This document shows, one piece after another, positions 1 to 64,000 of a stretch of 64,000 nucleotides of DNA. Source of the stretch: Streptomyces davaonensis JCM 4913 (lineage in GTDB: Bacteria; Actinomycetota; Actinomycetes; Streptomycetales; Streptomycetaceae); NCBI RefSeq assembly GCF_000349325.1, contig NC_020504.1:7226053-7290052 (forward strand), in the 5' to 3' direction. Below the pieces are notes generated by a model. That model was given only the letters and a program-made list of their open reading frames with translations, ran no database searches and was not told the origin of the DNA. Positions within the stretch are counted from its first letter, which is position 1. Each line of letters begins with the position of its first letter. Position numbers and translations under genes: made by a program.

Positions 1-629
1 TAGCGCGCCTTCACGGCGTCCGGGACGGTGGAGTCCGAGGTCAGCAGGAAGCGGGTGCCCATGGCGACGCCCGCCGCCCCGTAGGCCAGCGCGGCGACCA
101 GGCCCCGTCCGTCGAAGAAGCCGCCCGCCGCGACGACGGGGATCCGCACCGCGTCCACCACCTGCGGCAGCAGCACGGTCGTTGCCACCTCGCCGGTGTG
201 CCCGCCGCCCTCACCGCCCTGCACGATCACCGCGTCCGCACCCCAGCCCGCGACCTTCTCGGCATGCCGACGCGCCCCCACGGTCGGGATCACCACGACC
301 CCCGCCTCCTTCAGCTCGGCGATCAGCCCGGGGGAGGGCGCGAGCGCGAAGGAGGCGACCCGGACCCCCTCGTCGATGATCACCCGGACCCGGTCCCCGG
401 CGTCCGCCGCATCCGCGCGCAGATTGACCCCGAACGGCGCGTCCGTACGGGACTTGACCTCCCGGACCGCCTCCCGCAGCCGGTCCACGGTCATGGTGGC
501 TGAGGCCAGGATGCCGAGGGCGCCCGCGTTCGCCGTGGCGGAGACCAGCCGGGGACCGGCCACCCAGCCCATCCCGGTCTGCACCAGCGGATGCCGCACC
601 CCGGTCAGCCGGGTCAGCGCGGTCTCCAT
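1..629 (-). CDS. Nitronate monooxygenase-family flavoprotein, IpdC-like (partial, C-terminus off window)
   Basis: About 209 residues are visible; the 3' end lies outside the window. The protein opens with a PLVQTGMGWVAGP stretch and has GGEGGGHTG and GGFFDGRGL motifs, the flavin and phosphate-binding elements of the 2-nitropropane dioxygenase/nitronate monooxygenase TIM barrel. It is the last visible gene of a leftward operon: its ATG overlaps the TGA of the upstream CoA-transferase beta gene (TGATG), so translation is coupled. In mycobacteria the homologue in the same neighbourhood (IpdC) is a flavin reductase acting on CoA thioesters of steroid ring remnants, not a detoxifying nitronate oxidase. 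By context that is the better guess here. Family assignment is firm; substrate is inferred. Confidence 0.88.
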   Translation of the reverse strand, partial: METALTRLTGVRHPLVQTGMGWVAGPRLVSATANAGALGILASATMTVDRLREAVREVKSRTDAPFGVNLRADAADAGDRVRVIIDEGVRVASFALAPSPGLIAELKEAGVVVIPTVGARRHAEKVAGWGADAVIVQGGEGGGHTGEVATTVLLPQVVDAVRIPVVAAGGFFDGRGLVAALAYGAAGVAMGTRFLLTSDSTVPDAVKAR

Positions 630-1345
630 CAGCGGTCCACCTCCCGCGCGCGGGTGTTCTCCGGGTCGATCACCTCGCGGATCAGCCGCAGTTCGGCGGG
701 CGTCGGATCACGCGTGTACGGCACCTCGTCCGGGACCGTCAGCGCGAAGCCGGTCGCCTCCCGGACTTCCTCGACACTCACCCCGGGATGCACGGAGGCC
801 AGCCGCATCGATCGGTCCGGGGTGGCGAAGTCGAAGACGCCGAGGTCGGAGACGACACGGGGGATGCGGTGGTGGCGGGCGCCGTCGGCATGGTCGTAGC
901 CCACCCCGCACACCATGTCGACGCGGCGGACGAAGACCCGCCGGGAGTGCCGGGGGATCCAGTAACTGGTCGGATTGTTCAAGGTGTTGACCGGCGCTCC
1001 CCGCACCCCGAGAAGCTGCCGCCTCGGCTGCGCCCAGTCCCCGATGCAGGCGATGTTCTGGTTGCCGAAGCGGTCGATCTGACTGGCGCCCATCATCACG
1101 TGCCGCCGGCCCCCGGTGACCAGATCGAGGTGCCGGCGGTACGGCAGCCAGCCCTCGACCGTGCCGTCCGGGCCGACCAGCATCGCCTCGCCGTCGGTGA
1201 GCAGCAGGTCGGGGGAGAAGGTCAGCCGGGCCAGGCGGGCCCCGACGGAGGGGATCAGGCCCATCGGGCTCGCCAGGATCTCCCCGGCGCCGCGCCAGGC
1301 TTCGGCGCAGGCGATGACGCAGTGTTCGGCGCGGGTGGCGGTCAT
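629..1345 (-). CDS. CoA-transferase family I, beta subunit (IpdB-like)
   Basis: A 238-residue protein of the family I CoA-transferase beta type, with the LIPSVGARLARLTF entry, a GGRRHVMMGASQIDRFGNQNIACIG core and a C-terminal VPYTRDPTPAEL segment. It starts with ATG, whose first four bases overlap the TGA of the alpha subunit gene (ATGA). This is the arrangement expected for two subunits made in equal amounts. The alpha/beta pair, with a neighbouring enoyl-CoA hydratase, flavin enzyme and two SDRs, matches the mycobacterial ipdAB neighbourhood. There the heterodimer opens a cyclic diketone CoA thioester (ring C of the steroid nucleus) hydrolytically rather than transferring CoA. That activity is known for the family, not proven here. 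Confidence 0.88.
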   Translation of the reverse strand: MTATRAEHCVIACAEAWRGAGEILASPMGLIPSVGARLARLTFSPDLLLTDGEAMLVGPDGTVEGWLPYRRHLDLVTGGRRHVMMGASQIDRFGNQNIACIGDWAQPRRQLLGVRGAPVNTLNNPTSYWIPRHSRRVFVRRVDMVCGVGYDHADGARHHRIPRVVSDLGVFDFATPDRSMRLASVHPGVSVEEVREATGFALTVPDEVPYTRDPTPAELRLIREVIDPENTRAREVDR

Positions 1346-2151
1346 GCCGTGCTCCCGTTCCGGAGGTAGTGCTCGGCGAACTGGGGCCAGGGCGTGGTCG
1401 CGTACTCCCGCTGTACGGACTCGTCGCGGCCGTAGTCCGGGGCGCAGGAGGTGAAGTGGGCGCCGTTCGGGGCCTCGATCACGCCGGTGACGGTGTGCCG
1501 TTGGACCAGCAGCGTCTGGGGTGCCGCCTCCTTCGTCAGCTCGGCGGTGTCCACGATCCGCTCGCAGGAGACGTACGCGGTGTCGGCCGCCTCGCAGAAG
1601 AGGTCGTCGAAGTACGGGTCCGGGCCCAGACACTGGCCGTTGCCCCGCCGGTCGGCGCGGTTGACGTGCACCAGGGCCGCGTCCAGGCGCAGCGCCGGCA
1701 TCGCGACGAAGGTCTCCGCGTCGTCGTACGGCGAAGTCACCGTGCGCAGGCCCGGGTTGACCCGCATGACGTCCGAGCCGAGTCCGGAGCGCACCGGCAG
1801 GAACGGCAGCCGGTGGGCGGCGGCGCGCAGGCCCCACAGGAACATCGCCTCGTCGTACTCGGTGAGTTGGAGGGTGCCCTGCTCGCGGGCGGCGCGGTAG
1901 TGCGGTTCGAGGGGGATGGAGTCCAGGGTGACGAAGGGGGCGACCAGACGGTGGATCCGGCCGGCGGCGGCGAGCATGCCGACGTCGGGGCCGCCGCAGG
2001 AGACGATCGTGAGATCGGTGATCTCGGTACGGAGCAGTGCTCTCACCAGGGCCATGGGCTTACGGCGGGAGCCCCAGCCGCCGATGCCGAGGGTCATGCC
2101 GCTGGTCAGCCGGGAGACAGCGGCTTCGGCGGTCATCGTCTTGTCGGCCAT
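1342..2151 (-). CDS. CoA-transferase family I, alpha subunit (IpdA-like)
   Basis: A 269-residue alpha subunit with the N-terminal LTSGMTLGIGGWGSRRKPM loop that binds CoA in family I transferases, then VSCGGPDVGML and GNGQCLGPDPYFDDL. The start is taken as ATG at 2151. A GTG at 2160 in the same frame would add three residues and overlap the enoyl-CoA hydratase stop, so either is possible. It pairs with the beta subunit through a 4-base overlap and is the second gene of the leftward operon fired from the palindromic control region at 2907-2944. The likely role is half of an IpdAB-type CoA-thioester ring hydrolase; an ordinary CoA-transferase is the alternative. Confidence 0.88.
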   Translation of the reverse strand: MADKTMTAEAAVSRLTSGMTLGIGGWGSRRKPMALVRALLRTEITDLTIVSCGGPDVGMLAAAGRIHRLVAPFVTLDSIPLEPHYRAAREQGTLQLTEYDEAMFLWGLRAAAHRLPFLPVRSGLGSDVMRVNPGLRTVTSPYDDAETFVAMPALRLDAALVHVNRADRRGNGQCLGPDPYFDDLFCEAADTAYVSCERIVDTAELTKEAAPQTLLVQRHTVTGVIEAPNGAHFTSCAPDYGRDESVQREYATTPWPQFAEHYLRNGSTA

Positions 2152-2152
2152 G

Positions 2153-2896
2153 TCAGTCACCGTCCTCCCCGAACGTGCTGCGCACCCGGTCGCCGACCCC
2201 GCTCACGCTCGCCTCGTAGGTGAAGCCCTGCTCGAAGCGGTAGCCGCGGCGGACGTCCACCGGATCGATGCCGTTGATGGCGGCCTTGGCGAGGCGGAGC
2301 AGCTCCCCGTCCTTGGCGGCGATCTCCCGCGCCAACTCCAGTGCGGCCGCGTGCAGTTCGGTGCGAGGCACCACCCGCCACACCGATCCGTGCGCATGCA
2401 GTTCGGCGGCGGTCGCGGTGCGGGAGGTGAAGTACATGGCGCGCATGAGGTGCTGCGGCACCAGCCGGGCGAGATGCGTGGCCGCCCCCAGGGCGCCGCG
2501 GTCCAGCTCGGGAAGACCGAAGGTGGCGTCCTCGCTCGCCACGATCGCGTCGGCGTTCCCGACCAGGCCGATGCCCCCGCCCAGGCAGAACCCCTGCACC
2601 GCCGCGACCACGGGCACCTCGCAGTCGTACACGGCCGAAAAGGCCGCGAAACACCCCCGGTTGGCCCCGATGAGCGCACTTCGCCCGAGCCGCTGGATCT
2701 CCTTGACGTCCACGCCCGCGTTGAACCCACGCCCCGCGGCGGCGAGCACAACACACCGCACGTCAGGGTCCCGCCCGGCATCGCGCACGGCATCGGCGAG
2801 CGCGAACCAGCCGGACGCAGGCAGGGCATTGACGGGCGGGTGATCAACCGTCACGACCCGGATCCCCTTTTCCGGGGACGAGGTGGAGACACTCAT
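2153..2896 (-). CDS. Enoyl-CoA hydratase/isomerase family protein (EchA20-like)
   Basis: A 247-residue crotonase-fold protein. The oxyanion-hole segments are visible as RGFNAGVDVKEI and CLGGGIGLVGNAD, followed by LPELDRGALGAATHL, where the catalytic acid position of classical hydratases lies. It is the first gene of the leftward ipd-like operon. Its ATG lies 11 bases from a perfect 38-bp palindrome that also abuts the divergent SDR gene. A GGAAGG Shine-Dalgarno candidate on this strand lies inside the palindrome, about 14 bases from the ATG, which is long. In mycobacteria the EchA20 homologue opens steroid ring D by hydrolysis; that role is suggested only by the neighbourhood. Confidence 0.88.
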   Translation of the reverse strand: MSVSTSSPEKGIRVVTVDHPPVNALPASGWFALADAVRDAGRDPDVRCVVLAAAGRGFNAGVDVKEIQRLGRSALIGANRGCFAAFSAVYDCEVPVVAAVQGFCLGGGIGLVGNADAIVASEDATFGLPELDRGALGAATHLARLVPQHLMRAMYFTSRTATAAELHAHGSVWRVVPRTELHAAALELAREIAAKDGELLRLAKAAINGIDPVDVRRGYRFEQGFTYEASVSGVGDRVRSTFGEDGD

Positions 2897-2906
2897 GGGC
2901 GCATCA

Positions 2907-2944
2907 GCTACCTTCCACCTAACGTTTGTTAGGTGGAAGGTAGC
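2907..2944. promoter_or_regulatory. Perfect 17-bp inverted repeat (4-bp spacer) between divergent catabolic operons; probable operator
   Basis: Left arm 2907-2923, spacer GTTT 2924-2927, right arm 2928-2944, with all 17 positions complementary. The core reads CTAACGTTTGTTAG, a shape common for TetR-family repressor sites. It fills most of the 53-bp gap between the enoyl-CoA hydratase and SDR starts and also contains GGAAGG on both strands. For the SDR gene this is a well-placed ribosome-binding site. A bound repressor would shut both operons at once. No regulator gene is in view; it would lie beyond the left edge. Confidence 0.8.
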
Positions 2945-2949
2945 AGCGG

Positions 2950-3702
2950 ATGGAGCTGAACGGGAAGCTCGCCGTCATCACCGGCGGCACGCGCGGCGTC
3001 GGCGCCGGCATCGCCCGAGCCTTCGTGCAGGCGGGGGCGGAGGTGGTGGTGTGCGCACGGAAGCCACCGGAAGTCCCGCTGGAGGGAACGGAGTTCAGAC
3101 AGTTGGACGTCCGGGACCCAACCTCGGTGACCCGCTTGGTTGCCGAACTCCCCCGTCTGGACGTGCTGGTGAACAACGCCGGGGGCACCCCGTACCGCCT
3201 GCTCTCCGAGGCGGACGCCGAGCGGCACGCGCGCGTGCTGGAGCTGAACCTGACGGCACCACTGACGGTCTCGCTCGCGGCGTACGCGCTGCTGCGGCGG
3301 GCCCGGGGAAGCGTGCTGATGATCGGCAGCGTGAGCGGCACCCGCCCCTCCCCGGGCTCCGCGGCCTACGGCGCGGCAAAGGCGGGCCTGGAGAACCTGG
3401 CCCGCTCGATGGCGGTCGAGTGGGCGCCGGAGGTCCGCGTCAACACGCTGGTCGTCGGCATGGTCCGCACAGAGCTCTCGCATCTGCACTACGGAGGCGA
3501 GGAGGGCCTGGCCGCGGTGTCCCGGACGGTCCCCCTCGGCCGCCTTGCGGAGCCGGGCGACGTGGGCGCGGCGGCGGTGTTCCTGGCCTCGGACGCGGCG
3601 GCGTATGTGAGCGGGGCGAGCCTTCAGGTGCACGGGGGTGGGGAGCGCCCCGCGTTTCTGGCTGCGGCGACGGCGAACAACGCCTTGAAGACAGGGAGTT
3701 GA
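2950..3702 (+). CDS. SDR-family oxidoreductase (first of two in ipd-like cluster)
   Basis: A 250-residue classical short-chain dehydrogenase. The nucleotide-binding TGGTRGVG motif lies at residues 11-18 and NNAG at 75-78. The catalytic Ser127 (MIGSVSG) and Tyr140/Lys144 (YGAAK) are all present, so it should be an active NAD(P)-dependent dehydrogenase. It starts at ATG 2950, six bases after the palindromic operator, with GGAAGG of the operator's right arm as ribosome-binding site. It is followed after one base by a second SDR gene. Two SDR genes sit at the same place in the mycobacterial KstR2 regulon (Rv3549c/Rv3548c). Oxidation of a hydroxyacyl-CoA intermediate is the inferred role. Confidence 0.88.
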   Translation: MELNGKLAVITGGTRGVGAGIARAFVQAGAEVVVCARKPPEVPLEGTEFRQLDVRDPTSVTRLVAELPRLDVLVNNAGGTPYRLLSEADAERHARVLELNLTAPLTVSLAAYALLRRARGSVLMIGSVSGTRPSPGSAAYGAAKAGLENLARSMAVEWAPEVRVNTLVVGMVRTELSHLHYGGEEGLAAVSRTVPLGRLAEPGDVGAAAVFLASDAAAYVSGASLQVHGGGERPAFLAAATANNALKTGS

Positions 3703-3703
3703 G

Positions 3704-4612
3704 ATGAGCGGAATCTGCGAGGGCCGGGTGGTCGTCGTCACCGGTGCGGGCCGGGGGCTCGGCCGGGCCCACGCGCTCGCCTTCGCGGCGGAGGGGGCGC
3801 GGGTGGTCGTGAACGACCTGGGCGTCGGTCTCGACGGGACGCCGGACGCCGACAGCCCGGCGGTGCGGGTGGTCGAGGAGATCCGCGCGGCGGGCGGGAC
3901 GGCGGTGCCGCACGGTGGCGACATAGCGACGACAGAGGGCGCGGTCTCCGTCATCCGGACCGCCCTGGAGACGTACGGCCGCCTCGACACCCTCGTCAAC
4001 AACGCCGGGTTCCTGCGGGACCGGATGCTGGTCAACCTCGCCGAGGAGGAGTGGGACGCCGTGGTGCGCGTCCACCTCAAGGGCCACTTCCTCGCCCTGA
4101 AGCACGCGGCGTCCCACTGGCGCACGGAAGCGAAGGCGGGCCGCACCCCGACAGCACGGATCGTCAACACCAGCAGCGGGGCGGGCTTGTTGGGCGCGGT
4201 GGGGCAGGGCAACTACAGCGCGGCGAAGGCGGCGATCGTGGCGCTGACCCTGGTGGCGGCCGCCGAACTCGCCCGCTACGGAGTCCAGGTCAACGCGATC
4301 GCCCCGGCGGCCCGCACCAGGATGACGGAACAGACCTTCGCCGACACGATGACGGCCCCCGAATCAGGCTTCGACGCGATGGCCCCGGAGAACGTGTCCC
4401 CGCTGGTCGTATGGCTGGGCTCGCCGGCAAGCGCGGGAGTGACAGGCCGGGTCTTCGAGGCGGAGGCCGGCCGCATCACGGTGATGGAGGGCTGGCGAAG
4501 GGGGCCGAGCGCGGACAAGGGGGCGCGGTGGGGTGCGGCGGAGGCAGGGGAGACGGCACTGAAGCTGTTGGGGGAGACGGAGACGCCGCTGCCGGTGTAC
4601 GGGGCCTCTTAG
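3704..4612 (+). CDS. SDR-family oxidoreductase (second of two in ipd-like cluster)
   Basis: A 302-residue SDR with TGAGRGLGRAHALAF at 13-27, LVNNAG at 97-102, catalytic Ser158 and the YSAAK pair Tyr171/Lys175. It has an extra C-terminal tail of about 50 residues, typical of the larger acyl-CoA-type SDRs (the same layout as hydroxysteroid dehydrogenase and MaoC-fusion relatives). Its ATG follows the preceding SDR stop by one base, so the pair is co-translated. It ends in a repeat-rich, convergent intergenic region. The substrate is probably a CoA thioester of the neighbouring pathway; this rests on context only. Confidence 0.87.
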   Translation: MSGICEGRVVVVTGAGRGLGRAHALAFAAEGARVVVNDLGVGLDGTPDADSPAVRVVEEIRAAGGTAVPHGGDIATTEGAVSVIRTALETYGRLDTLVNNAGFLRDRMLVNLAEEEWDAVVRVHLKGHFLALKHAASHWRTEAKAGRTPTARIVNTSSGAGLLGAVGQGNYSAAKAAIVALTLVAAAELARYGVQVNAIAPAARTRMTEQTFADTMTAPESGFDAMAPENVSPLVVWLGSPASAGVTGRVFEAEAGRITVMEGWRRGPSADKGARWGAAEAGETALKLLGETETPLPVYGAS

Positions 4613-6556
<1,944 letters not shown>

Positions 6557-6598
6557 GCACGCGGCCTTCAACGGCTTGAGCATGCGGCCTTGAGCGGC

Positions 6599-6641
6599 GT
6601 GAGCCGTACGCCCTCACCGTCAGGGAGGGCGTACGGCTCAC
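6599..6641. terminator. Bidirectional terminator hairpin between convergent genes
   Basis: A perfect 17-bp inverted repeat (6599-6615 with 6625-6641) separated by a 9-base loop. It lies just after the trypsin gene and overlaps the last codons of the converging beta-galactosidase gene. There is no long T-run, as is usual in Streptomyces. Confidence 0.75.
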
Positions 6642-8371
6642 ACGCCCCTCAGCGTCGGCGGGCGCCCCGACGCCCCCTCGAACTCCAACACCCGCACCTC
6701 GTTGACCCCCTCGCGCAGCACCGGGCCCGGCACGAACAGCGCCCGCTGCGGCCCCGCCGACCAGTACCGGCCGAGGTTGAAGCCGTTCAGCCACACGAAC
6801 CCCCGGGTCCAGCCCGGCAGTTCGAGCAGTGCGTCCCCGGCGCCCCGGACGGTCACCGAACCCCGGTACAGGCCCGGCGCGCCCGCCCCGTCCGGCTCCC
6901 GGAACGGCACCGCCGAGACGTCCTCCAGGTCGTCCAGCCGCAGCCCACGCGCGCGTACGTCATGCAGATACTGCCGCTCGTGCAGGATCCCCCCGGTGAT
7001 GCCCTTGGCCTCCCCGGAGCGCGGCCCGTAGTTGACCCGCCCCAGGGACTCCACCCACAGCTCCACGCGCGCGTGCCCGGCGACCGGCTCCTTCAGCCGC
7101 TCCTCCGCCTCGGTGAGCACCCCGGCCCGCTCCCCGTCGACATACACCACCGCGAGGTCCCGCAGCCCGCGCGCGATCAGCGGATACGGCTGCCGCGGAC
7201 CCGGCACGGTCACCTCGTAGCGCACCACGCCCCGGTCGACGTCCAGCTCCTCGAACGTCGGCGGCACAGGACTGGACACCTCGGTCCCGCCGCACGCCTC
7301 GAGCACGGCCTCCAGAGGCGCCCAGGCGGTCACCCGGGCCTCGGCGGGGGTGCTCAGCGGCGCGGGCGGAGCAGGCGGCTCGGGGAGCGGACCCTCGGCG
7401 TACTCGGCGAGCACCTCGCGGAAGGCCCAGAACTTCCGTGTGGGGCGCCCGGCCTCGTCGAGCGGGGCGTCGTAGTCGTAGGACGTCACATCGGGCTCCA
7501 GAGGCCCGTCGTGCAGGTCGCCGCCCCGGTTGGCGCCCGCCCACCCGGCGAAGCTGGTGCCGCCGTGCGCCATGTACAGATTGACCGAGGCCCCGCACTC
7601 CAGGATCTCCCGCAGCGCGGCGGCCGCGTCCTCGGGATCCCGGACGACATGCTCGGCGCCCCAGTGGTCGAACCAGCCGCACCAGAACTCCATGCACATC
7701 AGCGGCCCCTCCGGCCGGTGCCGGCGCAGCGTCCGGAACGCCTCCCGCGCGTGGGAGCCGAAGTTCACCGTCGCCAGGACCCCCGGCACCGAGCCGCCGG
7801 TGAGCATGTGGTCCTCCGGGCCGTCCGAGGTGAACAGCGGCACCGTGACGCCCTCCGCGCGCAGCAGCCCCGCCAGCCGGTCCGGATAGGCCGCGTCCGA
7901 GCCGTAGCTGCCGTACTCGTTCTCGACCTGGACCAGGATCACCGGGCCGCCGCGGTCGATCTGCCGGGACACCACCTCGGGCAGCAGCCGACGGAACCAC
8001 GCGCGGACGGGACGCAGAAAACGCTCGTCACGCGTGCGTGCATGCCCCGGCACCCAGTGCGGCAGCCCGCCGTTCTCCCACTCGGCGCAGATGTACGGGC
8101 CCGGCCGCACGATCGCCCACAGCCCCGCCTCCCGCGCCGCGTCCAGGAACCGGCCGAGCGCTTCCACGTCCCGGAACTCGCCGGGCCGAGGCTCGTGCAG
8201 GTTCCACGGCACGTACGTCTCGACGCAGTTGAGGCCCATCGCCCGCAGCATCGCGAGCCGGTGCCCCCACTGCGCCTCGTGCACCCGGAAGTAGTGCAGC
8301 GCGCCGGACAGCAGCCGCACCGGCCGACCGTCCAGCAGGAAATCCGTGTCCCCCACGGTGAACTCGCTCAT
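6638..8371 (-). CDS. Beta-galactosidase, glycoside hydrolase family 35
   Basis: A 577-residue GH35 enzyme. The (beta/alpha)8 barrel starts with FLLDGRPVRLLSGALHYFRV. The acid/base Glu152 sits in VENEYGSYG and the nucleophile Glu228 in CMEFWCGWFDHWG, so it should be active. The C-terminal half holds the beta-sandwich domains (jelly-roll with WLNGFNLGRYW near the end). There is no signal peptide, so it is cytoplasmic and would act on imported galactosides. The start is ATG 8371, preceded by GAGGGTGGCGGC. It is divergent from an AraC-type regulator that is its obvious candidate controller. The gene ends inside the terminator shared with the trypsin gene. Confidence 0.94.
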   Translation of the reverse strand: MSEFTVGDTDFLLDGRPVRLLSGALHYFRVHEAQWGHRLAMLRAMGLNCVETYVPWNLHEPRPGEFRDVEALGRFLDAAREAGLWAIVRPGPYICAEWENGGLPHWVPGHARTRDERFLRPVRAWFRRLLPEVVSRQIDRGGPVILVQVENEYGSYGSDAAYPDRLAGLLRAEGVTVPLFTSDGPEDHMLTGGSVPGVLATVNFGSHAREAFRTLRRHRPEGPLMCMEFWCGWFDHWGAEHVVRDPEDAAAALREILECGASVNLYMAHGGTSFAGWAGANRGGDLHDGPLEPDVTSYDYDAPLDEAGRPTRKFWAFREVLAEYAEGPLPEPPAPPAPLSTPAEARVTAWAPLEAVLEACGGTEVSSPVPPTFEELDVDRGVVRYEVTVPGPRQPYPLIARGLRDLAVVYVDGERAGVLTEAEERLKEPVAGHARVELWVESLGRVNYGPRSGEAKGITGGILHERQYLHDVRARGLRLDDLEDVSAVPFREPDGAGAPGLYRGSVTVRGAGDALLELPGWTRGFVWLNGFNLGRYWSAGPQRALFVPGPVLREGVNEVRVLEFEGASGRPPTLRGV

Positions 8372-8399
8372 GCCGCCACCCTCACCTCTGGCGGCGACC

Positions 8400-8434
8400 C
8401 GGTCCATGGACAAAGATCGGCGCTGGTTGGACCG
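8400..8434. promoter_or_regulatory. Candidate operator in the GH35/AraC divergent promoter
   Basis: CGGTCCA at 8400-8406 and its complement TGGACCG at 8428-8434 are spaced 28 bases start to start in an 87-bp divergent gap; GTCCATGGAC overlaps the left half. Two half-sites about three helical turns apart would suit an AraC dimer. This is weak evidence on its own. Confidence 0.35.
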
Positions 8435-8458
8435 AAGTGATCGCGACAGGAGCGGCCG

Positions 8459-9340
8459 ATGTACCACACCTGGATGCGGTTCTTCACGCCCGGACCCGCC
8501 CACCACCGCCTCGGCCTGGTCTGCCTCGGCGTCGGCCTCCAGCACGGCGCCCTGCCCACCGTCGGCCCGCGCACCCTCGACCACCACGTCGCCGTCGTCA
8601 TCAGCGCCGGCGGCGGCTGGTACCGCGGCCCCGACGGCCGCCGTACCACCGTCACCGCGCCCGCCCTGCTCTGGCTCACCCCCGGCGTCGCGCACCACTA
8701 CGCCCCCGATCCCGCGACCGGCTGGGACGAGGGCTTCGTCGACTTCACCGGGCCCGCCGCCGCGACGTACACCGAACTCGGCTACATCGAACCGGACCGC
8801 CCCGTCGTGCCGCTCTCCGACGCCGCCGCCCCGCGCGGGGTGATCGCCCGCATCACGCGGGCCGCCCGCCGCGACAACCCGCTGCTGGAGGTCGAGACCG
8901 CCGCCGCCGTCCACGAACTCCTGGTCTCCCTGCGCCGCGCCCGGGCCGACCTCGCGCCCGACGGCGACCAGGTCCTCAAGGCCCTCGCCCGGGACGCCTG
9001 TACCCCGATGACGGTCGCCGACCACGCCGCCCGGCACGGCATGACCGCCGCCGAACTGCGCACCGCCGTCCGCCGCGGCGCCGGATGCAGCCCCAAGGAC
9101 TACCTTCTCGGCATCCGGCTGGGCCGCGCCAAGGAACTCCTCGCCGCCAGCGAACTGCCCGTCGCCGCCGTCGCCCGCCGCGTCGGATACGACGATCCGG
9201 CCTATTTCTCCCGCCTGTTCACCCGCCGCGTCGGCATGCCCCCCGTCCGTTTCCGCGCGCAGCAGGGCCGTGCCGTCCCCGGCGGCTGGAGCGAGCAGGT
9301 ACCGGATCCGGACGATCCGCCGATCATCGAGAGAGCCTGA
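8459..9340 (+). CDS. AraC-family transcriptional regulator
   Basis: A 293-residue regulator. The N-terminal half (about 1-165) is a cupin-like arabinose-binding domain with LTPGVAHHYAPDP as the ligand-pocket loop. The C-terminal hundred residues carry two helix-turn-helix units ending in the AraC signature VAAVARRVGYDDPAYFSRLF. Divergent from the GH35 beta-galactosidase with an 87-bp shared control region, it most likely senses a galactoside or released sugar and activates that gene. It starts with ATG 8459 after GACAGGAGCGG. Chorismate mutase follows 19 bases downstream, perhaps by read-through only. Confidence 0.92.
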   Translation: MYHTWMRFFTPGPAHHRLGLVCLGVGLQHGALPTVGPRTLDHHVAVVISAGGGWYRGPDGRRTTVTAPALLWLTPGVAHHYAPDPATGWDEGFVDFTGPAAATYTELGYIEPDRPVVPLSDAAAPRGVIARITRAARRDNPLLEVETAAAVHELLVSLRRARADLAPDGDQVLKALARDACTPMTVADHAARHGMTAAELRTAVRRGAGCSPKDYLLGIRLGRAKELLAASELPVAAVARRVGYDDPAYFSRLFTRRVGMPPVRFRAQQGRAVPGGWSEQVPDPDDPPIIERA

Positions 9341-9359
9341 GAACGTAGGCTTCTCGCCC

Positions 9360-9710
9360 ATGACCACCAGCAACAACGGAACCGGTGACGTCGACCCCGC
9401 CGTCCGCGCGGAGCTGGCGCGGCTGCGCGACAGCATCGACAACATCGACGCGGCCGTCGTCCACATGCTCGCCGAGCGGTTCAAGTGCACCCAGCAGGTC
9501 GGCCACCTCAAGGCCGCCCACCAGCTGCCGCCCGCCGACCCGGCCCGCGAGGCCCGCCAGATCGCCCGGCTGCGCACCCTCGCCGAGAACGCCAAACTCG
9601 ACCCGGCCTTCGCCGAGAAGTTCCTGAACTTCATCATCGCCGAGGTGATCAGACACCACGAGTCCATCGCCGAGGACGCCGTGGGCGGCGCTGCGCCGAC
9701 GGCGAACTGA
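9360..9710 (+). CDS. Chorismate mutase (AroQ type)
   Basis: A 116-residue all-helical AroQ domain: LARLRDSIDNIDAAVVHMLAER forms helix 1 with the active-site Arg. Helix 2 follows with QQVGHLKAAHQLPPADPARE, and helix 3 is LDPAFAEKFLNFIIAEVIRHHE. It converts chorismate to prephenate at the head of Phe/Tyr synthesis. It is a stand-alone enzyme (no fused prephenate dehydratase or DAHP synthase) in the cytosol. It starts at ATG 9360, 19 bases after the AraC gene. A 10-bp inverted repeat at 9781-9805 lies downstream. Confidence 0.92.
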   Translation: MTTSNNGTGDVDPAVRAELARLRDSIDNIDAAVVHMLAERFKCTQQVGHLKAAHQLPPADPAREARQIARLRTLAENAKLDPAFAEKFLNFIIAEVIRHHESIAEDAVGGAAPTAN

Positions 9711-9780
9711 CGCCCCTCCACCCTCCCGGGGCGTGACACAGCCGCCCGCACGGGGCATGCTGCGCTGTGCACTCCTTGTC

Positions 9781-9805
9781 AGCTGACGGGCACAGCCCGT
9801 CAGCT
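9781..9805. terminator. Inverted repeat after chorismate mutase (terminator or operator)
   Basis: AGCTGACGGG and CCCGTCAGCT flank CACAG, a perfect 10-bp stem. It sits about 70 bases after the chorismate mutase stop and 46 before the response regulator start, so it may end the first transcript or control the second. Confidence 0.5.
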
Positions 9806-9850
9806 TCACGGACATAAGCTGGTTGTCCCATGCGGGAGGGACGTCGGGCC

Positions 9851-10384
9851 ATGCCGTCGCAAGCGAAGATCCTCATTGTCGACGACCACAAGGACACGCT
9901 GTACGCGCTGGAGAGCGCCCTGGCCCCGCTGGGCCACCAGATCTGCCGCGCCACCACCGGCGACGAGGCGCTCAAACAGGTCCTGCGCGGGCAGGTCGGA
10001 CTCCTGCTGCTCGACGTGCGGATGCCCGGCGTCAGCGGTCTGGACGTGGTCAGGTACATGCGCCGCCTGGAACAGACCCAGCACATTCCGGTCATCTTGC
10101 TGACCGGTTTCGGCGCGGACCAGGAACTCACCTCCGCCGCCTTCGGCCTCGGCGTCGCCGACCTGGTGATGAAACCCATCGACCCCTGGGCGTTACGCAC
10201 CAAGGTCCGCTTCCTCTACGACGCCCACCGCCGCCACCGCGCCCTGGAAGAGGAGGTGCGCGAACTGCGCGCCCTCGTCAAGGACCAGGCCGACACCGGC
10301 GAACCCGTGCTCTCCCACCCCGAGGCCAGGGTCCCGCCGCAGCGCGACATCTCCGGCGCGCACCCGGCGCAGGACCGGACATAG
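9851..10384 (+). CDS. Orphan response regulator with a receiver domain only; contains a TTA codon
   Basis: A 177-residue protein: receiver domain at 5-125 with acidic pair Asp11/Asp12, phosphoacceptor Asp55 (LLLLDVRMPG), Thr85 and Lys108 (MKPIDPW). A coiled-coil-like tail REEVRELRALVKDQ and a disordered C-terminus follow. There is no DNA-binding output domain. The start is ATG 9851, because GGGAGGG precedes it at a good distance; an ATG at 9830 lacks a ribosome-binding site. No histidine kinase is adjacent. Leu115 is encoded by TTA (10193-10195), so translation should depend on the bldA tRNA and be linked to development. A partner-switch or scaffold role is a guess. Confidence 0.9.
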   Translation: MPSQAKILIVDDHKDTLYALESALAPLGHQICRATTGDEALKQVLRGQVGLLLLDVRMPGVSGLDVVRYMRRLEQTQHIPVILLTGFGADQELTSAAFGLGVADLVMKPIDPWALRTKVRFLYDAHRRHRALEEEVRELRALVKDQADTGEPVLSHPEARVPPQRDISGAHPAQDRT

Positions 10385-10440
10385 GCCGCGTACCGATCCG
10401 CCTCTGTGCCTTGTCGGTGCCATCAGGCAGCATGTCCTGC

Positions 10441-12936
10441 ATGTCCGTACTGACGCGCGACGAAGCGCAGACCCGTGCCCAGCTCCTCGACGTCCGCCGC
10501 TACACGATCGAACTCGATCTGACCACCGGTGACGAGACCTTCGGCTCCCGGACCGAGATCCGGTTCACCACGCGCACCGGCGCGGACACCTTCGTCGAGC
10601 TCAAGCCCGCGGAACTGCTTTCGGCCACCCTCGACGGACAGCCCCTGGACCCGGAGACCCTCGACGGCAACCGGCTCCCGCTGAAGAACCTCACCGCGGG
10701 CGAGCACGAACTGCGCGTCGAGGCCACCATGCGCTACTCGCGCACCGGCGAGGGCATGCACCGCTTCACCGACCCCACCGACGGTGAGGCCTACGTCTAC
10801 ACCCAGCTGTTCATGGACGACGTCCAGCGCGTCTTCGCCGCCTTCGACCAGCCCGACCTCAAGTCCGTCTTCGAGCTGTCCGTCAAGGCCCCCGAGAGCT
10901 GGACCGTCCTCACCAACAGCGTCACCGACCCCACCGACGGCGTCTGGCGGGCCGCACCCACCCCGCTGATCTCCACCTACCTCGTCGCCGTCGCCGCCGG
11001 ACCCTGGCACTCCGTCACCACTGAACACCGCGGACTGCCCTTCGGCCTCCACTGCCGCCGCTCCCTCGCCCCCCACCTCGACGCGGACGCCGACGAACTC
11101 TTCGAGATCACCCGGCAGTGCTACGACCGCTACCACGAGAAGTTCGCCGAGCCCTACCCCTTCGACTCCTACGACCAGGCGTTCGTCCCCGAGTTCAACG
11201 CCGGCGCCATGGAGAACCCCGGCCTCGTCACCTTCCGCGACGAGTTCGTCTACCGCTCCGCCGTCACCGACGTCGAGCGGCAGACCCGCGCCATGGTCAT
11301 CGCCCACGAGATGGCCCACATGTGGTTCGGCGACCTCGTCACCCTGCGCTGGTGGGACGACATCTGGCTGAACGAGTCCTTCGCCGAGTACATGGGCTAC
11401 CAGACCCTCACCGAGGCCACCCGCTTCACCGACACCTGGACCGACTTCGGAGTCGTCCGCAAGGGCTGGGGCTACGACGCCGACCAGCGCCCCTCCACCC
11501 ACCCAGTGGCCCCCGAAGCCGTCGACGACACCGCCTCCGCACTCCTCAACTTCGACGGCATCTCCTACGCCAAGGGCGCCTCCGCACTGCGCCAACTGGT
11601 CGCCTGGCTCGGCGAGAAGGACTTCCTCGCCGGCATCAACACCCACTTCGAGCGGCACAAGTTCGCCAACGCCACCCTCGCCGACTTCATCGACTCCCTT
11701 GCCGCCCACACCGACCGCGACGTGCACGCCTGGGCCGACGCCTGGCTGCGCACCACCGGCGTCGACACCCTCACTCCGAGCGTGACGCGCGGCGCGGACG
11801 GCACCTACACCCTCCAGGTGGACCGCACCGGCAGCCGCCCGCACCACATCGCCGTCGGCCTCTACGACCTGGACGTCGCCGACGAGGGCCGCCACCTCGT
11901 CCTGCGCGAGCGCGTCGACCTCGACGTCCCGCAGGCCGAGCCGCAGCCCATCGGCAAGCGCCCGACCCTGCTCCTGCTCAACGACGGCGATCTCTCCTAC
12001 GCCAAGGTCCGCTTCGACCCCGACTCCTTCGACGGCGTCCGTACGGCCCTGTCCGGTCTGCCCGAGCCGCTGTCCCGCGCGGTGGTGTGGAACGCCCTCA
12101 GGGACGCCGTCCGCGACGGCGAACTCCCGGCCGCCGCCTACCTGGAGACCGCCCGCGCCCACCTCCCGCACGAGACGGACCTGGCCCTGGTCCAGGGCGT
12201 CCTGAGCTTCGCCGCCGCCCAGATCGCCGGCCGGTACCTCACCGCCGAGGAGCGCCCGGCCGCGCTCGCCACCCTCTCCGCCCTGTGCCGCGACCTCATC
12301 CGCCGCACCGAGGACGGCGACCACCCCGGCCTGCGGCTGATCGCCGTACGCCACTTCATCGACGTCGCCGCGCACCCCGAGCCCATCGCCGCCTGGCTCG
12401 CCGACGGCACCGTGCCCGGCGGACCCGAGCTCGACCCCGAGCTGCGCTGGCGCGTGCTGTCCCGGCTCGCCGTCCTCGGCGCGACCGACGAGGCCACCAT
12501 CGCCGCGGAGCTGGAGCGCGACCCCAGTGCCACCGGCCAGGAGGGCGCGGCCCGCTGCCGGGCGGCCCTGCCGGACGCGGAGTCCAAGGCCCGCGCGTGG
12601 GAGGCGATGTTCACCGCCGACGACCTCTCCAACTACCTCGTCGCCGCCACCGCCCAGGGCTTCTGGCAGCCCGAACAGGCCGATCTCGTACGGCAGTACG
12701 TGCCGCGCTACTACACCGACGCCGTCGCCGTAGCCGCCCGTCGGGGGCCCGCCATCGCGGACGTGGTCGGCCGCTGGGCGTTCCCGGTCTTCGCCGTGGA
12801 CACCGAGACGCTCCGCCTGGGCGAGGAGTGCCTGCGCGACAGCGAGCCGATCCCTGCGCTGCGCCGCAAGCTGGTGGACCAACTGGACGACCTGGGGCGG
12901 GCGTTGCGAGTGAGGCAGGAGACGCACCAGAGCTGA
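10441..12936 (+). CDS. pepN: Aminopeptidase N (M1 zinc metallopeptidase)
   Basis: An 831-residue M1 aminopeptidase. The exopeptidase motif GAMEN lies near residues 253-257, and the zinc site HEMAH covers residues 289-293 with third ligand Glu312 in NESFAEY. An N-terminal beta-sandwich domain and a long helical C-terminal domain complete the usual bacterial/actinobacterial layout. It removes N-terminal residues from peptides in the cytosol. The start is taken at ATG 10441 (SVLTRDEAQTRAQ); an ATG three codons earlier is possible, and neither has a strong ribosome-binding site. A short GGGTTC/GAACCC repeat lies between it and the next gene. Confidence 0.95.
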   Translation: MSVLTRDEAQTRAQLLDVRRYTIELDLTTGDETFGSRTEIRFTTRTGADTFVELKPAELLSATLDGQPLDPETLDGNRLPLKNLTAGEHELRVEATMRYSRTGEGMHRFTDPTDGEAYVYTQLFMDDVQRVFAAFDQPDLKSVFELSVKAPESWTVLTNSVTDPTDGVWRAAPTPLISTYLVAVAAGPWHSVTTEHRGLPFGLHCRRSLAPHLDADADELFEITRQCYDRYHEKFAEPYPFDSYDQAFVPEFNAGAMENPGLVTFRDEFVYRSAVTDVERQTRAMVIAHEMAHMWFGDLVTLRWWDDIWLNESFAEYMGYQTLTEATRFTDTWTDFGVVRKGWGYDADQRPSTHPVAPEAVDDTASALLNFDGISYAKGASALRQLVAWLGEKDFLAGINTHFERHKFANATLADFIDSLAAHTDRDVHAWADAWLRTTGVDTLTPSVTRGADGTYTLQVDRTGSRPHHIAVGLYDLDVADEGRHLVLRERVDLDVPQAEPQPIGKRPTLLLLNDGDLSYAKVRFDPDSFDGVRTALSGLPEPLSRAVVWNALRDAVRDGELPAAAYLETARAHLPHETDLALVQGVLSFAAAQIAGRYLTAEERPAALATLSALCRDLIRRTEDGDHPGLRLIAVRHFIDVAAHPEPIAAWLADGTVPGGPELDPELRWRVLSRLAVLGATDEATIAAELERDPSATGQEGAARCRAALPDAESKARAWEAMFTADDLSNYLVAATAQGFWQPEQADLVRQYVPRYYTDAVAVAARRGPAIADVVGRWAFPVFAVDTETLRLGEECLRDSEPIPALRRKLVDQLDDLGRALRVRQETHQS

Positions 12937-13022
12937 CAAACATCTAGGGACGTACCCTCTTTCGGGTTCCGAACCCCGGGCTTTTCGGACACGACGCCTC
13001 ATCGGCGTACAAGCTGGAAGCC

Positions 13023-14390
13023 ATGAGCACGTCGTCTCTCGCCTCGGGCCCCGAAGGCCCGCACGCCCTCGGACCGCTGCTCGCCACCGTCCTGGACGCC
13101 CTGACCCAGGGCGCCGGGGCCCGCGGCGGCCCGCTCCCCGAGGGAGGTCCGCAGACGGTGGCAGCACGCCTCCGGACCGCGGTGGGCGACGTACTCCCCG
13201 AGAACGGCGACGCGAACGCCCTGCACACCTTGGTGCGGGCCTTCGCAGAGGGCGCGGCGGACCCCGCCCACCCCTTCTGCGCGGCCCACCTCCACTGCCC
13301 ACCCCTCGCGGCGGCCACAGCAGCCGACTTGGCAGCCAGCACCCTGAACCCGTCCCTGGACTCCTGGGACCAGGCTCCGGCGGCATCGGAACTGGAATCC
13401 CTGGTGACCAGGGCACTGGCGGAGCTGACCCTGCCCGCGAGCACCCACCCGGACGCCCTCGTCACCACCGGCGGCACCGAGTCCAACCAACTCGCCCTGC
13501 TCCTCGCCCGAGAAGCACACCCCGGCACCCGCCTCATTCACGGCGCGAACGCCCACCACTCCCTGCCCAGAGCCGCCTGGCTGCTCGGCATGCCGGACCC
13601 CGTGGCCGTCCCCGCCCCCACCGGCACCCTCGACCCCACCGCCCTGGACGAGGCCCTCACCCACCTCCCAGGCCCCCACCTCGTCGCAGCCACCGCGGGC
13701 ACCACGGACGCCGGACTCATCGACCCGCTCCAGGAGATCGCCACCCTCTGCGCCCGCCACCACGCCCGCCTCCACATCGACGCGGCCTACGGCGGCGGCC
13801 TCCTCTTCAGCGACCGCCACCGCGCGAAGCTCAGCGGCCTGGACGCCGCCGCCACCATCACCCTCGACCTGCACAAACTCGGCTGGCAGCCGGTCGCCGC
13901 AGGCCTCCTCGTCGTCAAGAACCCCCACGACCTCACCGCCCTGCACCACCACGCCGACTACCTCAACGCCGACGACGACACCGAGGCCGGACTCCCCGAC
14001 CTCCTCGGCCGCTCCCTGCGCACCACCCGCCGCCCCGACATCCTCAAGATCGCGGTCACCCTCAAGACCCTCGGCCGCACAGGCATGGGCAGGCTCGTCG
14101 ACCAAGTCTGCGAACGGGCAGAGGAGTTCGCCGAGCTCGTCGACACGCACCCCGCCTTCGAGCTCTACGACCGCCCCACCATCAGCACGGTCCTGTTCCG
14201 CCCCAGAACCGCCACCGACGACAAAGTCGCCGCCATACGCCGAACCCTCCTCACCGAAGGCCGCGCCGTCCTCGGCCGCGCCCGCCTCGACGGCCGGCTC
14301 TGGCTGAAGGTCACCCTCCTCAACCCCCACACCCGCCCCGACGACCTGGCCGCCCTGCTGAACCTCGTGGAAGGAACCACCCCCCGATGA
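13023..14390 (+). CDS. PLP-dependent decarboxylase, group II (DesA-like lysine/diamine type)
   Basis: A 455-residue group II decarboxylase: the PLP-binding pocket is seen in VTTGGTESNQLAL and HIDAAYGGG, with the Schiff-base lysine at about 285 in LDLHKLGWQP. The class takes glutamate, aromatic amino acids, diaminobutyrate or lysine. Here the stop overlaps the start of a lysine/ornithine N-hydroxylase-like gene (ATGA), as in desA-desB of desferrioxamine synthesis, where lysine gives cadaverine. No desC- or desD-like gene follows and no iron-box is seen upstream. The product could be a hydroxylated diamine used elsewhere. Family is certain, substrate inferred. Confidence 0.9.
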   Translation: MSTSSLASGPEGPHALGPLLATVLDALTQGAGARGGPLPEGGPQTVAARLRTAVGDVLPENGDANALHTLVRAFAEGAADPAHPFCAAHLHCPPLAAATAADLAASTLNPSLDSWDQAPAASELESLVTRALAELTLPASTHPDALVTTGGTESNQLALLLAREAHPGTRLIHGANAHHSLPRAAWLLGMPDPVAVPAPTGTLDPTALDEALTHLPGPHLVAATAGTTDAGLIDPLQEIATLCARHHARLHIDAAYGGGLLFSDRHRAKLSGLDAAATITLDLHKLGWQPVAAGLLVVKNPHDLTALHHHADYLNADDDTEAGLPDLLGRSLRTTRRPDILKIAVTLKTLGRTGMGRLVDQVCERAEEFAELVDTHPAFELYDRPTISTVLFRPRTATDDKVAAIRRTLLTEGRAVLGRARLDGRLWLKVTLLNPHTRPDDLAALLNLVEGTTPR

Positions 14391-15796
14391 GCCCCACCCC
14401 CGACACCCCACGCGACCTGGTCGGCATCGGCATCGGCCCGTTCAACCTCTCCCTCGCCGCCCTCGCCCACCCACTCGCCGAACTCGACACCGCCTTCTAC
14501 GAACAAGGCCCCGCCTTCGACTGGCACCCCGGCCTGCTCATCGACGGCGCCACCATCCAAGTGCCCTTCCTCGCCGACCTGGTCACCCTCGTCGACCCCG
14601 CCAGCCCCTGGACGTTCCTGAACTACCTCAGAACCCGCGACCGCCTCTTCCCCTTCTACTTCGCCGAGCGCTTCCACATCCAGCGCGCCGAATACGACGC
14701 CTACTGCCGCTGGGTGTCGGAGAACCTGCCCGCACTGCACTTCGGCCACCAGGTCGACGCCGTCCGCTTCAACCCCGAACGGGACGTCTTCGAGGTCGAC
14801 TTCACCCAGCTCGACGCCGACGGGGAGGCCGAGGCACTGGGCCGCGCCTACACCCGCAACGTCGTCCTGGGCATCGGCACCGAGCCGTACGTCCCCGACC
14901 CCCTCAAACCCCTCGTCCAGGCCCACGGCGTCCCCGTGTTCCACGCCGCCGACTACCTCGGCCACCGCGCGGAACTACTGGCCGCCGAACACGTCACCGT
15001 CGTCGGCTCGGGACAGTCCGGCGCCGAGATCTTCCTCGATCTGCTCCGCACCCGCCCCGCCGGACACGAGGGCCTGCACTGGATCGGCCGCACCCCGTCC
15101 TTCGCGCCCATGGAGTACTCCAAACTGGGCCTCGAACACTTCACACCGGACTACACCCGCTACTTCCACGCCCTCGCCGAACCCGTCCGCGACCGACTGG
15201 TCAGCACCCAGTGGCAGCTCCACAAGGGCATCGACGCCGGCACCCTCGCCGCCCTCCACGACGAGCTGTACCGCCGTACCCTGCACGGCGGCTGGCCGGA
15301 CACCGTGCTCACCCCGGGCGTCCGGGTCCGCACCGCGGGCCGGATCGCCACCACCAAGGTCGAACTGCACCTGGAACACATCGAACAGGGCACCCGCTCA
15401 AGGCTCACCACCGACGCGGTCGTCCTCGCCACCGGCTACCGCGAGCGCCCCCTCGACCGCATCCTCGCCGGACTCGACCCCTACCTGCGCCGCGACAGCC
15501 GCGAACGCCCCCGCGTGGACGAGCAGTTCCGCCTCGTTCTCGACCCCTCGGTCACCGGCTCGGGGTGCAACGTCTACGTCCAGAACGCCGAACGCCACAC
15601 CCACGGCGTCGGCACCCCCGACCTCGGCCTGTCCGCCTGGCGCAGCGCCACCATCCTCAACTCCGTGACGGACAAGGAGACATACCCGCTCCCCGGCCGC
15701 ACCGCCTTCACCAGCTTCGGCCTGGAACCACAAGAGCCCCAGATCCCGTCCGCGCGCCGGCCGAAGGCCCTGACGCCACTGCTGGACGGGATCTGA
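14387..15796 (+). CDS. Lysine/ornithine/diamine N-monooxygenase family flavoprotein (DesB-like)
   Basis: A 469-residue class B flavin monooxygenase of the IucD/DesB family: FAD-binding GIGIGPFNLSLAAL near the start, NADPH-binding VVGSGQSGAEIFLDL near 200-215, and the C-terminal VLATGYRERP motif. These enzymes hydroxylate the terminal amine of lysine, ornithine, cadaverine or putrescine for hydroxamate siderophores. It is coupled by a 4-base overlap to the decarboxylase gene, so the natural order is decarboxylation, then N-hydroxylation. It ends 24 bases before the converging 5'-nucleotidase gene, leaving a two-gene unit. Confidence 0.9.
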   Translation: MSPTPDTPRDLVGIGIGPFNLSLAALAHPLAELDTAFYEQGPAFDWHPGLLIDGATIQVPFLADLVTLVDPASPWTFLNYLRTRDRLFPFYFAERFHIQRAEYDAYCRWVSENLPALHFGHQVDAVRFNPERDVFEVDFTQLDADGEAEALGRAYTRNVVLGIGTEPYVPDPLKPLVQAHGVPVFHAADYLGHRAELLAAEHVTVVGSGQSGAEIFLDLLRTRPAGHEGLHWIGRTPSFAPMEYSKLGLEHFTPDYTRYFHALAEPVRDRLVSTQWQLHKGIDAGTLAALHDELYRRTLHGGWPDTVLTPGVRVRTAGRIATTKVELHLEHIEQGTRSRLTTDAVVLATGYRERPLDRILAGLDPYLRRDSRERPRVDEQFRLVLDPSVTGSGCNVYVQNAERHTHGVGTPDLGLSAWRSATILNSVTDKETYPLPGRTAFTSFGLEPQEPQIPSARRPKALTPLLDGI

Positions 15797-15819
15797 GGCT
15801 CACCCATGGACCCGGGGGA

Positions 15820-17625
15820 CTAGAACACCGGCGTGCCGTCCCGCGTGAGCTTCCAGTCCACCGACGCGAACTCCTTCGGGTCGAGCACACCCTTCGCGGT
15901 GACCCACTCGGCGATCCGGGTGCGGATCTCCGTCGACTCCGACCACAGCTCCTGCGCCGAGGCGACATGGGGGAAGGCGCCGCCGCCGTTGGCACGGTAG
16001 TTGTTCACCGCGAACACGAACTTCTGCGCGTCGTCGAGCGCGGCACCGTTGTAGGTCAGGTTCTTGATCCGCGAACCCGCCGCCTGGGCGATGTCGATGT
16101 CGTACGACAGCCCCGACACGTAGTCGTAGTTGTAGTCCGGGCGGCCGCCCGCGTTGGTCAGCTTCTCCACGTCCACCGCGGCACCGGCCGCCGTCTGCAC
16201 GAAGTACTCCGCCGAGTACTCCAGGTACGCCTTGACCTGAGCACCCGTCATCAGCTTGGCGACCAGGGTGTTGTCGTACACGTACAGGCTCGACAGGTCC
16301 CGGATGGTCACGTTGCCCGCCGGGATCTGCGAGGTCCGCGAGAACGGCGACGCCTGCGAGATCACCGGCAGTTCGGCGTACTCGGTGCCCGCCAGCGCCG
16401 CCCTGGCCACGTCCTCCTGGACCTTGGTGATCAGGTCGATGATCGGGGCGTCCTTGTAGCGGGCGTCCACCGTGGTCAGCGTCGCCGTCGCGGTGCCGAC
16501 GACCTGGTTGACGTACTCCACCACGACGTCGTGCTCGTCCTGGAGCAGCTTGGTGATCTCCGGGTCGTCCGCGACCGTCTTCGAATCACGCACGCTCGCC
16601 GCGACCGACTCGACCGTCCAACGGCCCTTGCTGAAGACCAGCTCGATGTCGAACAGCGACAGTCGCTGCGCGTAGCAGAGCGGCTCCGACAGCACGACCG
16701 TCTTCCCGGTCTGCTCGTTCGCCACCTTCAACTCGGCGATCTCCGTGTGCGCGTGGCCCACCAGAATCGCGTCGATGCCCGGCACCTGCTGCGCGACCAG
16801 CGCCGCCGAGTTCTCGATGTACGGCAGCTGGTCACCGTAGGAAGAGGTGCCGGAGGAACCGGAGTGCGCCGACACGACGACCACGTCCGCGCCCATCGAG
16901 CGAAGCTTCGGCACCCACTTCGCGGCCTGCTCCTCAAGCCCCGGGAAGGTCATCCTGCCCTGGACGTAGGCCTTGTCCCAGATCGCGATACCAGGGTTGG
17001 TGAGCCCGAGCACGGCGACCTTGACCGGCGGGGCGCCCTTCACCCGGAACGTCTTCATGAAGTACGGCGGGAACGCGGGCTTGAGCGTCTTCGCGTCCAG
17101 CGCGTTCGCGCCGAGCAGCGGGAAGTCGCACTGCTCCTCGAACTTGCGCAGCGTCTCGATGCCGTAGTTGAACTCGTGGTTGCCGAGCGCCACCGCGTCG
17201 TACCCGATGGCGTTCATCGCCTGCGCCATCGGGTGCACCGGGCCGCCCTTGGCGGTGATCGGGTCGACCTTGGCGTAGTAGTACGTCAGCGGCGTGCCCT
17301 GGATCGTGTCACCGGCGTCGATCAGCAGGGTGTTGCAGCGGCCCTTCTCCGCACGGACCTGCTCCACGAGCGTGGCGACCCGGGCGAGGCCCTTCGCATT
17401 GCCCTTGGCGTCGGTGTACTCCGCGTCCTTGAAGTAGTCCCAGTTGAAGACGTTGCCGTGCAGATCGGTGGTGCCCATCACCGTCAGGGAGTACCGCTTG
17501 GCGGGCCTCGGACCCTTCGTCACCTCGGCGGCCTCGGCCGCCGGCGCCGCCGCGGCACCGGCCAGTGCGACCCCCGCTCCGGTCACGGCCGACTTCTTCA
17601 GGAACTTCCGACGGTTCAGGGGCAT
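15820..17625 (-). CDS. Tat-exported bifunctional 5'-nucleotidase/2',3'-cyclic phosphodiesterase
   Basis: A 601-residue metallophosphoesterase. A Tat signal (LNRRKFLKKSAVTGAGVALAG) is followed by the calcineurin-like domain with metal ligands in TTDLHGN, DAGD, LGNHEFNYG and GHAHTEI. The C-terminal 5'-nucleotidase domain contains YVYDNTL and NNYRANGGG. It would dephosphorylate nucleotides outside the cell to salvage phosphate and nucleosides. The start is ATG 17625, preceded by GGAGGAGAACC; an upstream in-frame ATG at 17652 has no ribosome-binding site. A pair of 13-bp direct repeats lies just upstream (17653-17697) and may bind a regulator. Confidence 0.94.
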   Translation of the reverse strand: MPLNRRKFLKKSAVTGAGVALAGAAAAPAAEAAEVTKGPRPAKRYSLTVMGTTDLHGNVFNWDYFKDAEYTDAKGNAKGLARVATLVEQVRAEKGRCNTLLIDAGDTIQGTPLTYYYAKVDPITAKGGPVHPMAQAMNAIGYDAVALGNHEFNYGIETLRKFEEQCDFPLLGANALDAKTLKPAFPPYFMKTFRVKGAPPVKVAVLGLTNPGIAIWDKAYVQGRMTFPGLEEQAAKWVPKLRSMGADVVVVSAHSGSSGTSSYGDQLPYIENSAALVAQQVPGIDAILVGHAHTEIAELKVANEQTGKTVVLSEPLCYAQRLSLFDIELVFSKGRWTVESVAASVRDSKTVADDPEITKLLQDEHDVVVEYVNQVVGTATATLTTVDARYKDAPIIDLITKVQEDVARAALAGTEYAELPVISQASPFSRTSQIPAGNVTIRDLSSLYVYDNTLVAKLMTGAQVKAYLEYSAEYFVQTAAGAAVDVEKLTNAGGRPDYNYDYVSGLSYDIDIAQAAGSRIKNLTYNGAALDDAQKFVFAVNNYRANGGGAFPHVASAQELWSESTEIRTRIAEWVTAKGVLDPKEFASVDWKLTRDGTPVF

Positions 17626-17652
17626 GTCTCGGTTCTCCTCCGGATGGTTCAT

Positions 17653-17697
17653 GACGCGCGTAGATCCCGGACCCGGCCGAGACCGACGCGCGTAGAT
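17653..17697. repeat. 13-bp direct repeats upstream of the 5'-nucleotidase gene
   Basis: GACGCGCGTAGAT occurs at 17653-17665 and again at 17685-17697, 32 bases (three helical turns) apart; each copy contains the palindrome ACGCGCGT. The position in the leader or promoter of a phosphate-scavenging gene suggests a regulator site. It does not resemble the 11-bp PHO box. Confidence 0.45.
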
Positions 17698-17806
17698 TCT
17701 GACCCGGACATGGCGACGGGCAACAGGTCCAGGACGTTGCGATCTGGTGACCGAACCTATGAGTTGACGGGACCAGAACCCGCCAACCAGTGACACAGTG
17801 GGGCGT

Positions 17807-18499
17807 ATGACCACGCCCGCCGTCCCCTACGGCACCCCCGACGCCCCGCGCATCGCCGTCCGCGGCGAGGCCCACCTCGAAGTCGACCCCGAGATCGGCC
17901 GCATCGGCATCACGGTCGCCTCCCGCGGCAAGGACCGACGCTCCGCCCTCGAAGACCTCACCCGCCGCAACGCCACCGCCCTCGACCTGGTCAAGTCTTA
18001 CGGGGACGCGGTGGAACGACTGGAGACCGGCGCCTTCTCCGTACGACCCGAACTCACCAAACGCGGGCGCGGCGAACGCGTGCACACCTACCACGGCACC
18101 GTCCACCTCACCGCCGAACTCACCGACTTCACCGCACTCGGCGAACTCACCACCCGCCTCGCCGACTTGGACCTCACCCGCGTCGACGGCCCCTGGTGGG
18201 ACCTGCGCCCCGACTCACCCGCCCACCGCCAGGCCCGAGAACGAGCCGTCCACGAAGCGGTCCAGCGCGCCCGCGAATACGCGGAAGCGCTCGGCACCTC
18301 ACTCGCCGCCCTCGTCGAGATCGCCGACATCGGCGCCGAGGACGGCGGACCCCACCCCATGGCAGCCGGCCGCATGCGCTCCATGGCCTACGCGGAAGCC
18401 GCCGAGGACACCGTGACCGCCCTCGACCTCGAACCCCAGCGCCAGCACGTCTACGCCCAGGTGAATGCGCGATTCACCATGACGCCCCCGCGCCTGTAG
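17807..18499 (+). CDS. SIMPL (DUF541) domain protein
   Basis: A 230-residue protein made of one SIMPL domain: IAVRGEAHLEVDPEIGRIGITVASRGKDR at the N-terminus, a central VHTYHGTVHLTAEL strand pair, and the C-terminal LEPQRQHVYAQVNARF strand. There is no signal peptide, so it is cytoplasmic, unlike many periplasmic relatives. Function of the family is not settled (kinase-associated and stress proteins are known). It starts at ATG 17807; a GTG three codons upstream is possible. It is divergent from the exported 5'-nucleotidase and followed by the pyruvate kinase promoter region. Confidence 0.85.
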   Translation: MTTPAVPYGTPDAPRIAVRGEAHLEVDPEIGRIGITVASRGKDRRSALEDLTRRNATALDLVKSYGDAVERLETGAFSVRPELTKRGRGERVHTYHGTVHLTAELTDFTALGELTTRLADLDLTRVDGPWWDLRPDSPAHRQARERAVHEAVQRAREYAEALGTSLAALVEIADIGAEDGGPHPMAAGRMRSMAYAEAAEDTVTALDLEPQRQHVYAQVNARFTMTPPRL

Positions 18500-18608
18500 T
18501 GCAATTCTCCGAATTTCGCTCACCAATTCGCTCATCAGAGCGACCCCCCGCACAATTCAACACTTGTCAATAGCCCTTCACGCAAAGGTTGTTGAGTAGT
18601 CATGCGGG

Positions 18609-18647
18609 ACCAATTCGCTACCCACTGGTAAGCCCTAGGCTCTAAAC
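18609..18647 (+). promoter_or_regulatory. Pyruvate kinase promoter, probably giving a leaderless mRNA
   Basis: TAGGCT at 18636-18641 is a good -10 element whose predicted start falls on the ATG at 18648. No ribosome-binding site lies before that ATG. A -35 element is poor. An 11-bp motif ACCAATTCGCT occurs here (18609-18619) and again at 18522-18532, in an unusually AT-rich 148-bp spacer. Confidence 0.5.
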
Positions 18648-20084
18648 ATGCGCCGAGCGAAAATCGTCTGCACCCTGGGACCCGCCACCGACTCGTACGA
18701 CCAGATAAAGGCACTGGTCGACGCCGGAATGGACGTGGCCCGCTTCAACCTCAGCCACGGCAGCCACGCCGACCACGAGGACCGCTACCAGCGCGTGCGC
18801 AAGGCCTCCGACGAGACCGGCCGCAGCGTCGGCCTCCTCGCCGACCTTCAAGGCCCGAAGATCCGCCTCGGCCGCTTCACCGAAGGACCCGTACTCCTTG
18901 AACGCGGCGACACCTTCACCATCACCGTGGAAGAGGGCGCGCAAGGCGACCGCGAGAGCTGCGGAACGACGTACCAGGGTCTCGCCGCCGACGTCACCCC
19001 CGGCGAACGCATCCTCGTCGACGACGGCAAGGTCTGCCTCGAAGTCACCGCAGTCGACGGCCCCCGCGTCCGCACGACGGTGATCGAAGGCGGCATGATC
19101 TCCGACCACAAGGGCCTGAACCTCCCCGGCGTCGCCGTCTCCGTCCCCGCCCTGTCCTCGAAGGACGAAGAAGACCTCCGCTGGGCCCTGCGCACCGGCT
19201 TCGACGTCATCGCCCTCTCCTTCGTACGCAGCGGCCGCGACATCGAGGACGTCCACCGCATCATGGACGAGGAGGGCCGCCGACTCCCCGTCATCGCCAA
19301 GGTGGAAAAACCCCAAGCCGTGGAGTCGATCGACGACATCGTCGCCGCCTTCGACGGCATCATGGTCGCCCGCGGCGACCTCGGCGTCGAAATGCCCCTG
19401 GAACAGGTCCCGATCGTCCAGAAGCGCGCCATCAAACTGGCCAAGCGCAACGCCAAACCGGTCATCGTGGCAACCCAGATGCTCGACTCGATGATCGACA
19501 ACGCCCGCCCGACGCGCGCCGAGGCATCGGACGTGGCGAACGCGGTCATCGACGGCACGGACGCGGTGATGCTCTCCGGCGAGACCAGCGTGGGCAAGTA
19601 CGCCATCGAAACGGTCCGCACGATGGCAAAGATCGTAGAAGCGGCGGAGGAAGACCTCCTGGCGAGGGGCCTCCCGCCTCTGACGGACAGCAACAAGCCC
19701 CGCACCCAAGGCGGAGCAGTAGCCCGAGCCGCAGCCGAGATGGGCGACTTCCTGGGCGCCAAATTCCTGGTCGCCTTCACCCAGTCCGGCGACACAGCCC
19801 GCCGCCTCTCCCGCTACCGCTCCCCAATCCCCCTGCTGGCCTTCACCCCCGAACCGTCAACCCGCTCCCAGCTCAACCTGACATGGGGTGTCGAAACGTT
19901 CCTGGGCCCGCATGTGGAATCGACGGATGCGATGGTCGAGCAGGTCGACGAACTGCTCCTGAAGTACGGCCGTTGCCAGAAGGGCGACACGGTGGTCATC
20001 ACAGCGGGCTCGCCCCCCGGGGTATCGGGCTCGACGAACATGGTCCGCGTCCACCACATCGGCGAGGACGACAGCCCCAAGTAG
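18648..20084 (+). CDS. pyk: Pyruvate kinase
   Basis: A 478-residue glycolytic enzyme (phosphoenolpyruvate + ADP to pyruvate + ATP). It opens with RRAKIVCTLGPAT and FNLSHGSH, contains the active-site Lys in VIAKVEKPQAVESID, MVARGDLGVEMPL, and the substrate-loop signature ATQMLDSMI. The C-terminal allosteric domain ends with TVVITAGSPPGVSGSTN. It is monocistronic: its own AT-rich promoter lies upstream and a strong terminator follows. No ribosome-binding site precedes the ATG. The neighbourhood (pdtaR-type regulator, liv genes) matches the pyk1 locus of Streptomyces. Confidence 0.97.
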   Translation: MRRAKIVCTLGPATDSYDQIKALVDAGMDVARFNLSHGSHADHEDRYQRVRKASDETGRSVGLLADLQGPKIRLGRFTEGPVLLERGDTFTITVEEGAQGDRESCGTTYQGLAADVTPGERILVDDGKVCLEVTAVDGPRVRTTVIEGGMISDHKGLNLPGVAVSVPALSSKDEEDLRWALRTGFDVIALSFVRSGRDIEDVHRIMDEEGRRLPVIAKVEKPQAVESIDDIVAAFDGIMVARGDLGVEMPLEQVPIVQKRAIKLAKRNAKPVIVATQMLDSMIDNARPTRAEASDVANAVIDGTDAVMLSGETSVGKYAIETVRTMAKIVEAAEEDLLARGLPPLTDSNKPRTQGGAVARAAAEMGDFLGAKFLVAFTQSGDTARRLSRYRSPIPLLAFTPEPSTRSQLNLTWGVETFLGPHVESTDAMVEQVDELLLKYGRCQKGDTVVITAGSPPGVSGSTNMVRVHHIGEDDSPK

Positions 20085-20091
20085 CAGGCGG

Positions 20092-20123
20092 AGGGCCCCT
20101 CTTGAGGAGGGGCCCTTTTGTTG
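20092..20123 (+). terminator. Rho-independent terminator of pyruvate kinase
   Basis: AGGGCCCCTC and GAGGGGCCCT form a perfect 10-bp stem with loop TTGAG, followed by TTTGTTGT. It directly follows the pyk stop and overlaps the end of the converging LAGLIDADG gene. Confidence 0.88.
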
Positions 20124-20900
20124 TCAGTGCTTGGGGCCTACGTGGGTGTCCAGGAGGGCTACGGAAGCCTTCCTGGCGACGGAGATGTTGAACGCGTTGC
20201 CGTTGCGGGCGTAGACGGCCCACTCGACCCCGAGCTTGTCGAGGGTGTCGGTGTAAAGCGCCCGGATGTCGTCTGACTTGTTGGTGAAGAAGTACCGCGG
20301 GTACTCGTAGCGCTTGCGCTCGCCGGAGACCATCCGGGTCGTCCAGTTGATGACGCGGCAGCCGTCGGAGTGGATGAGGCCGCGGATGAACTCCCAGGGG
20401 TGAGCGTCGACGACTGCCTGCTGCCAGGGTTCGAGAGTGATGCGGCGCTCGTGCTTCTTGCCGGGACCGTGTTGGGGGAAGAGGCAGGGCCAGTGCCCGC
20501 TGTAGCCGACCACGGAGGTGTATCCGACGGCCTGGACTCGGTACGCCTTCCCGCTGGGGTTGATCGCTTCGACTGCCGCGGCACACGCTTCGATGAGGCC
20601 GGGCCACGAGTCGGCGCAGGCGATGCGGAGGAAGTAGCCCTTCTTCATGCCTGGGCTGATGCAGCCGTCGCCCAGGTACAGGCCCAGCAGGTAGCTGTAC
20701 GACGCCTTGTCCGATGGCGGCTCCGCCGCTGGACCGCAAAGCGAGCAAGGAGTCCGCTGCATACGGGGCAGCGGATCGATGCGCGCTTGCCATGAGCGGA
20801 TAGCGGCGCGAGATATTCCTGTTTCCTTGCTGACGGAGTTGAGACTGCGCCCCTCCGCCACCAAGGCCAGAGTCAGCTTGCGTGTACCGAGGTCGTACAT
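20124..20900 (-). CDS. Stand-alone LAGLIDADG homing-endonuclease-like protein with N-terminal HTH
   Basis: About 258 residues. An N-terminal helix-turn-helix (SLNSVSKETGISRAAIRSW) is followed by a small CSLC segment. Two LAGLIDADG helices come next: YLLGLYLGDGC at about 70-80 and EFIRGLIHSDGC in the second half. Each has the catalytic-type Asp, so this is a pseudo-symmetric monomer. The C-terminus is basic. It is not inside an intein or visible intron; it lies directly downstream of the tRNA at 21007-21079. ATG 20900 is preferred (AGGGTG five bases before); a GTG at 20933 is possible. It could be a free-standing homing endonuclease or a domesticated DNA-binding regulator. Confidence 0.78.
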   Translation of the reverse strand: MYDLGTRKLTLALVAEGRSLNSVSKETGISRAAIRSWQARIDPLPRMQRTPCSLCGPAAEPPSDKASYSYLLGLYLGDGCISPGMKKGYFLRIACADSWPGLIEACAAAVEAINPSGKAYRVQAVGYTSVVGYSGHWPCLFPQHGPGKKHERRITLEPWQQAVVDAHPWEFIRGLIHSDGCRVINWTTRMVSGERKRYEYPRYFFTNKSDDIRALYTDTLDKLGVEWAVYARNGNAFNISVARKASVALLDTHVGPKH

Positions 20901-20938
20901 ACGAACACCCTGTGGGAGTGATCGCGACGACACGCACC

Positions 20939-20978
20939 AAAAAGCGGATGTTCACGAGAACGGGAACATCCGCTTTCC
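20939..20978 (-). terminator. Terminator downstream of the tRNA
   Basis: A 13-bp perfect stem, AAAGCGGATGTTC paired with GAACATCCGCTTT, with a 10-base loop and then a T-run on this strand. It sits some 30 bases past the tRNA 3' end and before the LAGLIDADG gene, so the latter probably has its own promoter. Confidence 0.85.
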
Positions 20979-21006
20979 GGTGAGTCCCTTGGAATCCAAG
21001 GAAAAG

Positions 21007-21079
21007 TGCCCCGAGTCGGATTCGAACCGACGCTGGATGGGTTTTGAATCCATGGCCTCTACCGCTGGGCTACCGGGGC
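21007..21079 (-). tRNA. tRNA with anticodon CAA (nominally Leu) but class I size and imperfect stems
   Basis: 73 nt. The acceptor stem GCCCCGG/TCGGGGC (one G-U), T-arm GTCGG-TTCGAAT-CCGAC and discriminator A are good. The anticodon loop reads TTCAAAA, giving CAA. The anticodon stem ATGGA/CCCAT has an A-C mismatch next to the loop, and the D-stem is only GCC/GGC with an extra A. The variable loop is five bases (CCAGC), whereas bacterial tRNA-Leu has a long variable arm. No CCA is encoded. A strong terminator follows. It is a real tRNA-like gene; its amino-acid identity is doubtful. Confidence 0.8.
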
Positions 21080-21183
21080 CCACCTTCAATGTGAAGGTCG
21101 ACGGTCACCCGCCGTGCCCTCACCTTATCGCAGCTAGGTAGGCTCTTGTCAGCAGCACCCCTGCCCCTGAACGAGGAGCCCCC

Positions 21184-21840
21184 GTGACCGCCCCCGAGTC
21201 GCCCCAGCCCGTAGACGCGCCCGACGACGACAAGTCGCACGTGCCTCCGCTGACGACCCGTGTCGTCATTGCCGAGGACGAGGCTTTGATTCGGCTCGAT
21301 CTCAAAGAGATGCTCGAAGAAGAGGGGTACTCCGTCGTCGGTGAGGCCGGTGACGGTGAGCAGGCCATTGAGTTGGCTCGGGAGCACCGCCCCGACCTCG
21401 TCATTCTCGATGTGAAGATGCCCAAGATGGACGGCATCTCCGCCGCCGAGAAGATCGCCGAGGAGAGCATCGCACCGGTGCTCATGCTCACCGCCTTCTC
21501 GCAGCGCGACCTCGTCGAGCGGGCCCGGGACGCCGGTGCCATGGCCTACCTCGTCAAGCCGTTCAGCAAGAGTGATGTCGTGCCCGCCATTGAGATGGCC
21601 GTGTCGCGGTTCACCGAACTGAGGGAGTTGGAGAAGGAGGTCGCCGATCTCACCCAGCGGCTGGAGACGCGGAAGCTCGTCGACCGGGCGAAGTCGGTTC
21701 TTCAGACGGAGTATGGGCTGACCGAGCCCGCCGCCTTCCGGTGGATCCAGAAGACCTCCATGGACCGGCGGATGTCGATGCAGCAGGTCGCCGAGGCCGT
21801 CATTCAGGACGCCGAGGAGAAGAAGGCTGCCAAGGGCTGA
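21184..21840 (+). CDS. pdtaR: ANTAR-domain response regulator (PdtaR-like)
   Basis: A 218-residue response regulator: receiver domain from about 25 to 145 with EDE acidic cluster, phosphoacceptor Asp76 (LVILDVKMPKMDG) and the LVKPFSK lysine. A helical linker (LEKEVADLTQRLETRKLVDRA) leads to the C-terminal ANTAR RNA-binding domain (AFRWIQKTSMDRRMSMQQVAEAV). ANTAR proteins bind paired hexaloop hairpins in nascent RNA and prevent termination. The mycobacterial homologue works with kinase PdtaS. It starts with GTG 21184 after GAGGAG. A convergent terminator separates it from the liv genes. Confidence 0.93.
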   Translation: MTAPESPQPVDAPDDDKSHVPPLTTRVVIAEDEALIRLDLKEMLEEEGYSVVGEAGDGEQAIELAREHRPDLVILDVKMPKMDGISAAEKIAEESIAPVLMLTAFSQRDLVERARDAGAMAYLVKPFSKSDVVPAIEMAVSRFTELRELEKEVADLTQRLETRKLVDRAKSVLQTEYGLTEPAAFRWIQKTSMDRRMSMQQVAEAVIQDAEEKKAAKG

Positions 21841-21864
21841 GGCCCACGGCACACAGACAGAGCG

Positions 21865-21900
21865 AAGGCCCGCATCCCCGGCGAGGGGAGTGCGGGCCTT
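21865..21900. terminator. Bidirectional terminator between pdtaR and livF
   Basis: AAGGCCCGCA (21865-21874) pairs with TGCGGGCCTT (21891-21900); the loop itself contains TCCCC/GGGGA, extending the stem with one bulged G. It lies between two convergent genes. Confidence 0.85.
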
Positions 21901-21912
21901 TGCCGTGACTGA

Positions 21913-22629
21913 TCAGTCCTCGCCGAGGTAGGCCTTGCGGACCGACTCGTCGTGGAGGAGGTCCTGGCCGGTGCCGGACAGGACGATGTTGCCGACCTCC
22001 ATGACGTGACCCTGGTCGGCGAGCGAGAGCGCCGCCTGGGCGTTCTGCTCGACCAGCAGGATCGTGGTGCCCTGCGACTTCAGCTCGGCGATCGTCGCCA
22101 TGATCTTCTGCATCATGATCGGCGACAGGCCCATGGAGGGCTCGTCGAGCATCAGCAGCTTCGGCTGGGACATCAGGGCGCGGCCCATCGCCAGCATCTG
22201 CTGCTCACCGCCGGAGAGGGTGCCCGCCGCCTGGTTGCGGCGTTCTCCGAGGATGGGGAACAGGTCGTACGCCTTCTGGATGTCCTTCTCGATGCCCTCC
22301 TTGTCCTTCCGGAGGAAGGCGCCGAGCTGGAGGTTCTCGAAGATGGTCAGCCGGGGGAAGATGTGCCGGCCCTCGGGGGAGTGGGCAAGACCCAGCGCGA
22401 CGATCTTGTGGGCGGCGATGCCGGTGAGCGGCTTGCCGTCGAACAGGATCTTCCCGGAAGAGGGCTTGAGGAGCCCCGACAGGGTGCGCAGGGTGGTGGT
22501 CTTGCCGGCGCCGTTGGTGCCGATCAGGGTGACGACCTGGCCCGCCTCCACGCTGAAGGAGATGCCCTTGACGGCCTCGATCTTGCCGTAGGCGACCCGG
22601 AGGTCCTCGACCTCAAGCAGTGCGGTCAC
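21913..22629 (-). CDS. livF: Branched-chain amino acid ABC transporter, ATP-binding protein LivF
   Basis: A 238-residue ATPase: Walker A GTNGAGKTT, Q-loop region SPEGRHIFPRL typical of LivF, signature LSGGEQQML, Walker B LLMLDEPSMGLSP and the H-loop position. It is the last gene of the leftward livK-H-M-G-F cluster and starts with GTG overlapping the livG stop (GTGA). Together with LivG it drives uptake of Leu/Ile/Val (or related amides and peptides) through LivH and LivM. A bidirectional terminator follows. Confidence 0.95.
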   Translation of the reverse strand: MTALLEVEDLRVAYGKIEAVKGISFSVEAGQVVTLIGTNGAGKTTTLRTLSGLLKPSSGKILFDGKPLTGIAAHKIVALGLAHSPEGRHIFPRLTIFENLQLGAFLRKDKEGIEKDIQKAYDLFPILGERRNQAAGTLSGGEQQMLAMGRALMSQPKLLMLDEPSMGLSPIMMQKIMATIAELKSQGTTILLVEQNAQAALSLADQGHVMEVGNIVLSGTGQDLLHDESVRKAYLGED

Positions 22630-23486
22630 TGGGCCTCCCCTTTCGTGCTGGTGGTGCTGGTGGCGTCGGCCGAGGCTTCCGCTGCCTCGACCTCGGCGGC
22701 TTCCGCCTGGCCGGGGTCGCCCTCGAACGGCTCGCCCAGGTATGCGGCGATGACTCGCTCGTCGGCCTGGACGACCTCGGAGGTGCCCTCGACGAGCTTC
22801 TCGCCCTGGACGAGGACGGAGACGCGGTCGCTCAGGTTGAAGACGAAGCGCATGTCGTGCTCGATGAGGAGGACGGCGATGCCCTTGTCGCGGATGGCGA
22901 AGACCAGTTCCTCCGTCGCCCGCGTCTCCTGCGGGTTCATACCGGCGGTCGGCTCGTCCAGGAGGAGCAGACCGGGGTCGGAGGCGAGGGCGCGCGCGAT
23001 CTCCAGCTTGCGCTGCTCGCCGTAGGGGAGGTTACGAGCGAGGTGGTCCCGCTTGTGGGCGAGGCCGATGAACTCCAGGAGTTCCATGGCCCGTTCCTCG
23101 CTGGCCTTCTCCGCCTTCTTGAAGCCGGGGCCGCGCAGCAGCGCCGACCAGAGACCTTCCTTGGTCCGGGTGTGACGGCCGACCAGGACGTTCTCCAGGA
23201 CCGTCATGTTGGCGAACAGCCGGATGTTCTGGAAGGTACGGGCGATGCCCGCCTGCGTGACCAGGTGCGGCTTGGGCGGCAGCACGGTGCCCTTGTAGGA
23301 GACCGTGCCCTCGGTGGGGACGTACAGGCCCGTCAGGCAGTTGAAGAAGGTCGTCTTGCCGGCGCCGTTGGGGCCGATCAGGCCGACGATCTCGCCGGAG
23401 TTCACCGTGAAGTCCACCGAGCGGACGGCGGTCAGACCGCCGAAGCGCATGGTGACGCCGCGGGCTTCGAGTACAGGTGTCGTCAT
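22626..23486 (-). CDS. livG: Branched-chain amino acid ABC transporter, ATP-binding protein LivG
   Basis: A 286-residue ATPase with Walker A GPNGAGKTTFFN, the LivG-specific GIARTFQNIRLF stretch, a signature variant LPYGEQRKLEIARAL, and Walker B LLLLDEPTAGMNP. A C-terminal extension rich in Ala/Glu/Thr/Ser (about 25 residues) goes beyond the usual family length and looks disordered. Its stop overlaps the livF start by four bases, and livM lies six bases upstream. Confidence 0.95.
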   Translation of the reverse strand: MTTPVLEARGVTMRFGGLTAVRSVDFTVNSGEIVGLIGPNGAGKTTFFNCLTGLYVPTEGTVSYKGTVLPPKPHLVTQAGIARTFQNIRLFANMTVLENVLVGRHTRTKEGLWSALLRGPGFKKAEKASEERAMELLEFIGLAHKRDHLARNLPYGEQRKLEIARALASDPGLLLLDEPTAGMNPQETRATEELVFAIRDKGIAVLLIEHDMRFVFNLSDRVSVLVQGEKLVEGTSEVVQADERVIAAYLGEPFEGDPGQAEAAEVEAAEASADATSTTSTKGEAQ

Positions 23487-23492
23487 GGTTCG

Positions 23493-25301
23493 TTACGCCC
23501 CTGCCTTGGTGACGGCCGGTTCGTCGGACAGCGTCGCTTGTTCTGGTACGTCGAGTTGGCCGGTCTCGTGGAATTCGAGCTGGCGGCGGCGGTTGGCGAT
23601 GATGCCTTCCGGGCGGAAGCGCATCAGCAGTACCAGCGCGATACCAAAGGCCAGCAGCGACTTGTCCTGGAGGAAGTTGAGCTTCTCCGGGAGCAGGTAG
23701 AGCAGCGCCGCGCCGAGCAGCGGTCCTGCGACCGTGCCCATGCCGCCGAGGACGACGGCGGCCAGCAGGAACGCCGAGTTGGGCGGCGTGGAACCGGCGA
23801 ACTGGTACGGCGTCGGCACCACGGAGTAGGTCACGTGCGCGCTGACCGTGCCCGCGAGGCCGGCGAGGGCCGCGCCGAGCGCGAAGGCGACGAGCTTGAC
23901 CCGGAAGCCGTTGATGCCCATGGCGGTGGCGGCGGTCTCGTCCTCCCGGATGGCGATCCAGGAGCGGCCGATGCGGGAGTCCGCGGCGCGGGTGTAGACG
24001 AGGACCACGATGGCCATGATCAGGACCATCAGCAGGTAGTAGTTGGCGAACCGGCCGAGGGTGAAGCCGCCGATGTCGTGCGACTCGCCCATGTTGAACC
24101 CGAAGAAGCTCAGGTCCGGGATGGACGGGATGCCGTTGGGGCCGTTGGTGATGTCGGGGCCGGAGTCGCCGTCCATGTTGTTCACGGCGATTCGGAAGAT
24201 CTCACCGAAGCCGAGGGTGACGATGGCGAGGTAGTCGCCGCGCAGCCGCAGGGTCGGGGCGCCGATCAGCACACCGAAGAGCAGCGAGGCGGCGGCGCCG
24301 GTCAGGGCGGCGGCCCAGAAGGGGAACTGGACGCCGGAGAACCGGGAGAACTCGGAGCCGGAGACCAGGGCCGCGGTGTAGGCGCCGACGCCGAGGAAGG
24401 CGACGTAACCGAGGTCCAGCAGGCCGGCGAGGCCGACGACGATGTTCAGGCCGAGCGCGACCGTACCGAAGATCAGGATGTTCACGCCGATGTTGGCGTA
24501 GTGGTCATCGGTCTGGGTGAAGGGGAACGCGATCGCCGCGACGAAGCCCATGGCCAGCGTGAAGCTGCGGTTGTGGGAGACGATGCGGGAGAAGGTGTCC
24601 AGCAGACCCGCGGTGTGCAGCGCCCACAGCGAGAAGCTGATCAGGATCAGGTAGCCGACGAACAGCTCGCCGTATTCGGTGTCGATGCCGTAGGTGAAGA
24701 CGGCCAGGCCGATCGCCGTGACGACGGTGATGATGGCCCGCTCGACCCAGGGCGCGAGGCTCTTCGCGGCGGGGATCCGGTCCGGCTTGGCGACGTAGGT
24801 CTTGAGGTTTTCCTTGAGGTCGTCGCCGAGCTGCTCGGGCAGGGCGAGGGCGCCGAGCACGGGCAGCAGGGAGGCGATGGCCGCGATGTAGCCGCCGGGC
24901 TCCAGGTTCACGATGCCGTTGAGCTCCACGCAGATGGAGATGACGGTGAACCAGGTGGTGGCGAAGCCGCCGAGTGCCACGAGCACCAGCGGCGCGTTGT
25001 TCTTGGCGGGCATCAGCCAGCCCAGGCCGCGGATGCCGTAGGACGACAGCGCGAACAGGGTGGTGAGCAGTCCGGCGACGAAGGTCAGCCACTGGAGGCC
25101 GCCCGGGTATCCGGTGATGGTGAGGTCGCCGGGGAACTCGTCGGTCCAGGTCCAGGCGAGGAAGGCGGAGGCGGCGGTGGCGACACCGCCGGCCAGCAGC
25201 AGGGCGCGGGCCGCGGCGAGCGGCAGGGAGAGCAGTCCGCGGGCGGATGGGGTTGCCGCGGTCTCCGGGGTGTCCGGGGTGGTCTTCTGGATCTCAGTCA
25301 C
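23493..25301 (-). CDS. livM: Branched-chain amino acid ABC transporter, permease LivM (extended)
   Basis: A 602-residue permease, much longer than the 300-420 of most LivM proteins. The C-terminal 300 residues are the standard LivM core (GLNIVVGLAGLLDLGYVAFLGVGAY, then LRLRGDYLAIVTLGFGEI). The N-terminal 250 residues add several hydrophobic helices and a charged cytoplasmic segment (LGDDLKENLKTYVAKPDR), as found in actinobacteria. The start is GTG 25301, four bases after the livH stop. It forms the channel with LivH. The role of the extra helices is unknown. Confidence 0.93.
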   Translation of the reverse strand: MTEIQKTTPDTPETAATPSARGLLSLPLAAARALLLAGGVATAASAFLAWTWTDEFPGDLTITGYPGGLQWLTFVAGLLTTLFALSSYGIRGLGWLMPAKNNAPLVLVALGGFATTWFTVISICVELNGIVNLEPGGYIAAIASLLPVLGALALPEQLGDDLKENLKTYVAKPDRIPAAKSLAPWVERAIITVVTAIGLAVFTYGIDTEYGELFVGYLILISFSLWALHTAGLLDTFSRIVSHNRSFTLAMGFVAAIAFPFTQTDDHYANIGVNILIFGTVALGLNIVVGLAGLLDLGYVAFLGVGAYTAALVSGSEFSRFSGVQFPFWAAALTGAAASLLFGVLIGAPTLRLRGDYLAIVTLGFGEIFRIAVNNMDGDSGPDITNGPNGIPSIPDLSFFGFNMGESHDIGGFTLGRFANYYLLMVLIMAIVVLVYTRAADSRIGRSWIAIREDETAATAMGINGFRVKLVAFALGAALAGLAGTVSAHVTYSVVPTPYQFAGSTPPNSAFLLAAVVLGGMGTVAGPLLGAALLYLLPEKLNFLQDKSLLAFGIALVLLMRFRPEGIIANRRRQLEFHETGQLDVPEQATLSDEPAVTKAGA

Positions 25302-25305
25302 GTGA

Positions 25306-26235
25306 TCACGCCCTGTCCGCGACGCGTTCGCCGAGCAGGCCCTGTGGCCTGACCAGGAGCACGAGGATGAGGAGGCAGAAGGCCCAGACGTTGGCCCAGC
25401 TCTGGCCGCCGAGCTGCTGCATGCCGGGGATCTCGTCGATGTAGGCGGAGGCCAGGGTCTCGGCGATGCCGAGGACGAGACCACCGAGCATGGCGCCGTA
25501 GATGTTGCCGATGCCGCCGAGGACGGCCGCGGTGAAGGCCTTGAGGCCCATCAGGAAGCCCATGCGGTAGTCGATGTTGCCGTACTTCAGGCCGTAGGCG
25601 ACCGCGGCGACCGCGGCGAAGAAGCCGCCGATCGCGAAGGCTATGACGATGATGCGGTTGGTGTCGATGCCCATGAGCTGGGCGGTGTCCGGGTCCTGGG
25701 CGGTGGCCTGCATGGCGCGGCCGGTGCGGGACTTGCGGACGAAGAAGGCGAGGGCGGCCATGCAGATGATAGCGGCCAGGATCAGGAAGATGTCGGCGTC
25801 CTTGATGGTGATGGAGCCGATGTCGTGGGTGGCGTCGAGGCCGGGGAAGGCGATGGCTCGGTCGGCGCCGGGGTAGAAGTTACGGACGACTTCCTGGAGA
25901 GCCAGGGAGAGGCCGATGGCGGTGATGAGCGGTGCCAGGCGTGGTGCTCCGCGCAGTGGTCGGTAGGCGAACCGTTCCGCGCCGACGGCGATGAGTACGG
26001 CCACGAGGCCGCCGCCGATCAGCATGAGCGGGACGGCCACGGCCATCGCCGTGCCGTCGGGGAGGATGTAGAAGTAGACCGTGAAGGCGCCGAAGGCCCC
26101 GGTCATGAAGATCTCGCCGTGCGCGAAGTTGATGAGCTGGACGATGCCGTACACCATCGTGTAGCCGATGGCGATCAGCCCGTACATCGAGCCTAGAAGC
26201 AGCCCGTTGGCCAGCTGCTGCGGCAGGGTGTTCAC
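25306..26235 (-). CDS. livH: Branched-chain amino acid ABC transporter, permease LivH
   Basis: A 309-residue integral membrane protein with about eight hydrophobic helices. The LivH hallmarks are GLLLGSMYGLIAIGYTMVYG at the start, INFAHGEIFM, and LGGIGNIYGAMLGGLVLGIAE near the end. It starts with GTG 26235, preceded by GGAGG at seven bases. It is separated from livK by 150 bases that contain a strong hairpin, and from livM by four bases. It forms half of the membrane channel. Confidence 0.95.
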   Translation of the reverse strand: MNTLPQQLANGLLLGSMYGLIAIGYTMVYGIVQLINFAHGEIFMTGAFGAFTVYFYILPDGTAMAVAVPLMLIGGGLVAVLIAVGAERFAYRPLRGAPRLAPLITAIGLSLALQEVVRNFYPGADRAIAFPGLDATHDIGSITIKDADIFLILAAIICMAALAFFVRKSRTGRAMQATAQDPDTAQLMGIDTNRIIVIAFAIGGFFAAVAAVAYGLKYGNIDYRMGFLMGLKAFTAAVLGGIGNIYGAMLGGLVLGIAETLASAYIDEIPGMQQLGGQSWANVWAFCLLILVLLVRPQGLLGERVADRA

Positions 26236-26326
26236 CGCATGGCCTCCATGTCGCTGGATGTCGTGTGCACTATTCGCGTGCAGGGGTCTCTATGCACTGA
26301 GCGTGTGCAGGGTCTGGGTGTGAGAA

Positions 26327-26363
26327 CGGGCCGCGCGGTCGGGGTCCCCTCCCGCGCGGCCCG
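26327..26363 (-). terminator. Intercistronic hairpin between livK and livHMGF
   Basis: CGGGCCGCGCGG pairs with CCGCGCGGCCCG (12 bp, perfect) around a 13-base loop that can itself fold. It follows the livK stop by about 20 bases. Such a structure usually stops part of transcription and protects the upstream message, giving more binding protein than permease. Confidence 0.7.
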
Positions 26364-26385
26364 CGATGCTGATGCGTTGCCTGGG

Positions 26386-27627
26386 TCAGCCGAGGTCGGC
26401 GGTGCCGGTCTTCACGGCCTTCCACTCACCCTTGACGACCTGGTAGACGGTGAGCTGCTTGTTGGTGGTGTCGCCGTACTCGTCGAAGGCGACCTTGCCG
26501 GACAGGCCCTCGAAGTCCGACTTCTGAACGCCCTCGACGACCTGGGCGCGGAGCTCGTTGATGTCGCTGGGGACCTTGCCGTCGTTGGCGTCCACGGCGG
26601 CCTTCACGGCCTTGATGATGGCGGTGGTGGCGTCGTAGGAGTACGCGCCGTAGGCGCCGTAGTCGCCCTTGTAGCCCTTGGACTTGTAGGTCTCGATGAA
26701 GGTCTTGGCGGCGGGCAGGGTGTCGGCGGGGACACCGATCGCGGTGGCGAGGTCGCCCTCGGTGGCCTTGCCGCCGGCCTCGATGTAGGTGGAGGCGAAC
26801 ATGCCGTCACCGCCGAACAGCGGGATCTTCACCCCGGCGTCCTTCATCTGCTTGGTGAGCAGCGCGGACTCGTCGTACTGGCCGCCGTAGTAGAGCAGGT
26901 CGGCGCCGGAGTTCTTGATCTTGGTGACGAGGGAGCCGAAGTCCTTGTCGCCGGTGTTGACGTGGTCGGTCTCGACGACCGAGCCACCCAGCTTCTTGAA
27001 CTGCTCGTTGAAGATCTTCGCCAGACCGGCGCCGTAGGTCTGCTTGTCGTCGACGACGAAGGCCTTCTTCTTCTTGAGGCCGTTGAGCGCGTAGTCGGCG
27101 GCGAAGCTGCCCTGGAGCTCGTCGGTGGTGGCCGTACGGAAGTACGTGTCGAACGGCCGCTTCTTCTCCGTCTGCCAGTCCTTGCCCTGGGTCAGCTCCG
27201 GGGCGGTGTTGGACGGGGAGATCTGGACCATCTTGGCCGAGGCGAAGACCTGCTGCATCGTCTGGGCGACGCCGGAGTTCAGCGGGCCGACGGCGCCGAC
27301 GGCGGTCTTGTCGCCGGTGATCGCGGTCGCGTTGGTCTGGCCGGTGGCCGGCTGCGCCTTGTCGTCGAACGCCTTCAGCTTGAAGGTCACGCCCGGGACG
27401 AGCTTGTTCTTGTTCGCGTCGTCGACAGCGATCTGGGCGCCGTACTGGATGCCGAGGCCGGTGGTGGAGTTCTCACCGGAGAGCGGGGCGTCGACACCAA
27501 TGGTCAGCGTCGTGGTCTCGCCGCTGTCGCTGTCGCTGCCGCCGTTGTCGTCTCGGGAGCCGCAGGCGGTGAGGGACAGAGCTCCGGTCGCGAGGACGGA
27601 GGTAAGTATCACCAAGGAACGTCGCAC
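26386..27627 (-). CDS. livK: Branched-chain amino acid ABC transporter, substrate-binding lipoprotein LivK
   Basis: A 413-residue exported lipoprotein: the signal peptide ends in lipobox LTAC, so the cysteine is lipidated and the protein is held on the outer face of the membrane. After an Asp/Ser/Gly-rich tether come the periplasmic binding protein type I lobes (TLTIGVDAPLSGENSTTGLG, then VKIPLFGGDGMFAS). It starts with GTG 27627 after GAAAGGA. It is the first and probably most expressed gene of the liv cluster. Confidence 0.95.
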   Translation of the reverse strand: MRRSLVILTSVLATGALSLTACGSRDDNGGSDSDSGETTTLTIGVDAPLSGENSTTGLGIQYGAQIAVDDANKNKLVPGVTFKLKAFDDKAQPATGQTNATAITGDKTAVGAVGPLNSGVAQTMQQVFASAKMVQISPSNTAPELTQGKDWQTEKKRPFDTYFRTATTDELQGSFAADYALNGLKKKKAFVVDDKQTYGAGLAKIFNEQFKKLGGSVVETDHVNTGDKDFGSLVTKIKNSGADLLYYGGQYDESALLTKQMKDAGVKIPLFGGDGMFASTYIEAGGKATEGDLATAIGVPADTLPAAKTFIETYKSKGYKGDYGAYGAYSYDATTAIIKAVKAAVDANDGKVPSDINELRAQVVEGVQKSDFEGLSGKVAFDEYGDTTNKQLTVYQVVKGEWKAVKTGTADLG

Positions 27628-27842
27628 AATCAGGTCCTTTCCGCAGTCACGTCCGCCCCGGTAGGGGCGGCGGGTGCTGCGCTGGTACCGAACTCCCGAT
27701 GGAGCGGTGACTGGCCGTGACTCTAAGCCCGGTATGTGCGGATGGGCATCGGCGTGAGCTTCCTTGTGACTTTCTTGTTATGACGTGCCGGAGGGCGAGC
27801 TTCGGCCGAGGGGGCTCTCAGCCGTTTTGGCGGAATTTCCAC

Positions 27843-28517
27843 TCAGTCCGCATTCTGAGAACTTGCACTTCCGGTTGGCCTTGGGCCCGGTCCAGGGGGT
27901 ATGGGGTCGCAGGCCGCGTGAAGGAGGTCGGAAAGGTCCCGCGAGAATGCGCCACCGAAGATGAAGCTGTGGCGCTGTATTGCGTGAGTGTTACGCAGCG
28001 TTACGTCGAGATAGTGAAATCCCGCATCCAGGGGCAGTTCCGAACAGTCGGATACGGAAATCTCCACCGTGATACGCCGACTTGCCCCACCCGGCACGGT
28101 GAACTCGGGCCGGGGAGTGCTGTGGGCGCGGAGCCCGTCGAACGCGGCCCCCGTGACTCGCACGGTGACGTCGGGGCCCCGGAGTACCGATACGCGGAAT
28201 CGGAAACTTCCCCTGGTGGCAACGGAGTTGGGCTCCTGGGCGGGGCCGAGGTAGTCCCATCTGGTGACGTTGGCGGGCCAGGCGGAGAGGTCGAGGGTCT
28301 CGCTGGGCTCGGGGTCGTCCGGGGTGAGGAGGAGGGCTCCGGCGGCACTGAGGGCGACGAGGGCGGCGGCGACGGCGGCCCTGCGGGCGCGGGGGGAGAG
28401 GGCGGCCCAGCGGCGCGCGAGCCGGTCCGTGCGGCGCGGCCCATCGGCCCCGATGACCTCGTAACTCTCATCCGGCTCAGGGGAGTTGACGGGTTCGACA
28501 GGACCGATGCCGGTCAT
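27843..28517 (-). CDS. Single-pass membrane protein of unknown function
   Basis: A 224-residue protein. A short cytoplasmic N-terminus rich in Pro, Glu and Arg is followed by a single hydrophobic segment (AAVAAALVALSAAGALLLTP, around 48-67). An extracytoplasmic beta-rich domain of about 145 residues follows, with two cysteines, and a disordered PGPGPRPTGS tail. The strand pattern (FRFRVSVL, VTVRVTGAAF, SRRITVEISVSDC) resembles an immunoglobulin-like fold. I recognise no named family. It starts at ATG 28517. It is transcribed in the same direction as livK, 215 bases downstream of that gene's start; coupling is doubtful. Confidence 0.7.
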   Translation of the reverse strand: MTGIGPVEPVNSPEPDESYEVIGADGPRRTDRLARRWAALSPRARRAAVAAALVALSAAGALLLTPDDPEPSETLDLSAWPANVTRWDYLGPAQEPNSVATRGSFRFRVSVLRGPDVTVRVTGAAFDGLRAHSTPRPEFTVPGGASRRITVEISVSDCSELPLDAGFHYLDVTLRNTHAIQRHSFIFGGAFSRDLSDLLHAACDPIPPGPGPRPTGSASSQNAD

Positions 28518-28641
28518 GACGGGGGCCTCATGGACAAACGGTACTACCGGGGGCTGTATCGCTCCATGCGCCGTAGCTGCGGGTGGGCGCAGCGGCACCC
28601 GGCAAGCGCGGGCGAGCGCACCCACCCCCGGACTCAGCCGA

Positions 28642-29130
28642 TCAGCCGGACACGCCCACAGGCTCGCCGTCCCCCGGCCGCACATCCCGAAGCAGGCAGG
28701 TCAGACGTGCAGTACACACCCGCTTACCGCCCTCGTCGCTGATCACGATCTCGTACGTCGCGGTCGACCGCCCCCGATGCACCGGCGTGGCCACCCCGGT
28801 CACCAGCCCCGACCGCACCCCCCGGTGATGCGTGCAGTTCAGGTCCACACCCACGGCGATCTTCGAAGACCCCCCGTGCAACATCGACCCCACCGACCCC
28901 AGCGTCTCCGCCAGCACCGCGGAAGCGCCCCCGTGCAGCAGCCCGTACGGCTGGGTGTTCCCCTCCACCGGCATCGTGCCGACGACCTTCTCCGCGGACG
29001 CCTCCAGGATCTGCACCCCCATCCGCGTCCCCAGGTGCCCCGCCGAGAACAGCGCGGGCAGGTCCACCCCGAGCGCGGCGTACTCGTCGATGACCTCTTG
29101 CGGGAACTGAACCTGCTGCTGCTCGCCCAT
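28642..29130 (-). CDS. PaaI-type hotdog thioesterase
   Basis: A 162-residue hotdog-fold protein with the PaaI/YbgC-type active-site segment LLHGGASAVLAETLGS, where the helix after HGG lines the active site. The fold continues with VGVDLNCTHHRGVRSG. It hydrolyses acyl- or aryl-CoA thioesters; the substrate is not evident here. ATG 29130 is the chosen start because homologous sequence begins at EQQQVQFPQEVIDEY. It lies 60 bases downstream of the FdhF-like oxidoreductase gene in the same direction. Confidence 0.88.
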   Translation of the reverse strand: MGEQQQVQFPQEVIDEYAALGVDLPALFSAGHLGTRMGVQILEASAEKVVGTMPVEGNTQPYGLLHGGASAVLAETLGSVGSMLHGGSSKIAVGVDLNCTHHRGVRSGLVTGVATPVHRGRSTATYEIVISDEGGKRVCTARLTCLLRDVRPGDGEPVGVSG

Positions 29131-29190
29131 GGGGCCGGACTCCGTTCGTCGTCGATCCGCTCCGGCGTCCGCCGGCACCTGAGCAAACGC

Positions 29191-31470
29191 TCAGTCGGTC
29201 GCCGATTGTTCCAGACGCACCACCACGGACTTGCTGGCCGGGGTGTTACTGGTGTCCGCGGTGGAGTCCAGCGGCACCAGCACATTGGTCTCCGGGTAGT
29301 ACGCCGCCGCACACCCCCGCGCCGTCGGATAGTGCACGACCCGGAACCCCGGAGCCCGCCGCTCGACCCCGTCCTTCCACTCGCTGACCAGATCCACGTA
29401 CGACCCGTCCGCGACCCGGAGCGTCCGAGCGTCCTCGGGGTTCACCAGCACTACACGCCGCCCGTTCTTGATCCCCCGGTAACGGTCGTCAAGGCCGTAG
29501 ATCGTGGTGTTGTACTGGTCGTGCGACCGCAGCGTCTGAAGCAGCAGCCGCCCCTCGGGCAGTTCGGGGTACTCCACCGGCGCCGCCGTGAAGTTGGCCT
29601 TGCCCGTCGCCGTCGGGAACCGCCGCTCGTCACGCGGGGCGTGCGGCAGCGCGAACCCGCCGGGATGCGCCACGCGCGCGTTGAAGTCCTCGAACCCGGG
29701 GATCACCCGCGCGATACGGTCCCGGATCGTGGCGTAGTCCTTCTCGAACTCCTCCCACGGCACCCGGCTGTCCGCACCGAGCACCCGCCGCGCCAGCCGG
29801 CACACGATCGCCGGCTCGGACAGCAACTGCCCGCTCGCCGGTTCCAGCCGCCCGCGTGAGGCGTGCACCATGCCCATGGAGTCCTCGACGGTCACGAACT
29901 GCTCGCCGCCGCCCTGAAGGTCACGCTCGGTGCGGCCCAGCGTCGGCAGGATCAGCGCCCGCGCTCCCGTGACCGCGTGCGAGCGGTTCAGCTTGGTCGA
30001 CACATGCACCGTCAGCCGCGCCCGCCGCATCGCCGCCTCGGTCACCTCGGTGTCGGGCGACGCCGACACGAAGTTGCCGCCCATCGCGAAGAACACCTTC
30101 GCCTTGTCGTCCCGCATCGCGCGGATGGCCCGGACGACGTCGTAGCCGTGCTCACGCGGCGGCGCGAACCCGAACTCCTTCTCCAGGGCGTCCAGGAAGG
30201 CCGGCGCGGGCCGCTCGAAGATGCCCATCGTGCGGTCGCCCTGCACGTTGGAGTGCCCGCGCACCGGGCACACGCCCGCGCCCGGCCGCCCGATGTTGCC
30301 GCGCAGCAGCAGGAAGTTGACCACCTCGCGGATGGTCGGCACCGCGTGCTTGTGCTGGGTGAGGCCCATCGCCCAGCAGACGATGGTCCGCTCGGAGGCC
30401 AGGATCATCCCCAGCGCCCGCTCGATCTCCTCCTGGGTGAGCCCGGTCGCGGTGAGCGTCTCGTCCCAGTCGGCGGCCCGCGCGGCGGCGGCGAACTCCT
30501 CGTAGCCGTGGGTGTGTTCGCGGACGAACTCCTCGTCGACCGCGCCCTCCGTGTCGAGGATCAGCTTGTTCAGCAGCCGGAACAGCGCCTGGTCGCCGCC
30601 GATGCGGATCTGGAGGAACAGATCGTTGAGCGCGGCGCCCTTGAGCATGCCCTGCGGTGTCTGCGGATTCTTGAACCGCTCCATCCCCGCCTCGGGCAGC
30701 GGGTTGACGCTGATCACCTTGGCGCCGTTCGCCTTGGCCTTCTCCAGCGCGGACAGCATCCGGGGGTGGTTGGTGCCCGGGTTCTGACCGGCCACGATGA
30801 TCAGATCGGCCTGGTAGAGGTCCTCCAGCAGGACGCTGCCCTTGCCGATGCCGATGGTCTCGCTGAGTGCCGAACCCGACGACTCGTGGCACATGTTCGA
30901 GCAGTCCGGCAGGTTGTTCGTGCCGAACTCGCGGGCGAAGAGCTGGTAGAGGAACGCGGCCTCGTTGCTGGTCCGCCCGGAGGTGTAGAAGAGGGCCTCG
31001 TCCGGGGAGCCGAGCGCGGCCAGTTCCTCGGCGACGATGTCGAAGGCGCGCTCCCAGGTGACCGGCTCGTAGCGGTCGCCGCCCTCGGGGAGGTACATGG
31101 GGTGCGTCAGCCGCCCCTGCTGGCCCAGCCAGTACCCGCTGCGGGTGGCCAGGTCGGCGACGGGGTGCGCGGCGAAGAACTCCGGGGTCACCCGGCGCAG
31201 GGTGGCCTCCTCGGCGACCGCCTTCGCGCCGTTCTCGCAGAACTCCGCGGTGTGCCGGTGCTCCGGCTCCGGCCAGGCGCAGCCGGGGCAGTCGAAGCCG
31301 TCCTTCTGGTTGACCCGCAGCAGCGTCAGCGCGGTCCGCTTCACGCCCATCTGCCGCTGGGCGATGCGCAGGGTGTGGCCGATGGCGGGCAGACCGGCGG
31401 CCGCGTGCTTCGGCTCGGCGACCTGCGGCGCGTCCTGCACCGGATCACCCTTGGGCGGCTTCGTCGCCAT
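29191..31470 (-). CDS. FdhF/YdeP-family molybdopterin oxidoreductase
   Basis: A 759-residue molybdopterin-dependent enzyme. The N-terminal FDCPGCAWPEPEH segment, CSNMCHESSGSAL, GQNPGTNHPRML and the C-terminal molydopterin-dinucleotide-binding domain (RSHDQYNTTIYGLDDRYRG) identify the FdhF/YdeP group. In this group selenocysteine and most iron-sulphur ligands of true formate dehydrogenases are missing. The natural substrate is not established; acid-stress and formate-like roles have been proposed. It is cytoplasmic (no Tat signal). It starts at ATG 31470 with AAGGAG upstream and is divergent from polA. Confidence 0.9.
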   Translation of the reverse strand: MATKPPKGDPVQDAPQVAEPKHAAAGLPAIGHTLRIAQRQMGVKRTALTLLRVNQKDGFDCPGCAWPEPEHRHTAEFCENGAKAVAEEATLRRVTPEFFAAHPVADLATRSGYWLGQQGRLTHPMYLPEGGDRYEPVTWERAFDIVAEELAALGSPDEALFYTSGRTSNEAAFLYQLFAREFGTNNLPDCSNMCHESSGSALSETIGIGKGSVLLEDLYQADLIIVAGQNPGTNHPRMLSALEKAKANGAKVISVNPLPEAGMERFKNPQTPQGMLKGAALNDLFLQIRIGGDQALFRLLNKLILDTEGAVDEEFVREHTHGYEEFAAAARAADWDETLTATGLTQEEIERALGMILASERTIVCWAMGLTQHKHAVPTIREVVNFLLLRGNIGRPGAGVCPVRGHSNVQGDRTMGIFERPAPAFLDALEKEFGFAPPREHGYDVVRAIRAMRDDKAKVFFAMGGNFVSASPDTEVTEAAMRRARLTVHVSTKLNRSHAVTGARALILPTLGRTERDLQGGGEQFVTVEDSMGMVHASRGRLEPASGQLLSEPAIVCRLARRVLGADSRVPWEEFEKDYATIRDRIARVIPGFEDFNARVAHPGGFALPHAPRDERRFPTATGKANFTAAPVEYPELPEGRLLLQTLRSHDQYNTTIYGLDDRYRGIKNGRRVVLVNPEDARTLRVADGSYVDLVSEWKDGVERRAPGFRVVHYPTARGCAAAYYPETNVLVPLDSTADTSNTPASKSVVVRLEQSATD

Positions 31471-31648
31471 CGCACGCTCTCCTTACGACTGCGTATGTGA
31501 GGTACATCTCCGATCCTCGCACGTGTCACCGACACCGGTCGGCCCCGGGTTGCGCACCCGACGCGAGCGATGCTTGCGCGATCCGGTCGGGCACCGCCGA
31601 TCCGGCGGTGGGCCCCCACTGTCAGTGCGGCGTGGCAGGATCGGGGAC

Positions 31649-34378
31649 GTGGCAGAGACAGCATCGAAGAAGACCGAAACGACCCCCGGCGGCGGCCGTC
31701 CGCGACTGATGCTCATGGACGGGCATTCCCTGGCCTACCGCGCGTTCTTCGCGCTGCCCGCGGAGAACTTCACGACCGCGACCGGCCAGCCGACGAACGC
31801 CATCTACGGCTTCGCGTCGATGCTGGCCAACACCCTGCGCGACGAGGCGCCGACCCACTTCGCGGTCGCCTTCGACGTGTCCCGCAAGACCTGGCGCTCC
31901 GAGGAGTTCACCGAGTACAAGGCGAACCGCTCCAAGACCCCGGACGAGTTCAAGGGCCAGGTCGAGCTGATCGGCGAGCTGCTCGACGCGATGCATGTCT
32001 CCCGCTTCGCCGTGGACGGCTTCGAGGCCGACGACGTGATCGCCACGCTCGCCACCCAGGCCGAGGCCGAGGGCTTCGAGGTGCTGATCGTCACCGGCGA
32101 CCGTGACTCCTTCCAGCTGGTGAGCGAGCACACGACCGTGCTCTACCCGACGAAGGGCGTCTCCGAGCTGACCCGGTTCACCCCGGAGAAGGTCATCGAG
32201 AAGTACGGGTTGACGCCCGCGCAGTACCCCGACTTCGCCGCCCTGCGCGGCGACCCGTCCGACAACCTGCCGGGCATCCCGGGCGTCGGCGAGAAGACGG
32301 CCGCGAAGTGGATCAACCAGTTCGGTTCGTTCGCGGAGCTGGTCGAGCGGGTCGAGGAGGTCAAGGGCAAGGCGGGCCAGAACCTCCGCGACCACCTGGA
32401 GGCGGTCAAGCTCAACCGCCGCCTCACCGAGATGGTGCGCACCGTCGAGCTGCCGAAGACGGTCGCCGACCTGGAGCGGGCCGCGTACGACCGCAAGGGC
32501 GTCGCGATGGTCCTGGACACCCTGGAGATCCGTAACCCCTCCCTGCGGGAGCGGCTGCTGGCCGTCGACCCCGGCTCCGAGGAGGCGGAGGAGACCCCGG
32601 CCGTCGCGGAAGGCGTGGAGCTGGACGGCCAGGTGCTGGGCACCGGCGAGCTGGCCCCCTGGCTGGCCGAGCACGCCGACGGGCAGGCTCTCGGTGTCGC
32701 CACCGTCGACACCTGGGCGCTGGGTACCGGCTCGGTCGCCGAGGTCGCGCTGGCCACGCCCGACGGCCCCGCCGCCTGGTTCGACCCGTCCGAGCTGGAC
32801 GAGGCCGACGAGACGGCGTTCACCGCCTGGCTGGCCGACGCCGCCCGCCCCAAGGTCTTCCACAATGCCAAGGGCGCGATGCGGGTCTTCGCCGAGCACG
32901 GCTGGAGCGTGGACGGCGTCACCATGGACACCGCCCTCGCCGCCTACCTGGTCAAGCCGGGCCGCCGCTCCTTCGACCTGGACGCGTTGTCCCTGGAGTA
33001 CCTCCACCGCGAGCTGGCCCCCGCCGCCACGGCCGACGGCCAGCTCGCCTTCGGCGCGGACGACGGCGCCGAGGCCGAGGCGCTGATGGTGCAGGCCCGT
33101 GCCGTCCTCGACCTGGGCGAGGCCTTCGAGGCCCGTCTTGAGGAGGTCGGCGCCGCCGATCTGCTGCGCGACATGGAGCTGCCCACCTCCGCGCTGCTGG
33201 CCCGGATGGAACGGCACGGCATCGCCGCGGACCGCGCCCACCTGGAAGCCATGGAACAGATGTTCGCCGGTGCGGTGCAGCAGGCGGTGAAGGAGGCCCA
33301 CGCGGCGGCCGGACACGAGTTCAACCTCGGCTCGCCCAAGCAGCTCCAGGAGGTCCTCTTCGGCGAGCTGGGCCTGCCCAAGACCAAGAAGACCAAGACC
33401 GGCTACACCACCGACGCCGACGCCCTGGCCTGGCTCGCGGGCCAGACCGAGAACGAGCTCCCGGTGATCATGCTCCGCCACCGTGAGCAGGCGAAGCTGC
33501 GGGTCACCGTCGAGGGCCTGATCAAGACGATCGCCGCGGACGGCCGGATCCACACCACCTTCAACCAGACGGTCGCCGCCACCGGCCGGCTGTCCTCCAC
33601 CGACCCCAACCTCCAGAACATCCCCGTCCGCACGGACGAGGGCCGCGCGATCCGCCGCGGCTTCGTGGTCGGCGAGGGCTTCGAGTCCCTGATGACGGCC
33701 GACTACAGCCAGATCGAGCTGCGCGTGATGGCCCACCTCTCCGCCGACGAGGGCCTCATCGAAGCCTTCACCTCGGGCGAGGACCTGCACACCACGGCCG
33801 CCTCGCAGGTCTTCGCGGTCGAGCCCGGCGCGGTGGACGCGGAGATGCGCCGCAAGATCAAGGCGATGTCCTACGGCCTGGCGTACGGCCTCTCGGCCTT
33901 CGGTCTCTCTCAGCAGCTGAACATCGAGGCGGGCGAGGCACGCGCCCTGATGGACGCCTACTTCGAGCGCTTCGGCGGCGTACGGGACTATCTGCGCCGA
34001 GCCGTCGACGAGGCCCGCGCGACCGGCTACACGGCGACCCTCTTCGGCCGCCGCCGCTACCTGCCCGACCTCAACAGCGACAACCGGCAGCGCCGCGAGG
34101 CGGCCGAGCGCATGGCCCTGAACGCCCCGATCCAGGGCACGGCGGCCGACATCGTCAAGATCGCCATGCTCAAGGTCGACGCGGCGCTCCGCGAAGCCGA
34201 CCTGAAGACCCGCATGCTCCTCCAGGTCCACGACGAAATCGTCCTGGAGGTCGCCCCCGGCGAGCGGGAGCGGGCGGAGGCCCTGGTCCGCGAGCAGATG
34301 TCCAGCGCGGTGAGCCTGGACGTACCGCTCGGGGTGTCGGTGGGCGACGGGGCCGACTGGGAGTCGGCGGCGCACTAG
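31649..34378 (+). CDS. polA: DNA polymerase I (exonuclease-proofreading domain degenerate)
   Basis: A 909-residue Pol I: 5'-3' exonuclease domain (LMLMDGHSLAYRAFFALP to about 300), a central domain, and the polymerase domain. Motif A is TADYSQIELR (Asp685), motif B KAMSYGLAYG (Tyr742) and motif C LQVHDE (Asp862, Glu863). The 3'-5' exonuclease core lacks its acidic residues: VATVDTWAL replaces the DxE motif and FHNAKGAMR replaces the second motif, so proofreading is probably absent. Tyr742 stands where E. coli has Phe762. The start is GTG 31649 after TCGGGG. It does repair and Okazaki-fragment processing. Confidence 0.97.
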   Translation: MAETASKKTETTPGGGRPRLMLMDGHSLAYRAFFALPAENFTTATGQPTNAIYGFASMLANTLRDEAPTHFAVAFDVSRKTWRSEEFTEYKANRSKTPDEFKGQVELIGELLDAMHVSRFAVDGFEADDVIATLATQAEAEGFEVLIVTGDRDSFQLVSEHTTVLYPTKGVSELTRFTPEKVIEKYGLTPAQYPDFAALRGDPSDNLPGIPGVGEKTAAKWINQFGSFAELVERVEEVKGKAGQNLRDHLEAVKLNRRLTEMVRTVELPKTVADLERAAYDRKGVAMVLDTLEIRNPSLRERLLAVDPGSEEAEETPAVAEGVELDGQVLGTGELAPWLAEHADGQALGVATVDTWALGTGSVAEVALATPDGPAAWFDPSELDEADETAFTAWLADAARPKVFHNAKGAMRVFAEHGWSVDGVTMDTALAAYLVKPGRRSFDLDALSLEYLHRELAPAATADGQLAFGADDGAEAEALMVQARAVLDLGEAFEARLEEVGAADLLRDMELPTSALLARMERHGIAADRAHLEAMEQMFAGAVQQAVKEAHAAAGHEFNLGSPKQLQEVLFGELGLPKTKKTKTGYTTDADALAWLAGQTENELPVIMLRHREQAKLRVTVEGLIKTIAADGRIHTTFNQTVAATGRLSSTDPNLQNIPVRTDEGRAIRRGFVVGEGFESLMTADYSQIELRVMAHLSADEGLIEAFTSGEDLHTTAASQVFAVEPGAVDAEMRRKIKAMSYGLAYGLSAFGLSQQLNIEAGEARALMDAYFERFGGVRDYLRRAVDEARATGYTATLFGRRRYLPDLNSDNRQRREAAERMALNAPIQGTAADIVKIAMLKVDAALREADLKTRMLLQVHDEIVLEVAPGERERAEALVREQMSSAVSLDVPLGVSVGDGADWESAAH

Positions 34379-34691
34379 GAAATCAGGGGAAGGGAAACTC
34401 CCCAGGGGCGCGGGGCTGTGCCGATTTGCGGCTACCGCCGCGTGGGCGCGACACGCCACAGACAACCCGCGCCCCTAAGCACAACAACAACCAGGCAGAC
34501 GCGAAGAACCATCACTCGCGTGGCCCCTGCAAAGACGCCAGCCCACACCCAGGCCCGTCAGGATGCGGGCATGGGCATACGAACACTCCGCCGGAAACCA
34601 AGGGCACGGACCTTCGAGCCCGCCGCCGGAACTCCCCGCATCCCCGCCGACCCCGCGGCGACCGTCCTCCTCTGGGCGGAGCTCCTCCTCG
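34379..34691. repeat. 313-bp gene-free spacer with a cruciform-forming Streptomyces intergenic repeat
   Basis: No gene is seen. From 34404 to 34476 lies a structured element: AGGGGCGCGGG (34404-34414) is the exact complement of CCCGCGCCCCT (34466-34476). Inner CTGTG/CACAG and GCGG/CCGC pairs would give a branched structure. I know near-identical elements from many Streptomyces intergenic regions. It lies between convergent polA and the DUF4184 gene and may terminate both. Nothing else is evident in the remaining 200 bases. Confidence 0.6.
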
Positions 34692-35522
34692 CTACCGCAG
34701 TACGAGCGTCGCGTCCCGCACCGCAGCCGGACGCCACACCCTGACCGCCACGGCGTACCCCAGCACGCCCAGGACGAGCCCCGCCCCCGCCCCGAAGCAC
34801 AGAGTCGGAATCAGTTCCCACGGCTTGGCGCGTGACCCCCAGTACGCCCACCACCGCACGGCCCGCAGCACCGCGAGCACCACAGGCAACCCGAGCAGGG
34901 GCACAAGGGCCAGCCACCGGTCCCGCACCGACAGCGCCGGCACCCCGACCGGACCGACGCCGCCCGGAACCCGCCGTAGCGCCACCGTCAGGAACACCGC
35001 GATGACGATCGCGGCGACCGCGGAACCGCCGTACTGGAGATACCAGTACAGAGGCGACCCCGCGATCTCCTCGCCGAGGACGGGGAACAGGCGCATGCCC
35101 CAGCGGTCGAGGTGGGTGAAGGCGTCCCACACCACGTGGGTCAGGGAGCCGAGCACCGCGGAGACGTACCACCACAGCAGCAGATCCGGCCGAACACGCG
35201 CGCGTGGCGCACCGCAGCGCAGCAGGGCGGCCGGCCGGCCCTGGCGGGACGGCGGCAGCAGGGCCACCAAGGGCTCGCGCACCAGCAGCCAGAGGCCCAC
35301 CAGCGCCCAGCTGAGGACGACATCGACCGTGAGAACGCCCGCGAAGGAGTGCGTGACATCGCCGAACTCCATCGCGCCGGGCACGCCGCTGGCCGCGTAA
35401 TAGGTGAGGTCGGGGCCGAAGGAGCCCGCCACGAGGACGGCCGGGACCAGTCGGCCCCGGCCCGTTCCGTCGGTGCGTACGGCGGGCAGAACCGCCGCCG
35501 CATGGCTCAAGGTGAACGGCAC
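34692..35522 (-). CDS. DUF4184-family integral membrane protein
   Basis: A 276-residue membrane protein with six or so hydrophobic helices. The family signature at the N-terminus is PFTLSHAAAVLP, then GSFGPDLTYY and SHVVWDAFTH-like LGSLTHVVWDAFTHLDRW; these conserved His/Asp residues recall metal-dependent membrane hydrolases (YdjM-like). The start is GTG 35522 with GAGGAG six bases upstream; longer upstream reading has no ribosome-binding site. Function unknown. It is convergent with polA and divergent from the lytic transglycosylase gene. Confidence 0.85.
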   Translation of the reverse strand: MPFTLSHAAAVLPAVRTDGTGRGRLVPAVLVAGSFGPDLTYYAASGVPGAMEFGDVTHSFAGVLTVDVVLSWALVGLWLLVREPLVALLPPSRQGRPAALLRCGAPRARVRPDLLLWWYVSAVLGSLTHVVWDAFTHLDRWGMRLFPVLGEEIAGSPLYWYLQYGGSAVAAIVIAVFLTVALRRVPGGVGPVGVPALSVRDRWLALVPLLGLPVVLAVLRAVRWWAYWGSRAKPWELIPTLCFGAGAGLVLGVLGYAVAVRVWRPAAVRDATLVLR

Positions 35523-35805
35523 CGCGGCTCCTCGCTGGGGGTGTGATCGACGCGCCAAGTATCACGTATGGACGGCCGGTGAATATCGGACGCGAACGGG
35601 TGCCCGAGGCGCGGAAGTTGTCGTAGGGTCACTTGGGTCGGCGCGCGGGGAGTGCGTCCGGCGTGCGGACAAAAACGGACGGATGCTCGCGGCGCACCAC
35701 CGAACGGCCGCATGAGCGCAACCCCCGCGGCGGGTCGTTCGTCACAACAGGGCGACGGGACAGACAGAGACGGGCGCTCGGGCGTCCACGGGAGGGGTTC
35801 ACTCT

Positions 35806-37527
35806 ATGTCGGCGCAATTCGGCAGGAGGCTGTACAAGGGTGCGGCCACCGCCGCCGTGGCCGCGCTCGCGGTCGCGGCGCTGTCCGGCTCCCAGGCTCC
35901 CGGAGTGACGGCCGACGACCAGGGCAGACGGACCACCTCCGACACCACGCCCTCCCCGGACGCCCTCGCGGACGACAGCGCGACCGGCAACTCGCCGTAC
36001 TACACGGACCTGCCGCCCCTCGACAGCCCCAAGCCCTCGCCCAGCGCGGGCGGGACGGGCGGCACCGGCACCGACTCCGAGTCCGGCATACCCGCGACCG
36101 TGCTGGACGCCTACAAGCAGGCCGCCGCCTCGCTCCAGGAGTCCAAGCCCGGCTGCAACCTGCCCTGGGAACTGCTCGCCGCCATCGGCCATGTCGAGTC
36201 GGGCCACGCCCGCGGCGGCCGGGTCAACGCCGACGGCACCACCACCTCCCCGATCCTCGGCCCCCAGCTCAACGGCAACGGCTTCGCCAGCATCAGCGAC
36301 ACCGACAACGGCGCCTACGACGGGGACAGCTCCTACGACCGTGCCGTGGGGCCGATGCAGTTCATCCCGTCCACCTGGGAGTGGGCGGGCCGCGACGGCA
36401 ACGGCGACGGCGAGAAGGACCCCAACAACGTCTACGACGCCGCGCTCGCCGCGGGCGGCTATCTGTGCCGCTTCGGCTGGGACCTGTCCGACCCGTCCGA
36501 CCTCAAGAGCGCGATCCTCAGCTACAACAACTCCACGGACTACCTGAACACGGTCCTGGCGTGGCTGGAGCACTATCGCAAGGGCGTCGACGAGATCCCC
36601 GACGGCACCGGCACGATCCCCGACGACCGCAGCGACGACGGCAGCGGCGCCAACGTCCAGCCGTCGCCCCCCGCCTCGCAGTCGCCGAGCACTCCGCCCA
36701 GCACGCCCCCGTCCACGCCGCCGAGCACGCCGCCTTCGACGCCCCCGCCCAGCACGCCTCCGTCCACGACCCCGCCGACGCCCACCGACACGGTGCACCA
36801 CCTGGAGGACGCCGACACCGCCCTGCTCAAGGCGATGGCGGGCGACGCGTTCGGCGAGCGGATCAGCACCCGGGCCGAGACCTCGGCCGGCAAGGCCGTC
36901 GCCAAGGTGCGCATCCGCTTCACGATCGTCGGCGACACCGACGCGGTCTTCACCGGCGGCGAGAAGTACGCCACCGCCCTCACCAACAGCAGCGGCACCG
37001 CCGTGGCGCCCGCGCTCCAGGCGGGCGAGGAGACCGGCGACTTCATCGTCCGGACCACCGTCGTGGGCCGCTCGATCCCCGGCCTCGACTACACGGCCAC
37101 CGTCACCGAGCGCGCCGCCGACACCCTCGCCCGCACCGGCGAGGAGGCGCTGACCTGCGTGCCGGGCGGCGAGTTCGCCGACCAGGTGGAGGTGAAGGCC
37201 ACCTACAAGGGCGCCGTCGCCGACAAGGTCGCGGCCACCGCCACCCTGATCAAGTCCGCCGAGGACCCGACCGCCAACGACAAGGGCCCCTACTTCAAGG
37301 ACGCCGAGGGCAAGCCCGTACGCACCCTCACCGGCCTGAAGACGGACGCCGACGGCCTGCTCAAGCTGCCGAAGCTGTACGCCGACGACACCACCGGCAC
37401 CTTCCTGCTCCGCATCAACACCGCGGGCGGCGCGACCCTGACGGTCGAACTGACCGTGGCCGCGGCCGAGTCGACCACACCGGACACCACGGAGTCACCC
37501 TCGCCGTCCGCGAGCCCCAGCGCGTAG
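35806..37527 (+). CDS. Secreted lytic murein transglycosylase with Pro-rich linker and C-terminal beta domains
   Basis: A 573-residue exported protein. A signal peptide (hydrophobic about 13-29) is followed by a Ser/Thr/Pro-rich spacer. An MltB/SLT-type domain covers about 95-250, with catalytic Glu131 in AAIGHVESGH, then VGPMQFIPSTWEW and YDAALAAGGYLC. A linker of seven STPPS-like repeats (near 290-325) leads to about 240 residues of beta-rich sequence, probably two Ig-like wall- or substrate-binding domains, and a Ser/Pro tail. It cleaves peptidoglycan during growth or germination. It starts at ATG 35806 after GGGAGGGG. No c-di-AMP riboswitch is visible upstream. Confidence 0.9.
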   Translation: MSAQFGRRLYKGAATAAVAALAVAALSGSQAPGVTADDQGRRTTSDTTPSPDALADDSATGNSPYYTDLPPLDSPKPSPSAGGTGGTGTDSESGIPATVLDAYKQAAASLQESKPGCNLPWELLAAIGHVESGHARGGRVNADGTTTSPILGPQLNGNGFASISDTDNGAYDGDSSYDRAVGPMQFIPSTWEWAGRDGNGDGEKDPNNVYDAALAAGGYLCRFGWDLSDPSDLKSAILSYNNSTDYLNTVLAWLEHYRKGVDEIPDGTGTIPDDRSDDGSGANVQPSPPASQSPSTPPSTPPSTPPSTPPSTPPPSTPPSTTPPTPTDTVHHLEDADTALLKAMAGDAFGERISTRAETSAGKAVAKVRIRFTIVGDTDAVFTGGEKYATALTNSSGTAVAPALQAGEETGDFIVRTTVVGRSIPGLDYTATVTERAADTLARTGEEALTCVPGGEFADQVEVKATYKGAVADKVAATATLIKSAEDPTANDKGPYFKDAEGKPVRTLTGLKTDADGLLKLPKLYADDTTGTFLLRINTAGGATLTVELTVAAAESTTPDTTESPSPSASPSA

Positions 37528-37668
37528 ACCCCTTTGCCACGACGACGGCGGCGCCCTCCCCAGCGGAGCGCGCCGCCGTCGTCGTGCACGACGTGTTCTC
37601 ATCTCGCCCGCCCGTTGCTACGGTGCCGGACCTGACGACCTATCAGCTCCGGTCCGTGGGGAGGCACC

Positions 37669-37803
37669 GTGCGCGCCCTGATCGCCGCAGCCACCGGTCT
37701 CGCCGTCGCGCTCGCCCTGGTGTTCACCCTCACCGCGCTGGGCACGCCGACCGGCGAGACCTCCCCGAAGCCGATGCTGACCACGGTGCCCGCACACCCG
37801 TAA
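37669..37803 (+). CDS. 44-residue membrane microprotein (SPW_0924-like)
   Basis: A short gene with GTG start at 37669, ribosome-binding GGGGAGG four bases upstream and TAA stop at 37801. The product has a single hydrophobic helix (LIAAATGLAVALALVFTLTAL) and a polar tail ending KPMLTTVPAHP. It matches the SPW_0924 small-protein family as I remember it, usually found in Streptomyces directly before a DUF3068 gene, as here (21 bases). Codon use is normal for the genome. Function unknown; probably a membrane partner of the DUF3068 protein. Confidence 0.75.
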   Translation: MRALIAAATGLAVALALVFTLTALGTPTGETSPKPMLTTVPAHP

Positions 37804-37824
37804 CCGCCCGGGAGGGAGGCCGAG

Positions 37825-38817
37825 ATGCGCCGCAAGGCCAGTCTGATCCTGCTCGCCTTCGCCGTGTTCTTCGCCGCGCTGTCCCCGATGCTGCGCTGGT
37901 ACGCCTTCCCGCGCCTGGCCAAGATCCCCGCGAACCAGTACCAGGACATGGTCCTGGAGGCCAAGGACGCCACCCTTCTCGACTACGGCACGATGAAGGC
38001 GCGCAAGGTCTCCAAGGTCACCATCGTGCAGACCCTCAAGGGCAACGTGGAGGCCTCGGAGAAGATCGAGAAGACGGCCGGCCGGGACGTCGTGGTCTGG
38101 GACGGCCTGTCCTATGTCGAGGGCCCCGACGGCGAGATGGTCTCCCAGATCCCCGAGCGCTACATCTTCGACGCCCACACCCAGGAACCCGTGCACGCCA
38201 CCGGCGAAACGGTCGACGGCGACTCCGTGCGCCGCGAGGGCATCGAGTTCAAGTGGCCGTTCCTGACGGAGAAGCGGTCCTACGAGTACTTCGACGCCCA
38301 GACCCGCACCTCCGCGCCGATCCACTACAAGGGCACCGAGAACTTCCGCGGCGTCGAGGTCTACTACTTCGAGCAGACCATCCCGTGGACGAAGGTGCCC
38401 TACCCCAAGAAGTTGCCCGTCGACGGCGTCTCCGCGAAGTCCCTCGCCGAGACCGGCACCACCCGCTGGTACACCACCGTCCGCAAGTTCTGGGTCGAAC
38501 CCCTCACCGGCGCCCCCGTCTACGGCGAGGAGATCCACAAGGAGGAACTGCGCGGCGGCACGCTCCTCGGGGACCGAGACAAGGTCACCGCGTTCGCCGG
38601 GCACGTGAAGATGCGCGAGGACTACATCGACCACACCGTCGACCTGGTCAAGTCCAACCGCACCCTGGTCCTGATGATGACGTCGTACCTCCCCTGGGGC
38701 TTCCTGACCCTGGGCATCCTCCTGCTCTCCCTCGCCCTCTGGCTGGAGGCCCGCAACCGCCGCCCGGCGGACCCGGAACCCGCTCCGGACAGCGCACGGG
38801 AACCGGTCAACGCCTGA
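37825..38817 (+). CDS. DUF3068 (PorA-family) membrane-anchored protein
   Basis: A 330-residue protein with an N-terminal hydrophobic segment (ASLILLAFAVFFAALSPML) and a C-terminal one (LPWGFLTLGILLLSLALWLEA). Between them is a roughly 250-residue extracytoplasmic beta-rich domain of the DUF3068 family. The mycobacterial and corynebacterial members are surface proteins called PorA-like, but Streptomyces has no outer membrane, so pore function is unlikely. It starts at ATG 37825 after GGGAGGGAGG, in an operon with the preceding microprotein. Confidence 0.88.
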   Translation: MRRKASLILLAFAVFFAALSPMLRWYAFPRLAKIPANQYQDMVLEAKDATLLDYGTMKARKVSKVTIVQTLKGNVEASEKIEKTAGRDVVVWDGLSYVEGPDGEMVSQIPERYIFDAHTQEPVHATGETVDGDSVRREGIEFKWPFLTEKRSYEYFDAQTRTSAPIHYKGTENFRGVEVYYFEQTIPWTKVPYPKKLPVDGVSAKSLAETGTTRWYTTVRKFWVEPLTGAPVYGEEIHKEELRGGTLLGDRDKVTAFAGHVKMREDYIDHTVDLVKSNRTLVLMMTSYLPWGFLTLGILLLSLALWLEARNRRPADPEPAPDSAREPVNA

Positions 38818-38882
38818 GCGCGACGCCCGAGTTGTACGATCCCGCATGACTGGCGCACGCAGCATCGGGGGAGGCCGCCGTC

Positions 38883-39740
38883 ATGGCCAAGGTCGTCGTC
38901 GTACACGGCATCGGGAAGCAGTACCTGGGACCGCACACCCTGCACGGGGGAGTGGCGCCGGCGCTGCTGGACGGCATGAGGGCGGCGGCCGCGCCGGAGT
39001 TGAAGCCCGAGGACATCGAAGTGGCCTTCTACGGCCACTGGTTCCGTCCCCCCGGCGCGAAGAGCGACGACTACGCCTGGACGCACCGCGATGTGACCGA
39101 GGGCTTGGAAACCGAGCTGCTGATGGCGTGGTGGCAGGAGGCGGCCCGCACAGCCCCCGACCGGGTCCCGCCACCAATCCCGATGACCGGGACGACGACG
39201 AAGGCCACGACCCCGCAGACCGTGCAACGCGCCCTGCACGCGATCAGCCGACTCCTCCCGTCCCGCTTCACCGACCGCTTCCTCATCGGCATCCTCAAAC
39301 AGGTCCGCCGCTACCTCACCGAGGACGAGACCCGTGACCGTGTCCAGCGCAGCGTCGCGGAGGTGGTCACCGACGACACCCGGGTCCTGGTCGCCCACTC
39401 CCTCGGCAGCGTCATCGCCTACGAGGCCCTGTGCGCGCACCCCGAGTGGCCGGTGCGCGCCCTGGTGACCCTCGGCTCCCCGCTCGGCATCCCCGGCCTG
39501 GTCCTGGACCGCCTGCGCCCCAGCGCGACCTGGCCGCCCGTCCTGCGCGAGTGGACGAACATCTGCGACCGGGCGGACGTAGTGGCCCTCACCAAGGAAC
39601 TGGCCCCGCTCTTCAAGGGGGCTGACGGCCGGACCGTGACCGACGTACTGATCGACAACGGCAGCCACGCCCACGACATCGTCCCCCACCTCACGGCCGC
39701 GCCGACCGGAGCGGCCGTAGCAGCCGGACTCCAGCCATGA
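38883..39740 (+). CDS. Alpha/beta-hydrolase (lipase/esterase-like), first gene of the caspase-STAND operon
   Basis: A 285-residue cytoplasmic serine hydrolase. The oxyanion-hole HGIG at 8-11, nucleophile elbow AHSLGS (Ser173), Asp near 232 and His264 (SHAHD) make a full triad. Long helical inserts (50-150) form a cap. The start is ATG 38883 with GGGGGAGG upstream; its TGA overlaps the ATG of the caspase gene. Alpha/beta-hydrolases of this kind appear in bacterial conflict systems as effector or effector-associated proteins that attack lipids. It could be the lethal effector or a substrate of the caspase. It has no signal peptide. Confidence 0.88.
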   Translation: MAKVVVVHGIGKQYLGPHTLHGGVAPALLDGMRAAAAPELKPEDIEVAFYGHWFRPPGAKSDDYAWTHRDVTEGLETELLMAWWQEAARTAPDRVPPPIPMTGTTTKATTPQTVQRALHAISRLLPSRFTDRFLIGILKQVRRYLTEDETRDRVQRSVAEVVTDDTRVLVAHSLGSVIAYEALCAHPEWPVRALVTLGSPLGIPGLVLDRLRPSATWPPVLREWTNICDRADVVALTKELAPLFKGADGRTVTDVLIDNGSHAHDIVPHLTAAPTGAAVAAGLQP

Positions 39741-40201
39741 CCCGCCGTACCGTCGTCGTCAGCGGCACCGACGCCTACGACCACGAACTGCCCCCGCTGC
39801 CCCGCGCGGCACCGGACATGGACACGGTTGCCGAGGTGTTCCGCACCCTCGGGTACGAGGACGGCGACCGCCTCCACAACCCCACCGCCGACGGCCTCAG
39901 ACGCGGCCTCGCCGACTGGGCCCGCCGCGCGGACCGCAGCGAGGACGTAGTCGTCCTCTACTACACCGGTCACGGCGAACGCGACGACAAGGGCCACTTC
40001 CTGATGTGCCGCGACAGCGAGTCCGGCCAACTGCGCAGCTCCGCCGTCGAGTCCGAGCGGATCGTGGAGATCCTCGCGGAGAACGGCCTGACGAGAATCC
40101 TCCTGATCCTCGATACGTGTTACGCCGGTCAGGGCGCCGTGGACGCGCTGCGGGCCCTCGCCGGGAGCCTGGCCTCGCCCGCGGTGGACGCGGGCCGATG
40201 A
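39737..40201 (+). CDS. Caspase-like protease, p20-type large-subunit half (peptidase C14)
   Basis: A 154-residue caspase-fold protein: VVVSGTDAYDHELPPLP begins strand 1. The catalytic His79 lies in LYYTGHGE and Cys128 in LILDTCYAGQG. The acidic/basic loop after His (RDDKGHFLMCRDS) is that of bacterial caspases and metacaspases. It stops about 25 residues after the catalytic cysteine, before the small-subunit strands. Those seem to be encoded at the start of the next gene, whose ATG overlaps this stop (ATGA). Its start overlaps the hydrolase gene the same way. It is probably activated by assembly with the STAND protein. Confidence 0.9.
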   Translation: MTRRTVVVSGTDAYDHELPPLPRAAPDMDTVAEVFRTLGYEDGDRLHNPTADGLRRGLADWARRADRSEDVVVLYYTGHGERDDKGHFLMCRDSESGQLRSSAVESERIVEILAENGLTRILLILDTCYAGQGAVDALRALAGSLASPAVDAGR

Positions 40202-43200
40202 CGGACTTCTCGTACATCGCGGCGGCGAGACCCCAGGACCTGGCGACGGACGGGGCGTTCGCCGGAGCCCTGCAAGAGGCGGTTGCGGACCCCCTCCTGG
40301 GCGGCCCGCACCAACGCCACCTCCACCTGAGCGACATCGTCCAGCACATCAACCGCACCCTGCGCACGCGGGGCGAGTTCCAGAAGGCCGTCCACGGCAC
40401 CCTGATCGCGGACGGCGAGACCCCCTTCTTCCCCAACCCCCGCTACACACCAGGCACTCCGGCCGGCCTGGACCTCGCGGAGCAGCGCGTGTGGCTGCTG
40501 AGCAGCGAGGCGCGACGACGCCAGGAGGAACGGGTCAGCCACTTCGACCCACGGGGCCGGGGCAGCGACGCCCCGTCTGGCACGGCGTCGTACTTCACGG
40601 GCCGTACGGCGGTGCTGGGCGAGCTGACGGCTTGGTTGGACGACGATTCGGCGGAGCTGGGGCGCAGTGTGCTCGTCACCGGCGGCGCGGGAGTGGGCAA
40701 GTCGTCGCTGCTGGGGCGGCTGTTGCTGCTGGCGGACCGGGAGGCACGGGAGTCACTGGACGACGGGGACCCGTTGGTGCCTGTGCCCGTGTCGGGCATC
40801 GATACCGCGATCCACGCCCGGCACAAACTGCTGGACGACATCGTGGCCGGGGTCGCCGACGCGGCGGGCGTGCCGGGTGCCGGGCGGCGCGAACTGCTGG
40901 CGGCACTCGGCGAGCGCACGGAACGGCTGGTCGTCCTCGTGGACGCCCTGGACGAGGCGGGCACGGCCGGGGCGGACGAGGAACCGCAGGCCATCGCCCG
41001 CTCCTTTCTGCGCGAACTGGCCGAAGTGCCCTGCGTACGGCTGTTGGTGGGCGCCCGCCCGCATGTGGCGGACGCGTTGGGCCCGTCCTTCACGCGGATC
41101 GATCTGGCGGACCCGCGCTGGCTGGGCCCCGGCGATATCGAACGGTACGCGCGCAAGCTGCTGCTGGCGCCGGACGGGGAGGGTTCGAGCGGACCGTACA
41201 CGGAGGAGTCGGCGGCTCCGGTGGCGGCGGCGGTGTCGGCGCGGGCGGGCGACAACTACCTGTGCGCCCGCCTGATCGCCCGCCCCCTGGCGCGGAGGCC
41301 GCATCCCCTGAACACGGGAGTCGAGGGCTGGGAGAGCCAACTCCCCTCCCTCACGCAGCAGATCGCCCGCCCAGGCGTCGAGGCCGCCTTCAGCTGGGCC
41401 CTGCGCGAACGCATGCCCCGCCAGGAGGAACGGGCCCGCGCCCTGCTCACGCCACTGGCCTTCGCCGAGGGCCAGGGCGTGCCCGCGACGGGGGTGTGGC
41501 AGGCGATGGCCTCGGCGGTGCTGGGCGCCCCGGTCGGCCCCGAGGACATCAGGCGGGCGCTGTCGGCGGACGGCGAACTGATCGAGCTGATCGTGGAGGA
41601 CACGGACGCGGCGGGGCGGTCGGTGTACCGGCTGTACCACGAGTCCTTCGCGGACGCGCTGCGCGAACAGGCGGCGGCGGGTACGGGGGAGCGGGTCGCG
41701 GGGGCGCTGCTGGCGTTGGTGCCGGTGGACGCGGAGACGGGGGTGCGGGACTGGGCGCTCGCGGATCCCTATCTGAGGGCCCACGCGGCCACGCACGCGG
41801 CGACAGCGGGGTTACTGGACGAACTGGTCCTGGATCCGCAGTTCTTGCTGACGGCGGAGCCGATCGCGCTGCGGCGGGCGCTGCCGGTGGTCGCCCGCGA
41901 CGATTCCGTCGCGGCCCGGGCGGCGTATCTGCGGTGTGCGCCGATTCTCGCGTCGGAGCGGTTGGGGGAGGGAGACCGGGTCGCCCAACTCCACATGTCG
42001 GCACTTCAGGAGAGCGCGGAGTCCCTGGCCGCGGCGATCCGGTCCCGGTTCCCCGAACGCCCGTGGGAGGTGCTGTGGTCGCACTCGGCGTCGGCGCCCT
42101 ATCGGGCGTTGGGGGACTCCGAGGCAGTGGTGGAAGACCTCGCGGTGGTGACCTGGCAAGGGCGGGAGGTGATCGTCACGCTGGAGGCCGACAGTCGGAT
42201 ACGGGTGTGGGATCCCGCCACCGGCGAGGGGCTCAGCGAGCTCATGTCGCCGACGGGCGGCAGCGTGCGCAGTGTCTCGGCCTGCGGCGAGACCGATCAG
42301 CCGTGGCTCCTGATGACCACGCGGACGGGGAAGTCTCCGGGGCTCACCGTCTCGGTGATCGACATGTCGACGGGGCTGCCGCTGGGCCCGGAGCTGCCGA
42401 CCAAGGCCCTGGCCCCTGAATCCGTGGCCGCGGCCGAACTCGACGGTACCTGTGTCGTCGCTGTCGGCGAGCCCGGCGAGGTGCGGATTCTGGACGCTCG
42501 CACGGGATGGGAGCTGACCCGGGTCGACGGACTGGCGGAACCGAGGCCCGGCGGCAGCATTCATGTGGCGCTCGGCATGGGGGAGAGATACATGGTCCTG
42601 GCCGCAGCGGTGGGGGCTGCGTGGCAGGACACCTCATGGTGGAGGCGACACGACGCGCAGGTGCGCACTTGGCACCTCGACCCTCGGCAGAGCTGGTATG
42701 TCGTGAACCAGGGCGGATGCGCGGCGCGGGGCAATACGGTACAGGCCCTGGCCGTGCTGCAAGGCGAGGTTCATGTTGCGACCTCCCGCGGGTATCGGAT
42801 GTTCGCCTCTCACCGTGAGAGGGGACTGCACCACAAGACCGTCACCGAGTGGTTCCTTCCCGGGACCGACCTCGGACTGGGCTTCTTCACCTTGGGAGGC
42901 GAGACGCGCTGCGTGCGGGGCGCCGAGACCTTCGTGCGGGTGGACGCCTGGGGCCAGCGCCACGAGCTTCCGACCGGGGGAAAGATCAAGGCAGCGGCGG
43001 TGGTTCAGGCCGGCACCGCGGCACCGGAACTGGTGACGGCCGGGAACGGGCCCGGCATCCGGGTGTGGGACATGCGCCCACGCGGGTGGAACGAGACGCC
43101 TTCCTACCCGACGTATCGAGGACTTGGCGAGCAATGCGTCGCCGCCGAGTTCGATGGGCAACGGGTGCTGGCAACCGGAAGGGCAGATATCGCCCTCTAT

Positions 43201-44025
43201 CATCCGCGCACGGGGGAACGGCTGCGCGAGTTGGGCGTCGTCACAGCGTGGCTGGGGCGTTCCGCCGACGTCGACCTGCCACTCGTGGTGTACGACGCGG
43301 TGGGCGGGGCGCTCTCACGACGTAACGCATGGGTGCTCGACAGGTCCGACGTGCGAGCCGTACCGGTCGACGGGCGGAGGATGGCTGTTCTGTCCAATGT
43401 GACCGTCGTCCGCCTGGGCGAGCGGAGGATGCTGGCCGGGACACAGAATGCCCTGAAGGAAGTGGTGATGCTGTGGGACCTCACCGGTAAGAAGATCCAG
43501 AGCTGGTTCGTCGACGCACCCGCAGACATGAGACTTCGTACCGTCGAGGCCGGTGGCACTCTCTGGCTCGGCGTCAACTCTTACCGCCGCAGCGGTGGTG
43601 GCGCCAAGGAAGTCCGAATCTACCGCTTCCCGGAGGATCAGCCCGCGCCCGACGGCACTGTCGCGATCATGGGTGGAGCCCACGCGTTCGACCTGGGCCG
43701 GTGGCAGGGGAGAGCGTCGATCGCGTACCCCAGCCGGGAGGCACATGCTGTGCTCATTCATGACCTCGCTGACTCCTGTGGAGTCGAGCAATGGGAACTC
43801 CCGCCCGGTGCGGATGTCGTCGACCTCGTTTTCGCCGGCTCCCGGGACCTCCTCGCCGCCGCCACCGCCGACGAGCGTCTCCTCTTCTTTGTGCCGGGTT
43901 CCCCCCACCCCATCGCCACCGTTCATGTGGGAGCCGATATCTGGTCAGTCGCCCCCGTAGACGACCAGGTCATCGGCGTAGCCACCGCCAACGCCCTCTT
44001 CGCCCTTCAGCTCCCGCCCCCCTGA
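40198..44025 (+). CDS. STAND-type NTPase with N-terminal caspase p10-like part and C-terminal beta-propeller-like region
   Basis: 1275 residues. Residues 1-90 resemble the small-subunit half of a caspase fold (YIAAARPQDLATDGAFAGAL, then PFFPNPRY). YFTGR at 132-136 starts the NTPase: Walker A GGAGVGKSS at 162-170, Walker B LVVLVDALDE at 244-253, then LLVGARP. A helical region to about 630 and a WD-like propeller to the end (IRVWDPATGEGL, VRILDARTGWEL, IRVWDMRPRG) follow. Such proteins sense a ligand with the propeller, oligomerise with ATP and activate an effector. Leu539 is a TTA codon. The 3' end overlaps hrpB by 19 bp on the other strand. Confidence 0.88.
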   Translation: MTDFSYIAAARPQDLATDGAFAGALQEAVADPLLGGPHQRHLHLSDIVQHINRTLRTRGEFQKAVHGTLIADGETPFFPNPRYTPGTPAGLDLAEQRVWLLSSEARRRQEERVSHFDPRGRGSDAPSGTASYFTGRTAVLGELTAWLDDDSAELGRSVLVTGGAGVGKSSLLGRLLLLADREARESLDDGDPLVPVPVSGIDTAIHARHKLLDDIVAGVADAAGVPGAGRRELLAALGERTERLVVLVDALDEAGTAGADEEPQAIARSFLRELAEVPCVRLLVGARPHVADALGPSFTRIDLADPRWLGPGDIERYARKLLLAPDGEGSSGPYTEESAAPVAAAVSARAGDNYLCARLIARPLARRPHPLNTGVEGWESQLPSLTQQIARPGVEAAFSWALRERMPRQEERARALLTPLAFAEGQGVPATGVWQAMASAVLGAPVGPEDIRRALSADGELIELIVEDTDAAGRSVYRLYHESFADALREQAAAGTGERVAGALLALVPVDAETGVRDWALADPYLRAHAATHAATAGLLDELVLDPQFLLTAEPIALRRALPVVARDDSVAARAAYLRCAPILASERLGEGDRVAQLHMSALQESAESLAAAIRSRFPERPWEVLWSHSASAPYRALGDSEAVVEDLAVVTWQGREVIVTLEADSRIRVWDPATGEGLSELMSPTGGSVRSVSACGETDQPWLLMTTRTGKSPGLTVSVIDMSTGLPLGPELPTKALAPESVAAAELDGTCVVAVGEPGEVRILDARTGWELTRVDGLAEPRPGGSIHVALGMGERYMVLAAAVGAAWQDTSWWRRHDAQVRTWHLDPRQSWYVVNQGGCAARGNTVQALAVLQGEVHVATSRGYRMFASHRERGLHHKTVTEWFLPGTDLGLGFFTLGGETRCVRGAETFVRVDAWGQRHELPTGGKIKAAAVVQAGTAAPELVTAGNGPGIRVWDMRPRGWNETPSYPTYRGLGEQCVAAEFDGQRVLATGRADIALYHPRTGERLRELGVVTAWLGRSADVDLPLVVYDAVGGALSRRNAWVLDRSDVRAVPVDGRRMAVLSNVTVVRLGERRMLAGTQNALKEVVMLWDLTGKKIQSWFVDAPADMRLRTVEAGGTLWLGVNSYRRSGGGAKEVRIYRFPEDQPAPDGTVAIMGGAHAFDLGRWQGRASIAYPSREAHAVLIHDLADSCGVEQWELPPGADVVDLVFAGSRDLLAAATADERLLFFVPGSPHPIATVHVGADIWSVAPVDDQVIGVATANALFALQLPPP

Positions 44026-46505
44026 CGCCGCGCCCGAGCCGCCGTGTGACGCGTCGGCTCGGCGGTCGCCGGATCCTCCGGCCACGGATGCTTCGGATAC
44101 CGTCCCCGCAGCTCGGCCCGCACACCCCTGTACCCGTCCTTCCAAAAGGACGCGAGGTCAGCTGTGACCGCCGCAGGGCGCCCCGCAGGGGACAGCAGAT
44201 GGACCAGCACCGGCACCCCCGCGACCGACGGCGATTCGTGCAGGCCGAACATCTCCTGCAACTTCACGGCGAGGACGGGCTGTTCCGGGTTCGTGTAGTC
44301 GATCCGGATTCTGGACCCACTGGGGACGGTGAGCCGCTCGGGCGCCAGCTCGTCCAGCCGGGCCGCGTCGCCCGTGGCCCAGGGGAGCAGGCGACTCAAC
44401 CCCGCCCCCGCATCGATCCGCGCCAGATCCGCCCGCCGCCGGGAACGGCTCAGCTCCGGCTCCAGCCACTCCTCCACGCGCGCGTACAACGCATCGTCGG
44501 ACACATCGGGCCACGGATCCCCCACCCGCATCCGCAGAAACGCCAGCCGCTGCCGCAGTACGACCGCCTCCGGCGACCACCGCAACAGACCCAGCCCTTC
44601 CTGCCGCAGCCCCTCAAGCAGCGCATCGCGTACGAGGGCGGGGTCGGCGTCCCGCAGCGGACGTACCGTCAGCTCGATCGCCCCCAGCCGCTCCACCCGG
44701 CGCGCGACCACGTCCCCGTCCGCCCAGTGGACCTCCTCGCCCTCGGAGTACAGGGGAGCGGCAGCAGTCCGGGCCGTTTCCTCGTCCACCACCGCCGCGA
44801 GCTGCACACGCGCGTGCCCCTTGCCGACCGGACGGTCCGCCACAGCGACCGCCAGCCACGGCGCCCCGCGCAACGACGACCCCTCCCGCAGCTCGGCCCG
44901 CGTCCCGGAGGCCATCAGCACCGACCCACCCTCGACCCGGCCGACCCGCTCGGGAAACGCCAGCGCGGCGACGGTACCGGCCAGCGCGTCGTCCTCTGCT
45001 CCGGAGCCGGAACCCGACTCCCCGCCGACACTCCTCAGCCGCCGCACCTCCGCCCGCCACCGCCCCGCGTACCCGTCACCCCCACGCCGAGCCGCCCGCA
45101 GCGCCGCCGACAGATCGTCGCCGTACTCCCGAGGCGCCTCCTCCGACAGCAGCGCCACCACCTCCGCGCCCCCGCCGGACGTGTCCAGCAGCGCCCGCCC
45201 CAGTCGCGGGTGCAGGCCCAGCCCGGCCAGTCGCGCTCCCCGGTCGGTCGCATGTCCCGAGTCATCCACCGCCCCGATCGCCGACAGCACCGCGCGGGCC
45301 GCCGCCATCGCACCCGCGGGCGGCGGGTCCAGCAGGGCCAGACCGGCCGCCGGCGGATCCCCCCAGCACGCCGTCTGCAATGCGAACGCCGTCAGGTCCG
45401 CCACCTTGATCTCGGGGGACGGGAACCGCGGCAGACGCGCGTCCTCCGTCTCCGTCCAGCAGCGGTACACCGCCCCCGGCGCCTCACGCCCGGCCCGGCC
45501 CGCCCGCTGGCGCCCCGCCGCCTGCGAGGCCCGCACCGTCGTCAGCGCGCTCAGCCCGCGCGCGTGGTCGACGCGCGGCTCCCGCGCCAGACCGGAGTCG
45601 ACGACCACCCGAACCCCGGGGACCGTCAGGGACGACTCGGCCACGGAGGTCGCCAGGACCACACGGCGCCCGGATCCGGGAGACAGCACCGCGTCCTGCA
45701 CCGCCGCCGGGGCCCGCCCGTGCACCTGGAGAACGTCCACCCCGCCCAGGTCGCCCAGTTGTCCAGCCACCCGCGCGATCTCGCCGACGCCCGGCAGGAA
45801 GCACAGCACGTCCCCGTCCCGCTCGGCCAGCGCCCGCCGCACCACTGACGCCACATGCGTCAGCAGCGCCGGATCGACCCGCATGCCGTGCGGCGGCCTT
45901 ACCGGACGCGCCGGCGGCGCCCACACCACCTCGACCGGGTACGAGACACCCTCCGCCTCGACCACCGGCGCGTCGCCCAGCAGCCGTGCCCAGCCCTCCG
46001 CGTCAGTCGTCGCCGACGCGGCCACAAGACGAAGCTCCGGCCGCAGCGCCTGCCGTACGTCCCAGAGGAAGGCCGCCGCCGTGTCCGCGTCCAGATGGCG
46101 TTCGTGGCACTCGTCGAGGACGACGACGTCCACCCCGGCCAGCTCCTGGTCGCGCTGGAGGCGCTGCACCAGCACACCCGTCGTGACGACCTCCACGCGC
46201 GCGTGGCGCCCGACGACCCGCTCGCCGCGCACCGTGTACCCGACGCTCTCGCCGACCTTCTCGCCCAGCAGCCACGCCATCCGCCGGGCCGCGGCGCGGG
46301 CGGCGATCCGGCGCGGCTCCGCGACGACGACCCGACGCGCCGCCCCCTCGCCGAGCAGCCCGGCGAGCGCCAGCGGGACAAGGGTCGTCTTGCCGGTGCC
46401 CGGCGGCGCCACGAGGACCGCCGTGCCGTGTCCCTCCAGGGCGTCGGTCAGTCCGGGAAGGGCACTGCGTACGGGAAGGGCGTCCAGAGCGTCGTAGCGG
46501 ATCAC
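44007..46505 (-). CDS. hrpB: ATP-dependent helicase HrpB
   Basis: An 832-residue DEAH/RHA-type helicase: Walker A APPGTGKTT at 33-41, DECH box at 131-134, SATTD motif III, then helicase C-terminal, HA2 and HrpB C-terminal domains (SRRRADLARIDAGAGLSRLLPW). The family is common in bacteria; its RNA or DNA substrate is still unknown. The start is GTG 46505, four bases after the methyltransferase stop, so the two are co-transcribed. Its final 19 bases overlap the convergent STAND gene. Confidence 0.94.
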   Translation of the reverse strand: MIRYDALDALPVRSALPGLTDALEGHGTAVLVAPPGTGKTTLVPLALAGLLGEGAARRVVVAEPRRIAARAAARRMAWLLGEKVGESVGYTVRGERVVGRHARVEVVTTGVLVQRLQRDQELAGVDVVVLDECHERHLDADTAAAFLWDVRQALRPELRLVAASATTDAEGWARLLGDAPVVEAEGVSYPVEVVWAPPARPVRPPHGMRVDPALLTHVASVVRRALAERDGDVLCFLPGVGEIARVAGQLGDLGGVDVLQVHGRAPAAVQDAVLSPGSGRRVVLATSVAESSLTVPGVRVVVDSGLAREPRVDHARGLSALTTVRASQAAGRQRAGRAGREAPGAVYRCWTETEDARLPRFPSPEIKVADLTAFALQTACWGDPPAAGLALLDPPPAGAMAAARAVLSAIGAVDDSGHATDRGARLAGLGLHPRLGRALLDTSGGGAEVVALLSEEAPREYGDDLSAALRAARRGGDGYAGRWRAEVRRLRSVGGESGSGSGAEDDALAGTVAALAFPERVGRVEGGSVLMASGTRAELREGSSLRGAPWLAVAVADRPVGKGHARVQLAAVVDEETARTAAAPLYSEGEEVHWADGDVVARRVERLGAIELTVRPLRDADPALVRDALLEGLRQEGLGLLRWSPEAVVLRQRLAFLRMRVGDPWPDVSDDALYARVEEWLEPELSRSRRRADLARIDAGAGLSRLLPWATGDAARLDELAPERLTVPSGSRIRIDYTNPEQPVLAVKLQEMFGLHESPSVAGVPVLVHLLSPAGRPAAVTADLASFWKDGYRGVRAELRGRYPKHPWPEDPATAEPTRHTAARARRQGGGS

Positions 46506-46509
46506 ACGC

Positions 46510-47343
46510 TCAGTCTCGTACGCAGACGAAGATCGCCGTCCCGGGGATGAGGCTTCCGCGCAGCGGGGACCAGCCGCCCCACTCCGAGCTGTTCCAGGCC
46601 GGCCACTCCGGCTCGACCAGATCCACCAGGCGCAGGTCCGCCGCCACGATGTCGCGGACGCGGTCGCCGATCGTGCGGTGGTGCTCGACGTAGACCGCGT
46701 GGCCCGTCTCGTCCTGCTCGACGTAGGGCGTGCGGTCGAAGTAGGAGGCGGACACCGACAGGCCCTCGGGGCCCGGCTCGTCCGGGAACGCCCAGCGGAT
46801 GGGGTGGGTGACGGAGAAGACGAACCGACCGCCGGGGCGCAGCACCCGCCGCACCTCGCGCAGGACCAGCACCGGGTCCGCCACGAACGGCAGCGCGCCG
46901 TACGCCGAGCACGCCAGGTCGAAGGAGGCGTCGGCGAACGGGAGCGCGCCCGCGTCGGCGCAGATCAGCGGGAAGGAGGAGCCGATGCGCAGGGCGTGCT
47001 GGAGCTGGCGGTGGGACAGGTCCAGGGCGACCGGGTGCGCGCCCTGCGCGGCCAGCCAGCGCGCGCACTGGGCCGCGCCGGCGCCGATCTCCAGGACGGC
47101 CTTGCCCTTCAGTTCCTCCGGCGGGCCGAGCAGCTCCGCCTCCACCTCGTCCAGGCCCTCGGGGCCCCAGACGAAACGTTCGTCGCCGAGGAAGGTGCCG
47201 TGCTCGATCTGGTACTCGTCGGCGTTGCGGTCCCACCAGCCCCGGTTGGCCCGGGAGCTCTCCGCGACCCCGGCGGCACGCCGAGTGGCCTCCGGCTCGG
47301 CTTCGGACCCGTGGGCGGCATCGGTGGATACGGGCTCTTGGAT
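46510..47343 (-). CDS. Class I SAM-dependent methyltransferase lacking a canonical start codon
   Basis: The SAM-binding motif LEIGAGAAQCARWLA is followed by ADAGALPFADASFDLACS and VLRPGGRFVFSVTHP. A conserved-looking stretch WWDRNADEYQIEHGTF and RFVWGPEGLDEVE lies upstream of the first GTG (47145) in the same open frame. No ATG, GTG or TTG occurs between that point and the in-frame stop at about 47374. The frame is coding-like up to QEPVSTDAAHG. ATC at 47343, six bases after GGAG, is the best candidate start and gives 277 residues; ATC at 47346 is next. A small-molecule methyltransferase is likely; the substrate is unknown. A point change in a former ATG is possible. Confidence 0.8.
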   Translation of the reverse strand: MQEPVSTDAAHGSEAEPEATRRAAGVAESSRANRGWWDRNADEYQIEHGTFLGDERFVWGPEGLDEVEAELLGPPEELKGKAVLEIGAGAAQCARWLAAQGAHPVALDLSHRQLQHALRIGSSFPLICADAGALPFADASFDLACSAYGALPFVADPVLVLREVRRVLRPGGRFVFSVTHPIRWAFPDEPGPEGLSVSASYFDRTPYVEQDETGHAVYVEHHRTIGDRVRDIVAADLRLVDLVEPEWPAWNSSEWGGWSPLRGSLIPGTAIFVCVRD

Positions 47344-47498
47344 GATCGGCTCCCTCGTCGTACTCTTCCGTGCAACCCGTCGCGGCGGCCGTCATGGCGA
47401 CACGTCATGAATGGGGCGCCATGACGCGCGCGTGGCCTCGTGAGACAGGTTTTGTGCCGGGTATGCGGCGATCCGCCCCGGGTGTGCGCCTTCGCGCA

Positions 47499-47527
47499 TT
47501 GACCCTGCCCGGCTGCCCCCGTATGCT
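47499..47527 (+). promoter_or_regulatory. rpsA promoter
   Basis: TTGACC at 47499-47504, an exact 17-bp spacer and TATGCT at 47522-47527. This is near-consensus for the housekeeping sigma factor and predicts transcription from about 47534. It is the strongest promoter I can see in the window. The bases from 47347 to 47498 hold the methyltransferase upstream region and a 9-bp inverted repeat (47391-47399/47417-47425). Confidence 0.8.
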
Positions 47528-47533
47528 ACAAGT

Positions 47534-47728
47534 TGCGCTGCGGGCCTGCGCACCTCAGACATAGCAGGCTGCGCTCGCATCTGTTGTATGTCCCCTCGGT
47601 TTTCGAGGCGCATCACCGGTTTTCGCTGGTGAGGCGCTTCCTTGGCTGTCCGGCTTCTTCAGAGCGATACGGGCTCCCGGCGTAGCAGTACCTACGACTT
47701 CAATGTCCGTACCGGAGCCCTTTCCCAC
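47534..47728 (+). promoter_or_regulatory. Structured 5' leader of rpsA with ribosome-binding-site sequestration
   Basis: A leader of about 195 nt. Two adjacent hairpins share a GTTTTCG loop motif: CCTCG-GTTTT-CGAGG (47594-47608) and GCGCATCACC/GGTGAGGCGC (47608-47617 with 47628-47637), the second followed by TTCCTT. Further down, GGGCTCC (47671-47677) is complementary to GGAGCCC (47714-47720), which contains the only Shine-Dalgarno candidate before the ATG. This fits an autoregulated ribosomal-protein leader; the regulator is not known. Confidence 0.6.
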
Positions 47729-49225
47729 ATGACGAGCAGCACCGAGACCACCGCCACCACCCCGCAGGTTGCGGTCAACGACATCGGTAACGAGGAAGCC
47801 TTCCTCGCCGCGATCGACGAGACGATCAAGTACTTCAACGACGGCGACATCGTCGACGGCGTCATCGTGAAGGTCGACCGGGACGAGGTCCTGCTCGACA
47901 TCGGTTACAAGACCGAAGGTGTCATCCCGAGCCGCGAGCTCTCGATCAAGCACGACGTCGACCCGAACGAGGTCGTGGCCGTCGGCGACGAGATCGAGGC
48001 CCTGGTCCTCCAGAAGGAGGACAAGGAAGGCCGCCTGATCCTCTCGAAGAAGCGCGCCCAGTACGAGCGTGCCTGGGGCACCATCGAGAAGATCAAGGAA
48101 GAGGACGGCATCGTCACCGGTACCGTCATCGAGGTCGTCAAGGGTGGTCTCATCCTCGACATCGGCCTCCGCGGCTTCCTCCCGGCCTCCCTGGTCGAGA
48201 TGCGCCGTGTTCGCGACCTCCAGCCCTACGTGGGCAAGGAGCTCGAGGCGAAGATCATCGAGCTGGACAAGAACCGCAACAACGTGGTCCTGTCCCGCCG
48301 TGCCTGGCTGGAGCAGACCCAGTCCGAGGTGCGCCAGACGTTCCTCACCACCCTCCAGAAGGGTCAGGTCCGTTCCGGCGTCGTCTCCTCGATCGTCAAC
48401 TTCGGTGCCTTCGTGGACCTGGGTGGCGTCGACGGTCTGGTTCACGTCTCCGAGCTGTCCTGGAAGCACATCGACCACCCCTCCGAGGTTGTCGAGGTCG
48501 GCCAGGAGGTCACCGTCGAGGTTCTCGACGTCGACATGGACCGCGAGCGCGTCTCCCTGTCGCTGAAGGCGACCCAGGAAGACCCGTGGCAGCAGTTCGC
48601 CCGCACCCACCAGATCGGCCAGGTCGTGCCCGGCAAGGTCACGAAGCTGGTTCCGTTCGGTGCGTTCGTCCGCGTGGACGAGGGCATCGAGGGTCTGGTC
48701 CACATCTCCGAGCTGGCCGAGCGCCACGTGGAGATCCCGGAGCAGGTCGTCCAGGTCAACGACGAGATCTTCGTCAAGGTCATCGACATCGACCTGGAGC
48801 GTCGCCGGATCTCGCTGTCCCTCAAGCAGGCCAACGAGTCCTTCGGTGCCGACCCGGCGTCGGTCGAGTTCGACCCGACCCTGTACGGCATGGCCGCGTC
48901 CTACGACGACCAGGGCAACTACATCTACCCCGAGGGCTTCGACCCCGAGACCAACGACTGGCTCGAGGGCTACGAGAAGCAGCGCGAGGAGTGGGAGCGC
49001 CAGTACGCCGAGGCGCAGACCCGCTTCGAGCAGCACCAGCAGCAGGTCATCAAGAGCCGCGAGGCCGACGCTGCCGCTGCCGCCGAGGGTGGCGACGCCG
49101 CGGGTGCGGCTCCGGCCGCGTCCGGTGGCTCGTACTCCTCCGAGGGCCCGGACAACAGCGGTGCGCTGGCCTCGGACGAGGCGCTTGCGGCTCTCCGCGA
49201 GAAGCTGGCCGGTGGTCAGAGCTGA
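47729..49225 (+). CDS. rpsA: 30S ribosomal protein S1
   Basis: A 498-residue protein with four S1 OB-fold repeats between about 35 and 360. Each has the FVDLGGVDGLVHVSELSW-type core, with the third and fourth most typical; the first two are the ribosome-anchoring variants. The C-terminus is acidic and Ala/Gly-rich and lacks the fifth and sixth repeats of E. coli, as usual for actinobacteria. S1 helps bind mRNA on the small subunit. ATG 47729 is the start; an upstream in-frame start at 47642 would put the structured leader in the coding sequence. Codon use is highly biased, as expected for strong expression. Confidence 0.97.
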   Translation: MTSSTETTATTPQVAVNDIGNEEAFLAAIDETIKYFNDGDIVDGVIVKVDRDEVLLDIGYKTEGVIPSRELSIKHDVDPNEVVAVGDEIEALVLQKEDKEGRLILSKKRAQYERAWGTIEKIKEEDGIVTGTVIEVVKGGLILDIGLRGFLPASLVEMRRVRDLQPYVGKELEAKIIELDKNRNNVVLSRRAWLEQTQSEVRQTFLTTLQKGQVRSGVVSSIVNFGAFVDLGGVDGLVHVSELSWKHIDHPSEVVEVGQEVTVEVLDVDMDRERVSLSLKATQEDPWQQFARTHQIGQVVPGKVTKLVPFGAFVRVDEGIEGLVHISELAERHVEIPEQVVQVNDEIFVKVIDIDLERRRISLSLKQANESFGADPASVEFDPTLYGMAASYDDQGNYIYPEGFDPETNDWLEGYEKQREEWERQYAEAQTRFEQHQQQVIKSREADAAAAAEGGDAAGAAPAASGGSYSSEGPDNSGALASDEALAALREKLAGGQS

Positions 49226-49259
49226 CGTCAGCTTCTAGCTGAGGGCAGTTAAGGCTCTT

Positions 49260-49292
49260 AGGGGTCGTACCTTTCGAGGTGCGGCCCCTTTG
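49260..49292 (+). terminator. Terminator after rpsA
   Basis: AGGGGTCGTACCT and AGGTGCGGCCCCT form a long stem with two mismatches around TTCG, followed by TTTGG. The tetraloop is a stable UUCG type. A 14-bp palindrome AGCTGACGTCAGCT also overlaps the rpsA stop codon. Confidence 0.8.
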
Positions 49293-49406
49293 GCGTGCTT
49301 GGCGGTCGGCTGCGGGCCGGTGTTCTTACCCTTACTTTCAAGATCGGGGGAATGCCCCTGCCCGCCCCCGCGTTGTTCACTACGAACACGAGGAGGAGCG
49401 GTCACT

Positions 49407-50345
49407 GTGCTTGATCCGCAGGGTTTGTACGCATGGGAGCCGAAGGGCCTGGCCGTCGTCGACATGGCGCTGGCGCAGGAGTCGGCGGGCCTTGTCATGC
49501 TCTACCACTTCGACGGATACATCGACGCGGGCGAGACCGGCGACCAGATCGTCGACCGGCTGCTCGATACACTGCCCCACCAGCTCGTGGCCCGATTCGA
49601 CCACGACCGGCTGGTCGACTACCGCGCCCGCCGCCCGCTGCTGACGTTCAAGCGCGACCGCTGGACCGACTACGAGGTTCCGGCCATCGAGGTACGGCTC
49701 GTCCAGGACGCCACCGGCGCCCCCTTCCTTCTCCTGTCCGGTCCCGAGCCGGACGTGGAGTGGGAGAGGTTCGCCGCCGCGGTCCAGCAGATCGTGGAGC
49801 GGCTCGGCGTCCGGCTGTCCGTGAACTTCCACGGCATCCCCATGGGCGTCCCGCACACCCGGCCCGTCGGCCTCACCCCGCACGGCAACCGCACCGACCT
49901 CGTCCCGGGCCACCGCAGCCCCTTCGACGAGGCGCAGGTGCCGGGCAGCGCCGAGTCGCTGCTGGAGTACCGCCTGATGGAGGCCGGCCATGAGGTGCTC
50001 GGCGTCGCGGCGCACGTACCGCACTACATCGCGCGTTCCCCGTACCCGGACGCGGCCCTGACCGTCCTGGAGGCCATCACCGCCGCCACCGGCCTGGTCC
50101 TCCCGGGCATCGCCCACGCCCTGCGCACCGAGGCCCACCGCACCCAGACCGAGATCGACCGCCAGATCCAGGAGGGCGACGAGGAACTGGTGGCGCTGGT
50201 ACAGGGCCTTGAGCACCAGTTCGACGCGGCGGCAGGGGCGGAGAGCAGGGGCAACATGCTCGCCGAGCCGGTGGACATCCCGTCGGCGGACGAGATCGGC
50301 AGAGAGTTCGAGCGGTTCCTGGCGGAGCGAGAGGGCGACAACTAG
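49407..50345 (+). CDS. PAC2-family protein (proteasome assembly chaperone-like)
   Basis: A 312-residue PAC2 domain protein: [58 protein letters not shown] and [17 protein letters not shown] are its conserved blocks. The C-terminal helices are acidic. Archaeal and eukaryotic relatives help assemble the proteasome, and actinobacteria also have a proteasome, but the role of this subgroup is not established. The start is GTG 49407 after GAGGAGGAGC. It has its own spacer after the rpsA terminator and precedes coaE by 30 bases. Confidence 0.9.
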
Positions 50346-50375
50346 GGCCCGTCCGCGAGGGCCTAAGCTCAGCGC

Positions 50376-50987
50376 ATGCTGAAAGTTGGCCTCACCGGCG
50401 GCATCGGCGCCGGAAAGAGCGAGGTGTCACGACTCCTCGTGGAACACGGTGCCGTACTGATCGACGCGGACCGCATCGCGCGGGAGGTTGTGGCGCCGGG
50501 CATGCCCGGCCTCGCCGCGGTCGTCGAGGCCTTCGGCCAGGGCGTGCTGGCGGAGGACGGGAGCCTGGACCGGCCCAAGCTGGGCTCCATCGTCTTCGCC
50601 GACCCCGAGAAGCTCTCCGTACTGAACGCGATCGTGCACCCCCTCGTCGGCGCCCGCTCGCGCGAGCTGGAGCAGGCCGCCGCCGAGGACGCCGTGGTCG
50701 TGCACGACGTGCCGCTGCTGACGGAGAACGGGCTGGCGCCGCTGTACGACCTCGTGATCGTCGTCGACGCGAGCCCCGGGACCCAGCTCGACCGGCTCGT
50801 GCGGCTGCGTGGGATGACCGAGGAGGACGCCCGCGCGCGGATGGCGGCGCAGGCGTCGCGGGAGAAGCGCCGGGAGATCGCGGACATCGTGATCGACAAC
50901 GACGTACCGCTGGAACAGCTTCAGCGACGGGTGCGGGACGTGTGGGACGAGCTGGAGCGAAGGGCGGCCCACGCCGCTCAGGAATAG
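50376..50987 (+). CDS. coaE: Dephospho-CoA kinase
   Basis: A 203-residue kinase: P-loop GGIGAGKS at 8-15, [13 protein letters not shown] with the substrate Asp/Arg pair, [13 protein letters not shown], and [13 protein letters not shown] near the end. It phosphorylates the 3'-hydroxyl of dephospho-CoA, the last step of coenzyme A synthesis. It is of normal length, without the extra GrpB-like domain of mycobacterial CoaE. The start is ATG 50376. Its position after rpsA and the PAC2 gene is standard for Streptomyces. Confidence 0.95.
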
Positions 50988-51037
50988 CCGCCCTTCATCG
51001 GGGCGTTGAAGCCCCTCAGTGAGGGAAGGACTCTGCC

Positions 51038-51418
51038 GTGCCCGAGACCAGCGGTTCCACCGGACGTACTCCGGAGACGCATGTCATCGACTTCCGTGCC
51101 GCCGAGCATCTGCTCGCCGCGCGGGACCCGCGGGGCGCGGTGAAGCTGCTCGACGGTGTCATCGCCGCGCACCCCGAGAACACCGCGGCCCGGCTGCTGC
51201 GCGCGCGTGCCTTCTTCGCGGCGGCCCAACTGCGGCCCGCCGAGCTGGAGTTCACCATCGTTCTGGAGCGCGAGCCGGACAACGCGTTCGCGCACTTCGC
51301 GCTCGCCCGCACCTACGAGCGGCAGGGGCGCGGCGACCAGGCCGTCCGGCACTTCCGGCTGGCGGCCGCACTGGACCCCAACCCGCAGTATGTGAAGGCG
51401 GCGGGGTTCGAGTCCTGA
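51038..51418 (+). CDS. Tetratricopeptide-repeat protein
   Basis: A 126-residue protein of two to three TPR units: AEHLLAARDPRGAVKLLDGVIAAHP, AARLLRARAFFAAAQLRPAELEFTIVL, and AFAHFALARTYERQGRGDQAVRHFRLAAALDPN. It is a small protein-protein adaptor without other domains. It starts with GTG 51038 after GAGGGAAGGAC and follows coaE by 50 bases in the same direction. It is convergent with the DUF6343 gene at a 3-base gap. Confidence 0.88.
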   Translation: MPETSGSTGRTPETHVIDFRAAEHLLAARDPRGAVKLLDGVIAAHPENTAARLLRARAFFAAAQLRPAELEFTIVLEREPDNAFAHFALARTYERQGRGDQAVRHFRLAAALDPNPQYVKAAGFES

Positions 51419-51421
51419 GCG

Positions 51422-51682
51422 TCAGCGGTGGTCGGGCGGGTTGTACGGCGGGATGTCGGGGCCCGGCTGGTAGTGCGGGCCCTGGTGGATGTGGCGGACG
51501 ATGAAGCCCATGTCCACGGCGACGACGAGTGCCAGGACCCCGCAGGCCACCGCCCAGCCCGTACGGCCGACCAGCGCGAAGACCGCCGTGCCGAAGAGCG
51601 CCCAGACCAGCCCCCAGACACTCAGCCAGAACCGCGTCCGCAGGGCACTGCGCGCAGTCGTGGGTTCACTGCCCGTACGCAT
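51422..51682 (-). CDS. DUF6343-like small membrane protein
   Basis: An 86-residue protein with two hydrophobic helices (FWLSVWGLVWALFGTAVFAL and WAVACGVLALVVAVDMGFIV), a basic N-terminus (RTGSEPTTARSALRTR) and a Pro/His-rich cytoplasmic tail. It matches the DUF6343 family as I recall it. ATG 51682 is chosen, with GGAG 11 bases upstream; GTG codons at 51691 and 51694 are possible starts. Function unknown. Confidence 0.8.
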   Translation of the reverse strand: MRTGSEPTTARSALRTRFWLSVWGLVWALFGTAVFALVGRTGWAVACGVLALVVAVDMGFIVRHIHQGPHYQPGPDIPPYNPPDHR

Positions 51683-51747
51683 CGGGATCACCACTCCTCC
51701 TTCGGAACGTACTCTTCGAGGACGCGTTCACCAAAAGGGGGTGTGCG

Positions 51748-52671
51748 GTGCCGCTGTCGTGGTCATTGCCGGATGCCGACGAGCTGCCTGAGATCCTGAT
51801 CGACCTCGCCGTACCGCACGAGGACATCGAAGTCCTGGTCCGCATGCGCCGGAGAGTCACCGACGATCCGGAACTCAGACGGTTCCTGGAGGCGTCGGTC
51901 GAGGAGCTCGTGCGGGACATGGGGCAGGTCGGCGTGCGCGTCGAGCTGCCCGAGCTGGACTGGCCCGCCGGGCCCTTGCAGCGCTGTTTTCCCGCGTACG
52001 TCTTCGTCGCGGCGCTGCCCCACACGCGCGCGTACCACCGCGAACGCGGTGTCCCCGCCGAGGTCACCCGGCGTACTCTCGCCGACCTCGGCCGGAACAT
52101 GGCCGTCCACCGCAGGCGGTACGGCCGGACGGGCGTACAGGCGCCGAGGTGGCTCACCCATCACTTCCGGGGCGAGCTTTACCAGCTGGGGCGGCTTCAG
52201 TTCGAGCGGGCGCGTGCCGGAAAGTGGCTCGACGCGGCCCCGGACGCGCCCTGTCTCAACCTCCACATCCCCGATTTCCACGGGCCGCTGACCCCGGCGG
52301 CTGTCGACCGCTCCCTGGCGCTGGCCCGGGAGTTCTTCGCGCGGCACTTCCCCGAGGAGCGGTACTCGGCCGCGACCTGCCACTCCTGGCTGCTCGATCC
52401 GCAGCTCAAGCGATATCTGCCGGCCGACTCCAACATCGTGCGCTTCCAGGAGCGGTTCCGGATCGGCCGTGACGACGCCGAGGAGGCCGACACCGAGCCG
52501 GTGCAGTTCGTGTTCGGCGACCCGGAACTGCCCATCGAGGGCCTGCCGCGGCGGACGGCGGTGGAGCGGGCGGTGGGGGACCATCTGCGGGGCGGCGGGC
52601 ACTGGTACATCGGGCACGGCTGGTTCCTTTTCGAGGAACCGGGTGAGTCAACTTCCGCCGTACGGCGATGA
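51748..52671 (+). CDS. GNAT-like acyltransferase-domain protein
   Basis: A 307-residue protein of the actinobacterial group with an N-terminal helical domain (DELPEILIDLAVPHEDIEVLV). The C-terminal part is a degenerate GNAT-type acyltransferase fold, including CLNLHIPDFHGPLTPAAVDRSL, CHSWLLDPQLKRYLP and a final GHGWFLF. No substrate is known for this group. The start is GTG 51748 with AAAAGGGGG before it. The cysteine/histidine pair in CHSWLLD is conserved-looking. Divergent from the DUF6343 gene with a 65-bp gap. Confidence 0.78.
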   Translation: MPLSWSLPDADELPEILIDLAVPHEDIEVLVRMRRRVTDDPELRRFLEASVEELVRDMGQVGVRVELPELDWPAGPLQRCFPAYVFVAALPHTRAYHRERGVPAEVTRRTLADLGRNMAVHRRRYGRTGVQAPRWLTHHFRGELYQLGRLQFERARAGKWLDAAPDAPCLNLHIPDFHGPLTPAAVDRSLALAREFFARHFPEERYSAATCHSWLLDPQLKRYLPADSNIVRFQERFRIGRDDAEEADTEPVQFVFGDPELPIEGLPRRTAVERAVGDHLRGGGHWYIGHGWFLFEEPGESTSAVRR

Positions 52672-52745
52672 GTTTCGCGGCGGCCGGCGGTCCATCCCTG
52701 TGACAGACAGCGACACACACCGCCGTACGCACACAGGAGACCCCG

Positions 52746-53195
52746 ATGTCCGAGACCACCGCTCCCGTCCCCGCTTCCGCCCCCGTCATCGCCGAGTCCG
52801 CCACTGCCCGTGGACGCCGCGCCCGGATCGCCCTGCGTGGGCTTCAGATCCTGCTCGCGCTGTTCTTCGGGCTTGCCAGCGCCCTGCCGAAGCTGATCGC
52901 GCACTCCTCGGCCGTCGAGATCTTCGACGAGCTGGGCTGGGGCAGCGCGGGCATGTACACCATCGGGGCGCTCGAACTCGCCGGGGCCGTCGCCCTGTTG
53001 ATCCCGGTGCTCCAGTCGGTGGCGGGGATCGCGCTGAGCGCGCTGATGGTCGGGGCGTTCATCGTCTCGCTGACCGCCTTCGACGGGGAGAACGCGGCCA
53101 CGCCGCTCATCCTGATCATCCCGCTCGCCCTCATCGCCTGGGCGCGGCGCGGCCACAATGCCGAGCTGCTGCGGCTGGTGTCGCAGCGGGCGTGA
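52746..53195 (+). CDS. DoxX-like membrane protein
   Basis: A 149-residue protein with four transmembrane helices, starting around IALRGLQILLALFFGLASALPKL and followed by GMYTIGALELAGAVALLIPVL, a DoxX-family pattern. Ribosome-binding AGGAG precedes ATG 52746. DoxX proteins are linked to quinone/oxidative-stress functions in some bacteria, with no firm role here. It stands alone, convergent with the S4-domain gene. Confidence 0.85.
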   Translation: MSETTAPVPASAPVIAESATARGRRARIALRGLQILLALFFGLASALPKLIAHSSAVEIFDELGWGSAGMYTIGALELAGAVALLIPVLQSVAGIALSALMVGAFIVSLTAFDGENAATPLILIIPLALIAWARRGHNAELLRLVSQRA

Positions 53196-53276
53196 TCCGG
53201 GTACGTACGGCGACGGTCGTGTCCGACGGGCCCAGGGCCCGGTGCGGACGCGGCCGCTGCCGTGCGTCTGTGACCG

Positions 53277-53723
53277 TCAGCGGGGGCCGGGTCGGCCGCC
53301 CTTCTCCAGTGCCCGCAGGCGTTCCAGGTCGCGGCGGTCCCGCTTGGTGGGGCGGCCGGTGCCGCGGTCGCGGATGCCGGCCGGGGCGACGGCCTCGCGG
53401 GGCGGGGGCGGCGGGGAGTTGTCGACGTAGCACTGGACCGCGACCGGGGCGCCGACCCGCTTGCGGATCAGGCGCTTGATCACGACGATCCGCTCCCGGT
53501 TCTCGTGCCGCAGCCGTACCTCGTCGCCGACGCGCACGGTGTGGGAGGGCTTGACCCGCTCGCCGTTCACCCGCACATGGCCGCCCTTGCAGGCGGCGGC
53601 GCCCTGCGAACGGGTCTTGATCAGCCGTACCGCCCAGATCCAGCTGTCGACGCGCACGCTCTCACCGGACTGCGGCGCGGCCCGCTCGGCGGCGGCCTTG
53701 TCGTCATCTCCGTCGGAAGCCAT
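53277..53723 (-). CDS. S4-domain RNA-binding protein (Hsp15/HslR-like)
   Basis: A 148-residue protein with a central S4 domain (VDSWIWAVRLIKTRSQGAAACKGGHVRVNGE, then PSHTVRVGDEVRL), an acidic N-terminal leader and a basic C-terminal tail (GTGRPTKRDRRDLERLRALEK). E. coli Hsp15 rescues stalled 50S subunits still carrying peptidyl-tRNA, and this is the probable role. ATG 53723 is the start. The GNAT gene upstream ends nine bases earlier in the same direction, so it may belong to a ridA-GNAT-S4 operon. Confidence 0.9.
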   Translation of the reverse strand: MASDGDDDKAAAERAAPQSGESVRVDSWIWAVRLIKTRSQGAAACKGGHVRVNGERVKPSHTVRVGDEVRLRHENRERIVVIKRLIRKRVGAPVAVQCYVDNSPPPPPREAVAPAGIRDRGTGRPTKRDRRDLERLRALEKGGRPGPR

Positions 53724-53732
53724 GCCCTGACC

Positions 53733-54215
53733 TTAGCTCTTGAGCGGCCGCTCGGACCTGCCCATTTCCCGGGGCTTCCACACGTACCGCACATCCGGCT
53801 CCCGCTCCTCGTTGCCGCTGCCGTCGGTGTGCTCGACGGCGACGAAGCCGTGGCGTTCGTAGAAGCGGTGGGCGGGCTTGTTGATCTGGAAGGTCCAGAG
53901 GTTCAGCCCGTGCGGACTGAGTTCCTTGGCGAGCCGCACGAAACGGTCACCGAGCCCGCGCCCGCGCCAGTCGGGGTCGAGGTAGAGCTGAGAGAGCAGT
54001 TCGCCGTGCAGCACCATGACCCCGACGAGCGCACCGTCCCCGCTGTCCGCGACCCAGGTCTCCTGCCGGGGTACGACGAACTCCCGGAAGTAGTCCCGCA
54101 CTTCGTCGTCGGAGTGGGGCCGCACGACAGTCGGCAGGGCGGCGCCGAAGGAACGCAGCCAGACATCGGCGGCGGCGCGGGCGTCGTCGACGGTGGCCCG
54201 GCGCAGGGCGATCAC
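53733..54215 (-). CDS. GNAT-family N-acetyltransferase
   Basis: A 160-residue GNAT enzyme: the acetyl-CoA loop is in LYLDPDWRGRGLGDRFVRLAKE (R-G-x-G-L-G), then LWTFQINKPAHRFYERHGF as motif B. It starts with GTG 54215, whose GTGA overlaps the ridA stop, so the two are translated together. The substrate is unknown; small-molecule amines or protein N-termini are the usual targets. Confidence 0.9.
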   Translation of the reverse strand: MIALRRATVDDARAAADVWLRSFGAALPTVVRPHSDDEVRDYFREFVVPRQETWVADSGDGALVGVMVLHGELLSQLYLDPDWRGRGLGDRFVRLAKELSPHGLNLWTFQINKPAHRFYERHGFVAVEHTDGSGNEEREPDVRYVWKPREMGRSERPLKS

Positions 54216-54622
54216 CGGGCCTCCTCCGGTACGACCGCGGTGGCCGTGATCTCCACCAGCTGCCCCGAGTAGCCGAGACAGGCGACCCCGAGGAGAGTCG
54301 ACGAATGGGGCCCGAGACTGAGCCCCGAAGCCTCGACGACCTCCCACACGGAGGACAGAACGGACGTCTCACTGCTCACGACGTACACATCCGTAGCGAC
54401 GACATGCTCCAAGTCGCTTCCTACGGCTGCCAGTTGCTCCCGCAGATTGGCTACCACCTGCTCGGCCTGCCGCACCGGATCCCCCTCACCCACGATCTTC
54501 CCCTCCGCGTCCAACGGCACGGCCCCCGCGAGAAACGCGAGCTTGGTACCGGCCTCGACGACGGAGACATGCGAGTAGGTCGGCGGAGGAAACAGAACAG
54601 GGCTGGTGACACGCTGAATCAC
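54212..54622 (-). CDS. RidA-family protein (enamine/imine deaminase-like)
   Basis: A 136-residue RidA/YjgF fold: YSHVSVVEAGTKLAFLAGAVPLDAEG, then VVANLREQLAAVGSDLEHVVATDVYV and the C-terminal GYSGQLVEITATAVV. Canonical RidA has an Arg in a C-x-R-V strand near residue 105; here the corresponding stretch reads LLGVACLGY. The catalytic Arg appears missing, which suggests an Rid subgroup without imine deaminase activity. It starts with GTG 54622 after AGGAG and is first of the ridA-GNAT-S4 unit. Confidence 0.85.
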   Translation of the reverse strand: MIQRVTSPVLFPPPTYSHVSVVEAGTKLAFLAGAVPLDAEGKIVGEGDPVRQAEQVVANLREQLAAVGSDLEHVVATDVYVVSSETSVLSSVWEVVEASGLSLGPHSSTLLGVACLGYSGQLVEITATAVVPEEAR

Positions 54623-54759
54623 GGCGACTCCTGGGAGGTACGGCGGCCAACCTACTGATCCTCGGGGGCGGACGTCCGCGACGCACCTGATTTTCACCCG
54701 CGCCCGCACGGATATCCGGTTGTACGCCCGCCCCGACCCCCGCGATCCTTGACCCACTC

Positions 54760-55143
54760 ATGTCGCGAACCACCCACCACACCCCACCCCGCCACCGCAC
54801 GGCCCCGCCCTACTGGCCACACGGCGTGACCGGCCCCTGCACGGCCCACTCGCTACCCGAACTCAGGTATGCCTACCGGGAGTTGGCCCGGGCCCAACGC
54901 GAGGGCCGCCGCCCCCGACCCACGCCCGTGCGACGACGCTTCGCCGCGTACACCTACCCAAGGGCCCTCGGCACGCGATGGACCAGCCCGTACGAGAGGC
55001 GGGCGAGGGCGGCGCTTCAGTCGTTTCGTACGGCGGCGGTGAAGGATCTGAGAGCGGCGGCACCAGGCATGCTCCGCGACGCGTCCCAAGCCCTCGATCT
55101 TGCGCCCACCCGCCACCGCCACCGAGACCTGTGGGAAGCCTGA
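54760..55143 (+). CDS. Conserved-looking hypothetical protein, basic
   Basis: 127 residues, strongly basic, rich in Arg, Pro and Ala, with tyrosines in ELRYAYRELARAQREGRRPRP and AAYTYPRALGTRW. There is no signal peptide or membrane helix. Codon use and the positions of Tyr/Arg blocks look like a real gene rather than a shadow, and no competing frame is better. I recognise no family; DNA or RNA binding is a possibility from composition only. It precedes the nucleotidyltransferase gene by 23 bases. Confidence 0.6.
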   Translation: MSRTTHHTPPRHRTAPPYWPHGVTGPCTAHSLPELRYAYRELARAQREGRRPRPTPVRRRFAAYTYPRALGTRWTSPYERRARAALQSFRTAAVKDLRAAAPGMLRDASQALDLAPTRHRHRDLWEA

Positions 55144-55166
55144 CCCTCACCCGCCGGGAGTTGACC

Positions 55167-55937
55167 ATGACCGCCTTTCTCGAAAATGCCGCTGACCGTC
55201 TGGCCGCCCTGCCCACCGTGTGCGCGGTGGCTCTTGGTGGGTCCCGTGCTCAGGGGACCGAACGGCCTGACAGTGACTGGGATTTGGCTGTCTACTATCG
55301 CGGCCGGTTCGACCCCGCCGACCTCCGAGCTCTTGGCTGGCCGGGGGAGGCTTCCGAGGTCGGGGGCTGGGGCGGCGGCGTCTTCAACGGTGGAGCCTGG
55401 CTGACGATCGACGGTCACCGTGTGGACGTCCACTACCGGGACCTCGACGTCGTCGAGCATGAACTGGCGGAAGCGCAGGAGGGGCGCTTTCGGGTGGAGC
55501 CGTTGCTCTTTCATCTGGCGGGGATTCCCAGCTACTTGGTCGTTGCGGAGCTGGCGATCAACCGGGTGTTGAGAGGTGAGCTGCCGCGTCCGGAGGCGTA
55601 TCCGGAGAAGCTCCGGCACTCGGCCTCGGAGCGCTGGTTCGGCACGGCCCGCGCAACGCTCTCGTATGCCGAGGCCAACCATGCCCCGGCGGGCCGCCTC
55701 ACCGAGTTCACCGGCGCCCTGGCCACGGCTGCCGCGCAGGCCGGGCACGGGGTGCTTGCGGCGCGGGGGGAGTGGGTGACGAACGAGAAGCGGTTGCTGG
55801 AGCGGGCCGGGCTGCGTGGCGTCGACGACATCATCGGGGGTGTTGCGACGGGGCGGGTGCCGTTCGGTCATGCCGCCGTCGACGCGGGGCGGCTGTTCGA
55901 GCGGGCGATGGCGGATGCGGAGCCATTGCGTTCATAA
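55167..55937 (+). CDS. Nucleotidyltransferase-domain protein (aminoglycoside nucleotidyltransferase-like fold)
   Basis: A 256-residue protein: the GGSRAQG motif at 24-30 followed by Asp37 and Asp39 (DSDWDLAVYY) is the metal and NTP-binding signature of the Pol-beta superfamily; a third acidic position is likely in VDVHYRD. The helical C-terminal half (ATLSYAEANHAPAGRLTEF, DAGRLFERAM) is that of ANT(4')/KNTase-like or DUF4037-like enzymes. AMP transfer to a small molecule or protein is expected. ATG 55167 follows GGGAG. Confidence 0.88.
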   Translation: MTAFLENAADRLAALPTVCAVALGGSRAQGTERPDSDWDLAVYYRGRFDPADLRALGWPGEASEVGGWGGGVFNGGAWLTIDGHRVDVHYRDLDVVEHELAEAQEGRFRVEPLLFHLAGIPSYLVVAELAINRVLRGELPRPEAYPEKLRHSASERWFGTARATLSYAEANHAPAGRLTEFTGALATAAAQAGHGVLAARGEWVTNEKRLLERAGLRGVDDIIGGVATGRVPFGHAAVDAGRLFERAMADAEPLRS

Positions 55938-56083
55938 AGAACGTGGCATTGGCACGTATCGTCACACGCAGGTAATAAGTCCGTTCCGCAATCTCCAAGT
56001 TCGCGATCTAGCGTCGGACCTGTACCCGAGCCCGGTCATTGTCGCCCGAAGGCACCTCCCGCCCTCGTTCCGACTGGAGCCCT

Positions 56084-58003
56084 GTGTACCGGCCCGCACT
56101 CGTCCTGCCGCCCTGGATCGCCCACGCTCTTCGCGCTCAACGCGGCCCCGTGCCGTGGAGTGCCGTGGTGCGGGGCGGGCTCGGGGCCGGGGTTCTGGTG
56201 CTGGTGGGTGTTGTCGCCGGGCGGGCTTCCCTGGGAGTCGTCGCTGCCATCGCCGCCATGCTCGCGGGGGTCGCCGATCGGCCCGGGAGCCGGCGGGCCG
56301 CCGTGCGGCGGCTGGGGGTGCCCGGCCTGGCCGGGGCTGGTGGGATGGTGCTCGGGAGCTATGGCGGGGAAGCCCTTGGCGCTGTCGGGCTGACTGTTCT
56401 GCTGACGGTTGTCGGGCTGCTTGCGGGGAGCGTCAGTGCCGTGGGCCCCGTCGCCTCGGGTGCCGGTACACAGGTGCTCGTCGCCGCCGCGGTCGGGGCC
56501 GGGATGCCGTTGCCGGAGGTGGGGTGGCAGCGGGGGCTCGCCTATGCGGCGGGGGCCGGTTGGCTGATCCTGCTGCGGTTGGCCCTGCCCGGGCCGGGGG
56601 CCTTCGCCGGGGCCTTTGCCGGGGGCTTCCGGCTCGACGCCGCGTTCCGTGCCCCGTTCCGCGCCCGGTTCCAGGCCCGGTTCGACTCCCGGGTCGACCC
56701 TCGGTTCGGCTCCCCGTTCGACTTCCGGTTCGACGGGGAGCGGGACGCCGTCAGTGCCGTCTACGACGCCGTCGCCTCGCTGCTCGACGCCGTGGGGACC
56801 GACCTCGCCGGCGCGCGGCGGGCCGCGCTCACCGCCGCGCTCGATCATGCGCAGGACGCCCTCGCCGGACCCCGGCTGCGGCGCTACGCCTCCTCCGCAG
56901 AGCGGCGGCTGCACGCGCAGTACGCCGCCGCGTTGCCCCTCGCCGAGGCCGCCACCGCGCTCGCCTGGGCGGGGGAAGCCGTACCGGAGCGGGCCTCGGA
57001 AGGGCCCCGGCGGCTCGCCTCCGCCGTACGTGCGAACACGCCCACCGGGCCGCTGCCCGCGCCCTCCCGGGGGGTGCCCGCCCTGCGCGCCCTCGATGAC
57101 GCCCTGCTGCATGCCGCCGAGGCATTCGACCGGGCCGAGGGGGCGGATCTGCACACCCGTCCGCGGTCGCTCGCCGTGCGGATTCGTATCGTGCTCGGCT
57201 CGGGCGGGCGGGAGTACGGGCTGCGGGTTGCCCTCTGCTTCGGGGCCAGTGCCGCTGTCGCGCAGGCGCTTCACCACACCCACTGGTACTGGCTGCCCGC
57301 CACCGCCGTGTTCCTCGTGAAGCCCGATCTCGGGCCGCTGCTGTCACGGGTGCTGTGCCGGGCCGCCGGGACCGTTCTCGGGGCGCTTCTCTTCGCCGGG
57401 TTCGCCGCCGTGCTGCCCCGGCCGGAGGGGCTGATCGCGCTCGTCGCCGTGTGCGGGGCCCTCATCCCCGTCGCCACCCGGCACTTCGCCGCCCAGACCG
57501 GAGTCGTGACGGTGCTCGTCCTCGCGCTGGTGATGATCGGGGGCGAGCCGCAGGCGTCCGTCAGCCGGATCGGGGAGACCCTGCTGGCCTGCGTGATTGT
57601 GCTGGTTGTGGGGCATCTGCCGATGCCCGGGCAGCGTGGTGGGGGAGTGCTGGCCCGGCTCGGGGCCGCGGAGAGTGCCGCGCACCGTTATCTCGGGCAC
57701 GTCCTCGACGCGTCCCCTGACCGTGCCGGGCGCTGGGTCCTGCGGCGCGAGGCCTACCGCAGTCTCGCCGAGGCCCGATCCGCCATCGCCCTCGCCGCCG
57801 CCGAGTTGCCCACGCTCGCCCGGCACTCCGCGGGCACCGAGGAGGTGGCCGGCACCCTGGAGCAGCTGGTCGACGCCACCACCGCCTGCGCCGTCCACCT
57901 CGACGACGCCGGCCACCTCACACCCCGGCACACCCAGCAGCTCACGGGGCTCCTGGACGAGCTGGCGGCGCTACGGGACCGTGGGTACGCGCACATCAGC
58001 TGA
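56084..58003 (+). CDS. FUSC-family (aromatic efflux pump-like) membrane protein
   Basis: 639 residues in two halves, each with a bundle of hydrophobic helices (WSAVVRGGLGAGVLVLVGVV at the start; YGLRVALCFGASAAVAQAL, then HHTHWYWLPATAVFLVKPDLG in the second half). Soluble helical regions lie between and after. Family members are putative aromatic acid or fusaric acid exporters. Residues about 182-218 hold a Phe-Arg repeat (FRAPFRARFQARFDSRVDPRF) at the membrane exit, an odd local expansion. The start is GTG 56084. The 3' end overlaps the converging gene by eight bases. Confidence 0.9.
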   Translation: MYRPALVLPPWIAHALRAQRGPVPWSAVVRGGLGAGVLVLVGVVAGRASLGVVAAIAAMLAGVADRPGSRRAAVRRLGVPGLAGAGGMVLGSYGGEALGAVGLTVLLTVVGLLAGSVSAVGPVASGAGTQVLVAAAVGAGMPLPEVGWQRGLAYAAGAGWLILLRLALPGPGAFAGAFAGGFRLDAAFRAPFRARFQARFDSRVDPRFGSPFDFRFDGERDAVSAVYDAVASLLDAVGTDLAGARRAALTAALDHAQDALAGPRLRRYASSAERRLHAQYAAALPLAEAATALAWAGEAVPERASEGPRRLASAVRANTPTGPLPAPSRGVPALRALDDALLHAAEAFDRAEGADLHTRPRSLAVRIRIVLGSGGREYGLRVALCFGASAAVAQALHHTHWYWLPATAVFLVKPDLGPLLSRVLCRAAGTVLGALLFAGFAAVLPRPEGLIALVAVCGALIPVATRHFAAQTGVVTVLVLALVMIGGEPQASVSRIGETLLACVIVLVVGHLPMPGQRGGGVLARLGAAESAAHRYLGHVLDASPDRAGRWVLRREAYRSLAEARSAIALAAAELPTLARHSAGTEEVAGTLEQLVDATTACAVHLDDAGHLTPRHTQQLTGLLDELAALRDRGYAHIS

Positions 58004-58934
58004 GCCGCACCCACACCGGCGCGTGGTCCGACCCTGACTTCCCCCGCCGCTCCTCCGGGTCCTGGCCGATGGACGGCAGGTGCGGGGCGTCGATGCCGGG
58101 CAGGCCCGTGCCCGCTGCCGTCACCCGGTGGATCAGGCGGTGGCTCAGCAGGATGTGGTCGATCAGTTCGCGTCGGCCCGAGTTGATACGGGAGACGCGC
58201 TGCTCGGCGGGGATCAGGGGAGCGATGTTCCACAGGCGCGCCGCGTCGCCCTTGTCGGGGGTGTCGAAGCCGCCCGTGCCGATCTCCGAGCCGGGCGGGC
58301 CCAGCAGGATCTGGGTGGTGGCCGCCTGGACCTCGTCGTTCAGGTCGCCCAGGACCGCCACGTCCTGCTCCCGGCCGTCACCCGCCAGCAACTCGTCCGC
58401 CAAGGCCCGCAGCGCCGCCGCCTCCGCCGCCCGCCGATAGAGGGCGTACGCCCCGAAGCGGGCCCGCTCACCCTCCTCACGCGGCTGGAAACGCTCCCCG
58501 GGGTAGCTGAGCAGCTTCGACTTCAGGTGGCACACCGCCACCCGCAACGACCCCGCCTCCACCGCCAGGAACCCCCGCCCCGACTGCCGCGTCTCCCCGC
58601 CCGCGTCGTCCACCTGCACGGGCCGCAGCTTCGGCGGGAACGCCGTCGTGTCGGCCAGCACGCGCAACGGCACCCTGCTGATCACACCGACCCGGATCTC
58701 CCGCCCGTCCGGATGCTCCGAGACCGCCGTGTGCCACTCGCCGCCCACCATCCCGAGCAGGTCCCGCAGCGCGGCGACGTCGCCGACCTCCTGGACGCCG
58801 AGCAGCGTCGGGTCCAGCTCGGTGATCACGGCGGCCAGGGAGGCCAGCTTGGTCTCGTAGGCGGCCTTGTCCTCGGGGCCCGACGGGCGGCCGGGCAGGA
58901 AGAGGTTCTCCAGGTTCCAGGTACCGAGGAGCAT
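57996..58934 (-). CDS. Endonuclease/exonuclease/phosphatase-family hydrolase
   Basis: A 312-residue EEP-fold hydrolase: TWNLENLF at the start, GVQEVG (metal Glu), VCHLKSKLL, LGDLND (metal site) and the C-terminal SDHAPVWV catalytic His. There is no signal peptide, so it is cytosolic; targets could be nucleic acids or phosphoesters. Start is ATG 58934. It overlaps the FUSC gene's last bases and is divergent from the amidohydrolase gene. Confidence 0.92.
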   Translation of the reverse strand: MLLGTWNLENLFLPGRPSGPEDKAAYETKLASLAAVITELDPTLLGVQEVGDVAALRDLLGMVGGEWHTAVSEHPDGREIRVGVISRVPLRVLADTTAFPPKLRPVQVDDAGGETRQSGRGFLAVEAGSLRVAVCHLKSKLLSYPGERFQPREEGERARFGAYALYRRAAEAAALRALADELLAGDGREQDVAVLGDLNDEVQAATTQILLGPPGSEIGTGGFDTPDKGDAARLWNIAPLIPAEQRVSRINSGRRELIDHILLSHRLIHRVTAAGTGLPGIDAPHLPSIGQDPEERRGKSGSDHAPVWVRLS

Positions 58935-59072
58935 GCGGGCCCCTTTCCGGAAGGCCGTCGCGGCAGGCTGTGGTGAGGCCAGGGTGCTGGAACGGCGGGG
59001 GCCGTGACAGAGCCAGGACGAACTGCGCGGTTCGGCTCACCCGGTGCCTGTACCCCGTCGTACGTTGGCCGT

Positions 59073-60425
59073 ATGACGCCGACCGTCGCGGATCTCATCA
59101 TCACCGGATGCACCGTCCTCGTGCACGACGATCAAGAGCGGACCGGGTTCCGTGAGGATGCCGCGATCGTCGTACGGGACGGGGCCGTCGAGGCCGTCAC
59201 GGATGCCGCCGAGGTGGTGGGCAGACCGGCGCGGGAGCGGCTCGACGCGGGCGGGCAGGTCGCGATGCCGGGGCTGATCAACTGCCACACCCACACTCCG
59301 ATGGTCGCGCTGCGCGGGATCGCCGAGGACCTGCCCATCGAGGAGTGGTTCAACGACGTCGTCTGGCCCGTCGAGTCCAACCTGGCCGAGCGGGACGTGG
59401 AGTTGGGGGCGCGGCTCGCCTGCGCCGAGATGATCCGGGCCGGGGTGACCTGCTTCGCCGACCACTACTTCGCGATGGACGCCGTCGCCGCCGTGGTCGC
59501 CGAGTGCGGGCTGCGGGCCCAGCTCGGCGAGGCGTTCTTCTCCTCCCAGGGGCCTCAAGGGCGGGAGCGGTCACTGGAATTCGCGCTTCGCCACCGGGGC
59601 GCCGCGGACGGCCGTATCACCACCGCCCTCGCCCCGCACGCCCCCTACACCGTCACCGACGCCGACCTCGCCGCCACCGCCGAACTCGCCCATGAGCACG
59701 GGCTGCCGGTCCATCTGCACGCCGCCGAGAACCGCGACCAGTCCGAGGCATCCCTCGCCCGGAACGGCGTCACCCCCATCGGGGTCCTGGAGCGCACCGG
59801 GATCCTCGGCACGGACGTCCTCATCGCGCACGGCACCGGGATCCTGGACGACGACCTGCCCCTGCTGCGCGACGCGCCGGGCCGGGTCGCCGTCGCCACC
59901 GCGCCCCGCGGCTACCTCAAGTTCGCCTGGCCCGACACCACCCCGGTGCGCGCCCTGCGCGAACTCGGCATCCCCGTCGGACTCGCCACCGACGGCGCCG
60001 CCTCCAACAACTCCCTCGACGTCTGGGAGTCCATGGCGCTCACCGCGCTCATCCAGAAGTCGACCACGGGCGACCCGAGATGGCTGACGTCCCGTCAAGC
60101 CCTGCACCACGCCGCCCTCCAGAGCGCGAGCGCCGTCGGACTCGGCGACCGCCTGGGCTCCCTCGCGCCCGGCCGCCGCGCCGACATCATCCTCGTCGAC
60201 CTCGGCGGACCGCACACCCAGCCCGTCCACGACCTCGCCGCGACCCTCGTGCACAGCGCCCGCTCCTCCGACGTGCGCACCACCATCGTCGACGGCCGGA
60301 TCCTGATGCGCGACCGCGAACTGCTCACCCTCGATGTCGCCGCCGTAGTAGGGGAGTTGACGCAGCGCCTGCCCGGCCTCCTCGACCGGAGCCACGGCAG
60401 GCGGATCCAGGAGTACGACACATAG
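59073..60425 (+). CDS. Amidohydrolase of the SAH/MTA deaminase type
   Basis: A 450-residue metal-dependent deaminase: CHTHTP (two metal His), a helical ALRGIAEDLPIEEWF segment, VHLHAAE with metal His, AHGTG and LATDGAASNNSLDVWE with metal Asp. This is the atrazine chlorohydrolase/S-adenosylhomocysteine deaminase group; substrates are adenosyl compounds, guanine or triazines. ATG 59073 is the start. The P450 gene follows after 10 bases, so the two are probably co-transcribed. Confidence 0.92.
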   Translation: MTPTVADLIITGCTVLVHDDQERTGFREDAAIVVRDGAVEAVTDAAEVVGRPARERLDAGGQVAMPGLINCHTHTPMVALRGIAEDLPIEEWFNDVVWPVESNLAERDVELGARLACAEMIRAGVTCFADHYFAMDAVAAVVAECGLRAQLGEAFFSSQGPQGRERSLEFALRHRGAADGRITTALAPHAPYTVTDADLAATAELAHEHGLPVHLHAAENRDQSEASLARNGVTPIGVLERTGILGTDVLIAHGTGILDDDLPLLRDAPGRVAVATAPRGYLKFAWPDTTPVRALRELGIPVGLATDGAASNNSLDVWESMALTALIQKSTTGDPRWLTSRQALHHAALQSASAVGLGDRLGSLAPGRRADIILVDLGGPHTQPVHDLAATLVHSARSSDVRTTIVDGRILMRDRELLTLDVAAVVGELTQRLPGLLDRSHGRRIQEYDT

Positions 60426-60435
60426 GCTGACGTCC

Positions 60436-61626
60436 ATGGATCTCGCCGACGGCCTCATCGACCAGCCCCACACCACCAACCGGCGCCTCAGGGAGAGCGC
60501 GCCGGTGCACCGGATCGCGGGGACCGACGGCAACCCCGCCTGGCTCGTCACCCGGTACGAGGACGTCCGCGCGGCGCTCAACGATCCGCGTCTCTCACTG
60601 GACAAGAGGCATGCGGCACCCGGGAACTACCGGGGCTTCGCGCTGCCGCCCGCGCTCGACGCCAACCTCCTCAACATGGACCCGCCCGACCACACCCGCA
60701 TTCGCCGGCTCGTCGTGCGCGCGTTCACCCCGCGGCGCGTGGAGCAACTCCGGGCGCCCATCCGGCAGACGGCCGACCGGCTCCTCGACGCCCTCGGCAG
60801 CGAGGGCACCACCGACCTCGTCGCCGCCTACGCCGCCCCGCTCCCCATCACCGTCATCTGCGATCTGCTCGGCGTACCGGACGGGCAGCGGCTGGACTTC
60901 CGGACCTGGACCGACACCCTCGTCGCCCCCGACCCCGCACGGCCCGGCGCCGCCAAGGAAGCGGTGGCGGCGATGCTCGCCTTCTTCACCGGGCTCCTCG
61001 CCGACAAGCGCCGACAGCCGGCCGACGATCTGCTCTCCGACCTGATCGCGGTACGCGACGAGGGCGACCGGCTCACCGAGGACGAGTTGATGTCGCTCGC
61101 CTTCCTCATCCTCTTCGCGGGCTACGAGAACACCGTGCAGCTCATCGGCAACGCCGTCCTCGGCCTGCTGCGCCACCCCGAGCAGCTCGCCGCCCTTCGC
61201 GCGGACCCCTCCCGGATCCCGGCCGCCGTCGAGGAGTTCACCCGCCACGAGGGCCCCGCCCTGCTCGCCATCCGCCGGTTCCCCACCGAGGACGTGACCA
61301 TCGGCGGCGTGAGCGTCCCGGCCGGAGAGACCGTCCTGCTCTCCCTCGCCGCCGCCAACCGCGACCCCGCCCGCTTCCCCGACCCCGACCGCCTGGACCT
61401 CGACCGCGACGCCTCCGGCCATCTCGCCCTCGGACACGGCATCCACTACTGCCTCGGCGCCCCGCTGGCCCGCGCCGAGACCGAGATCGCCCTGACCGCG
61501 CTCCTGGAACGGTTCCCCGAACTCGCCCTCACCGAGGCCGACGTACGGTGGCGCCCCTCACTGCGCGCCCGCGGTCTGGCCGCGCTGGACGTGACGTACG
61601 CAAAAAATCTTGTGACCGAGCGATGA
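60436..61626 (+). CDS. Cytochrome P450
   Basis: A 396-residue soluble bacterial P450. The I-helix oxygen-activation motif is AGYENT (228-233; Asn instead of the usual Thr before the conserved Thr). The K-helix ExxR lies at 267-270. The heme-binding loop LGHGIHYCLGAPLAR carries the heme-ligand Cys339. The loop has Leu where Phe begins the usual FGxGxHxC motif. It needs external ferredoxin and reductase, not encoded nearby. The function is unknown; it follows the amidohydrolase gene at 10 bases. Confidence 0.95.
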   Translation: MDLADGLIDQPHTTNRRLRESAPVHRIAGTDGNPAWLVTRYEDVRAALNDPRLSLDKRHAAPGNYRGFALPPALDANLLNMDPPDHTRIRRLVVRAFTPRRVEQLRAPIRQTADRLLDALGSEGTTDLVAAYAAPLPITVICDLLGVPDGQRLDFRTWTDTLVAPDPARPGAAKEAVAAMLAFFTGLLADKRRQPADDLLSDLIAVRDEGDRLTEDELMSLAFLILFAGYENTVQLIGNAVLGLLRHPEQLAALRADPSRIPAAVEEFTRHEGPALLAIRRFPTEDVTIGGVSVPAGETVLLSLAAANRDPARFPDPDRLDLDRDASGHLALGHGIHYCLGAPLARAETEIALTALLERFPELALTEADVRWRPSLRARGLAALDVTYAKNLVTER

Positions 61627-61682
61627 GTTCCGCCCCTCCCGCCGGTCAGCACCCAGAGCGGACCGTCGTACAGGAGGGGCCC

Positions 61683-62324
61683 ATGTCGCTTCCGGAGATC
61701 GTCACGCGTGCCCAATGGCGCGCGGCGCGCGAGGAGTTACTGGTCAGGGAGGAGGCCGCCACCCGCGCGCGTGACGCGCTGAACGCCGAGCGGCGGCGAC
61801 TGCCCATGGTCGAGATCGACACGGAGTACGTCTTCGAGGGCGGCGACGGCAAGGCCACGCTGCTCGACCTCTTCGAGGGACGGCACCAACTCGTCGTCCA
61901 CCACTTCATGTTCGCGCCCGAGTGGGAGGCCGGCTGCCCCGGCTGTTCGGCCTTCCTCGACCAGGTCGGCCATCTCGCCCATCTGCGGGCCCGCGGCACC
62001 TCGTTCGTGGCCGTCTCCCGGGCGCCGTACACCCGGATCCTGCCCTTCAAGGCGCGGATGGGCTGGTCGCTGCCCTGGCTCTCGTCGTACGGGAACGACT
62101 TCAACCGTGACTTCGAAGTGACCCGGGAGCACGAGGGGGAGCTGGTGGAGCGGCCCGGGGTGAGCTGTTTCCTCAGGGACCGCGACCGGGTGTTCCACAC
62201 CTACTCGACCTTCGATCAGGGACTGGACGGACTGGGCTCGACCACCAGCTTCCTGGATCTGACCGCGCTGGGGGCGCCGCCCGGAAGCGAACGCCCGCGA
62301 TATCACGATGAGTACGAGGACTGA
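61683..62324 (+). CDS. DUF899 thioredoxin-like protein; contains a TTA codon
   Basis: A 213-residue thioredoxin-fold protein: VHHFMFAPEWEAGCPGCSAFLDQVGHL (CPGC) and FVAVSRAPYTRILPFKARMGWSLPWLSS define the DUF899 family. The Cys pair could be redox active. Leu19 is encoded by TTA (61737-61739), giving a likely dependence on bldA. The start is ATG 61683 after GGAGGGG. It follows the P450 gene at 56 bases. Confidence 0.9.
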   Translation: MSLPEIVTRAQWRAAREELLVREEAATRARDALNAERRRLPMVEIDTEYVFEGGDGKATLLDLFEGRHQLVVHHFMFAPEWEAGCPGCSAFLDQVGHLAHLRARGTSFVAVSRAPYTRILPFKARMGWSLPWLSSYGNDFNRDFEVTREHEGELVERPGVSCFLRDRDRVFHTYSTFDQGLDGLGSTTSFLDLTALGAPPGSERPRYHDEYED

Positions 62325-62447
62325 CGCGGAAAGTAACCGAAAGCAGGGCAAGGCTGTCAGCTTTGTCTCAGTACCGTCACTTCGCGAGGCGTTCACCCCG
62401 CCGTTGGCGTTTAACTCTTCGAGTACAGCGCTAGATGGAGGTGCAGG

Positions 62448-62630
62448 GTGAACGGGCGGACAGTGCTCGAATGCTTTCCCGCCGGCGGTCCGCGAGGCTC
62501 GTGGCCGGCGGAGGAGTTCGCACAGGCGCGGCGCAGCGAGGGCCTGGCCGCCGAGGTCGTGATGGACCTGGCGACGGACGCCTTTCTGGTGATCGTGCGC
62601 GGTGATGCGGCCATAGACGCGGCAGCCTGA
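62448..62630 (+). CDS. 60-residue hypothetical protein
   Basis: GTG start at 62448 with GGAGGTGCAGG just upstream, an excellent ribosome-binding site. The product is acidic to neutral and soluble: NGRTVLECFPAGGPRGSW, then EGLAAEVVMDLATDAFLVIV. It looks like a complete small alpha/beta protein. I recognise no family. It stands alone after a 123-bp spacer and is convergent with the ABC transporter gene (2 bases between stops). Confidence 0.7.
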   Translation: MNGRTVLECFPAGGPRGSWPAEEFAQARRSEGLAAEVVMDLATDAFLVIVRGDAAIDAAA

Positions 62631-62632
62631 GC

Positions 62633-64000
62633 TCAGCCTGCCTTCTGCGTTGGCAGCCGGGTGGTGAACTGTTCCGCCTGGAGCGCGTACAGCTCGGCGT
62701 AGAGACCGCCACCGGCCAGCAGTTCGTCGGGGCTGCCGGACTCCACCAGCCGGCCCTGGTCGAGCACATGCACCAGATCGGCGTGGCGCACGGACGCCAG
62801 CCGGTGGGTGATCAGGACGACCGTCTGCCCGGCCGAGGCCAGGGCGCGGATCTTGTCGAAGACCTCCAGCTCGGCCCGCGCGTCCAGGGCGGCCGTCGGC
62901 TCGTCCACGATCAGGATCCGGCCGCGCCGGTAGGCGGCCCGCGCGATCCCCAGTCGCTGCCACTGCCCGCCGGACAGCTCATGTCCGCCGTTGAACTCCC
63001 GGGCCAGCAGGGTGTCGAGGCCGCGCGGCAGATCGGCCACCACCTCCTCGGCCCCGGCCGCGGCGACCGCCTCGGCGAGCCGCTCCTCGGTCAGCGGCGC
63101 CGCCGACCGTCCCACGGCGACATTGACCCGCGCGGTGAACGGCCACCGCTTGAAGTCCTGGGCCACCATCGCGATGCGCTCGGCGAGCTGGTGCCGGTCG
63201 GCTCCGGCCGCGTCGACGTCGTCCCACAGGATCCGGCCCCGGTCCGGGAGGTACAGGCCCGCGAGCAGTTTGACCAGGGTGGTCTTGCCGGAGCCGTTCT
63301 CCCCGACCAGCGCCACGATCCGGCCCAGCGGCAGGGTGAGCGTGACATCGTCCAGGGCGGGCCGGGTGGACTCACCCGGATAGCTGAAGCCGACGTTCTC
63401 GAAGCGGATCTCCCGCGGCTCCTGGGGCAGCGGCTCACCGCCGACCGGGATCGCCCGCTCGGCCGCCTCGACGTACAGCCGCTTCAGATCGCCCACGAAC
63501 AGGGCCTCCTCGTGCAACGCGTTGATCTCCAGCACCAGACTGTCCAGGCTCGCCGAGCCGGTCCGGATAGCGATCACCGCGGTTCCGGCCACGGCCAGCG
63601 CCATCGCCCCGGCCAGCAGCAGCCCGCCGAGCGTCGCGTACGTCGCCACGGTGGCGAGGCCGGTCCAGGCGGCCGCGATCAGTCCGGTGCGGGCCGCGAG
63701 CCGGGCCAGGCGTGCCTGTTCCGCCTCGGCCGTCTCCGACATGGCCCGGAAGTGCCGGAGCAGGAACGGGCCTACGCCGTGCACCCGGATCTCCGGGGCG
63801 GCGGCCGGTTCGGTGAGCAGTCCGCTGATCAGATGGCCGGCGCGGGCGTGTTGCACCCAGGTGTGGAAGGACTCGTAACGGCGCCGGGCGTTCGTCAGGG
63901 CGCTCCAGGCGCTGGGCAGTGTCATGGTGGCGAGCAGCGGGAGCAGCGCCGGATGCAGCACGGTCAGCACTCCGGCCGCCGCGATCAGCGAGATCATCGC
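62633..64000 (-). CDS. ABC transporter with fused permease and ATPase domains (partial, N-terminus off window)
   Basis: At least 455 residues are visible, and the gene runs past the right edge. A membrane part with several hydrophobic helices (LAARTGLIAAAWTGLATVATYA, then LLLAGAMALAVAGTAVIAI) is followed by the ATPase: Walker A VGENGSGKTTLVKLL, Q-loop VAQDFKRW, signature ELSGGQWQRL, Walker B ILIVDEPTAALD and an H-loop histidine in LITHR. The order permease-ATPase is that of exporters and half-size lipid or peptide transporters. The substrate is unknown. Confidence 0.93.
   Translation of the reverse strand, partial: AMISLIAAAGVLTVLHPALLPLLATMTLPSAWSALTNARRRYESFHTWVQHARAGHLISGLLTEPAAAPEIRVHGVGPFLLRHFRAMSETAEAEQARLARLAARTGLIAAAWTGLATVATYATLGGLLLAGAMALAVAGTAVIAIRTGSASLDSLVLEINALHEEALFVGDLKRLYVEAAERAIPVGGEPLPQEPREIRFENVGFSYPGESTRPALDDVTLTLPLGRIVALVGENGSGKTTLVKLLAGLYLPDRGRILWDDVDAAGADRHQLAERIAMVAQDFKRWPFTARVNVAVGRSAAPLTEERLAEAVAAAGAEEVVADLPRGLDTLLAREFNGGHELSGGQWQRLGIARAAYRRGRILIVDEPTAALDARAELEVFDKIRALASAGQTVVLITHRLASVRHADLVHVLDQGRLVESGSPDELLAGGGLYAELYALQAEQFTTRLPTQKAG

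Follow-up and report, generated by a model that had tools for sequence, protein, structure and literature searches.

The locus analyzed here lies in a 64,000-nucleotide stretch of the Streptomyces davaonensis JCM 4913 genome (the window) and is, as far as its sequence can tell, a two-gene system pairing an alpha/beta-hydrolase with a caspase-STAND-double-propeller protein, the large gene being frame-split in this strain. We give roughly even odds to the reading that it is a horizontally acquired conflict or programmed-death module, in which a lipase-like hydrolase is produced with a translationally coupled caspase-STAND-double-propeller protein.

Locus layout and the split caspase

The three open reading frames (ORFs) and the two ATGA overlaps that join them lie where the earlier note had placed them (Table 1), and a scan for promoters and terminators returned nothing above chance. 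A 4-base overlap between the hydrolase and caspase genes also occurs in 11 of 34 relatives' loci, with ORF starts set mechanically.

Table 1. Features of the locus, in window positions
Feature	Positions	Strand	Remarks
Alpha/beta-hydrolase gene (ORF1, P0001), 285 aa	38883..39740	+	Lipase-like fold (predicted)
Hydrolase residues 102-108, loop, candidate cleavage site	39186..39206	+	pLDDT < 50
Hydrolase catalytic Ser173 codon (HSLGS)	39399..39401	+	
Hydrolase Asp232 codon, triad acid	39576..39578	+	Asp229 nearly invariant too
Hydrolase catalytic His264 codon	39672..39674	+	
ATGA overlap of hydrolase and caspase genes	39737..39740	+	
ORF2 (P0002), 154 aa, p20 half of caspase only	39737..40201	+	Peptidase_C14, 1.3e-13
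Caspase His79 codon	39971..39973	+	
Caspase Cys128 codon (DTCYAG)	40118..40120	+	
Frame break between p20 and p10, second ATGA overlap	40198..40201	+	Read through in single-gene relatives
ORF3 (P0003), 1275 aa, p10-STAND-propeller	40198..44025	+	
Caspase p10 half, ORF3 residues 1 to about 86	40198..40455	+	Collinearity with P0004 and others
STAND NTPase (NACHT/nSTAND1) core and subsequent helical part	40582..42072	+	Outer limits approximate
Walker A of ORF3	~40681-40704	+	
C-terminal double beta-propeller, presumed sensor	42112..44022	+	AF2 and Foldseek

The earlier note took ORF2 for a complete, separate caspase-like protease. The His79/Cys128 dyad that it named is present, and invariant in 29 of 29 aligned loci, but ORF2 matches only positions 2 to 134 of the 233-position Peptidase_C14 profile; p20 and p10 do not share a polypeptide in the window, p20 being ORF2 and p10 belonging to ORF3. 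The closest relatives of ORF3 (among the matches listed, the best 120 of 199) are single caspase-bearing proteins of 1427 and 1433 aa. In P0004, from Streptomyces sp. CC219B, residues 1 to 154 are 96% identical to ORF2, and the start of ORF3 corresponds to residue 155, from where the two align at 68% identity through to the end (by part, identity is 95% for the caspase, 88% for the STAND region, and 49% for the propeller). Alignment with the single-protein relatives puts the break between R154 and M155, in a length-variable stretch between p20 and p10. The caspase profile is matched near full length inside one ORF at all 34 related loci tested, a set made up of L031 and 33 hydrolase loci out of the 37 fetched, including two paralogues from the window genome (L092, L101, L136, and L137 were excluded). 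A separate caspase as an arrangement of the family, as had been supposed, finds no support, and the split was seen in the window genome alone, at none of 34 other loci. Since the relatives are two-gene, with collinear single proteins, we rejected a three-gene design. The large gene ends early in some loci, at a contig end in L106 and through short open frames in L110, L113, and L114.

With the reading frame of its large gene split in the p20/p10 linker, the system in this strain would be either crippled or working from two coupled chains. It is a serious possibility that a recent frameshift inactivated the caspase-STAND gene here, with the hydrolase and two orphan pieces left behind and paralogues elsewhere in the genome doing the job. 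The break is absent from the 34 other loci, and the genome holds further caspase-STAND genes with hydrolases. A search with P0002 (285 candidates) returned no stand-alone p20 protein, a result of little weight since the query itself was also missed. Yet the hydrolase gene and ORF3 are free of other stops, the alignment of ORF3 with P0004 continues to the end, and the break falls in a variable linker, where it forms an ATGA restart overlap. The first 120 residues of ORF3 alone gave no match in a direct NCBIfam scan. Programmed frameshifting, for which a slippery heptamer is the motif to look for, was set aside, as by eye the junction has none and a coupled restart is likelier.

A sequencing or assembly error, with one intact gene in the actual strain, would also account for a break that is private to this record and run through in relatives, but we consider this rather unlikely. 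When 104 core orthologues, at least 75% identical and totalling 40,838 residues, were compared with those of a related genome, none was frame-broken in this one, so indel errors look rare in it, in a test that breaks near gene ends escape and that leaves room for a single error; the reverse comparison found 2 of 105 core orthologues broken in the relative. Inactivation and error both concern the strain and not the family, and either can be compatible with the two-gene module.

Conserved pairing and the parts of the system

Homologues of the hydrolase P0001 were found at E ≤ 1e-45 at 39 places, spread over 34 of 246 Streptomyces genomes, with 10 candidates scored per genome; one place is the second copy of a pair, scoring identically and lying near the opposite chromosome end, and the 38 loci counted are 37 fetched loci and the window. 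A caspase-AAA gene lies directly downstream of the hydrolase gene at 31 of the 38 (at one of these, L092, the AAA part was detected only by Pfam), and a caspase-STAND-WD40 gene lies directly upstream, in reversed gene order, at four (L132 to L135). At L137 the caspase gene is divergent and about 2 kb from the hydrolase, L136 is disrupted, and L101 retains a caspase trace of only 46 residues. In genomes of several thousand genes, we infer that adjacency at 35 of 38 loci is far beyond chance. Conserved linkage, which the earlier note had proposed as a check, holds for the hydrolase with an adjacent caspase-STAND gene and fails for the three-gene form. Three hydrolases 80 to 93% identical to P0001 (P0123, P0124, and P0126) have caspase-STAND partners that went unrecognised among the 120 matches listed.

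Starting from the caspase-STAND protein, at least 27 matches at E ≤ 1e-60 occur in at least 22 of 150 genomes, counts that are lower bounds with three candidates scored per genome. Next to the 27, a P0001-like hydrolase is directly upstream in 21 cases, downstream in 1, and missing in 5. A comparison of 121 hydrolases with loci L127 to L131 (genomes G065, G004, the second copy of G012, G163, and G170) gave no match, and in G170 an LCAT-type hydrolase gene (L131, 8869-10257) adjoins the caspase-STAND gene. In a wider set of 59 loci, 26 have a caspase match, and 12 of the 26 have a P0001 match in their flanks, which were often only 1.5 kb; among the 14 remaining caspase loci, three (L010, L029, and L030) match an LCAT-type hydrolase. 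Judged by these matches, the hydrolase link thins in more distant relatives. Common descent of the LCAT-type partners with P0001 is not established, as the profile link spans just 36 columns near the nucleophile elbow.

Pfam scores of P0001 fall below the gathering cut-offs, and the hydrolase call is one of fold and triad: a nucleophile elbow and a Ser/Asp/His triad sit within a predicted alpha/beta-hydrolase fold. The full triad described earlier was upheld, with Ser173, Asp232, and His264 invariant in 119 of 119 aligned homologues (121 were available, and two shorter than 250 aa were dropped) and in all 29 linked loci aligned; Asp229 is kept in 117. The predicted fold is nearest to lysosomal phospholipase A2, LipA, the Nir2 DDHD domain, and LCAT, and esterase and thioesterase folds score almost as high as lipases; the term lipase-like denotes structural similarity to lipases and phospholipases only. 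Residues 102 to 108, the sole stretch with a pLDDT under 50, are length-variable and include the basic Lys107; Lys or Arg occupies this position in 105 of 119 homologues but in 15 of 29 linked loci. Among PDB sequences, P0001 has just two relatives (E of 0.26 and 0.41) and P0004 none at 0.01.

ORF3 was earlier described as a 1275-residue STAND NTPase with a WD-like C-terminus, and both descriptions agree with our results. It matches NACHT, AAA_16, and nSTAND1 above their cut-offs and carries Walker A (GGAGVGKS), Walker B (LVVLVDALDEA), a GxRP arginine, which we take to be the sensor arginine, and a histidine that is presumably the winged-helix His. Catalytic Walker residues, whose loss would have spoken against the earlier proposal, are intact: across 29 of 29 aligned loci the Walker A GxGK, the two Asp and the Glu of Walker B, the Gly/Arg pair, and the His are invariant, while the first Gly of Walker A is G or A and its last position S or T. 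Residues 639 to 1275 model as all-beta (AF2 pLDDT 84.6), and their Foldseek matches are double WD40 propellers, including Apaf-1 (3sfz and 3shf), with a best E of 2.5e-16 and query-length TM-scores of only 0.28 to 0.48 over two propellers; by sequence, the WD40 match in the window is weak. The modeled double propeller is the presumed sensor. It changes fast compared with the caspase and STAND parts, and divergence of the hydrolase correlates with that of the caspase at r 0.84, of the STAND part at 0.78, and of the propeller at 0.54.

Proposed mechanism and known systems

In the two-gene module, the propeller would recognize a trigger and the STAND NTPase would assemble, the resulting clustering activating the caspase. 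The caspase might then cleave the partner hydrolase, perhaps in the disordered loop at residues 102 to 108, or release it otherwise, and the freed enzyme would attack membrane lipids so that the cell is stopped or killed. Sensor, assembly platform, and protease would thus be one chain. A change of the sensor part does not break up the pair: on Leptolyngbya boryana plasmids, the gene for a hydrolase 38% identical to P0001 overlaps one for a caspase with TPR/PIN parts after it (L190, 6004-12846), with no STAND match in the protein as covered, to residue 1984. The hydrolase could instead act upstream, by generating or erasing a signal or an acyl modification read by the sensor, with the caspase cleaving other targets. 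Such an order would suit a hydrolase gene that in most cases leads the operon (31 of 38) and a fold that scores nearly as well against esterases and thioesterases as against lipases; it is unlikely given that the hydrolase diverges most closely in step with the caspase and least with the propeller and that the pair is retained where the sensor part differs.

If the module works as proposed, the animal apoptosome would have a compact bacterial relative whose executioner is predicted, and protease-activated effectors would come to include a lipase-like enzyme besides nucleases. Besides Streptomyces, some other Actinomycetes have the hydrolase partner, and plasmids of a single cyanobacterial species carry a related pair with a caspase. 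The Apaf-1 apoptosome likewise combines a STAND NTPase with a C-terminal double WD40 propeller; its caspase is recruited through a CARD, whereas the window family has the caspase fused to the platform. A fuller version, in which a one-chain bacterial apoptosome has its caspase activate a gated partner lipase for membrane-lysing immunity and this strain's naturally split caspase works as two coupled chains, p20 and p10-STAND-propeller, mimicking cleaved animal caspases, seems to us quite improbable.

Several published systems share parts of this design. Metacaspase-NACHT-WD40 proteins, described in 2012 (Asplund-Samuelsson, PMC3501461), have in one chain the domain order of the relatives of the window system; the accessible part of that report does not mention a partner hydrolase, and the window chain is split inside the caspase. 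In VMAP systems, the caspase domain always comes with a neighboring alpha/beta-hydrolase gene, according to the accessible text of Kaur 2020 (PMC7159879), which also mentions a related alpha/beta-hydrolase for GAP1-N1 systems. The window shares this companionship with the VMAP vWA-MoxR ternary systems, but a STAND-propeller protein stands in place of their VMAP, MoxR, and vWA components. The window proteins have no VMAP match, and the seven neighboring genes scanned have no MoxR or vWA match; as these defining parts were not found, we rejected membership. The EACC1-caspase systems of the same source (NF047832) resemble the locus in having two genes, a 5' partner and a caspase fused to variable parts. 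As outlined there, however, their 5' gene encodes a one-helix membrane protein, whereas the window 5' gene models as a hydrolase. On this ground, and because NF047832, the sole NCBIfam match, stays below its cut-off of 140 (72.4 bits for the window p20 and 71.4 for P0004), membership was rejected as well. The protease-gated nucleases Canu and HamM also pair a protease with a neighboring enzyme, and the available text describes a protease that frees a gated active site (PMC12799240); their effectors are nucleases, whereas the candidate here is a lipase-like hydrolase whose gating is suggested by one disordered loop only. Three further reports, as far as accessible, provide context only (PMC8195603, PMC10907252, and PMC10910872).

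The earlier note knew no named system for this arrangement and suggested a comparison with defense collections. PADLOC returned only a generic caspase match (24.4 bits), and literature searches, with subscription papers mostly outside reach, found no dedicated account of a hydrolase with a caspase-STAND-propeller protein. The caspase/hydrolase pairing itself, however, is in print for VMAP (PMC7159879), so that, by the accessible portions of the 2012 and 2020 reports, the pairing was already known in other settings. What appears to be new is the combination of a hydrolase with a caspase-STAND-propeller protein, as a variant of published kinds, and, from the sequence, a strain-specific split of the caspase. 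The suggested kinship with conflict systems is supported by parts homologous to published ones, a patchy distribution, and a fast-changing propeller.

Insertion site, paralogues, and plasmid relatives

The cassette is flanked by PorA-like and HrpB helicase genes. Of 36 relatives searched, 18 have both of these on one contig, and all 18 have them side by side, which identifies the cassette as an insertion. Their aligned ends lie within about 330 bases in 17 of the 18; the gap is about 1.06 kb in G015, whose helicase alignment ends prematurely. Among these 18 relatives and the window genome, only the latter has the 5.2-kb cassette between the flanks, and G011 carries the system on another contig. 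The distribution in Streptomyces is patchy. No phage-encoded P0001 homologue was found at E ≤ 1e-5 in 50,697 records, and a DNA-level search found no plasmid copy. A developmental role in Streptomyces mycelial death in place of antiphage immunity, to which the enrichment of related conflict systems in multicellular bacteria (accessible text of Kaur 2020, PMC7159879) would lend some color, is improbable, since developmental genes would be expected to be more uniform than a system that reaches E ≤ 1e-45 in 34 of the 246 Streptomyces genomes and whose site is empty in relatives.

The S. davaonensis genome itself has at least six distinct loci of the caspase-STAND kind, each with an adjoining alpha/beta-hydrolase gene (the best 10 of 44 candidates were scored, and one more locus came from another search). 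Besides the window, P0001-like hydrolases occur at 7.684 Mb, in a copy near both chromosome ends, and at 74 kb, and LCAT/PGAP1-type hydrolases occur at 480 kb and 7.018 Mb. Neither the 480-kb nor the 74-kb protein has a Pfam caspase match, the caspase call being one of alignment, and that at 74 kb has an NCBIfam caspase match below the cut-off. The pairs near the chromosome ends (C1:19268-22677 and C1:9443943-9447352) have equal scores and opposite orientation and are apparently terminal inverted repeats. At L187 (C1:66000-82000), a P0001-like hydrolase and a caspase-STAND-WD40 protein are encoded, with a Cse1 (type I-E CRISPR) gene about 1 kb away. At L188 (C1:473000-489000) and L189 (C1:7010000-7026000), the position in front of paralogous STAND genes is taken by a second class of hydrolase, each time an LCAT/PGAP1-type gene that overlaps the STAND gene, and the L189 STAND gene has caspase and TPR matches. 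A trypsin-like peptidase protein of this genome (L186, 7512-9524) shows a weak P0001 match (29%). A Rhodococcus ruber plasmid encodes a hydrolase 41% identical to P0001 and, adjoining it, a WD40 protein whose caspase match is below the cut-off; recombinase, PIN, and helicase genes and an IS1634 transposase lie nearby.
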